A DNA stretch of 31,512 nt. Source: a virus. Under the pieces are notes generated by a model. That model saw nothing but the letters and a program-made list of their open reading frames with translations, was not told where the DNA came from and searched no databases. Positions within the stretch are counted from its first letter, which is position 1; every line of letters starts with the position of its first letter. The stretch is from positions 1-31,512 of the IMG/VR virus record IMGVR_UViG_3300008261_001882. One strand, 5' to 3'. Position numbers and translations under genes: made by a program. This document shows positions 1 to 31,512 of the stretch, in pieces.

Positions 1-4
1 GGCT

Positions 5-10
5 TGTCAA
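5..10 (-). promoter_or_regulatory. possible -35 element of a promoter reading off the left edge
   Basis: A perfect TTGACA on the minus strand overlaps the TGA stop of the first gene. The same arrangement occurs at the consensus promoter at 23924-23952, where TTGACA also contains a stop codon. The matching -10 would lie outside the window, so only half of a possible promoter is visible. A chance hexamer is quite possible. Confidence 0.2.
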
Positions 11-2484
11 GGTAATTTTTCTCCACGTTGCGGGAATGCAAGGTATTTATCCTCTATTTCTCCGTCTATAATATCTATTATATAACGATCTGCTAAAAAG
101 TCAATGGTTTTGAAGTCAAACCCGCTGGCTTTAATTCTCGCAGCAACATTTTTAGCGGCTCCTGGAACACAATAGCACAAGGGCAAGGCCTTTGTGTATC
201 CGGTTTCAAAAGCTGCTTCTGTTTGAGTGCTGCGCATCCATAACGGTAAAAATTCGCGATCGCGATCTCCTACTGCTTGTATCTGCTTGCGCATGTTCTT
301 AATTGAATTAGGAAATACTCGCTGATGATCTCGATCACTGACAAACGGAATATCGCTGTCTACTTTGATGCTGTCATAACTGATCAATACCTTACTGTTG
401 ATATTGTTAGATAAATTCACAGTTTGGCTGATGCTTTTGCCGTTTTTTTCTAAATCATCGATGATATCTACATACACAATTTCGTATACTACTTCTTGGG
501 TTACGGGATCTTTGGCTTGGCTGACTTTGATGTTGCCAAATTTTAAACGCTTGTGGTAATGATTGCGACTCATAGCCTGTACATATTTCACAGCAGCAAC
601 ACTTTCTATACCTGCATATATCAGAACTCGCAGATCCGTTTGCACTCCAAAGTTTGAATCGCCATAGCGATACAGATCCGCGGGTCTAAATATAGTAGCG
701 TCTGTAATGAAATTATACCATGCTAATCTTTTGGATTTAGATTGAAAGGCTCTGACATAGAGATTGGCAAAAGTTTGATTGTTCTCAACTCGCACAGCAA
801 TATTAAATGTGCGATCAACTGTGACAAAATTCACACTGTCTCTGGCTTTCACAGTGAATGTAAATTTAAGATCAAATGTAGAGGTACCGCCGTCAAAGAC
901 TGCAGAAAAGTCTCTGCTCAATGTTGAACTGTCTTCTGCAGGAGCAAGGCTGTCTGAGCGTTCAAAGAACCTAGTCAATCCCGGACCAGCATCATCTGCA
1001 AACTGTTTGACCTTGCCTTGTAATATTCCAGTAGGTAAAAATGTCAATCCTGGAGGCAGTTTGCCTGATACAAATTCATAGGCAATCCTTCCGCCATACA
1101 ACAGACTTTTTGCTTGAATATATTTTTCACTGGCAGTGTTGGGTTTTATAGTGCCGAGGTCACTGTCTGTGATCCACTCAACAGCACTGTCGATTTCACC
1201 GATCACAGTTACAGTAAATGTTTTTTCGGTCTTAGATGTACCTGCTCGCCAATAGGTTTCATCTGTGGGCAGTCTATTGAGATGCACTTGCACACAGATA
1301 TATGTGATACCTAAGAATTCTACAGCGTCATTGATTTTATAAGTGGTAAAGTTATTCCATGAACCTTTGTAGATATATGATATATAAGCCAGTGCTGCGG
1401 GATAGTTTACTGCACGGATTGTAAATTTATAGTCTCTGGAAATTCTAGCCTGATACGGTACTGATCCGGCAATATCGCCTGTGGATGTATCTAATGCCAT
1501 GCCTGGAGGCAGTGTGCTCTGTGAACCATCTGGATTAGTAGGCAGTAAGAAATAGGTAATAGTACCGCTGAGAGTGGGCGGATCATAGACATCTAAAAAT
1601 ATAGTCACATAGTTGTTGGCTCGGAATCGACCAAGATCGCTACCAGTGATCCAGATAGGTACACGATCACTGCTGGTATCTGCTTGAAATATGTTAGTGT
1701 CGACCTGCACTATTGAGTTGTCTGCCTGCAAGAATTCTTCAGTAACTACATATATCTTAAACAATCTAGTTTCTGTATACACACCGTCAGTGACAGCTAC
1801 TATGAAATTATAGATCCTGCTCAGTCGTCTTGGAGTTCTGCTGGGTTCGTTGTAGTCAAATGTAAAACTATCAAACACAAACGTGTCGTAGCCATTGCTG
1901 CGAGCTTCCACGAAGTCTATGGGAAATACATCTAAGGGAGCGGTGTCATATCCTCCTGAAGTTTCCAGACTATATTCTACAGCAAATATAGGATCAGTGA
2001 ATCCCGATATCACGCCACTCTTGCTGAGGCTGAGACCGGGAGGCAGCAGTCCGCCGTTGGGCATGAGATAAAATTCTAAGACATCACCGGCTATGAGATC
2101 TTCGTCACGTGCTTGTAGTTGAAAGTTTACCTGTGCATTGTCTAACACAAAATATGCTTCGGCTGGTCCGACATTTAAAAATCCTTCCTGCGTGAGCCAG
2201 ATTGGTCTGTCGCTGCCATCTACTGCAAGATTAAAAGTGCGATCTTCAATGTCTACACCGTCTGAAGCACGAATCACAAATCTGCTGTCTGTATAGACTT
2301 TAACTTCTGTGGGACTACCTTTGATTGTGCCGTTGATTAGTTTGAGTCCCCGGGGCAATGCACCTGCGATAACACTGTAGGTGATAACAGCAGTAAGGTT
2401 AGTTGTAGCCTGCAGAACGATATCGATAGGTATACGTTCTGTGAGTAACCCTAAACTACCAGCGGGTGTGATCCATGTTATCAT
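7..2484 (-). CDS. Ig/cadherin-like repeat tail adhesin with a possible carbohydrate-binding insert
   Basis: This 825-residue protein is probably a virion adhesin or fibre component. It carries four degenerate repeats of the putative-Ig (He_PIG) type. Each opens with a W-[IL]-T motif (residues about 4, 96, 278, 437) and contains an L-P-x-G-[LM] turn followed by a G-x-I-x-G strand (about 43, 147, 325, 476). Residues about 371-412 look different: G-S-W, then T-x-Y, D-A-V, Y-I-C, a His, L-P and a closing Y-W. That pattern resembles type-3 chitin-binding modules (CBM5/12) and may bind glycan. The C-terminal 250 residues are unassigned. The ATG at 2484 is the first in frame. It lies 11 nt after the stop of the 191-residue fibre gene, so the two are probably co-transcribed. 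The family call rests on visible motifs; virion location is inferred from neighbours. Confidence 0.7.
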   Translation of the reverse strand: MITWITPAGSLGLLTERIPIDIVLQATTNLTAVITYSVIAGALPRGLKLINGTIKGSPTEVKVYTDSRFVIRASDGVDIEDRTFNLAVDGSDRPIWLTQEGFLNVGPAEAYFVLDNAQVNFQLQARDEDLIAGDVLEFYLMPNGGLLPPGLSLSKSGVISGFTDPIFAVEYSLETSGGYDTAPLDVFPIDFVEARSNGYDTFVFDSFTFDYNEPSRTPRRLSRIYNFIVAVTDGVYTETRLFKIYVVTEEFLQADNSIVQVDTNIFQADTSSDRVPIWITGSDLGRFRANNYVTIFLDVYDPPTLSGTITYFLLPTNPDGSQSTLPPGMALDTSTGDIAGSVPYQARISRDYKFTIRAVNYPAALAYISYIYKGSWNNFTTYKINDAVEFLGITYICVQVHLNRLPTDETYWRAGTSKTEKTFTVTVIGEIDSAVEWITDSDLGTIKPNTASEKYIQAKSLLYGGRIAYEFVSGKLPPGLTFLPTGILQGKVKQFADDAGPGLTRFFERSDSLAPAEDSSTLSRDFSAVFDGGTSTFDLKFTFTVKARDSVNFVTVDRTFNIAVRVENNQTFANLYVRAFQSKSKRLAWYNFITDATIFRPADLYRYGDSNFGVQTDLRVLIYAGIESVAAVKYVQAMSRNHYHKRLKFGNIKVSQAKDPVTQEVVYEIVYVDIIDDLEKNGKSISQTVNLSNNINSKVLISYDSIKVDSDIPFVSDRDHQRVFPNSIKNMRKQIQAVGDRDREFLPLWMRSTQTEAAFETGYTKALPLCYCVPGAAKNVAARIKASGFDFKTIDFLADRYIIDIIDGEIEDKYLAFPQRGEKLP

Positions 2485-2495
2485 GCGATCAATCC

Positions 2496-3071
2496 TTAAA
2501 CAATTGTTCCGCAGTTCAGATCTATGCGTCCGGGAAGTAGAACAGTGCCAAAATCTATGTTTGCAGATTGCAATGCTACCTGCATGGCATTGGTGTATGA
2601 TCCGTTGATGGTTCCAAAATCGTAGGACTCTAGTATATCGGTTACAGGAACAATGGTTTTAAAACTTATAGTGGATCCGAATGCAGTAACTTCAATGTCT
2701 TTTCTACTGGTAGTTGACCCCGGAGCAGCCACACCTGCCATGGTGATCTGTTGATGTGTGCTGGCCAACATAACTCCAGCATCGGTGTCTATTCTAATGA
2801 AAGCATCCGGAGAAGTGTTGTTAACAGTGATAGTGTCTGTGTTTTCATTCAGTAACATTTTTGTGCCGGACACTAATTTTTTAAATCGTAGATCAGCACC
2901 TACTTTTTCTTTGAACACACCTACACCTACTGCGCCTACGTTGGTGGCAGTGATAGTTAGTTGTGCAGATAAATCTGTGAAGTTGGCATTTACCTTTTGA
3001 AACGCGGTGCGTAGATCATCGCCTAGGCCATCATTTACCACATTGCCGATATTAATTGTTTGTATAGTCAT
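2496..3071 (-). CDS. small tail-fibre protein with shared N-terminal module
   Basis: The protein has 191 residues. Its first 38 residues carry the module common to the fibre genes here: T-I-x-I-G, then N-D-G-x-G-D, L-R-x-A-F-x-K-V-N-x-N-F-x-D-L. The 465- and 2576-residue proteins begin the same way. In marine T4-like phages this module opens many putative tail-fibre genes, and I infer that it docks the protein on a shared virion site. The rest is beta-rich, Thr/Val/Ile-heavy sequence with no recognisable enzyme motif. The ATG at 3071 has a purine-rich AAAGAGAG about 8-10 nt upstream, and a GTAAATA element lies just beyond it. Confidence 0.7.
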   Translation of the reverse strand: MTIQTINIGNVVNDGLGDDLRTAFQKVNANFTDLSAQLTITATNVGAVGVGVFKEKVGADLRFKKLVSGTKMLLNENTDTITVNNTSPDAFIRIDTDAGVMLASTHQQITMAGVAAPGSTTSRKDIEVTAFGSTISFKTIVPVTDILESYDFGTINGSYTNAMQVALQSANIDFGTVLLPGRIDLNCGTIV

Positions 3072-3089
3072 ATCACGCTCTCTTTAGTA

Positions 3090-3096
3090 TATTTAC
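3090..3096 (-). promoter_or_regulatory. possible late-type promoter element (GTAAATA)
   Basis: In the 42-nt gap between the 130- and 191-residue genes the minus strand reads GGGTAAATATAC, about 18 nt before the ATG at 3071. It matches six of seven bases of the T4 late core (A)TAAATA. It is upstream of a structural gene, as expected for a late promoter, but AT-rich spacers produce such matches by chance. Confidence 0.25.
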
Positions 3097-3113
3097 CCAT
3101 TATTAGTATCCAA

Positions 3114-3506
3114 TCATGCAGGAGTTTTGCAAACTAAAAAATTGAAATTATTAGTGTTCGAAGTTCCAACATTAGCCCCTGTGAAAAAATTAACCACACG
3201 CCCAGACTCTGAAGTCCAAATATTGTAAGCATGACTCGAAAATACCCACCCGTAAATACTTTGAGCATCAGCATAACTCAGCACTGCTGCAAGACTTTGA
3301 ATTTCTGCAACAGTGGCCGTTCGCCATGTGCCTGGTGGAAAGCCTAGACCTGTAAAGTTTGCGGCGTGGGTTTGTGCTGCTGCATAAGTCCCACCGGTGG
3401 TCATGGGTGCCCAGGTCAATCCAGCCAAAGTAACATAGCCTGCTGGCAGTAGTGAGAGTCGTCGTCGACGACCAAACTTGAATGAACCGGTGAATGAACC
3501 CAGCAT
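3114..3506 (-). CDS. lectin-fold/DUF1566-like tip protein
   Basis: This 130-residue protein begins with a Gly/Phe and poly-Arg segment (G-S-F-K-F-G-R-R-R-R, residues about 8-17). One compact domain follows, with the layout of DUF1566/Lcl and C-type-lectin-like folds: G-T-W-R-T-A-T-V-A-E-I-Q-S-L near residues 58-71, Y-G-W then W-T-S-E near 84-99, and a C-terminal N-F-N-F-L-V-C strand. Such domains often tip phage fibres and bind surface ligands; receptor binding is my inference. Its ATG lies one nucleotide after the stop of the 465-residue fibre, so translation is probably coupled. The fold resembles targets of diversity-generating retroelements, but no reverse transcriptase or template repeat was seen. 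Confidence 0.6.
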   Translation of the reverse strand: MLGSFTGSFKFGRRRRLSLLPAGYVTLAGLTWAPMTTGGTYAAAQTHAANFTGLGFPPGTWRTATVAEIQSLAAVLSYADAQSIYGWVFSSHAYNIWTSESGRVVNFFTGANVGTSNTNNFNFLVCKTPA

Positions 3507-3507
3507 G

Positions 3508-4905
3508 TTAGAATCCTGTTAGTTGTCCCAGCACTGTGTAAGTGCCAGAATTGTTTATGATACTAAATGTCACTACATCAGTTCTGTTGGTGCTGGGTGT
3601 TGGTGTAGCATTGCCCTGCCAGTTTAAGGTCTGTGCCACACCTGCAATCTGAACTGCTGAAGGATAGTAACCTATAGCACCTTGCGCTATGATTAGGGTC
3701 ACTGAGGTAGCTCTATTCCATGTATCAAGTAAATTAGTTAAATTCACAGTCCAGTTGGCATCTGGGCTCGTATGATAAAATATGTGTCCGTTGGCGCAGT
3801 TGTGTGTTACTACACCGGTAGCATCTGCCAAACTACTGAAGAATTCATAGACTCCATTTGCGACAAATAAATCATCAACTACCACATTAGTGCCATTGGA
3901 TTTATTACCTAGTGACACCGCTCCTACACCACTGCTTCGTCCTATATCAATCTGTCCATTAGTTGCAGAATCAATAATTACATAGCTTTCACCTTCAATG
4001 GTCAAGTTTCCAGACATGGTTTTTATAACAGCATCTTCGGGCAATGTCAGTTCGCCATCTTCACCAAACTGCCAACGGCGCAGTGTTGAATCACTCAAGT
4101 TGATTTCAATGTTGATATTGCTGTCACTGCGGATGTCACCCGGTATAGTTAAACTACCATCCGCACTGAATGTCCAATTCTTTGATCCTCCGGGTGCAGC
4201 GCCAGACCCGTTGGCTATTATGTTAAGGTTGTCCTGTGAAGTAAGTGCAAGACTGCCTGACACTGAACTAACTTCAGCACCTTGTATTATTAGTTGATCG
4301 CCGCCCGTAATGGCAGGAAATGTTACATAAGGATTAGCACCACCTATCAGTACGACTTCATCACCATCGTCAGCAAGTCTATCTTGAGTGAGGGGAACAT
4401 TGACCCATTGATAGCCTGCCCAGGCGATAGTATCTCCAGCGTTAGGATTATTGACATTTAAATCACTAAGATTATCCAATGTCATGAACTCGCCGTTTTC
4501 GTGTGCTACTCTATTGTTGTTAAAAGTTAGTTCGCCTTGGTTGTTTATGCTTAATGAATTACCACCGATGTAAATTGTTGAACCACTGACATATAAACTA
4601 CGCCAAGGCAGTGTGCTTGACCCTAGATCGCCGCCATTGGCAGTCTGAGGAACAATATCTCCACCCACTGACAGGTTGCTGGTTATGGTGGTTGACTGGT
4701 CGATCACAATGGCTGAACTGTCTGTGGTACTTATTGTACTGCCAGCGAATTCAAATGCTCCCAGGTTTAAGTTTGCATCAACAACCAATCCCAGTTCAGT
4801 GTATAGTTCTGTGAAGTTAGCATTGACTTTTTGGAACGCAGCTCGTAGGCTATCGCCTTTCTTGTCGTTAGCTGCGGTGCCTACGTTTATTGATTGTTTT
4901 GCCAT
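3508..4905 (-). CDS. tail-fibre protein, shared N-terminal and C-terminal modules
   Basis: The protein has 465 residues. Residues 1-38 carry the docking module (S-I-N-V-G, N-D-x-x-G-D, L-R-A-A-F-Q-K-V-N-A-N-F-T-E-L-Y). Residues about 50-65 contain a G-S-T-I-S-T-x-D-S-S segment that recurs near residue 550 of the upstream 621-residue fibre. The middle is low-complexity beta sequence. The last 110 residues (H-N-C-A-N-G-H-I-F-Y-H, N-W-x-V-N-L-T-N-L, N-W-Q-G-N-x-T-P-T-P, ending L-G-Q-L-T-G-F) match a C-terminal domain I recognise from many marine phage structural proteins. A GGAG lies 8 nt before the ATG at 4905, within the 13-nt gap after the previous gene. No enzymatic motif is visible. Confidence 0.75.
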   Translation of the reverse strand: MAKQSINVGTAANDKKGDSLRAAFQKVNANFTELYTELGLVVDANLNLGAFEFAGSTISTTDSSAIVIDQSTTITSNLSVGGDIVPQTANGGDLGSSTLPWRSLYVSGSTIYIGGNSLSINNQGELTFNNNRVAHENGEFMTLDNLSDLNVNNPNAGDTIAWAGYQWVNVPLTQDRLADDGDEVVLIGGANPYVTFPAITGGDQLIIQGAEVSSVSGSLALTSQDNLNIIANGSGAAPGGSKNWTFSADGSLTIPGDIRSDSNINIEINLSDSTLRRWQFGEDGELTLPEDAVIKTMSGNLTIEGESYVIIDSATNGQIDIGRSSGVGAVSLGNKSNGTNVVVDDLFVANGVYEFFSSLADATGVVTHNCANGHIFYHTSPDANWTVNLTNLLDTWNRATSVTLIIAQGAIGYYPSAVQIAGVAQTLNWQGNATPTPSTNRTDVVTFSIINNSGTYTVLGQLTGF

Positions 4906-4918
4906 TTATTCGCTCCAA

Positions 4919-6784
4919 TTATGCCAATGCTGCTATTCTTGTTTGGAAGTCAGCAAAACTCACACTGGCCGCCACAACTGATTTCAATTCAGTTAAGTTG
5001 ATAACTCTACTGCCTTTGACTGTGAGCTGTTCGGCTACAGTAATATCGTTTTGAAATGCAACATCGGTTTGAAATGTTGTTTGCACATCTACAGTTAATC
5101 CGCTTGAGTCGCTGGTACTGATAGTGCTGCCAATAAATTCCAATACGCTGCTATAAATTAATTCGCTGGTAGCGGCGTCATACATTAGTGCTTTAGCAGA
5201 GCTTGATGAAAATCTTATTGGATTAACAAAGAATCCAGCAGCCGCAGCTTCTACTGCAACACCGCTGGCATTGAGCACAATTGAACTGGCATTTTGATTA
5301 GTAAAGCCTGCTCGGTATCCTATGGCTATGGCATTCGCACCTTGATTAGTTTGACCAGCACCCCATCCAATGGCTACCGCCCCTGTTCTTTGCGTAATCT
5401 GACCAGTGGTATAACCGATTGCCACCGCTCCGGATTCTTGTGTGTTGTTACCTGATAGGTATCCGATTGCAACTCCTGCCGACCCCTGAGCAGTAAATCC
5501 AGCATCATATCCGATAGCCACGGCATTTCCGCCCTGCCCGGTGTATCCTGCTCCAGGCCCAACAGACACAGCATATTGGCCTTGGCTAATTTCGCCAGCC
5601 TCTCTACCGACTGCTACAGCGGCCGTTCCTTGAGTATTATACCCTGCCAACCAGCCAACTGCGGTTGCGTTGTTTCCTTGTGAAATACTGCCAGCACTTG
5701 CACCAAGAGCTATTTTAGTTTCTTCTGTTCTTAATGTTGTTGCAAAAATTCCGCCGTAGACTTTGTTTTCTACAGCATCAACAATCTTAGTCGAGTCATC
5801 ACCAAATATACTGCCTTTCAAATCAAATACTGGGCTAACGGCAATAGTCAGGGTGTCAGTTCCAACGGTCTTAGATAATGCAATACCCAGTCCGCTGTGG
5901 ATATTAAGTACGTCACTGACCGCGTCAGCTTGTAATCTGTTTACTGTGTCCCCGTCAACTTGAATTTGTGTAAACGCATTGACCGCCGGAGCTGAGTTTG
6001 TAATAGTTACGTCACCTGTGGCAGCATCTGCACTCACAGTGATACCCACACCCGATGATATACTGATCACACCTGCGTTGGTAATTCTTAGATTGTCACC
6101 AACTGATCCTGTGATATTAATACCTGCACCTGTGGCTCTGCCTGAGGGTAATGCAGTGGTACTTTGTAGACTTCGCACACCAGCATTAGTCACTGTGGCT
6201 ACTCCGCTTGCAGAAGCAGTAGTAATACCTAAGCCAGCTGACACACTTAGTATGCCTGTGTTTGAAAATGTAATTGAGTCTGCACCCGAACTAACTGCAA
6301 GACCAACACCAGATCCTGATAGGAAATTCACAGTGTCGCCAAATATCGTTGCTACCACTGACAAGTCATTGTTTACCTGTATTTCTTTAAAGAATGTTTT
6401 GTCGGGATCTATGATTAAATCAGCACCAATGCCGGTCAACGGATCTCCACCTACAGTGGAATTAACTGGTAGATTTATGGTATACCCTACTCCTTTGATT
6501 TGAGCATTGCCGGCCCATACACCATTTAGCGGTTTAGCTGTAGTGTGTTCTGAAGTAAACACAGATTGCCATCGGTGTGTGGTGTCACCGAGACTGCGTA
6601 AATCATCTGTAGTAGGTGTAACATCGGTGTCCAGCGAAGTGAAATCTATTGGAGTAAGTCCACTACCACCTCCGATTGTTGCAACTAGAATGTCAAAATT
6701 TTCATTTACTTTCGTAAATGCCTCGTTGACTTCACTCCACAATATAGGAGCACGACCTGGGGTTATATTTGTATTAAAAGGCAT
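4919..6784 (-). CDS. tail-fibre protein with YadA-head-like 16-residue repeats
   Basis: The protein has 621 residues. The N-terminus is a degenerate docking module (N-E-A-F-T-K-V-N-E-N-F near residues 20-30). Residues 31-350 are Gly/Thr/Ser/Val-rich beta sequence with repeated G-x-G-I-x-[IV] motifs. Residues 357-500 are nine tandem 16-residue repeats with consensus A-V-A-I-G-x-x-A-G-x-x-x-Q-x-x-x. They resemble the left-handed beta-roll repeats of YadA-type trimeric adhesin heads. Residues about 540-621 hold a G-S-T-I-S-T-S-D-S-S segment and a C-terminal helix. The ATG overlaps the TAA of the giant fibre gene by one base (TAATG), which implies coupled translation. A trimeric fibre is likely by analogy. 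Confidence 0.75.
   Translation of the reverse strand: MPFNTNITPGRAPILWSEVNEAFTKVNENFDILVATIGGGSGLTPIDFTSLDTDVTPTTDDLRSLGDTTHRWQSVFTSEHTTAKPLNGVWAGNAQIKGVGYTINLPVNSTVGGDPLTGIGADLIIDPDKTFFKEIQVNNDLSVVATIFGDTVNFLSGSGVGLAVSSGADSITFSNTGILSVSAGLGITTASASGVATVTNAGVRSLQSTTALPSGRATGAGINITGSVGDNLRITNAGVISISSGVGITVSADAATGDVTITNSAPAVNAFTQIQVDGDTVNRLQADAVSDVLNIHSGLGIALSKTVGTDTLTIAVSPVFDLKGSIFGDDSTKIVDAVENKVYGGIFATTLRTEETKIALGASAGSISQGNNATAVGWLAGYNTQGTAAVAVGREAGEISQGQYAVSVGPGAGYTGQGGNAVAIGYDAGFTAQGSAGVAIGYLSGNNTQESGAVAIGYTTGQITQRTGAVAIGWGAGQTNQGANAIAIGYRAGFTNQNASSIVLNASGVAVEAAAAGFFVNPIRFSSSSAKALMYDAATSELIYSSVLEFIGSTISTSDSSGLTVDVQTTFQTDVAFQNDITVAEQLTVKGSRVINLTELKSVVAASVSFADFQTRIAALA
5285..5716 (-). repeat. 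nine tandem 48-nt coding repeats (16-residue YadA-head-like units)
   Basis: Nine consecutive in-frame units run from residue 357 to residue 500 of the 621-residue fibre with no insertion or deletion between them. In each unit the [AG]-x-[AS]-[VIL]-G core and a following G are most conserved, while positions 6-7 and 10-12 vary. The units are diverged at the DNA level, so this is an old protein repeat and not a recent tandem array. Confidence 0.85.
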
Positions 6785-9700
6785 TATGTTCTCCCTACCG
6801 CAATTTCAATTGTGCCAATGTGATCATTATCATAATCTACCAATGCTTTACCTACCACAGTTCCGACCTTGATGTCGTTACCACCTGCAACCGCAACGCC
6901 TGGAATTCTAGAGGTCACCAGCATTTCTCCTTTGCGTATTTTTCCTACTACCTTACATGGCACACGACCTTGCAGGGCTACTAAGTTCTTGAGTCCTGGG
7001 CAACCTTCATACATGGCAAACGCAGCAGTGTTAGAAACCACACCAGCTACACGATTGTCTCCTTGTGTATTAGTTACCGTGACTTCTTTATCACCGCCGA
7101 ATATCAACACAGTACCAACTTCGTATTCTTGATCGCCTTCGTAGTATTCTGCAAGGTCAGCGGAGTACGTGGCCTGTAGTCTTGATTCGTTCGGACTGGT
7201 ACCACTTAATGTCCATCGACCAGTAATAGTACCTGCTGTGGTATTACCGCCGGTGGTCAAAGTCTGAACCTGTATAGAAGTTGCAGTCACAGTAGAACAG
7301 GTTATAGGTGCATCTGACACACCGTTCTGTGTTTTGAATTCATGGAAGTTATTCCAATACGCTGTTTTTCTATTAGCTGCAACACTCGAACTGGTCTGTA
7401 TTAATATACCACCTGCTGAATCAAAACCGTAATATCTAATATATCCGTCTGTGGCTGTAGTGCTGGCAGTGTCTATGGCCAAGTTAGCATCTATCTTGAT
7501 GTTTTGAACATCTATGGTTCTACCACCAAAATCGCCACTGCTGTCTCTAACAACAACTTCGCCGTTGCCAGTGCTGGAACTTGATCCAGCGGATCCTGCT
7601 ACCATAACGTAATTGGCATCCGACGCTGTTGATGCACCGGTTCTACGCAAGAAACCTGCACTGCTGTACTGTGATTTCTTGATAGCTAGACCTTCGTCAA
7701 CCACTGTGGTGAATGCCACAGCAGCAGCGTTAGCAGTGCTGATGCTGCTGTTACCGATCAGCGTATCTGGAGCCATCTGCTCAAGGTCTCCCAGCTGTAC
7801 AGAGTTAGCTTTGAGTGTGACCCATCCGTTTGTAACAACGAAATCCGAACTATTAAAACTGCTGAGACCGTTGGCTGCTTGTATTACGGCAGCGGTACCA
7901 GTAGGTGCTGCCGCCTGTGTGGCAGCAATGACCATATTCAACTTGCTTTGTGCAATTGCCGCTGCTGCATTAACTTCGGCATTGTTGACCACACCTGCAT
8001 TCAACTGTACATCTATGTTGTTTACAGTAGAGTCTACACCTGTGCGCAGATCGAGAGTCAAGTCACCAGTTATAGTGGCATTGATCAGTGTATTGCCAAC
8101 CCCAGTGAAGATCATGAACTGACCTCCTTGCGGATTTGATCCTGCCCAGTTTTGGAAATTATCCAAGGTTAAACTTCTGAGATTCACCGCATCTTGTGGA
8201 TCAGTGGCATCTGTGACATTGATGATCTTATTATTGTTGAGATTCATGTTGGACTTCATGCCCAACTGACCATCCAAAGCCATGTAGCCACCAGTGATAG
8301 TAGGTATCAATTGTCCTATGCCAACCACTGCGCCGTCATGCGTCAATCCCAATCGTCGTTCTATATAGATACGAGTGGCGTTTTCAGTAGGCACTGTATC
8401 AATAGCGTTGTCGATGAAACCACTGTCTGTGGAGAATTCACTAACTGGCACACCTCGTTTAAATCCAATACCATCGAGGTTACTCAGTGCAATTGAACTA
8501 GAGAACGTGACCTGTCCTGTACCTTGGTCTACCCTAAAGTATGGACCCACGGAGAAATTACCAAATTGGTCAGTGGTCACATAGAACACACGCCCCACGT
8601 CACGTTCTTCAACTTCATTCGCCGGATTTAATGGATTAACACTGGATCCGTAGATTTCCTTAGGATAGTTAGTGTCAGCATATGATCCTGTACCGATTTC
8701 TAATAAGTCATGGCCGGTAACACGAGTCAGCGAAATACGTATGGTCAATGTGCCAAGACTTCCGCTGCTGCGTATAGGCACACCGGCTTTGATAGTGTAG
8801 GCACTGTCTAGATTGTTTATACCATTAACTAATGGTCGATTAAGAATAAGTCTACCAAACGGTTGATTGGTCACTGCTTCTGGTTGATAGCTGTTTATGA
8901 TATATTCTTCGCCTAGATACACAAATTTACTGCCTTGTGTTCTTGATATTTCTGATTGCGAAATCGCCACCACAGCAAATACAGAGTCACCAGCACTGCC
9001 TGTGACCTTACCAACTTTTTGTGTCCCACTCTGTGTGCCAGTGGTTTCCACAGCATCGCCGCCTAGCTGCGCTGAAATTCTAAAACTGTTTAGAGCGAGA
9101 CCAGCTGACAACACAAAGTATCTATTCAGCATGCTTATGCCTGTGGGCAAAGAACCAGTGGTTGTGAATTTAATTACATCACCGGCTGCAAATCCGTGGC
9201 TGGCCAGTGTTATCACAGCTGGATTCGCTATGCTAATAGTACAGGTTGTACCAGTCGGAGTCGCTGTTATAAATTCACCAGGTTGGATTACAGTTATATC
9301 TATGTAATTGTAATTTTCTCTAGTCTGTGTGAGAGTTAGACCAGCGAGGTTGTATCGCTGGACGCCAACACCTGATGTGGTTATGCTGGTAGCTGCTCCG
9401 TTCTTTTGTGTGCTGACACTGAATGCAGTGTCAGTGAGATTGTTAGGCAACACGTAGTATAGCTGACCTGCTGCTAATGGTGCAGGCAGTGCACCTGTAC
9501 CAGTCATCGGAATAGCAACGGCTATAGTATGAGAAACACTAATAGTCCATGTTGATCCTGAACCGGATACGATAGTAGTTCCAACAGTGATGCCACTTCC
9601 GCTGAGTACCATACCGGCAGCTATTGTACCAGAGAGCAACGATGACACACTAAGCGTGGTGCCTGAAATAGTACCAGTTATCTCAGCAATAGGAACATTA

Positions 9701-12700
9701 AAGTTAAGAGTGTAGGCTTCTAACAGTTTGTGTGATTTTGCAGCCTTGATAGTCAAGCTACTACCGTCGGCTAATGTAAACGTGCTTCCGCTAGGACTGG
9801 TAGATACTGTGAATGTGTTGTAAGTGGGCTGTGTACGAATATAATAAGTAGTTCCGCTTACAAAGTTATTAGCTGTGCTGGTAGGAATGATCCTGTCACC
9901 GATTCTCAGTTTATGATTACCACTGGTGGTAACCACATTAGAAGCAATAGTCGTGATAGTCAGCAATACTTGGAATATCGTCGGAGTGGCTGTATTGAAT
10001 AGTACTTCGTAAGGCCCGTTTGAATCTGGATAAGAGTTGAATTCCAGAACACGATAAACAGTATCCAGTGTCTCACGCAGTTTAAGACCAGTGGATGGTC
10101 TCACAGCAACATTTTCTAATCCGCCTGTGAGTAATATGATATTTGACTGTCTCAGGGTCATTTTTGTGCCATCAGCAACTACAGCAAACAGTCCTTCTGT
10201 GGCAGATCCTGTGCCTGTAGAGAGATTTAATCTTGCGACTCCCGCTGGTAGATCTGTAGTAGTCACTGAAGTTACAGGATAGCGGTATATGCTGTTAGTC
10301 GTAGAATGCAATATCTCTAGTTCTGAACCACCCAATGGGGTGTATTCATAATTGGTTACAAATATCAATAACCCACCGGCTACGTTAGCATATGCTCCGC
10401 TGGGGAAATAACAGTCCACACGCTGACTGAATTCTTCGTATATTGTAGAAGGTGTAGGGACCTCTAGTGGATCCGCACCTTCTGCTACCAAGGCATAGTT
10501 ACCGTGTGCGTTAGAACCTGCTACTGCCCGGATCTGTCCGCCTGTTACTGAGTAATAGGCAATATGACAGTAGTAGGTAAACATTGATACGGCTTCTGTA
10601 AGACCGCCGTTGGCCACAACTATTCCGTAGCCTAGGTCATTGATCTGTGTGAAGTCGTTACATAACATACTTCTATTACCAGGCATCAACAGTTCGTATC
10701 TGTTACCGTTGAAATCCACAAACTGTACCGCAGCAGACTGCAACTCAGCTCGATTGGTTTGAATAATATTTCGCACAGCAATATTATCGGCAGAGTATCC
10801 TACGAAACTGGGTTCGGTGATAGCTACCACTGCCTGCGCTGCTGTGAAATCAGCTGCACCGATGATCGAACTCATGTTAGTCATCAGAGTGTTGATGGTA
10901 GTTGCTTCTGTAGCTGTGGCAGCTGTGCCTGAAGTTCTACTCACACCAGAATAACTTGTAATAGGATTTAGATCTTGAACAACCTGTCCCAACAGATAAT
11001 TCAAATAAGTATGCCATGCAGCAGTTTTAGCCTTTGAGAGTCCTGAGTCAGTTATCACTGCTCCTGTGAGGTTGTTATAGAATTTCAATGCTCTGGTGCG
11101 TGTAGCTACATTACCACCATAGATAATATCATGTATCACAGCGTCTACAGCTTGTTGTGTCTGGAATTCGATCTCACCTGCTATGAACACATCCAGAGCA
11201 GTAAATGGTGCAGTAGGCGCAGCTATTTGAGCAGCAATATATCCCAGTATCTCAGCTATGGCATATTCTCTATTAGCAGACAGTAAATTATATGCACTGG
11301 TAACGTTAACTGATGCGCCAGCAGGCACCGTGAAGCTGATAGTTGGAACAGCAGCTACACCACGTGCAAGCACGTCTGCGATTGCGATGTTACTGAGATC
11401 TACAGTATCTTGAATAGCAGGATATGCAGTGATTAAATCATTTACTGAATCGTGTACAAATTCAATGGCCTCTATGGTAATAGCTCGTTGGTCCTGTAAT
11501 ACCACCGAGCTCTGGCTAAGTCTGTAAGTAATACCATTCTGACGAGTCCAGTAGTTGGTATTCAGTACAATATCTCGACCTAGTCCGTCTAAGATCAACC
11601 CAGTGTCTCTGCTACATGCAGCAGAATTATAGGTGAACACTGAGAACGGCCACGGTGTAGTTTCGTCTAAGATAAATGTAGCTGTGCTGCCGTCCTTGTC
11701 GTAGACAAAGTCTCTAACATAGTTGATTCTGTACACAGTATCGAAAACAATAAACGATGCTGGAAGTTCTGGGAATCTATCAAGATCACTAACTTCTAAT
11801 CTTGTGGTACTGATCACTGCATCAATATTGAATTCCAGATTACCTGCGAACCCGTCTGTGAACATTCCACCTGCCCATACCTGACGATCTTGACTGCGGC
11901 TGAACGAAGCACATTCTTGGAAATACGGTGATCTAGACAATATCTGACCTGTGGGATCCAATACCCCCATGAAGCCGCCATGACCGATAGCTGATATAGC
12001 CTGCCACCGCACAGTGTCGTTGGCCAAGAACACATCCATTTCTTCGTTTTCTAAAGGATAGTTCACTGAACCAGATCCGTCTATAACATCCTTGAATGCG
12101 TTAATCAACAGTACTATGACTGCATCTGATCCCAATTCTGATTGGAAAGCAGGGTCGATGGTCTGGAAGAACAGTGTTTGTTTTAATCCTGTGATCGCAG
12201 TGTTATCTATGACATCCTGCACAAGAGTATTGAACAGATCTATCACGGCCAAATACTGTGACAGCTGTGTGGTTATTACTGTATTACCAAGGTCATTTTG
12301 ATAATATTTCAGTGCGTTGGAAATAGTTCTATTATAACCACCTCGGTCGAGGTCAAACGTCATGTCATCGATTAACTGTCCAATGCTGCGTTTATAAAAA
12401 TTTCTGTTGTAGGTAAAGCTCGGACTGAACGGAGATACGCTATTGATTTTGTTGAAATCTATTCTCGCTACGATTTCTTCTTGAAGAAACGTTCTATTCA
12501 ATCTTATTAAATCAGCAGCAGATTCATATGCACCTTTGTTTTGTATTTTTGGATAAACAGGCTCAGTGATATCCTGCAGATAATGATAGCCGTACTCTGC
12601 CTGTGCAAGAGTCAATTGATCAGGAATAACATTCTGTGGACCCCAATTACCGGTAGTATCGTTATATACTTGACGTATGGTGTCTTGATTACCGATGGTT

Positions 12701-14514
12701 CTGTCTCTACGGAATTTTTGGAAAGCCCACGGTGAAGCCGAAGTTCCGGGACGAGGTCTAAATATCACTCGACGGAATTCATCTCCTACTATACTGACGT
12801 TAGGCGGAACTCTTAGAGGATAGTTTTCATAGTACTCGCCGCTTTCTACTAATATCGAAATCTGTATGTTTCTTGCGATGTCACCGTAGGTAATTGATTC
12901 GCCAATTTGAAAGGTACCGTATATGATATCTACATCAAAAATTTCATTGCCACCGCTGTCTAACGCACCTTGATGATCTAATATCTGTGCCAATGCTCCG
13001 CTGGTTTTACCACGAAGGAAAAGACCCTCACGAATGTCTCGTCCCCTAATAGCTTCAGGAGTTGAAGTTGTGACATCCCCGGTAAAATCTGTGCGTAGAC
13101 CATTGGTGAATAACAAGAATCTAGGAAGGTCGACTACGAAGGTAGGCAAGCTGACGAAGCCTGATCCTTTATCTGTGATGGTTACACTGGTTATAACTCC
13201 TGCGGTAACCACAGCAGTACCAAATGCTCCTGTACCGCCACCACCTGTGATTCTCACGGAAACTAAACTGTATCCTGTGCCTCCGTTGGTTATAGAAACT
13301 GATCCTACTTTGTAGGTAAGATTAAATGTGGCACCAGCACCGATTGGTCCAATGCCCACTGGCGCAGCACTGGTGCTGATTGTAGTCGACACGGCAGTTG
13401 CACCAGGCAGTGCAGAATACACACCAGTCGATATGACTCTAAAGGTTACGATTGCTCCGGGAGTAGTTAAAGTAGATAATACTTCAATAAAACAAGCACT
13501 GCCGCCGGCTGCTACAGTACCGCCTGCAACCTGTAATATATCACCGGCATAGTAGTTGGTACCTACACTATTCAACGTCGCGGTGTCCACGCTCATTCGT
13601 ACCGAACCTGCAAATCCTGTGCCTGAAATAGGAGAAGTGTCTACTGATGTCAATGCGCATTCTGATACACCGTTGTTGTATGTCAGAGTTTTTTCATAAG
13701 GTCCGATAATTGGTCTCGAATCATAAACCAATTCTTCTGCACGTTTTAGAGCTGCTTCAAGTGTGCGATAGGCGTAGGCCAATGCTCGACCTTGCAGAGC
13801 AGGTGATACTCCAGGACGATCGTCCTCGCCGCTGAGTGCTACATATAAATTAACACTAGATCCAAATGCTGAACTGTCTACATATTGTTTGGTAGCTGCA
13901 ATCAACCCTCCGTACAATTCATCATCGTCTGGTTCTGGACTTCTTGAAAGAATCAAAGGCCCGCTCATACGTCCAAAACTTACGTCTACGGTGCCTGTTG
14001 CAGGATCAATAGCATCTACGCCTGCTCTAGCAATTTTAGAATCGGCGTAGTTTTTGTTGACTAATTCCGTTGAAAATATAGGAGCCAACGGAGTAATTGT
14101 AGTTCCAGCATCAATAATACGATATTGATTACCGCCAGAACGCAGAGAAAGATCGCCACCTAATTGAGGTGTGGTGTCTGCTACAATTTCAGCAAAGTCT
14201 GCATTGACAGATATTTCGTTGGGGTTAGTAGTGAAATCGATACTGATACCTGATCCGGCAACCAGTTTCTTAAATGCCAATCCCGATTCAGTGTTGTTCA
14301 CAGTGACCACTGGAGTATTTCCAGTAGCCGGATCATTTTGCCCTACATAGGTAGCTGGTGCGTCTTCAAGACCAGTAAATTTTAATCTTTCGCCGAGTCC
14401 TAGCGAGCTATACAGTTCTCTAAAGTTGTCATTGACTTTACGGAATGAATCTCTTATACTGTCGCCGGTACCGTCGTTGCCAACTGCGCCGATATCAATA
14501 GTCTTTCTTGCCAT
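6784..14514 (-). CDS. giant tail-fibre protein (2576 residues)
   Basis: One open frame of 7.7 kb makes this the largest gene here. Residues 1-38 are the docking module (T-I-D-I-G, N-D-G-T-G-D, I-R-D-S-F-R-K-V-N-D-N-F-R-E-L-Y). The body alternates Gly/Thr/Ser-rich beta segments with helical stretches. An example is the region after R-L-N-R-T-F-L-Q-E-E-I, with D-D-M-T-F-D-L-D-R-G-G-Y-N-R and A-L-K-Y-Y, a pattern I associate with long marine-phage fibres. Residues 2445-2576 form a distinct C-terminal domain (S-A-D-L-A-E-Y-Y-E, F-G-G-D-x-E-V-T-V, R-V-A-G-V-V-S, A-L-Q-G-R-V-P). It resembles the autoproteolytic/chaperone domains ending phage tailspikes (Peptidase_G2 type); whether it cleaves is unknown. 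It is probably the long distal fibre. Confidence 0.75.
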   Translation of the reverse strand: MARKTIDIGAVGNDGTGDSIRDSFRKVNDNFRELYSSLGLGERLKFTGLEDAPATYVGQNDPATGNTPVVTVNNTESGLAFKKLVAGSGISIDFTTNPNEISVNADFAEIVADTTPQLGGDLSLRSGGNQYRIIDAGTTITPLAPIFSTELVNKNYADSKIARAGVDAIDPATGTVDVSFGRMSGPLILSRSPEPDDDELYGGLIAATKQYVDSSAFGSSVNLYVALSGEDDRPGVSPALQGRALAYAYRTLEAALKRAEELVYDSRPIIGPYEKTLTYNNGVSECALTSVDTSPISGTGFAGSVRMSVDTATLNSVGTNYYAGDILQVAGGTVAAGGSACFIEVLSTLTTPGAIVTFRVISTGVYSALPGATAVSTTISTSAAPVGIGPIGAGATFNLTYKVGSVSITNGGTGYSLVSVRITGGGGTGAFGTAVVTAGVITSVTITDKGSGFVSLPTFVVDLPRFLLFTNGLRTDFTGDVTTSTPEAIRGRDIREGLFLRGKTSGALAQILDHQGALDSGGNEIFDVDIIYGTFQIGESITYGDIARNIQISILVESGEYYENYPLRVPPNVSIVGDEFRRVIFRPRPGTSASPWAFQKFRRDRTIGNQDTIRQVYNDTTGNWGPQNVIPDQLTLAQAEYGYHYLQDITEPVYPKIQNKGAYESAADLIRLNRTFLQEEIVARIDFNKINSVSPFSPSFTYNRNFYKRSIGQLIDDMTFDLDRGGYNRTISNALKYYQNDLGNTVITTQLSQYLAVIDLFNTLVQDVIDNTAITGLKQTLFFQTIDPAFQSELGSDAVIVLLINAFKDVIDGSGSVNYPLENEEMDVFLANDTVRWQAISAIGHGGFMGVLDPTGQILSRSPYFQECASFSRSQDRQVWAGGMFTDGFAGNLEFNIDAVISTTRLEVSDLDRFPELPASFIVFDTVYRINYVRDFVYDKDGSTATFILDETTPWPFSVFTYNSAACSRDTGLILDGLGRDIVLNTNYWTRQNGITYRLSQSSVVLQDQRAITIEAIEFVHDSVNDLITAYPAIQDTVDLSNIAIADVLARGVAAVPTISFTVPAGASVNVTSAYNLLSANREYAIAEILGYIAAQIAAPTAPFTALDVFIAGEIEFQTQQAVDAVIHDIIYGGNVATRTRALKFYNNLTGAVITDSGLSKAKTAAWHTYLNYLLGQVVQDLNPITSYSGVSRTSGTAATATEATTINTLMTNMSSIIGAADFTAAQAVVAITEPSFVGYSADNIAVRNIIQTNRAELQSAAVQFVDFNGNRYELLMPGNRSMLCNDFTQINDLGYGIVVANGGLTEAVSMFTYYCHIAYYSVTGGQIRAVAGSNAHGNYALVAEGADPLEVPTPSTIYEEFSQRVDCYFPSGAYANVAGGLLIFVTNYEYTPLGGSELEILHSTTNSIYRYPVTSVTTTDLPAGVARLNLSTGTGSATEGLFAVVADGTKMTLRQSNIILLTGGLENVAVRPSTGLKLRETLDTVYRVLEFNSYPDSNGPYEVLFNTATPTIFQVLLTITTIASNVVTTSGNHKLRIGDRIIPTSTANNFVSGTTYYIRTQPTYNTFTVSTSPSGSTFTLADGSSLTIKAAKSHKLLEAYTLNFNVPIAEITGTISGTTLSVSSLLSGTIAAGMVLSGSGITVGTTIVSGSGSTWTISVSHTIAVAIPMTGTGALPAPLAAGQLYYVLPNNLTDTAFSVSTQKNGAATSITTSGVGVQRYNLAGLTLTQTRENYNYIDITVIQPGEFITATPTGTTCTISIANPAVITLASHGFAAGDVIKFTTTGSLPTGISMLNRYFVLSAGLALNSFRISAQLGGDAVETTGTQSGTQKVGKVTGSAGDSVFAVVAISQSEISRTQGSKFVYLGEEYIINSYQPEAVTNQPFGRLILNRPLVNGINNLDSAYTIKAGVPIRSSGSLGTLTIRISLTRVTGHDLLEIGTGSYADTNYPKEIYGSSVNPLNPANEVEERDVGRVFYVTTDQFGNFSVGPYFRVDQGTGQVTFSSSIALSNLDGIGFKRGVPVSEFSTDSGFIDNAIDTVPTENATRIYIERRLGLTHDGAVVGIGQLIPTITGGYMALDGQLGMKSNMNLNNNKIINVTDATDPQDAVNLRSLTLDNFQNWAGSNPQGGQFMIFTGVGNTLINATITGDLTLDLRTGVDSTVNNIDVQLNAGVVNNAEVNAAAAIAQSKLNMVIAATQAAAPTGTAAVIQAANGLSSFNSSDFVVTNGWVTLKANSVQLGDLEQMAPDTLIGNSSISTANAAAVAFTTVVDEGLAIKKSQYSSAGFLRRTGASTASDANYVMVAGSAGSSSSTGNGEVVVRDSSGDFGGRTIDVQNIKIDANLAIDTASTTATDGYIRYYGFDSAGGILIQTSSSVAANRKTAYWNNFHEFKTQNGVSDAPITCSTVTATSIQVQTLTTGGNTTAGTITGRWTLSGTSPNESRLQATYSADLAEYYEGDQEYEVGTVLIFGGDKEVTVTNTQGDNRVAGVVSNTAAFAMYEGCPGLKNLVALQGRVPCKVVGKIRKGEMLVTSRIPGVAVAGGNDIKVGTVVGKALVDYDNDHIGTIEIAVGRT

Positions 14515-14546
14515 GGTTATAATCCTAGATTGAGCAAATGCTCTAA

Positions 14547-14553
14547 TATTTAG
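14547..14553 (-). promoter_or_regulatory. possible late-type promoter element (CTAAATA) for the fibre region
   Basis: In the 72-nt gap between the divergent giant fibre and zinc-ribbon genes the minus strand reads GGGCTAAATATT, about 32 nt before the fibre ATG at 14514. The same CTAAATA heptamer occurs on the plus strand ahead of the basic-protein gene at 16123. Position and similarity to the T4 late core TATAAATA suggest a late promoter for the fibre genes. No experimental support is available. Confidence 0.4.
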
Positions 14554-14586
14554 CCCAAAGTTTTATAAGCCGGATGTAAATACTAG

Positions 14587-14874
14587 ATGTTCCTCAAGAT
14601 TAAAACCCAGCAAAATCAATATCATAGACTCAGTAAAAACGGAGTCGAGCATCAATACAAAAGAAAAAAGACTGTAGCAGTATTGAGATGTGATGCCTGT
14701 GATGTGATATTTGAACGCGACCTCAAACACATGGATAAGAAACGGCTCAGCAACAATTTCTTTCATTGTTGTGGGTCCTGCGATGCTAAAAGATTTGCTC
14801 AACGCAAGGGCGTAGAACAGAAGCAGATATGGAATATGCCAGCCAGCGTAGATCTGCCGGTGTCTAAATTCTAA
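14587..14874 (+). CDS. small Cys4 zinc-ribbon protein, function unknown
   Basis: This 95-residue basic protein is one of only two plus-strand genes. C35-x2-C38 and C62-x2-C65 (with an extra C61) form a likely zinc ribbon, separated by a basic helix (R-D-L-K-H-M-D-K-K-R-L). The N-terminal third is also rich in Lys, Arg and His, and the C-terminus has a P-A-S-x-D-L-P-V segment. I recognise close relatives in marine T4-like phages, where it has no assigned function; nucleic-acid or protein binding is an inference. The ATG at 14587 has no good Shine-Dalgarno, and a GTAAATA lies just 4 nt upstream. The 3' end overlaps the convergent iscA gene by 11 bp. A minus-strand frame across the same region has no recognisable protein features and is rejected. 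Confidence 0.75.
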   Translation: MFLKIKTQQNQYHRLSKNGVEHQYKRKKTVAVLRCDACDVIFERDLKHMDKKRLSNNFFHCCGSCDAKRFAQRKGVEQKQIWNMPASVDLPVSKF

Positions 14875-15190
14875 ACGATTCACCGCAGCCGCAGCGGTCA
14901 CGTTCGTTTGGATTGACGAAATCGAATCCTTCATTGAGTCCATTGCGGACCCAATCCATAGTTAACCCATTGAGATATGCTAAACTTTTGGCATCAACTA
15001 AAACCACGAAGTCTTTTTGAGCAAAATTAGTTACGCCATCTTCCGATGTATATTCATCTACATATTCTATGGTATATGCTAGACCGCTGCACCCTGTGGT
15101 TCTGACACCCAATCGAATACCCACGCCTTTACCTCGACGTTCTAAATTTTGCTTGACTTTTTTAGCTGCTGTGTCGGTTACGGTAATCAT
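14864..15190 (-). CDS. iscA: IscA/HesB-family iron-sulfur carrier
   Basis: This 108-residue A-type carrier protein binds iron or an Fe-S cluster and passes it to target apoproteins. All three family cysteines are present: C34 in T-T-G-C-S-G, and C100 and C102 in the C-terminal C-G-C-G-E-S-F motif. The length matches bacterial IscA (about 107). The start codon lies inside the end of iscU (29-nt overlap, different frame), so translation is probably coupled. HesB/IscA-like genes are known in marine phages. Finding one directly after iscU and a superoxide dismutase suggests a dedicated Fe-S maintenance cassette. No cysteine desulfurase is in the window, so sulfur would have to come from the host. 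Confidence 0.92.
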   Translation of the reverse strand: MITVTDTAAKKVKQNLERRGKGVGIRLGVRTTGCSGLAYTIEYVDEYTSEDGVTNFAQKDFVVLVDAKSLAYLNGLTMDWVRNGLNEGFDFVNPNERDRCGCGESFRI

Positions 15191-15548
15191 TTACGGCCGC
15201 TGTGATAGCATCTTCTGCTAGAATTGAACAATGTATCTTAACTGGGGGTAGGGCTAACTCTTGGGCGATGTTGGAGTTTTTGATTGTTCCAGCTTGGTCG
15301 AGGGTTTTGCCTTTAAGCCATTCTGTAACGAGGCTCGAGCTTGCGATAGCCGATCCGCAGCCATACGTTTTAAATTTTGCATCTGTAATAATACCTGTAT
15401 CATCGTCCACCTTTATCTGTAGTTTCATAACATCACCGCAAGCGGGAGCACCAACCATTCCAGTACCAATTGTAGGATCATCTTTTGGAAATGAGCCTAC
15501 GTTGCGTGGATTTTCGTAATGATCAATTACTTTGTCCGAGTACGCCAT
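15162..15548 (-). CDS. iscU: IscU/NifU-N-type Fe-S cluster scaffold protein
   Basis: This 128-residue scaffold protein is where new Fe-S clusters are assembled before transfer. The three ligand cysteines C37, C64 and C107 are present, with the conserved Asp at 39 (A-C-G-D). Also present are the Y-G-C-G-S-A-I-A-S-S motif and the L-P-P-V-K chaperone-recognition motif at 100-104. Length and spacing match bacterial IscU almost exactly, so nothing essential looks lost. A strong GGAGGG six nt upstream of the ATG at 15548 fixes the start, even though the gene begins 26 nt inside the end of the superoxide dismutase gene. iscA overlaps its own 3' end. The L-P-P-V-K motif implies use of the host HscA/DnaK-type chaperone, which is an inference. 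Confidence 0.93.
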   Translation of the reverse strand: MAYSDKVIDHYENPRNVGSFPKDDPTIGTGMVGAPACGDVMKLQIKVDDDTGIITDAKFKTYGCGSAIASSSLVTEWLKGKTLDQAGTIKNSNIAQELALPPVKIHCSILAEDAITAAVNDYRNRHSS

Positions 15549-16080
15549 TTATTACCCTCCAATTGATTATCTTCCATATGTTAGATAGATAGCTTTTTTT
15601 ATCTGCCTGATAGTCTAATGCCCAAGCGTGTTCCCACCAATCTATCAATAGTACAATATCGTTCCTGATTTCGTGATTGACGATGGTTTTAATTTCACCG
15701 TCTCTGGCCAGATACACCCATCCGCTGCCCTGTATCTTCATGGCAGTCTTTTCGACCTCACTCTTAAATGCATCAAAAGTTTTGAAATGTTTTTCTATAA
15801 ACTGTAAAATAGCATCATAGGGTCTATTAGAACCTTCGGGCGGTGCCAACTGTCCAAAGTAGATATTATGTAAAAAAGCACCAGCTTCGTTGAAATCGTC
15901 ATCACCTTCGCCCTTGTTGTAACGATCAACATAGGCCTTGTACAATGTACCGTAGTGATAATCTATGGTTGCTTTGCTTTTTACTGGTGCAAGATCATCA
16001 TCGGCATAGGGCAGAGTCAGCTGAATTAGTTTGTCTTTGCGACCTTCAACTATGAATTTTTGTATAAAATTGTATGCCAT
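15523..16080 (-). CDS. Fe/Mn-family superoxide dismutase
   Basis: This 185-residue enzyme is predicted to convert superoxide to oxygen and hydrogen peroxide. The N-terminal domain has L-P-Y-A-D-D-D-L followed by the first metal ligand H42 in I-D-Y-H-Y-G. The second ligand is H71 in A-F-L-H-N-I-Y-F. The C-terminal domain has G-S-G-W (118-121), then D147 and H151 in D-W-W-E-H-A and a D-Y-Q stretch, so all four metal ligands are present. The usual second-sphere His of H-Y-G-K-H is Leu here. An N-H pair near 135-136 sits about where archaeal family members have an outer-sphere His. About 20 extra residues precede the fold, and no signal peptide is visible, so it should act in the cytoplasm. Metal preference cannot be read from sequence. 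It is first in an overlapping cassette with iscU and iscA. Confidence 0.88.
   Translation of the reverse strand: MAYNFIQKFIVEGRKDKLIQLTLPYADDDLAPVKSKATIDYHYGTLYKAYVDRYNKGEGDDDFNEAGAFLHNIYFGQLAPPEGSNRPYDAILQFIEKHFKTFDAFKSEVEKTAMKIQGSGWVYLARDGEIKTIVNHEIRNDIVLLIDWWEHAWALDYQADKKSYLSNIWKIINWRVINGVLGQSN
15555..15560 (-). promoter_or_regulatory. strong ribosome binding site for iscU
   Basis: GGAGGG on the minus strand sits six nt before the iscU ATG at 15548 and is embedded in the last codons of the superoxide dismutase gene. It decides the iscU start and suggests iscU is translated at a high rate independently of read-through from upstream. Confidence 0.8.
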
Positions 16081-16094
16081 GCTTGTATTTACCG

Positions 16095-16101
16095 CTAAAT
16101 A
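16095..16101 (+). promoter_or_regulatory. possible late-type promoter element (CTAAATA)
   Basis: The plus strand of the 42-nt gap between the divergent dismutase and basic-protein genes reads CGCTAAATAAC, 21 nt ahead of the ATG at 16123. It is the same heptamer as at 14547-14553 on the minus strand. With the Shine-Dalgarno that follows, it would give a short normal leader. The call is based on motif and position only. Confidence 0.35.
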
Positions 16102-16107
16102 ACCTAC

Positions 16108-16113
16108 AAGGAG
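16108..16113 (+). promoter_or_regulatory. ribosome binding site of the basic 80-residue protein
   Basis: AAGGAG lies nine nt before the ATG at 16123. This strong site is the main argument that the short, low-complexity plus-strand frame is a real gene. Confidence 0.8.
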
Positions 16114-16122
16114 ATTTTTAAT

Positions 16123-16365
16123 ATGCTAGGATTATTGAAAAAAATGTTCGGAGTTAAGCCAGCTGAAGTAGCCCCGGCAGTAGAATCAGCACCTTACAAG
16201 GTACCTGAGCCAGCCCCTGTCACACCAATTCCATTGGTAGTTGAAGCTACGACAGCAGCAGAAGTCACTGCTCAAAACAAAGCGGTAGCAGTAGCTAAGG
16301 CTAAAAAAGCACCTGCTAAGAAAGCAGCAGCGCCGAAGGCTCCTCGCAAGCCAAAGACTTCTTAA
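16123..16365 (+). CDS. Lys/Ala/Pro-rich basic protein, histone-tail-like
   Basis: This 80-residue protein has three visible parts. An amphipathic N-terminus (M-L-G-L-L-K-K-M-F-G) could touch membrane. A Pro/Val/Glu-rich linker spans about 12-45. The C-terminal 30 residues are made almost only of Lys, Ala, Pro and Arg (A-K-K-A-P-A-K-K-A-A-A-P-K). The tail resembles the disordered arms of histone H1-like and other nucleic-acid-binding proteins, so charge-driven DNA or RNA binding is plausible, though low-complexity tails mislead easily. The start is supported by AAGGAG at nine nt and a TAAATA-type element further upstream. The gene is divergent from the dismutase, and its 3' end overlaps the convergent endonuclease gene by 50 bp. 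I know no named family for it. Confidence 0.7.
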   Translation: MLGLLKKMFGVKPAEVAPAVESAPYKVPEPAPVTPIPLVVEATTAAEVTAQNKAVAVAKAKKAPAKKAAAPKAPRKPKTS

Positions 16366-17380
16366 TAGATTTGTCTTGCTCGTATAGAGCAAATGAAGCC
16401 AAGTTCTTGGCTTTGCTTTCGCACATGATGTCAAATTGGTCTCTGAAGGTCAACGCCCACGTATTGACCGCAGTGTTCCAATAGAATTCACTGTGTGCTC
16501 TCAGCTTGGCTTTTTTGTAGCCCTGCTCTAAGAGGGACGAAAGATCGGGGCGGATGTGTCCGGGATGTGCAATAAGACAGTCTTCCCGTGATACACTATA
16601 ATGTATAACAGGGCGCACACCGCGCCAACTATCAGCAATCCTTTTAACACGGTCGTCATTCGGTTCAATATATTCTCCAGTTTTAATCCAATGGTGATGT
16701 ATGTCTAAGACCAAAGCACAGTCTTTGACTAATTCAATGCTGTGTTCTATACCCCAGGTCATTTCATCGTTTTCTATAGTAAGGCAGTTTCGGGCTTCGG
16801 GAGTCATCCGTGCCAAAGCACTACGGATACCGGGTGGACCTTGTCTGCCAGCGATATGCACATTGATCTTAAAGTCTTGAAACGTCTTACCATACCCCAT
16901 CCAGCGAGCCATGTCCACATGATATTCAAACTCCTCTATGCTACGATCAACAATATCGGGATTATCAGATGCCAGCACAGTGAACTGGCCAGGGTGAAAA
17001 CTGAGACGAACACCACGATCTCTAGCAATACGCCCCACCTCAGCAAAATGCTGTTGGGCATATGCGACCACATGGCCTTGACGCCAAAACCAGCTGTAAT
17101 TACGCTCAGTATAAACAGGCAGCACATCACTGCCAATACGCACCATGCGAAGTTCGTCATCTAAGGTACCTACTCTTTCTACAAGTTTGCGAACTGATTC
17201 AATGTTTCTTACCATGAGATCCCATAGTCTCTGCTCTGCTACATCAGCAGTCTGGCGTTTGAGCCAAGCCACTGTAGTTGACCCTGTATTGAGCTCACGG
17301 TCACGAGCATTGATTTTCATTCCGTCAACTTCGGAAGGATCATTGATCCATTTGCAGGCAAAGCCTATACGATTAGTCAT
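16316..17380 (-). CDS. uvsE: UV-damage endonuclease (UvdE/UVDE family)
   Basis: This 354-residue TIM-barrel nuclease is expected to nick DNA 5' of UV photoproducts and other lesions, starting excision repair without UvrABC. Family motifs in order from the chosen start are: R-I-G-F-A-C-K at the N-terminus, R-I-G-S-D-V-L-P, F-H-P-G-Q-F, N-V-H-I-A-G, L-T-I-E-N-D-E, L-D-I-H-H-H-W, H-Y-S-V-S and R-A-H-S-E-F-Y-W. These supply the His/Glu/Asp metal ligands. I start it at the ATG at 17380, where AGGA sits seven nt upstream; the in-frame GTG at 17407 would add nine unrelated residues. It overlaps the preceding 76-residue gene by 8 nt, and both follow the sigma70-type promoter at 17610-17638. The last 50 bp overlap the convergent basic-protein gene. 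Confidence 0.9.
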   Translation of the reverse strand: MTNRIGFACKWINDPSEVDGMKINARDRELNTGSTTVAWLKRQTADVAEQRLWDLMVRNIESVRKLVERVGTLDDELRMVRIGSDVLPVYTERNYSWFWRQGHVVAYAQQHFAEVGRIARDRGVRLSFHPGQFTVLASDNPDIVDRSIEEFEYHVDMARWMGYGKTFQDFKINVHIAGRQGPPGIRSALARMTPEARNCLTIENDEMTWGIEHSIELVKDCALVLDIHHHWIKTGEYIEPNDDRVKRIADSWRGVRPVIHYSVSREDCLIAHPGHIRPDLSSLLEQGYKKAKLRAHSEFYWNTAVNTWALTFRDQFDIMCESKAKNLASFALYEQDKSIKKSLACEEPSALLLS

Positions 17381-17603
17381 TAGATAGTCCTGAAATAAGA
17401 AGTTCACGTTCTGTCATATATGCCACAGGTTGGATCCATCCATTGCCCCAACATTCATATAAAATCTTTTGATATTCAGCCGGGCATTTTTCACTTATCT
17501 CGAATCCTGCTCTTGGAGCAGTGACGAACTTATCAACGATACGAAAACGAGCATCGTCTTGCTTGATTGTGAGAATTTGGCTGCGATGTGTACTAAATGT
17601 CAT
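17373..17603 (-). CDS. small protein of unknown function upstream of uvsE
   Basis: This 76-residue protein has no recognised domain. It is mildly acidic and contains a W-x-x-x-[AV] stretch and a single Cys pair far apart, and no membrane segment is visible. Its coding status rests on the tight fit. It begins directly behind a near-consensus promoter, and its last codons overlap the uvsE start in the arrangement C-T-A-A-T-G-A. The ATG at 17603 lies at the predicted transcription start, so the message may be leaderless; no other in-frame start is available nearby. An early host-takeover role would fit the promoter type but is speculation. Confidence 0.65.
   Translation of the reverse strand: MTFSTHRSQILTIKQDDARFRIVDKFVTAPRAGFEISEKCPAEYQKILYECWGNGWIQPVAYMTERELLISGLSND
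17388..17391 (-). promoter_or_regulatory. ribosome binding site that decides the uvsE start
   Basis: AGGA on the minus strand, seven nt before the ATG at 17380, favours this start over the in-frame GTG at 17407. The protein then begins directly with the conserved R-I-G-F-A-C-K strand of the family. Confidence 0.55.
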
Positions 17604-17609
17604 ACTACA

Positions 17610-17638
17610 AGTATAACATCATTACCGCCAGTTGTCAA
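17610..17638 (-). promoter_or_regulatory. sigma70-type promoter, TTGACA-N17-TATACT
   Basis: The -35 TTGACA (17633-17638) is perfect, the spacer is 17 nt and the -10 is TATACT (17610-17615). It reads toward the 76-residue gene and uvsE. It overlaps the last codons of the upstream glycosyltransferase gene. Host-polymerase promoters this strong are typical of phage early genes, so the uvsE unit is probably expressed early. Confidence 0.85.
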
Positions 17639-18446
17639 CTACAAACTTATCCTGAACATCCTGCGGATTTGGTTCACCGTGGAACACAGCAATGCTACAG
17701 TCCGCAGGAGGATGAACATCATGTCTTACGGTTTTGAACTGCCTGCCGCCTTGCGCCACAGTGAGTTCGTCTCTGCTACGTATTTCCCATTTGTAACTCA
17801 TAATCCATTCTCTAGGCCAAAACCTCATTCGATCTTTGGCTAATTTCCAAATCCAATCTTGATCTCCCTGCAACTTTTGAGCGTCTGATGGTTTCTGTTT
17901 GAATTGATCGTAGATGTAGCTTTGAGTTCCATGAGTCCATGCCAACACTGAACTATTAAGATAGTTCCAACTGGGGAAAAATTTTCTGTTGAAGTCGTGA
18001 ATGCCTATAAAACTATTATTGTGATAACCTGCAAGTTTGTCTATGTTAGCATGTATAACCACATCGAGATCCATGTACAGTATCCTACCTTTGAGAGGTA
18101 AAGAAGAATCAAACATATGAACCTTGTGCCACCAACCTCTGGCATAGTTGGCATTTGGCTGATATATTTTACGCACTCCTGCGATATCATGTTGATCATC
18201 AGTGAGACAGGCAAATTCATAAGGCACAGTGAGATGTCTTGCAATCATGTTACGCAGACGTTCAACATACTCTCTGTTGTACTTGTTACCGAATCTCACG
18301 CAGAGGACTGTGATTTTTGTGTTAGGATCGTGGTCAGTGGGCAGCGATTCACCGACTACCGCACCCGGCATCGGATAACCATTTGCTTTGTAAAACCGCC
18401 TTTGTTCTTTAGACCAACCGGCTCTATCTTCTTTTGACAATCGCAT
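17622..18446 (-). CDS. glycosyltransferase with DXD motif (GT-A/GT8-like)
   Basis: This 274-residue enzyme is predicted to transfer a sugar from a nucleotide-sugar donor. The region after residue 44 begins a GT-A Rossmann-like strand (I-T-V-L-C-V-R-F), followed by Y-x-C-L-T-D-D. The hallmark metal-binding D-L-D is at 126-128 in [16 protein letters not shown] motif near 194-200 is the usual distal acidic site of GT8-like enzymes, and a C-terminal H-G-x-P-x-P pattern also fits. The N-terminal 40 residues are basic and unassigned. It begins 23 nt inside the end of kdsA, so the two are co-translated. Likely roles are modifying host lipopolysaccharide or glycosylating a virion protein; acceptor and donor are unknown. 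Confidence 0.75.
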
Positions 18447-19251
18447 CTATGGCTACCAGGTCTTTTAAGATATCGCTGAGATCATCTAACTTGATCATGT
18501 TAGGACCATCACTAGGCGCATTGTCCGGATCTTCATGGCATTCCATGAACAGAGTTGATACACACCCTGTGGCTACAGCAGCTCTCGCCAAGTACGGGAC
18601 CATGGTCCTATCGCCGCCAGATCTTTCTCCCATTCCGCCAGGTTGTTGTACAGAATGTGTGGCATCAAAGACCACTGGATACCCGGTGCTTGCCATAATA
18701 GGCAAACTACGCATATCCACAACAAGATTATTGTACCCATGAGTATATCCTCTTTCGCATAGCATGATGCGTTCATTGCCGGTTGAAGCAATCTTTGCCG
18801 CAACGTTTTTCATATCGTGGGGAGCAAGGAACTGTCCCTTCTTGACGTTGATTACACAGCCAGTTTCTCCTGCGGCCACCAACAGATCAGTTTGTCTACA
18901 AAGGAATGCAGGAATTTGTAAAATATCAATGCCTGCCTCTGCACATTCTTTTGCTTGCCATGATTCGTGAATGTCTGTTAAAACAGGCACTCCGAACTGA
19001 TGCTTGATCGAATTAAGAATATGTAAACCTTCTTTGATACCCACACCTCGCTTGGTAGAAATACTACTTCGATTGGCTTTATCAAAACTGCTTTTATAGA
19101 TCAAGGGAATACCAAGTAACGATGTGATAGCAATTAGTCTAGCACAAGTTGCTTCTGCATGATCCTGACTTTCTATTTGACAAGGTCCTGCAATTAAAAC
19201 AAACGGAAGGTTGTTACTGATAGCAAGTGAGTTGATGTTAAATGTACGCAT
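18424..19251 (-). CDS. kdsA: KDO-8-phosphate synthase (2-dehydro-3-deoxyphosphooctonate aldolase), metal-dependent type
   Basis: This 275-residue TIM-barrel enzyme condenses phosphoenolpyruvate with arabinose-5-phosphate to KDO-8-phosphate, the committed step to the inner-core sugar of lipopolysaccharide. Family motifs run end to end: I-A-G-P-C-x-I-E-S (residues 20-28), [49 protein letters not shown] and [11 protein letters not shown]24, the His of D-A-T-H, a Glu in M-E-C-H and the Asp of S-D-G-P-N match the metal ligands of the Aquifex-type class; E. coli KdsA has Asn for the Cys. Length is near normal (about 267-284) and no key residue appears lost. It sits 8 nt after a small membrane protein and overlaps the glycosyltransferase. 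Confidence 0.93.
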
Positions 19252-19259
19252 ATTATTAT

Positions 19260-19451
19260 TTACCAGTGTCTAATGGTGTTGGCAATAATAAAGCAACAGG
19301 TTATAACGTGAATGATAACCCAGAATGTTTTAAAAAACAAAGCCCACCGGGCTTCTTTTAATGTGAGGATAGGAACATCCGGACGATCGTCATCTGTGTT
19401 TCCCATAAGGTGCCCGGTTGCCCGGGCCCATATGCGTTCAATACTATTCAT
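19260..19451 (-). CDS. small single-TM membrane protein, unknown function
   Basis: The protein has 63 residues. The N-terminal half is soluble (I-W-A-R, G-H-L-M-G-N, D-D-D-R-P-D). Residues about 37-58 form one transmembrane helix, [20 protein letters not shown], followed by I-A-N-T-I-R-H-W at the C-terminus. I recognise similar small proteins in marine T4-like phages, with no known role. The ATG follows the TGA of the QueD-like gene directly (TGAATG), and kdsA begins 8 nt downstream, so it belongs to that operon. Its reading frame contains a terminator-like hairpin (19331-19354). Confidence 0.7.
19331..19354 (-). terminator. terminator-like hairpin inside the small membrane protein gene
   Basis: On the coding (minus) strand AAGCCC-GGT-GGGCTT is followed by TGTTTTTT. 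The six-pair stem and U-rich tract fit an intrinsic terminator. It lies within codons for A-R-W-A-L-F-F-K of the 63-residue protein, upstream of kdsA and the glycosyltransferase. The stem is short and the loop is only three bases, so it may attenuate, not stop, transcription, or have no effect. Confidence 0.35.
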
Positions 19452-20003
19452 TCAACACTCACGTATAACAGGAATATCGCCTTCGTATGTTGCTGAGTTG
19501 CCAGCGTGTTCAAATACTTCTACGCTTTTAATCCGGACAGTAGGATTTAGCGGATACCGATGATTGCCATTCTTTAGCAACCAATCCATCTTATCATAGC
19601 ACATTTTAGCGAACAGTTCGCAACCAACACCTTCTACAATACGTAGATCACAAACGCCTTGTCTGCGATAGGGTTCGGTTTGTACACGTTCTTGATTACC
19701 GTCGTGTTCTGGATTTGAACTCCAACCAGCCATTTCTTTGAATCTATCCAACAGTGGATCATCATGTGCAATTACAGTAGTGTGGTCAAACATATGATCC
19801 GCCCACGTTTTGAAATCTTTTAGACCACCGAAGTCCATGCCCCAATTCTTTTCATCTAGTGTATCGCATTCGAACACAAGTTTAATACCAATTGAGTAAC
19901 CGTGTAGCAGTGAGCAATGACTGTGTGTGGCACGCCATTGTCTGAAGCAACAACTAAGACCTCTGTCGTTGCCGTAAGTTTTTGTTGAAAGAAATTTTGC
20001 CAT
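19452..20003 (-). CDS. QueD/6-pyruvoyl-tetrahydropterin-synthase family protein (HGY variant)
   Basis: This 183-residue protein belongs to the tunnelling-fold pterin enzymes, which act on dihydroneopterin triphosphate on the way to queuosine or tetrahydropterins. Visible motifs are T-H-S-H-C-S-L-L-H-G-Y (26-36; candidate zinc His H27 and H34, catalytic Cys C30), M-D-F-G-G-L-K (56-62), D-H-x-x-D-H near 69-74, and V-E-V-F-E-H (161-166) with the pterin-anchoring Glu. The second His of the usual H-G-H zinc motif is Tyr36. A branch of bacterial relatives also has H-G-Y, so this looks like a subfamily trait. An insert of about 25 residues follows residue 90. AAGGAG seven nt upstream fixes the ATG at 20003. 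No queC, queE or folE is present, so the exact product is uncertain. Confidence 0.78.
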   Translation of the reverse strand: MAKFLSTKTYGNDRGLSCCFRQWRATHSHCSLLHGYSIGIKLVFECDTLDEKNWGMDFGGLKDFKTWADHMFDHTTVIAHDDPLLDRFKEMAGWSSNPEHDGNQERVQTEPYRRQGVCDLRIVEGVGCELFAKMCYDKMDWLLKNGNHRYPLNPTVRIKSVEVFEHAGNSATYEGDIPVIREC

Positions 20004-20070
20004 CTCTAGTCTCCTTTATATAGGTAGCAAGTTTGATGACTGCAGAGTGTTTAAAGAGGGATGATGCCAT
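19954..20070 (-). CDS. possible 38-residue leader ORF overlapping the QueD-like gene
   Basis: A short frame starts at an ATG four nt after AGAGGA and runs 38 codons to a TAG, 50 nt inside the QueD-like gene in another frame. The peptide is basic (S-L-F-K-H-S-A-V-I-K-L at the N-terminus; R-Q-R-Q-R-S at the C-terminus). It fills the only sizeable gap in this region, behind a perfect TATAAATA. It could be a real small protein, a leader that couples translation into the downstream gene, or chance. The good ribosome binding site is the main support; I recognise no family. Confidence 0.4.
   Translation of the reverse strand: MASSLFKHSAVIKLATYIKETRDGKISFNKNLRQRQRS
20011..20016 (-). promoter_or_regulatory. 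ribosome binding site of the QueD-like gene
   Basis: AAGGAG on the minus strand lies seven nt before the ATG at 20003 and fixes that start. It also lies inside the overlapping 38-codon frame, so ribosomes reading that frame would pass over it. Confidence 0.7.
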
Positions 20071-20116
20071 AAAGTCCTCTGTGATACTGTGTGTATGTAA
20101 TATTATATTACATTTC

Positions 20117-20124
20117 TATTTATA
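20117..20124 (-). promoter_or_regulatory. T4-late-type promoter element, TATAAATA
   Basis: This is an exact match to the T4 late consensus TATAAATA on the minus strand, overlapping the stop of the upstream IGNGES gene. Transcription would start near 20110, leaving about 40 nt before the 38-codon frame and about 105 nt before the QueD-like gene. The adjacent spacer 20004-20116 has no other gene. Exact match and position make this the best late-promoter candidate in the window. Confidence 0.5.
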
Positions 20125-20713
20125 ATGCAATGAATTCCACATTATTTTTTTGCCATTCCGTTGGCATACACCATCCCTGTTTATTATAGATGACAAATTT
20201 TGTATTGGGGTAATGTGTGAATACCGCTGCAATTTGATAAATCCAATAGCTGGGATCCACTGCCTGTGCGCCCGATCGCGCATAGTTCACGGTGCCTTTA
20301 TAGATATTATTCACAGTGTGGTCTATCGGATACAGATCAAATCCGATCAGTATAACTTCTTCGTGCCCTAACACAGCTGCTAACAGCACAGCGTAGCCAC
20401 CACTGCCCCAATGTTCTGCATGATTGACTTTGGCTTCGCCTCGGGTAGGCACTTCAGGCAGTAGATGAACGTTTTTGTTTTTTCTTATTTTTCTGAAATA
20501 GTGATGCCAGTGATCACGTACATAGATTTTTGTGTCTTTGGTATTGGGATTGGTTACAGCTTCTTCTGCCATCCTACGATCACAGCAGATCAAATGATCG
20601 ACATTGAGATCTCTGTGTATGGCATTGCAGCCTATTAATGTATGTTGAGTGTATGTACTAACATCAACATGGCGTCTGCTTTCGCCATTGCCGATTACCA
20701 ACGCCTGAGACAT
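20120..20713 (-). CDS. IGNGES Rossmann-type protein, possible glycosyltransferase
   Basis: This 197-residue protein opens with the nucleotide-binding-like strand and loop A-L-V-I-G-N-G-E-S-R. I-G-C-N-A-I-H-R, then H-L-I-C-C-D-R-R-M and G-S-G-G-Y-A-V-L-L-A-A follow, with I-L-I-G-F-D-L-Y in the C-terminal half. The pattern resembles the Rossmann-like part of sialyltransferase-type (GT29-like) and MptE/DUF115-type proteins. I cannot separate these options from sequence alone. Phage relatives occur beside surface-sugar genes, and here kdsA and a DXD glycosyltransferase are close by, which favours a sugar role. The ATG overlaps the TAA of the upstream structural gene by one base (TAATG). Confidence 0.55.
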   Translation of the reverse strand: MSQALVIGNGESRRHVDVSTYTQHTLIGCNAIHRDLNVDHLICCDRRMAEEAVTNPNTKDTKIYVRDHWHHYFRKIRKNKNVHLLPEVPTRGEAKVNHAEHWGSGGYAVLLAAVLGHEEVILIGFDLYPIDHTVNNIYKGTVNYARSGAQAVDPSYWIYQIAAVFTHYPNTKFVIYNKQGWCMPTEWQKNNVEFIAL

Positions 20714-21555
20714 TATTCAATTCTGCCGAATCCGTTCCAAATACCAGGACTGCCTGATTTAGTGCATACCCAACCTACGAACTTTCCTGGAGTTGGATAA
20801 TTGTTCCATACTACATCGCCTTCATTAAACCCGCCGCTGCTAGGAGGTTCATTGCCGCTGAGGTGTAGTTTGTCATTGAATTTCAAAGCACCATTGACAT
20901 GTAGACTGCTACGTGGATCAGCAGTACCGACATTGATAGCTAGAGAACCTATAATAGAAACTTTAGTATCACCTGTGGCAGGGTTTCCGATGACTATGTT
21001 GCCGCCAGCTTTAATAGAAATTCTTGTTGTATGGTCAGTGCCTAGGTCTAAATCTGTGTAGTTGTATGTGCCAATCATAGCAGTGTTCAGTGATGATGCA
21101 CCGATCACAATGTCTACGTTTTGATCTATGATATTCACAGCCGACTTAGGTTGGTCGGTACCCAGCCCTAGGCGATCGGTGTTGGGGTCATATATCAAAT
21201 ATTGATTTACACTTAACCCGCCATCTACTATCAATCCTTTGAGATGACCGACTTCTCGAAGATTGCTTTTTGTTACAGTAGGTCCTAGTTCTTTTTCGTC
21301 TAGTACTTTGATGTTATTGATAGATAGAATTTTATTTTTTGCTAAATCGATGCTTTCGGAAACAAAAAATCTATCAGGATCGGTGTTGAACAAAAATTGT
21401 TTGTTATGTCCTTGGCCGCTCCAGAGTATACCCTTACCATTGATATCGCCTTTGATAACTATGTAAGGAAATTCAGCAGAGTTAATTTCTTGACCTTCTT
21501 GCAATACTTCTTGCAACAGGGCTGTTAGGGCATTTAATTTTTCTTGACTTGCCAT
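20713..21555 (-). CDS. structural/fibre-like protein, paralogue of the next gene
   Basis: This 280-residue protein is probably part of the virion. It aligns over nearly its full length with the product of 21557-22651. Shared landmarks are D-R-F-F-[VS]-S-E-S-I-D-L-A, the T-V-T-K-S-N-L-R-E-V-G block, G-L-I-V-D-G-G, R-L-G-L-G-T-[DE], D-L-H-V-N-G-A-type strands, and a C-terminal E-G-D-[IV]-V-W-N … V-G-W-V-C-x-x-S-G-S-P-G-[IL]-W module. The C-terminal module resembles those at the tips of phage fibres. I place the start at the ATG at 21555, one nt after the upstream stop; the in-frame TTG at 21570 would lie inside the previous gene. Confidence 0.65.
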   Translation of the reverse strand: MASQEKLNALTALLQEVLQEGQEINSAEFPYIVIKGDINGKGILWSGQGHNKQFLFNTDPDRFFVSESIDLAKNKILSINNIKVLDEKELGPTVTKSNLREVGHLKGLIVDGGLSVNQYLIYDPNTDRLGLGTDQPKSAVNIIDQNVDIVIGASSLNTAMIGTYNYTDLDLGTDHTTRISIKAGGNIVIGNPATGDTKVSIIGSLAINVGTADPRSSLHVNGALKFNDKLHLSGNEPPSSGGFNEGDVVWNNYPTPGKFVGWVCTKSGSPGIWNGFGRIE

Positions 21556-21556
21556 G

Positions 21557-22651
21557 TTATGAATTTCCAATTTTACCGAACGGAGCCCACAGTCCCGGGG
21601 ATCCGGTTTGAATACATACCCATCCTACGTAGGAGTTCATTCTTGGTTCTATATTCCACACAATGTCGCCTTCGTTGTACGATCCATTTGTGGGATAAGT
21701 GCTGTCGTATTTTTGCAGTCTATTATTGAATCTCACTGCACCGTTGACATGCAAATCGACTTCTGGATCTGGAGTTGACACTCTCACTGATAGCTTACCA
21801 TGCACATGTATCTGTGCAGGAGCCATTTTAGGATTACCTAATATAATGTTCCCGCTAGATGAAATGATTATTCTTGCAGTGTTGTCCGTACCTAATTCTA
21901 AGTTATGGCTGGCATATGTGCCAATGAATGCTTTTACAGTATCCTTGGTGCCGAGTACTATCTCTACACCGTCATCTAAAATACTAACAGCAGCATTAGG
22001 ACTTTCTGTGCCTAGTCCTAGTCTGCTGGTGTTAGCATCGAACACCATAAACTGACCCACTGACATCCCACCATCTACTATCAGACCATTAAGGCGACCA
22101 ACTTCTCGGAGATTACTTTTGGTTACTGTGGGACCTAATTCTTTCTCATCAATTAGTTTGATGTTGTTGATAGTGACGCTTTTACCTCTAGCAAGGTCTA
22201 TAGATTCAGATGAAAAGAATCTATCCGGACCAGAGTTGAATATAAATTGTTTGGTGTTGCCCTTCCCCGCCCACAGTAGACCTTTGCCGTCTAACGTGTC
22301 TCCCGAAAACGTGATAGGTACATCTTTTTCAAATTTGATGTCAGCACGTATCTCATCAACTTCTAGGATCTTGGTTTTGAGGATGCCCTGCACTGTGAGA
22401 TTGTCGATGTTTTCCACAAACAGATTCTTAACAGTAACACCGTCGTTGTTCACAGTAAGCTGAGTTTTTACCGCAGTGTCTGTGATACCAGTACTGGAGA
22501 AGTTTTGTATTTTGCCACCTGAAATATGATCACCTGACAGCGATCGGAATGGCATTTTCCGTGCGATTTCTTTGATATCCGGGCCAGCGGTTTGTGCGAT
22601 TGCGTTGATTTCATCGCCTAGTGCGGCTAATAAATTATTGACATTGCTCAT
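21557..22651 (-). CDS. structural/fibre-like protein, longer paralogue
   Basis: This 364-residue protein has an extra N-terminal part of about 90 residues compared with its downstream paralogue. That part is a helical opening (N-V-N-N-L-L-A-A-L-G-D-E-I-N-A-I-A), then G-D-H-I-S-G-G-K-I-Q-N-F, then beta repeats such as L-F-V-E-N-I-D-N-L-T-V-Q-G. The G-D-H-I-x-G-G-K-I-x-N-F motif is familiar from marine phage structural proteins. The remainder is the shared beta-rich region and C-terminal V-G-W-V-C tip module. The ATG at 22651 is preferred over an in-frame TTG seven codons earlier. A GATAAATA element lies seven nt upstream, which fits late expression. It is separated from the previous gene by a terminator. 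Confidence 0.68.
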   Translation of the reverse strand: MSNVNNLLAALGDEINAIAQTAGPDIKEIARKMPFRSLSGDHISGGKIQNFSSTGITDTAVKTQLTVNNDGVTVKNLFVENIDNLTVQGILKTKILEVDEIRADIKFEKDVPITFSGDTLDGKGLLWAGKGNTKQFIFNSGPDRFFSSESIDLARGKSVTINNIKLIDEKELGPTVTKSNLREVGRLNGLIVDGGMSVGQFMVFDANTSRLGLGTESPNAAVSILDDGVEIVLGTKDTVKAFIGTYASHNLELGTDNTARIIISSSGNIILGNPKMAPAQIHVHGKLSVRVSTPDPEVDLHVNGAVRFNNRLQKYDSTYPTNGSYNEGDIVWNIEPRMNSYVGWVCIQTGSPGLWAPFGKIGNS

Positions 22652-22658
22652 AGTAATG

Positions 22659-22666
22659 TATTTATC
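22659..22666 (-). promoter_or_regulatory. late-type promoter element, GATAAATA
   Basis: On the minus strand GATAAATA matches seven of eight bases of the T4 late consensus and fits the NATAAATA form described for cyanophages. It lies between the terminator at 22676-22699 and the structural gene start at 22651. Its spacing puts the transcription start almost at the ATG, so the message would be nearly leaderless. Confidence 0.4.
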
Positions 22667-22675
22667 CGCCAAAGA

Positions 22676-22699
22676 AAAAGCGGGCCGAAGCCCGCTTTT
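22676..22699 (-). terminator. rho-independent terminator with TTCG loop
   Basis: On the minus strand the sequence AAAAGCGGGC-TTCG-GCCCGCTTTT is followed by T and then CTTT. A six-pair GC stem, a stable UUCG tetraloop and a U tract form a classic intrinsic terminator, placed 17 nt after the stop of the 391-residue gene. The flanking A tract means it could also work on the plus strand. Confidence 0.9.
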
Positions 22700-22716
22700 A
22701 CTGAGAATTTACTTTG

Positions 22717-23892
22717 TTATTGTACTTTTAACAATATAGTATCTTCGTTGATCCTACCGTTGAGCTTGATATCCACAGCTTTGATATCGTCTAGGAACTT
22801 GCGCAACTGTACCTTACCCGCTGCCTTGAATTCTTTAAGCTGTTCTTCGGGCTTGCGCAGGGTCTTCTGTACACTTTTTATTGTATCAAACCCAATAATT
22901 GTGGTTCCCTTGACCCCAAGTTCATTGAATTCCGCAGCCATGTACTTGCCAATTTTACGTGTCTTGACGTTATAAATCCACAGTTCTTTGGTACCTATGA
23001 TGTCTTGCGGGTTGATAGAAACCAATTTAAGTGTTTCATCCTGCTTGAGGTACTTCATCTTAGCCACAACTTTGGCCTTGTCAGTGGGCTTCTTAGCACG
23101 AGGCTTTTTATTGACCTTGGCTTCTTGTGCCAGCATGTCACACGCTGAAAGGATTTCGCTATAGAACAGAGTGATCTTTTTCAGATTAGCCTTGCTCAAA
23201 TGACTGTAACCTTCCTTCAACTGTTCGTCTTTGGTGGTAGCTGCTTCAACTAATTCTTCGTAGTTGCGAATATATAGATCTTTGATAATGCGAGCGTGAG
23301 CAGCTTTGGCCTGACGTCCACGTAGAAGATTCAGCAGTTTAAATGCTTTTGGATCAAACGATTCTGGATCTGTTTGAAACGCCTCAATAGCATCTTCGAT
23401 TTCTTCAGTCATGCCTATTGCAACATCACGCAGTCGTTCTTGAATACTAGGAGTATACACTGCGGGCTTAACTTCGACAGCACCATCTTCTGGCTCTGCT
23501 TCGTCGTGTTTGCCCTCTTCAATGATCTTAGCAATAGACTTGCTTAACCATTCTGCGGTGTTACGACCTTCGTTGAAGTCTGCTCTTATTGCAGGCATGC
23601 CTCTAAGTAGATTGGCAGCGATAGCACCTACGGTTGTGCCGCAACGGTTATCTTTGGTATTCTTAAAGGCTTTGATAATATCTTTTGGATAGTCCTGGCT
23701 GCTCATCCAATTAATAACCTTAGGTTTAAGTTCTTTACCGCTGGTTTCTAACCGGTAATAACTCATAGCCATACGGAAGTGTCGACTAAACTGATCAGCA
23801 GTCATGGTTTCGTGATCATCCCATTTCGGACTTAGATCACGTCCTTTGTTCTGGCGAATAGCAATGCTGGCTTTTTTCAGTTTGGTTACCAT
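22717..23892 (-). CDS. conserved phage protein of unknown function (391 residues)
   Basis: The protein is Lys/Glu-rich and mostly helical, with a charged linker (E-P-E-D-G-A-V-E-V-K-P) near residues 135-150. A Lys/Arg-rich patch (N-K-K-P-R-A-K-K-P-T-D-K-A-K) lies in the second half, and a C-terminal beta-rich part includes L-W-I-Y-N-V-K-T-R-K-I-G. I have seen relatives in T4-like marine phages without function. The basic patch would suit nucleic-acid or ribosome contact, which is speculation. The start is the ATG at 23892, where AGGAGT lies six nt upstream; a longer in-frame start would place codons inside the promoter. It is alone between a perfect sigma70 promoter and a strong terminator, so it forms a monocistronic early unit. 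Confidence 0.72.
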   Translation of the reverse strand: MVTKLKKASIAIRQNKGRDLSPKWDDHETMTADQFSRHFRMAMSYYRLETSGKELKPKVINWMSSQDYPKDIIKAFKNTKDNRCGTTVGAIAANLLRGMPAIRADFNEGRNTAEWLSKSIAKIIEEGKHDEAEPEDGAVEVKPAVYTPSIQERLRDVAIGMTEEIEDAIEAFQTDPESFDPKAFKLLNLLRGRQAKAAHARIIKDLYIRNYEELVEAATTKDEQLKEGYSHLSKANLKKITLFYSEILSACDMLAQEAKVNKKPRAKKPTDKAKVVAKMKYLKQDETLKLVSINPQDIIGTKELWIYNVKTRKIGKYMAAEFNELGVKGTTIIGFDTIKSVQKTLRKPEEQLKEFKAAGKVQLRKFLDDIKAVDIKLNGRINEDTILLKVQ

Positions 23893-23898
23893 AGAGTC

Positions 23899-23904
23899 AC
23901 TCCT
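23899..23904 (-). promoter_or_regulatory. ribosome binding site that decides the start of the 391-residue gene
   Basis: AGGAGT on the minus strand, six nt before the ATG at 23892, selects that start over upstream in-frame candidates that would overlap the -10 and -35 boxes. Confidence 0.75.
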
Positions 23905-23923
23905 GTTGTTAAACAATACATAT

Positions 23924-23952
23924 ATTATAGCACCAAACTGTGAGTTTGTCAA
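23924..23952 (-). promoter_or_regulatory. perfect sigma70 promoter, TTGACA-N17-TATAAT
   Basis: Both hexamers are exact consensus (-35 at 23947-23952, -10 at 23924-23929) with a 17-nt spacer. Transcription would start near 23917, giving a leader of about 25 nt before the ATG at 23892. The -35 box contains the TGA stop of the upstream 64-residue gene. This should be a very strong early promoter. Confidence 0.93.
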
Positions 23953-24143
23953 CCATGTCCAAATCTCTTGATTTCGTGCAGATCACCATTCTCATCTTCT
24001 TGATACACAATGGCTTCCATAACACCCAATCCAAGATTGGCTTCTGCTATTTCCAACGCTTCTTTCCTGCTGCTGGTGGTTTCTACCAATTCTTCGTGAC
24101 CGGCTTCATCCACTGCCCAAACTTCGTATAGTTCAAAGTTCAT
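23949..24143 (-). CDS. small acidic protein of unknown function
   Basis: This 64-residue acidic protein has a beta-alpha-beta look: F-E-L-Y-E-V-W-A-V-D, a helix S-S-R-K-E-A-L-E-I-A-E-A-N, then A-I-V-Y-Q-E-D-E-N-G-D-L-H-E-I-K. No domain is recognised. It follows the 185-residue gene by 18 nt. AAGGAG lies 14 nt before the ATG at 24143, farther than usual, and no better in-frame start exists. Its TGA stop lies within the -35 box of the next promoter. Confidence 0.6.
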   Translation of the reverse strand: MNFELYEVWAVDEAGHEELVETTSSRKEALEIAEANLGLGVMEAIVYQEDENGDLHEIKRFGHG

Positions 24144-24161
24144 GATACTAACACAATCTCC

Positions 24162-24719
24162 TTAAGTAAATTTTTCCCAATCTCCACCAGGCACTATTGC
24201 CCAGCCAAGACGCTGGAGATCATTCCGGATCTCGTCGGTAATACAACCTTCTGGTACGTATCCATTTGCAGGGCGATGATCTAATCCGTAGCCAGACTCG
24301 TCATTGCCAATGCCGCTACAATACCAATCAATGTAGTCGCCTTCTTGTCGCATATCTGCCACAATGCCTCCAGCATATCTCCAAGAAGCTGACCAATAGT
24401 CTCTGTCTGGATCTTGTCTAAGGATAGGAACAACTTCCAATTTTATAAAATCGTTATTACATATGGCCGCATATACATTTTGGGCATAGGTTTCGCTGGC
24501 ACGAACTTTTTCTAAAATCCACTCGTTACTGCGTAGATCGTATTCCATGTTGTTCTGTTGCCAAGCAGGATCGTTAATCTTGTTGGCATCGTCGATTTTA
24601 ATCTGATCCCACATGTCAATGTAGGCTTGGTTAGGTTCTTCACCCTTTTCTTCAGCCCGTTGGATCGCACCTTCCTTTTGAAAGGTATGTCGGTTAGGAC
24701 TGCTTGAAACTTTTGACAT
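24162..24719 (-). CDS. protein of unknown function (185 residues)
   Basis: The N-terminal 50 residues are charged and probably flexible (K-E-G-A-I-Q-R-A-E-E-K-G-E-E). An ordered part follows, with W-I-L-E-K-V-R-A-S, Y-A-A-I-C-N-N-D-F, W-S-A-S-W-R-Y-A-G-G-I-V-A and a C-terminal L-Q-R-L-G-W-x-I-V-P-G-G. There is no catalytic signature I can name. The start overlaps the end of the previous gene by 26 nt. The gene lies in the operon behind the promoter at 26118-26146. Confidence 0.65.
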   Translation of the reverse strand: MSKVSSSPNRHTFQKEGAIQRAEEKGEEPNQAYIDMWDQIKIDDANKINDPAWQQNNMEYDLRSNEWILEKVRASETYAQNVYAAICNNDFIKLEVVPILRQDPDRDYWSASWRYAGGIVADMRQEGDYIDWYCSGIGNDESGYGLDHRPANGYVPEGCITDEIRNDLQRLGWAIVPGGDWEKFT

Positions 24720-25044
24720 CTTTAATTGCTTTCTTTAGAGTTTCTGCGTAATTAAGAGCCTGCTGTTCACTCATAATAATGTTAGCTTCGTACTTAACAT
24801 AACCTTTGGTCAGCAGGATCCAAATAGTCTGCCAACGATTCAGACTCCACCATTGAGACTTCTGAGTCGTATAAGTTGTAACAGTGACGCCAGTGTCGTC
24901 TGCTTCGATCCAGACATTATGATCGTGGTCTGGATCTGTACATTCGCAAACAACTTGATATGACATCGCATCTCCCCAACTACTACGCTTAAGGATTCCT
25001 TGTGCAGGAATCTGAGGTTTAAAATCAGTTGAAGGTTTTAACAT
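24694..25044 (-). CDS. conserved small phage protein, unknown function
   Basis: This 116-residue protein has a core M-S-Y-Q-V-V-C-E-C-T-D-P-D-H-D-H-N-V-W-I with a Cys pair, then acidic and Thr-rich strands and W-Q-T-I-W-x-L-L-T-K-G-Y-V-K-Y. A closing helix contains M-S-E-Q-Q-A-L-N-Y-A-E-T-L. Similar proteins occur in marine T4-like phages with no assigned role. Three ATG codons are possible (25059, 25047, 25044). I choose 25044 because GGAG lies five nt ahead of it. The internal Met at the M-S-Y-Q core is another candidate. It overlaps both neighbours. Confidence 0.65.
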   Translation of the reverse strand: MLKPSTDFKPQIPAQGILKRSSWGDAMSYQVVCECTDPDHDHNVWIEADDTGVTVTTYTTQKSQWWSLNRWQTIWILLTKGYVKYEANIIMSEQQALNYAETLKKAIKDVKSFKQS

Positions 25045-25246
25045 CATTTCTCCGTTCATATATGCTTTGTACCATGCGTTGATAATCTTCTTCTAGCAAC
25101 ACGGTTTTATACATGCTGAGAGCCTGTGTAATCATGATACCTGCTATCTCGATATCTTTGTAGTCTTCCAACATCACAGCGGTAAACTGTAGATATTTGG
25201 CATAAAGGTCTTCAATGCTATGGTCGTTTTTATCTGCTATACTCAT
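25025..25246 (-). CDS. small helical protein of unknown function
   Basis: This 73-residue protein is predicted to be almost all helix (D-L-Y-A-K-Y-L-Q-F-T, then I-E-I-A-G-I-M-I-T-Q-A-L-S, then Y-Q-R-M-V-Q-S-I-Y). It has no Cys and no domain I know. The ATG at 25246 is one nt after the stop of the 277-residue gene, and the 3' end overlaps the next gene by 20 nt, so it is a coupled member of the early operon. Confidence 0.6.
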   Translation of the reverse strand: MSIADKNDHSIEDLYAKYLQFTAVMLEDYKDIEIAGIMITQALSMYKTVLLEEDYQRMVQSIYERRNDVKTFN

Positions 25247-25247
25247 A

Positions 25248-26081
25248 TCAAGTCCACAGGCTTTCGCGAATCTTAATCAGTCGGATCATCATAGCTTCAT
25301 CTTCTGCTTCGTAGGCCTTTTCGATCTTTGTAAGCAGTTTGTGTGCCTTGTCGCTGGCTTTACGATCAGCAGGATCTTTTGAGTTTAGGCTGGAAAACAT
25401 ACTGCCTGGATACTTCACACGCATGGCATCACAGTGAGCACTCCAGCCGCTTGCTTCATATGGATCGGGACGATTGCGATAGGTCACAGTCCACCAGGTA
25501 TAAAGCTCTATAATTTCCTTAGCGGCTTTGGCCTGATAAGTTGGCTCTGCTTTATGCTTCTCGCCTTCTTCCAAAAATTCTTCGTTGGTTAATGTTTCAG
25601 CCCAACGTAGGTATTCCATGCCAGCTTCTGGACAACGCCATGTTCTCAAACGTAGCCATCCTTTGCGATACCAGGGAACATTGAACTTGGTCTTAGCATC
25701 ATCACTCCAAATACAGTGATGCCATGCTTGTTCTATTTCAACAAAATCCACAAGCTCGTTGAAAAGACAAGGAAGAAAGCGATTGCCCACATCACGCCAA
25801 GTGCCCGGCGCAATATCTCGGGGATGGGCAGTAAGGGCATGGCTGCGAGTAATCCAGCGATTATTAATATAATAGCGAATGTCATTTAGTCGATCTGGTA
25901 TGTAATAGACAAATTTTTGAAGGTGATCCAACCCTTCTTCAGCGATCCAATAGCGGATAGGGTGAGATTTGGCTGAACTGGCATACCAGGCATCCCATTC
26001 TTCGCTGGTGCCGCACTTGAGCTTTGGCGTACCACGAAGCCAATCTGCAAATTTCGAACATGTCCAATAATGACTACGCAT
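25248..26081 (-). CDS. Trp-rich phage protein of unknown function (277 residues)
   Basis: The protein has many Trp residues and several His/Trp pairs (H-Y-W-T-C near the start, R-Y-W-I-A-E-E-G, N-N-R-W-I-T-R-S-H, A-W-H-H-C-I-W, W-T-V-T-Y). The last 60 residues are a charged helix. The W-R-D-V-G-N-R and Y-I-N-N-R-W segments look conserved in character, but I cannot assign a fold. GAGGAA lies five nt before the ATG at 26081. It is the first gene after the perfect sigma70 promoter at 26118-26146, so it should be among the earliest and most abundant transcripts. That suggests a host-takeover role, by inference only. Confidence 0.68.
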   Translation of the reverse strand: MRSHYWTCSKFADWLRGTPKLKCGTSEEWDAWYASSAKSHPIRYWIAEEGLDHLQKFVYYIPDRLNDIRYYINNRWITRSHALTAHPRDIAPGTWRDVGNRFLPCLFNELVDFVEIEQAWHHCIWSDDAKTKFNVPWYRKGWLRLRTWRCPEAGMEYLRWAETLTNEEFLEEGEKHKAEPTYQAKAAKEIIELYTWWTVTYRNRPDPYEASGWSAHCDAMRVKYPGSMFSSLNSKDPADRKASDKAHKLLTKIEKAYEAEDEAMMIRLIKIRESLWT

Positions 26082-26117
26082 TTTTATTCCTCAAAGATTA
26101 TACTGCCGAACACTTTA

Positions 26118-26146
26118 ATTATACAATCTTTTAGAAAACCTGTCAA
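26118..26146 (-). promoter_or_regulatory. perfect sigma70 promoter, TTGACA-N17-TATAAT
   Basis: The -35 (26141-26146) and -10 (26118-26123) are exact with a 17-nt spacer. Transcription would start near 26111, giving a 30-nt leader. A second TATAAT lies near 26094-26099 without a -35. It drives the five-gene block 25248 down to 23949. The host for these promoters must use a standard sigma70-type factor. Confidence 0.93.
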
Positions 26147-26163
26147 GATGATTGTTTTTTGAC

Positions 26164-26547
26164 TCAAATTTTTCTCTGATAGCCTGCTAAATTAAGCATG
26201 ATTGAATATTGTTCATAGGCCTTTTGCACAGCAGCGTTGGTATGCCTAATGTTTGCTTCTTCACGTTCCTTGTTCATTAAGGTTTCGAACATGTCAATTT
26301 CTCCTTGACTATGTCGTTGCCATTTGAAGAAACGACGTTCCATTTCTATCAGTGTTCGCAGTCGACCTTCTGGAATTTCTAAGGTAATGACCTGCTCAGT
26401 TTCAAACTCCACAATGTCATTGCGAATAATATCAGCTCGGGATGGTTCTGTAAAGAAACGTGGAGGGTGATAACGTGCTCTACGTTTTTGGTCGTTGAGC
26501 ACATTCACTTCATAGTTGCGACAGAAGTCTTTTAATTCGTCAGTCAT
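26164..26547 (-). CDS. conserved phage protein of unknown function (127 residues)
   Basis: This charged protein contains N-Y-E-V-N-V-L-N-D-Q-K-R-R-A-R-Y, P-P-R-F-F-T-E-P and F-E-T-E-Q-V-I-T-L-E-I-P. It ends in a long amphipathic region F-F-K-W-Q-R-H-S-Q-G-E-x-D-M-F-E. I recognise near relatives in T4-like marine phages, always unassigned. It lies six nt after the halogenase stop and is the last gene of the 31.5-26.2 kb run. It ends before the early promoter at 26118. The high charge and predicted helices suit a protein-protein adaptor, but nothing proves that. Confidence 0.7.
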   Translation of the reverse strand: MTDELKDFCRNYEVNVLNDQKRRARYHPPRFFTEPSRADIIRNDIVEFETEQVITLEIPEGRLRTLIEMERRFFKWQRHSQGEIDMFETLMNKEREEANIRHTNAAVQKAYEQYSIMLNLAGYQRKI

Positions 26548-26553
26548 AGGATG

Positions 26554-28059
26554 TTAGGTGTTGGTGTCTGTTGGTGCTACAAAATTGTTAAAATAATCTA
26601 AAATTTCTTTATGGGAAACAAACTCATTTGTCTGAACGTGTTCGGGGGACGTTAATATGTATGGAACATAGTAATCTTTCATGATATCATAATACTTAGA
26701 CAAATCTACAAGTCTCAGACCATGTAATACCTGCATCCAGCTTCTATCAGTGAACATACTGAAATCAATTTCGGGAGATTTTCCCTGATGTAGTTGTTCT
26801 AGAATTACTGCTAATCTTTCTGGAGGTGGGTAATTCTTTTGAAAGTCTCTCCAAAATTCAGTATCCTGTCGCTTGGTCATGTAGTGTAGATAAACAAATT
26901 CTAGTATGTTAGTGTTGCGATCGAGGCATCGCTTGTTAAGGTCTTCTTCGAACTTGAGGTCAGTGGTATTGAATCCATCACAATTTAAAAAATCAATAAC
27001 ATTCAACGCACTGACCCAAATGTTTGTGGCTTCCAACGGTTCTAAGAATCCTGCACTTAGTCCAACCGCCATGGAATTTCCCACCTTGGTCTTTTCATAT
27101 GTGCCTGCTTCGAACTTAAAAATTTTAGGCACAGTAAGTTGTTGACCAAAAAATTCCTGTGCTTCTTCGAGAGCTTCTTGATCTGAACAGAATTTTGAAT
27201 TATACACGTACCCGCATCCGTATCTACCGTTTACAGGAATTCTCCATATCCAACCATTCTTCATACAGAATGCATCAGTCACTGGTGAAATGTTATTGTC
27301 GTGCTCGATGAAAAACGGCATCGCTCTGTCAAGACCACAGCTGTCTGCATAACTGTTCCATTTGACTTTGTGATGTTTTCCAATTACTAATCGAGCAAAT
27401 CCTGAACAGTCAAATACAAAGTCGCAGGCTAATTCACTGTCATCATCTAAAATTATATGGGTAATAATGTTATCACCTCGGAATTCTTTAACTCGTGCAT
27501 CTATATGATGTATGCCCTTGTTAGCTGCAAACTTTGATAGATACGTTGCTAATAGCCTTGCATCAAAATGCAAAGAAAACTGTCCGTGATGATTTAAAGG
27601 AAACGCATCAAGGGATGAATCTTTGTCTGTCCAGGTAAATGGTACACGATTTTCCTTTGACATTTTTTCATACACTGATAAATCTTGTGAATCGCTGTCA
27701 GCGATAGACGCTTGCAATGACAGCAACTTGTCAATCAAGTTTTGATGTACAGGAATTGGATTATGAACTTCGTCTTTGTATATAAAACTATGGAAATAAC
27801 TTTGTCCGTCGTTGTTCCAGTTGGCAAAATTAATTCCTAATTTGAATGTGGCCTTGCATTCTCTAATTAAATCTGTGATTGGAATGTCCAACATGTCGAG
27901 AATATTTGTTAAGAATGGCACGGAGCCTTCGCCAGCACCTAAAATACCAATTTCGCCACTTTCTATAAGTGTTACGTCATAGTGTGGATAGAATTTTTTA
28001 GCAAATAACGCAGTAAACCAGCCAGCGGTTCCACCACCGATTATATAAACTTTTTTCAT
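26554..28059 (-). CDS. flavin-dependent tryptophan-halogenase-family protein
   Basis: This 501-residue FAD protein belongs to the tryptophan halogenase (PrnA/RebH-like) family. These enzymes use FADH2, oxygen and halide to make hypohalous acid and halogenate an aromatic substrate. The FAD loop G-G-G-T-A-G-W is at 8-14, with an acidic end to the second strand (L-I-E-S). G-x-G-E-G-S-V-P follows at 41-48. K73 in T-F-K-L-G-I-N-F-A-N-W matches the catalytic Lys. The family motif W-I-W-R-I-P is at 270-275. G-F-L-E-P-L-E-A-T-N-I is at 337-347, where E343 probably matches the catalytic Glu. Length is normal (about 500-540). Halide and substrate are unknown, and a flavin reductase would have to come from the host. 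The start ATG at 28059 lacks a Shine-Dalgarno. Confidence 0.88.
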   Translation of the reverse strand: MKKVYIIGGGTAGWFTALFAKKFYPHYDVTLIESGEIGILGAGEGSVPFLTNILDMLDIPITDLIRECKATFKLGINFANWNNDGQSYFHSFIYKDEVHNPIPVHQNLIDKLLSLQASIADSDSQDLSVYEKMSKENRVPFTWTDKDSSLDAFPLNHHGQFSLHFDARLLATYLSKFAANKGIHHIDARVKEFRGDNIITHIILDDDSELACDFVFDCSGFARLVIGKHHKVKWNSYADSCGLDRAMPFFIEHDNNISPVTDAFCMKNGWIWRIPVNGRYGCGYVYNSKFCSDQEALEEAQEFFGQQLTVPKIFKFEAGTYEKTKVGNSMAVGLSAGFLEPLEATNIWVSALNVIDFLNCDGFNTTDLKFEEDLNKRCLDRNTNILEFVYLHYMTKRQDTEFWRDFQKNYPPPERLAVILEQLHQGKSPEIDFSMFTDRSWMQVLHGLRLVDLSKYYDIMKDYYVPYILTSPEHVQTNEFVSHKEILDYFNNFVAPTDTNT

Positions 28060-28064
28060 GCAAT

Positions 28065-28072
28065 TATTTATA
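28065..28072 (-). promoter_or_regulatory. TATAAATA element ahead of the halogenase gene
   Basis: This is an exact match to the T4 late consensus, but it overlaps the TAA stop of the radical SAM gene and ends only five nt before the halogenase ATG. A real promoter here would give a leaderless message. Chance from the stop codon plus AT-rich spacer is a good alternative. Confidence 0.3.
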
Positions 28073-29150
28073 TGCTGTATTTTTGCATAATTTTTTTATA
28101 AACCTCAGGCTGTGCAGCTTTGGGAGCGCACAGTCCGCACCAGCAACTGGATTTATCACAGATAATATCTGGCAACGTGTTAGTTTCCAATTTTTGTTTG
28201 AGATCTTTTAATAATGCTTCACTGTTTTTGAGATACCCTAACACTCCGACTTTGCTGTCTAGGTTCATTCTACAGTCTTTATTAGTGAAAATTTCTCCAG
28301 TTGTTTGCCTTATGTACAGAAAGAATCGATTAACTGAACAGGTCCAACCTTTGAATCTATTGTTTTTAATATAGGTAGTACCGCTGTCAACATCAGTACA
28401 CAGTGTTTCGCCGCCACAACAGGCCCGACCCTTGGATGACAAATCAATACCGTTTTTAAAAAAAGATATTACCTTAGTGGTCATTGATACCTGTTTGGTT
28501 CCGGTTAGGAATTCAGATTGTTCGGGAGTGTAATTGAATTTAAAATTGGTCCACCCGTGATCTAGTTGGCGTGTGATATATTTCACATCGTTATTTTTAC
28601 ACCACTCAATTTGATCTAAACATACTTGCCATTTTTTAGGGTGCATGAGTACAGACACTTGGAAATTTTTATTGCTGTCTTTTAAATATTTCACATTTTG
28701 CCTAAACATATCCTGCTGCTTTACAAGGCTCTCGGAATGAAAACTCATGGTAAAGTAATCGACTAGGTCTGCAATTTTTTTCCAACGCTCTGGACTGGTT
28801 ATGCCATTAGTAATTAAACCAATGTTAAGATTCCAATTATGATACAACGACTTTTTACTTTTTATATATTCAAGTATTTCTAAAATATGAGGATGGAAAA
28901 TACTTTCTCCACCTTGTATATTCAATGTAGCGAATCTAATATGATCCGGACGTGAACACATGTATAAATTCAAGTACTCCACAATAAAATCAACGGTGCT
29001 GAGACTGTCTTCCAAGCTAGGATGATCTTGGCTGTTGTCATGACCGTCACCGCAGTAACTACAATCCAGATTGCATTTTAATGTAGATTCCCATGCTACC
29101 TGGAAAGAGTTATGAGAATTAGTTTGATCTATGTAGTTGAAGTCGGGCAC
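28068..29150 (-). CDS. radical SAM protein with Cys-rich C-terminus (SPASM-like)
   Basis: This 360-residue enzyme is expected to use a 4Fe-4S cluster and S-adenosylmethionine to start radical chemistry. The cluster motif C26-x3-C30-x2-C33 is followed by the Q-G-G-E motif at 79-82 and I-T-N-G near 113. A second Cys set (C244, C245, C251, C271, C293, C331, C336, C338, C341) could bind one or two more clusters, as in SPASM/twitch proteins that modify peptides. The start is a GTG at 29150, 17 nt after thyX; no ATG lies before the cluster motif. The halogenase follows after 8 nt, which suggests a shared pathway or substrate. It is longer than QueE and lacks QueE's layout. Confidence 0.85.
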   Translation of the reverse strand: MPDFNYIDQTNSHNSFQVAWESTLKCNLDCSYCGDGHDNSQDHPSLEDSLSTVDFIVEYLNLYMCSRPDHIRFATLNIQGGESIFHPHILEILEYIKSKKSLYHNWNLNIGLITNGITSPERWKKIADLVDYFTMSFHSESLVKQQDMFRQNVKYLKDSNKNFQVSVLMHPKKWQVCLDQIEWCKNNDVKYITRQLDHGWTNFKFNYTPEQSEFLTGTKQVSMTTKVISFFKNGIDLSSKGRACCGGETLCTDVDSGTTYIKNNRFKGWTCSVNRFFLYIRQTTGEIFTNKDCRMNLDSKVGVLGYLKNSEALLKDLKQKLETNTLPDIICDKSSCWCGLCAPKAAQPEVYKKIMQKYSI

Positions 29151-29167
29151 AAGATTTGCTTATAAAA

Positions 29168-29851
29168 TCAGTGATTAACTGTTAAATTATCAGCCATAGG
29201 AAAGATTGTGGCGATGGCCTTGGCACAGGCAACAGCTACCAGCTGATGTTCTTTCTGTGTGCCATTTGCCGAACGCAGTTCAATGAAGTGTATCCATGAA
29301 CGCAGTGTGCCATTCATATACAAGCGGCTCACTGTGTTGCCTTCTGGTAATACTACACGAGCTTGTTCTTTGGCTATGCCTTTAGACACAGCCCATTCGT
29401 ATGTTGACTTTGCAAGTTCAATGAGCTCTCGTTGTCTACGAGACCATTCTTCTTGTAACATTGTATCACCAATTGTTGGTTCCAACTCGACTGAGTTTTG
29501 TCTGTTCTTTGGATCTTGCTTTCGTGCTTCTCTAACCACAAACGAGAGATCTTTAGTAGGGTCAGCATATCGCTGGCTGAACTCTTGGAAGGCAAAGCTT
29601 CTGTGACGCAGGATCTGTCTGGCGATATCTCTAGTTGTGGTGATTTCAACGCAGGCTGAAACCATTTCCAAGGGACTCCAGTGTGCGTGTTTAACAAGAT
29701 ATCGTATAAGCTTCTCTGATGTCTCTGTATTGAGCTGGTTGCTTGGGTTGCTGACACGGGCGCAATACGCAATGAGTTCCTGCGCATCGTCGATGCCAAG
29801 GTCTGCAAATTCTGCGGTGGGCTGACTATAGGATAAGAGTTTAACATTCAT
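29168..29851 (-). CDS. thyX: flavin-dependent thymidylate synthase
   Basis: This 227-residue enzyme methylates dUMP to dTMP using FAD, NADPH and methylene-tetrahydrofolate, supplying thymidine nucleotides for phage DNA. The ThyX signature R-H-R-S-F-A-F-Q-E-F-S-Q-R-Y is at 82-95, with S92 matching the nucleotide-binding Ser. A-R-x-V-L-P-E-G and the closing R-S-W-x-H-F-I-E-L-R motif are present, so it should be active. Length is normal. Start and stop abut the upstream gene (TAA then ATG). ThyX is common in marine T4-like phages. Unlike ThyA it produces tetrahydrofolate without dihydrofolate, so no viral folate reductase is needed. Confidence 0.95.
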   Translation of the reverse strand: MNVKLLSYSQPTAEFADLGIDDAQELIAYCARVSNPSNQLNTETSEKLIRYLVKHAHWSPLEMVSACVEITTTRDIARQILRHRSFAFQEFSQRYADPTKDLSFVVREARKQDPKNRQNSVELEPTIGDTMLQEEWSRRQRELIELAKSTYEWAVSKGIAKEQARVVLPEGNTVSRLYMNGTLRSWIHFIELRSANGTQKEHQLVAVACAKAIATIFPMADNLTVNH

Positions 29852-30346
29852 TTAGGTTTCTTTCAAAATTTTCATTAGTTTTTCTTTTTCAAGAAGGTCT
29901 CGTTCCAGTTCTACATACTGCTCACGTAATTCCTGAAGTTGTTTCCAGCGTGACTCTAATTCCGGATTGGGTGTAAGGATAGCCAGTCGCTGTTCAATCT
30001 TGTCTATAGCTTCGCTGAGACTCTTACCTCCGATTTTGATATCAGCACCCTTCTTCATAGTTAACCCATCGGCATCTATATGCACAGTAGTAGGATTACT
30101 ATTGATCGTATACCCCGCAGTACCGTTGGTGGTGTAGACATAAGGAGTAGTAATACTACCCGAGGTAATACCAACATTCGAAGTAAACGTACTAGGATCG
30201 AGGGTGATAGTGTCTGTGCCCATACTGGTTCCTATGTTATAGGAAGACCAATTTGGCACAGCACCATACCCACCAATGGTGCCAGCCGCACCACTGCCAA
30301 CGAAGACAGTGTCCTGATTATGCTGACTTTGCTTCTTTGCGGGCAT
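29852..30346 (-). CDS. phage protein with C-terminal coiled coil, unknown role
   Basis: The protein has 164 residues. The N-terminal 90 are Gly/Ser/Thr-rich and contain collar- or fibre-like segments. A G-A-D-I-K-I-G-G-K-S-L strand follows, and from about residue 105 a long coiled coil (A-I-D-K-I-E-Q-R-L-A-I-L, then W-K-Q-L-Q-E-L-R-E-Q-Y-V-E-L-E). The D-I-K-I-G-G-K-S-L … R-L-A-I-L-x-P-N-P motif is widespread in marine T4-like phages, where it is annotated only as hypothetical. A virion or assembly role is likely but unproved. The start lies 29 nt inside the Hc1-like gene, and the end abuts thyX. Confidence 0.72.
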   Translation of the reverse strand: MPAKKQSQHNQDTVFVGSGAAGTIGGYGAVPNWSSYNIGTSMGTDTITLDPSTFTSNVGITSGSITTPYVYTTNGTAGYTINSNPTTVHIDADGLTMKKGADIKIGGKSLSEAIDKIEQRLAILTPNPELESRWKQLQELREQYVELERDLLEKEKLMKILKET

Positions 30347-30512
30347 TTTTTTCTTCGGTGATTTCGTTGCGGCGAGCTTTAACTGCCTTACCTACTTCCT
30401 GAAGAGCTTTGCGGGCACGAGTTCCTGCGGCGTTATTACCTGCGGCAAATTTAGCATCCTCTGATAGAAACGCTTCCATTGCTGCTTTTAATTGTTCTAC
30501 TGTGTTTGACAT
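30318..30512 (-). CDS. histone H1-like (Hc1-type) small basic protein
   Basis: This 64-residue helical protein has the pattern A-x-N-x-A-A-G-T-R-A-R-K-A-L-Q-E-V-G-K followed by K-A-R-R-x-E-I. That matches the N-terminal helix pair of chlamydial Hc1-type proteins, which also occurs in some environmental bacteria and phages. It ends in Lys/Arg-rich helix (E-E-K-N-A-R-K-E-A-K). DNA compaction or nucleoid change is the family role; here it is inferred. I start it at the ATG at 30512, with AAAGGA six nt upstream, and drop 21 earlier in-frame codons that run into the desaturase gene. Confidence 0.7.
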   Translation of the reverse strand: MSNTVEQLKAAMEAFLSEDAKFAAGNNAAGTRARKALQEVGKAVKARRNEITEEKNARKEAKSA

Positions 30513-30518
30513 GTTTTT

Positions 30519-30524
30519 TCCTTT
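30519..30524 (-). promoter_or_regulatory. ribosome binding site of the Hc1-like gene
   Basis: AAAGGA on the minus strand, six nt before the ATG at 30512, selects this start; no comparable site precedes the longer in-frame alternative. Confidence 0.6.
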
Positions 30525-30540
30525 GGTTAATGTTACTGCT

Positions 30541-31311
30541 TCATCCGGTTCTGATATGATTAATAAACCACCCAATCAAATCCCATTCTTTGGGACTTTT
30601 TTGAGTCGTATAACTACCAGCAGCCCCGTGATGATTGTTATGCCAACCTTCTCCTAAACTGATCAGGTTAGCTATCCAGCTGTTTGTGCTGAAATCTTTG
30701 GTGTCATAATTACGATACCCATGACTGTGACCTAACACATTTACCACACTTGTGGTGTTAAGTGCAATTGTAGCAGGTAAAGAATATAAAAACAACCCCA
30801 TTATTGGATCTATGAAAAATAAAATAGTTACCGGTATCAATAACAATTTAAAATAGTTATCGTGAATCCATCTTTGAAACTGGTTTCTTGAAAGATCTTT
30901 TACATAGCTGATTGGAATTTTAACTTTAGGGGAGCCGTATCCAGTCCACACAGATAAAATACCTCTGAACGATAATTTTCCATTTCGATAAGAGCTGTGT
31001 GGGTCATTGGCTTGATCGGAAAATCCGTGATGTGATCGGTGTACAGCTACCCATGCAATCGGAGAACCTACTGTAGCGTATATACTTGTGATAGATAGAA
31101 TTTTTTCTATAACCGGAGTTGTTGTAAACGACCGATGACTGAGTAATCTATGTAAGCCGACACTGATGCCAATAGGACAGAAAATCACAAACATCAAATA
31201 CGAAAGTATCAGTAGATATAGTGGCCCAGTGGTCACCGCATAATAGATCGCAAATACAGACAACAACAAGTTGATGAATTGTATAGTTCTAATTTTTTGA
31301 TTGGTAGTCAT
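30541..31311 (-). CDS. membrane fatty-acid (acyl) desaturase
   Basis: This 256-residue membrane di-iron desaturase is predicted to insert a double bond in an acyl chain of lipids or acyl-CoA/ACP. The three His boxes are present: H54-R-L-L-S-H59, H91-R-S-H94-H95 and H224-N-N-H227-H228, with an extra N-V-L-G-H195. Hydrophobic segments around 10-48, 70-90 and 155-192 fit four membrane passes. The layout is that of stearoyl/Delta9-type desaturases, but somewhat short. The start is the ATG at 31311, overlapping the upstream TGA (ATGA) with AGAGGGAG just ahead. The in-frame ATG at 31365 would overlap that gene by 55 nt and has no good site. It could alter membrane fluidity during infection; regiospecificity is unknown. 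Confidence 0.88.
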   Translation of the reverse strand: MTTNQKIRTIQFINLLLSVFAIYYAVTTGPLYLLILSYLMFVIFCPIGISVGLHRLLSHRSFTTTPVIEKILSITSIYATVGSPIAWVAVHRSHHGFSDQANDPHSSYRNGKLSFRGILSVWTGYGSPKVKIPISYVKDLSRNQFQRWIHDNYFKLLLIPVTILFFIDPIMGLFLYSLPATIALNTTSVVNVLGHSHGYRNYDTKDFSTNSWIANLISLGEGWHNNHHGAAGSYTTQKSPKEWDLIGWFINHIRTG

Positions 31312-31512
31312 GCTCCCTCTGATAACTCTTGCCATTGATCGTGAGATAATATTGTGGGGTTCCATTCATCAAACAATCCTGCTCTTTGTTCATAGTAGAC
31401 AAAATTTTGCCAACATTGTTGAACCATCCACGGACAGGTTTGTATATATCCTTCTGGCTCGACCCACATGTTATTACTGGACTCACGCATCATCTTTTTC
31501 CAAAGATTCCAC
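31308..31512 (-). CDS. partial Trp-rich protein, 5' end beyond the window
   Basis: This frame is open to the right edge: codons for W-N-L-W-K-K precede the Met-Met at 31493-31488, so the true start probably lies outside. At least 67 residues are visible, rich in Trp, Gln, Met and acidic residues (M-W-V-E-P-E-G-Y, C-P-W-M-V-Q-Q-C-W, D-E-W-N-P). It has no domain I recognise. The stop forms an ATGA overlap with the desaturase, so they are translationally coupled and functionally close in the operon. Confidence 0.55.
   Translation of the reverse strand, partial: WNLWKKMMRESSNNMWVEPEGYIQTCPWMVQQCWQNFVYYEQRAGLFDEWNPTILSHDQWQELSEGA

Follow-up and report, generated by a model that had tools for sequence, protein, structure and literature searches.

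A flavin-dependent halogenase and a radical SAM enzyme encoded side by side in one freshwater phage lineage, with comparisons to a multi-rSAM cassette and a separate Cys-rich protein operon

The characterised example of a phage flavin-dependent halogenase is VirX1 of cyanophage Syn10 (PDB 6QGM; PMC8407142). The halogenase described here is like VirX1 in its Pfam family, fold, phage origin and catalytic Lys, WxWxIP and Glu residues, but the two homologues are only about 28% identical (tblastn), their gene neighbourhoods differ and the Syn10 genome has no radical SAM (rSAM) match. The best match from a cultured phage, the halogenase of Pelagibacter phage HTVC008M (37.7% identity), sits next to genes for a 2OG-Fe(II) oxygenase and a terminase; the one rSAM gene of that genome lies elsewhere, away from the halogenase. 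Outside phages, a proteusin RiPP brominase is known, a flavin halogenase whose substrate is a ribosomal peptide (PMC10858898). Unlike that system, the stretch of DNA analysed here (the window) has no visible precursor peptide.

Phages with many rSAM genes are already known as a kind, since Campylobacter phages CP220 and CPt10 were reported to encode 11 and 12 rSAM proteins (PMC2853527). Campylobacter phage CP21 has 11 rSAM matches and a halogenase, but its halogenase is about 25% identical to ours over 42% of the query and is not adjacent to an rSAM gene. The rSAM enzyme of the window has no tblastn match among 50,697 cultured phage records and is therefore not close to the Campylobacter phage enzymes. 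The best structural neighbours of its model are the SPASM/twitch enzymes MoaA, BlsE, CteB, anSME and SuiB, with which it has C-terminal auxiliary Fe-S cysteines in common, but the similarity is low (TM only about 0.5, 12-16% identity) and the cysteines are spaced differently.

The window (IMG/VR record IMGVR_UViG_3300008261_001882, positions 1 to 31,512, 31,512 nt) is a 31.5-kb fragment of a viral contig from a freshwater lake phage; its viral record and its baseplate and tail-fibre genes bear out the phage origin assumed in the original prediction. The block containing the two genes comprises the following features.

25248..26081, minus strand: p277, a 277-aa conserved protein of unassigned function, downstream anchor
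26118..26146, minus strand: sigma-70-like promoter TTGACA-17-TATAAT (consensus match 12/12), downstream of gp127 and before the 277-aa gene
26164..26547, minus strand: gp127, a 127-aa protein of unassigned function, 6 nt downstream of the halogenase gene; syntenic anchor kept in all close relatives
26554..28059, minus strand: flavin-dependent halogenase (PF04820, phrog_2928), 501 aa, ATG start
28068..29150, minus strand: rSAM enzyme with eight to nine conserved C-terminal cysteines, 360 aa, GTG start
29168..29851, minus strand: ThyX thymidylate synthase (PF02511, 2.2e-44), 17 nt upstream of the rSAM gene; syntenic anchor
29852..30346, minus strand: 164-aa protein with a repeat-like N-terminus and a coiled-coil-like C-terminus, upstream syntenic anchor

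Both open reading frames were found where they had been placed, co-directional and 8 nt apart. The ThyX anchor is also present in contigs G001, G002, G006 and G009. The consensus promoter between gp127 and p277, which has a TTGACA-N17-TATAAT counterpart before the p277 gene at the corresponding place in G002, suggests that ThyX-rSAM-halogenase-gp127 and the 277-aa gene are separate transcription units, as predicted from the promoter sequence. An Rfam search gave no match. In G002 a KdsB cytidylyltransferase-like gene, recognised by eye, lies between gp127 and p277 (L004, about 12978-13660), and the window has a DAHP-synthase-family (KdsA-like) gene at 18424-19251; judged from these sequences, phage-encoded Kdo supply is possible.

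The halogenase assignment is strong (PF04820, E=1.8e-99; phrog_2928, E=1.7e-99). All the elements that the original prediction had read in this protein, namely the FAD loop, Lys73, W-I-W-R-I-P and a probable Glu343, are present. G8, G10 and G13 of the GxGxxG motif were conserved in all 45 phage homologues, as were K73, W270, W272, P275 and E343 (45/45), with I274 completing WxWxIP. K73 and E343 also align with the corresponding residues of halogenases in the PDB. The AlphaFold2 model (pLDDT 87) resembles PyrH, Xcc4156, BrvH and other tryptophan halogenases (TM about 0.8), and this predicted fold, together with the invariant catalytic residues, argues against a blocked active site. The YPYYHG...YSW-type C-terminal substrate segment of PyrH, Th-Hal and 6NSD is not clearly recognisable in the phage profile; R439-S440-W441 stands at the aligned place, and this sequence difference suggests a pocket more open than in free-tryptophan halogenases. 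A QhpG/LodB-type flavoprotein was rejected because it gave weak matches only and the Lys/WxWxIP/Glu set of a halogenase is intact.

The rSAM enzyme matches PF04055 (E=1.6e-9) and carries CX3CX2C at C26, C30 and C33; these cysteines and the GGE motif (G80-G81-E82) are invariant in 60 sequences. The second set of nine cysteines noted earlier is real: C244, C245, C271, C293, C331, C336, C338 and C341 each occur in 59-60 of the 60 homologues, and C251 in 42. No SPASM model in Pfam or NCBIfam matches the protein and the conserved spacing is non-canonical, so the likeness to SPASM enzymes is an analogy. The AlphaFold2 model is confident (pLDDT 91.4), and a search of solved structures with the sequence returned none at E<=1. 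Matches to NCBIfam models of known peptide maturases were all far below their cut-offs; viperin (NF038283, 40 bits where the cut-off is 180) and QueE (TIGR03963, 32 bits where it is 260) were rejected as generic rSAM similarity.

We compared gene order around both enzymes, always among contigs that are fragments, so that the absence of a gene from any one of them is weak evidence. The adjacent halogenase-rSAM pair occurs in only four IMG/VR contigs of one lineage, namely the window with its near-identical 59.6-kb contig G001, and L003, G002 and G003, which are 93-95% relatives. They share the order ThyX-rSAM-halogenase, followed by gp127 where the contig extends; L003 ends within the start of the halogenase. 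The halogenase of G005-G007 is 79% identical and has no adjoining rSAM gene, the order in G005 and G006 being ThyX-gp127-118-aa membrane protein-halogenase, with the membrane protein also present in G007. A search with the rSAM family returned at least 527 relatives in IMG/VR, and among the best 80 loci a halogenase lies near the rSAM gene in one (1/80), L002, which is the window phage itself; the closest relatives, at 51-74% identity, have no adjacent halogenase. In the reverse scan, which used cassette-family profiles and a motif check and may let very distant rSAMs escape, an rSAM was detectable in 10 of 84 halogenase loci: seven belong to a Cys-rich operon type described below, one has a QueE-like protein and the others are L010 (the G005 cassette) and CP21. 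The outcome that the original prediction had named as refuting it, a lack of conserved pairing elsewhere, thus largely holds for this pair, whose absence outside the lineage in both search directions shows that the pairing is lineage-specific.

Within the lineage, the window and G002 have nevertheless kept the pairing over a dS of about 1. At 93-94% identity and a dS of about 0.9-1.0, dN/dS is 0.036 for the halogenase and 0.031 for the rSAM enzyme, compared with 0.108 for the neighbouring ThyX. Both genes are therefore strongly constrained by purifying selection (dN/dS about 0.03), and neither is decaying.

In about 31 of the 84 halogenase loci (e.g. L010:9644-10000) the gene next to the halogenase encodes a small membrane protein (94-118 aa), which is absent from the window lineage. 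A DUF6065-like protein was considered as the usual halogenase partner and set aside as weak, since it lies within two genes in 8/84 halogenase loci.

Because the halogenase pairing is lineage-specific, attention shifts to the setting in which relatives of the rSAM enzyme are normally found. Outside the lineage, the relatives at 51-74% identity usually lie inside a multi-rSAM cassette of paralogous rSAMs, N-twitch rSAMs (NF033640), a QueC-like PP-loop protein and a methyltransferase-like protein, the last labelled by eye and matching nothing in Pfam or NCBIfam. In G001, about 3 kb separate the window rSAM gene from the same cassette, which is on the opposite strand and includes a 30%-identical paralogue. 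Two Fe-S genes of the window complete the relevant features.

L002:231-7042 = G001:15083-21894: multi-rSAM cassette, also in L031-L067, in environmental phages
15162..15548, minus strand of the window: NifU/IscU-like Fe-S scaffold protein (PF01592, 1.7e-53)
14864..15190, minus strand of the window: A-type (IscA/HesB-like) Fe-S carrier (PF01521, 2.2e-17), overlapping the NifU-like gene

PF04055 matches number 10 in G001 (59.6 kb), 11 in G002 (39.9 kb) and 8 in G006, compared with one in the window fragment. The 14 long contigs (79-337 kb) carrying this rSAM family have 2-15 matches each, with the maximum in G013. Only two of these 14 also encode a halogenase, in both cases divergent (27% and 24% identical to that of the window) and not adjoining an rSAM gene. 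Full-length cellular relatives, at 25-30% identity, come chiefly from Bdellovibrionia MAGs and again lie in multi-rSAM clusters; on the contigs L269 and L271-L274, from Bdellovibrionia and related MAGs, these clusters akin to the phage cassette look chromosomal. No cultured phage gave a tblastn match to the window rSAM or to two proteins of the cassette, and the family would accordingly be missed in studies of isolates. In the open-access papers searched, we found no description of the halogenase-rSAM pair, the rSAM family, the cassette or the Cys-rich system. By its sequence relationships, the window rSAM appears to be a displaced member of a phage gene set that is large and undescribed and includes ten or more rSAMs per genome. 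The NifU/IscU-like and IscA-like proteins may supply clusters to these enzymes, and ten or more radical-chemistry genes with Fe-S assembly proteins of the phage's own would be an unusual investment for a phage.

Taken together, we consider it probable that the halogenase and the rSAM protein are separate, functional accessory enzymes that adjoin by chance of lineage. The two genes would have come together in one freshwater T4-like phage lineage, within a variable region flanked by the conserved ThyX and 277-aa genes. The halogenase is a member of the widespread phage family phrog_2928 and, if it works as its family does, would use reduced FAD, O2 and halide to form HOX, which would be relayed to K73, after which an aromatic ring activated by E343 would be halogenated. 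The rSAM enzyme would be a stray from a family normally found in the multi-rSAM cassette; its C26/C30/C33 cluster presumably cleaves SAM to give a 5'-deoxyadenosyl radical, the eight conserved C-terminal cysteines may hold one or two further Fe-S clusters, and the phage NifU- and IscA-like proteins may provide its clusters.

A somewhat unlikely reading, compatible with the one above, is that the target of the rSAM cassette is not a peptide but a surface carbohydrate or sugar nucleotide, which the cassette would make or modify, the halogenase being optional. BlsE and MoaA have nucleoside substrates. Their presence among the fold neighbours of the rSAM enzyme is consistent with such a target, as are the KdsA-like DAHP-synthase-family and glycosyltransferase/sialyltransferase-like proteins of the window and, in the Bdellovibrionia MAGs, the nucleotide-sugar dehydrogenase-like and glycosyltransferase-like genes seen by eye near the cassette relatives. 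However, TM-scores to every known rSAM structure are only about 0.5, and sugar genes are common phage cargo that is perhaps unrelated.

The two enzymes might instead be a dedicated tailoring pair with one substrate (a peptide, virion protein or metabolite), which the rSAM enzyme would rearrange or cross-link while the halogenase added halogen to an aromatic side chain. The 8-nt spacing, the shared direction and the operon-like block would fit such a pair, as would adjacency kept over a dS of about 1 with both dN/dS values low and the resemblance of the eight to nine C-terminal cysteines to those of peptide-modifying SPASM enzymes. Precedents also exist, in the form of the flavin brominase acting on RiPP precursors (PMC10858898) and of a separate phage clade that does have operons of halogenase, SPASM rSAM and Cys-rich protein. 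However, the pair is confined to one lineage, the rSAM enzyme is far from known peptide maturases and the halogenase belongs to a different clade from that of the operons. Moreover, a search for Cys-rich ORFs resembling a RiPP-type precursor found none in the window, G001, G002 or G006. A dedicated two-enzyme system is thus not supported by the sequence comparisons, and we regard it as unlikely. It also seems quite unlikely that the halogenase, the displaced rSAM and the nearby cassette form one tailoring pathway yielding a halogenated, heavily modified virion protein, peptide or sugar during infection, although in G006, too, no more than a few kb separate the halogenase from the cassette. A DNA or nucleoside hypermodification pathway, to which the QueC-like PP-loop gene of the cassette, a QueD-like gene in the window and the many rSAMs might point, is very improbable given that the window rSAM is only weakly QueE-like, that no 7-deazaguanine-type DNA-insertion enzyme was noticed incidentally and that halogenases have no known role in such a pathway. 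The carbohydrate and nucleoside readings concern the target and so overlap with the judgements on separate enzymes and a joint pathway.

In contrast to the window pair, seven halogenase loci share a core of a small Cys-rich protein, an rSAM (about 480 aa), a further protein (about 215 aa) and a halogenase, with 2OG-oxygenase-like proteins beside it; in one of the seven, L131, the ORF caller did not recover the Cys-rich ORF.

L125:5116-9238: example of the Cys-rich/SPASM-rSAM/halogenase system, which is represented in L113, L125, L157, L170, L176, L180 and L188-L265

The operon rSAM scores above the cut-off for the SPASM model TIGR04085 and is closest to PapB-type ranthipeptide maturases, for which it falls below the cut-off. 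In the 85 loci with an rSAM of this type, a Cys-rich ORF lies nearby in 73 and a halogenase in 37. In the halogenase tree the operon-type enzymes form one clade (support 98), apart from that of the window. The Cys-rich proteins start like phage tail-fibre proteins (MTLPxSGxIS, by eye), and in some of them a further domain follows, such as a Peptidase_S74 chaperone domain in L204 and a Hint domain in Achromobacter phage JWF.

Among non-redundant loci with sufficient flanking sequence, a Trp immediately following the Cys-rich core and the presence of the halogenase go together (23:0 versus 0:22; Fisher 2.4e-13), a P value that overstates independence, since the operon-rSAM tree has only two changes of halogenase state, and that depends on a definition of terminal Trp set after sequence inspection. 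With the definition used first, which was broader and accepted a Trp anywhere in the core, the counts are 23:15 versus 0:7 (p=0.004). Judging from these sequence patterns, the original idea looks right for the operon-type clade, in which the halogenase accompanies a peptide-maturase-like SPASM rSAM and a tail-fibre-like Cys-rich protein, and the operon is a candidate for phage-encoded RiPP-like modification of that protein. The original idea of a phage halogenase working with a SPASM rSAM enzyme thus finds backing at the sequence level in other phages, with a virion-type protein as target, but not in the pair for which it was proposed.

One member of the Cys-rich group is in culture. In gp028 of Achromobacter phage JWF (L266:4799-6250), a tail-fibre-like protein, the Cys-rich stretch is followed by the Hint domain, and one gene away lies an rSAM gene that shares about 44% identity with the operon type. 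Phage JWF is thus a possible laboratory entry point to the Cys-rich/rSAM system. In two of the operon loci, HldD/HldE-like ADP-heptose synthesis genes, assigned by eye, lie upstream of the halogenase operon (L157:4297-6189 and L176:4315-6207).
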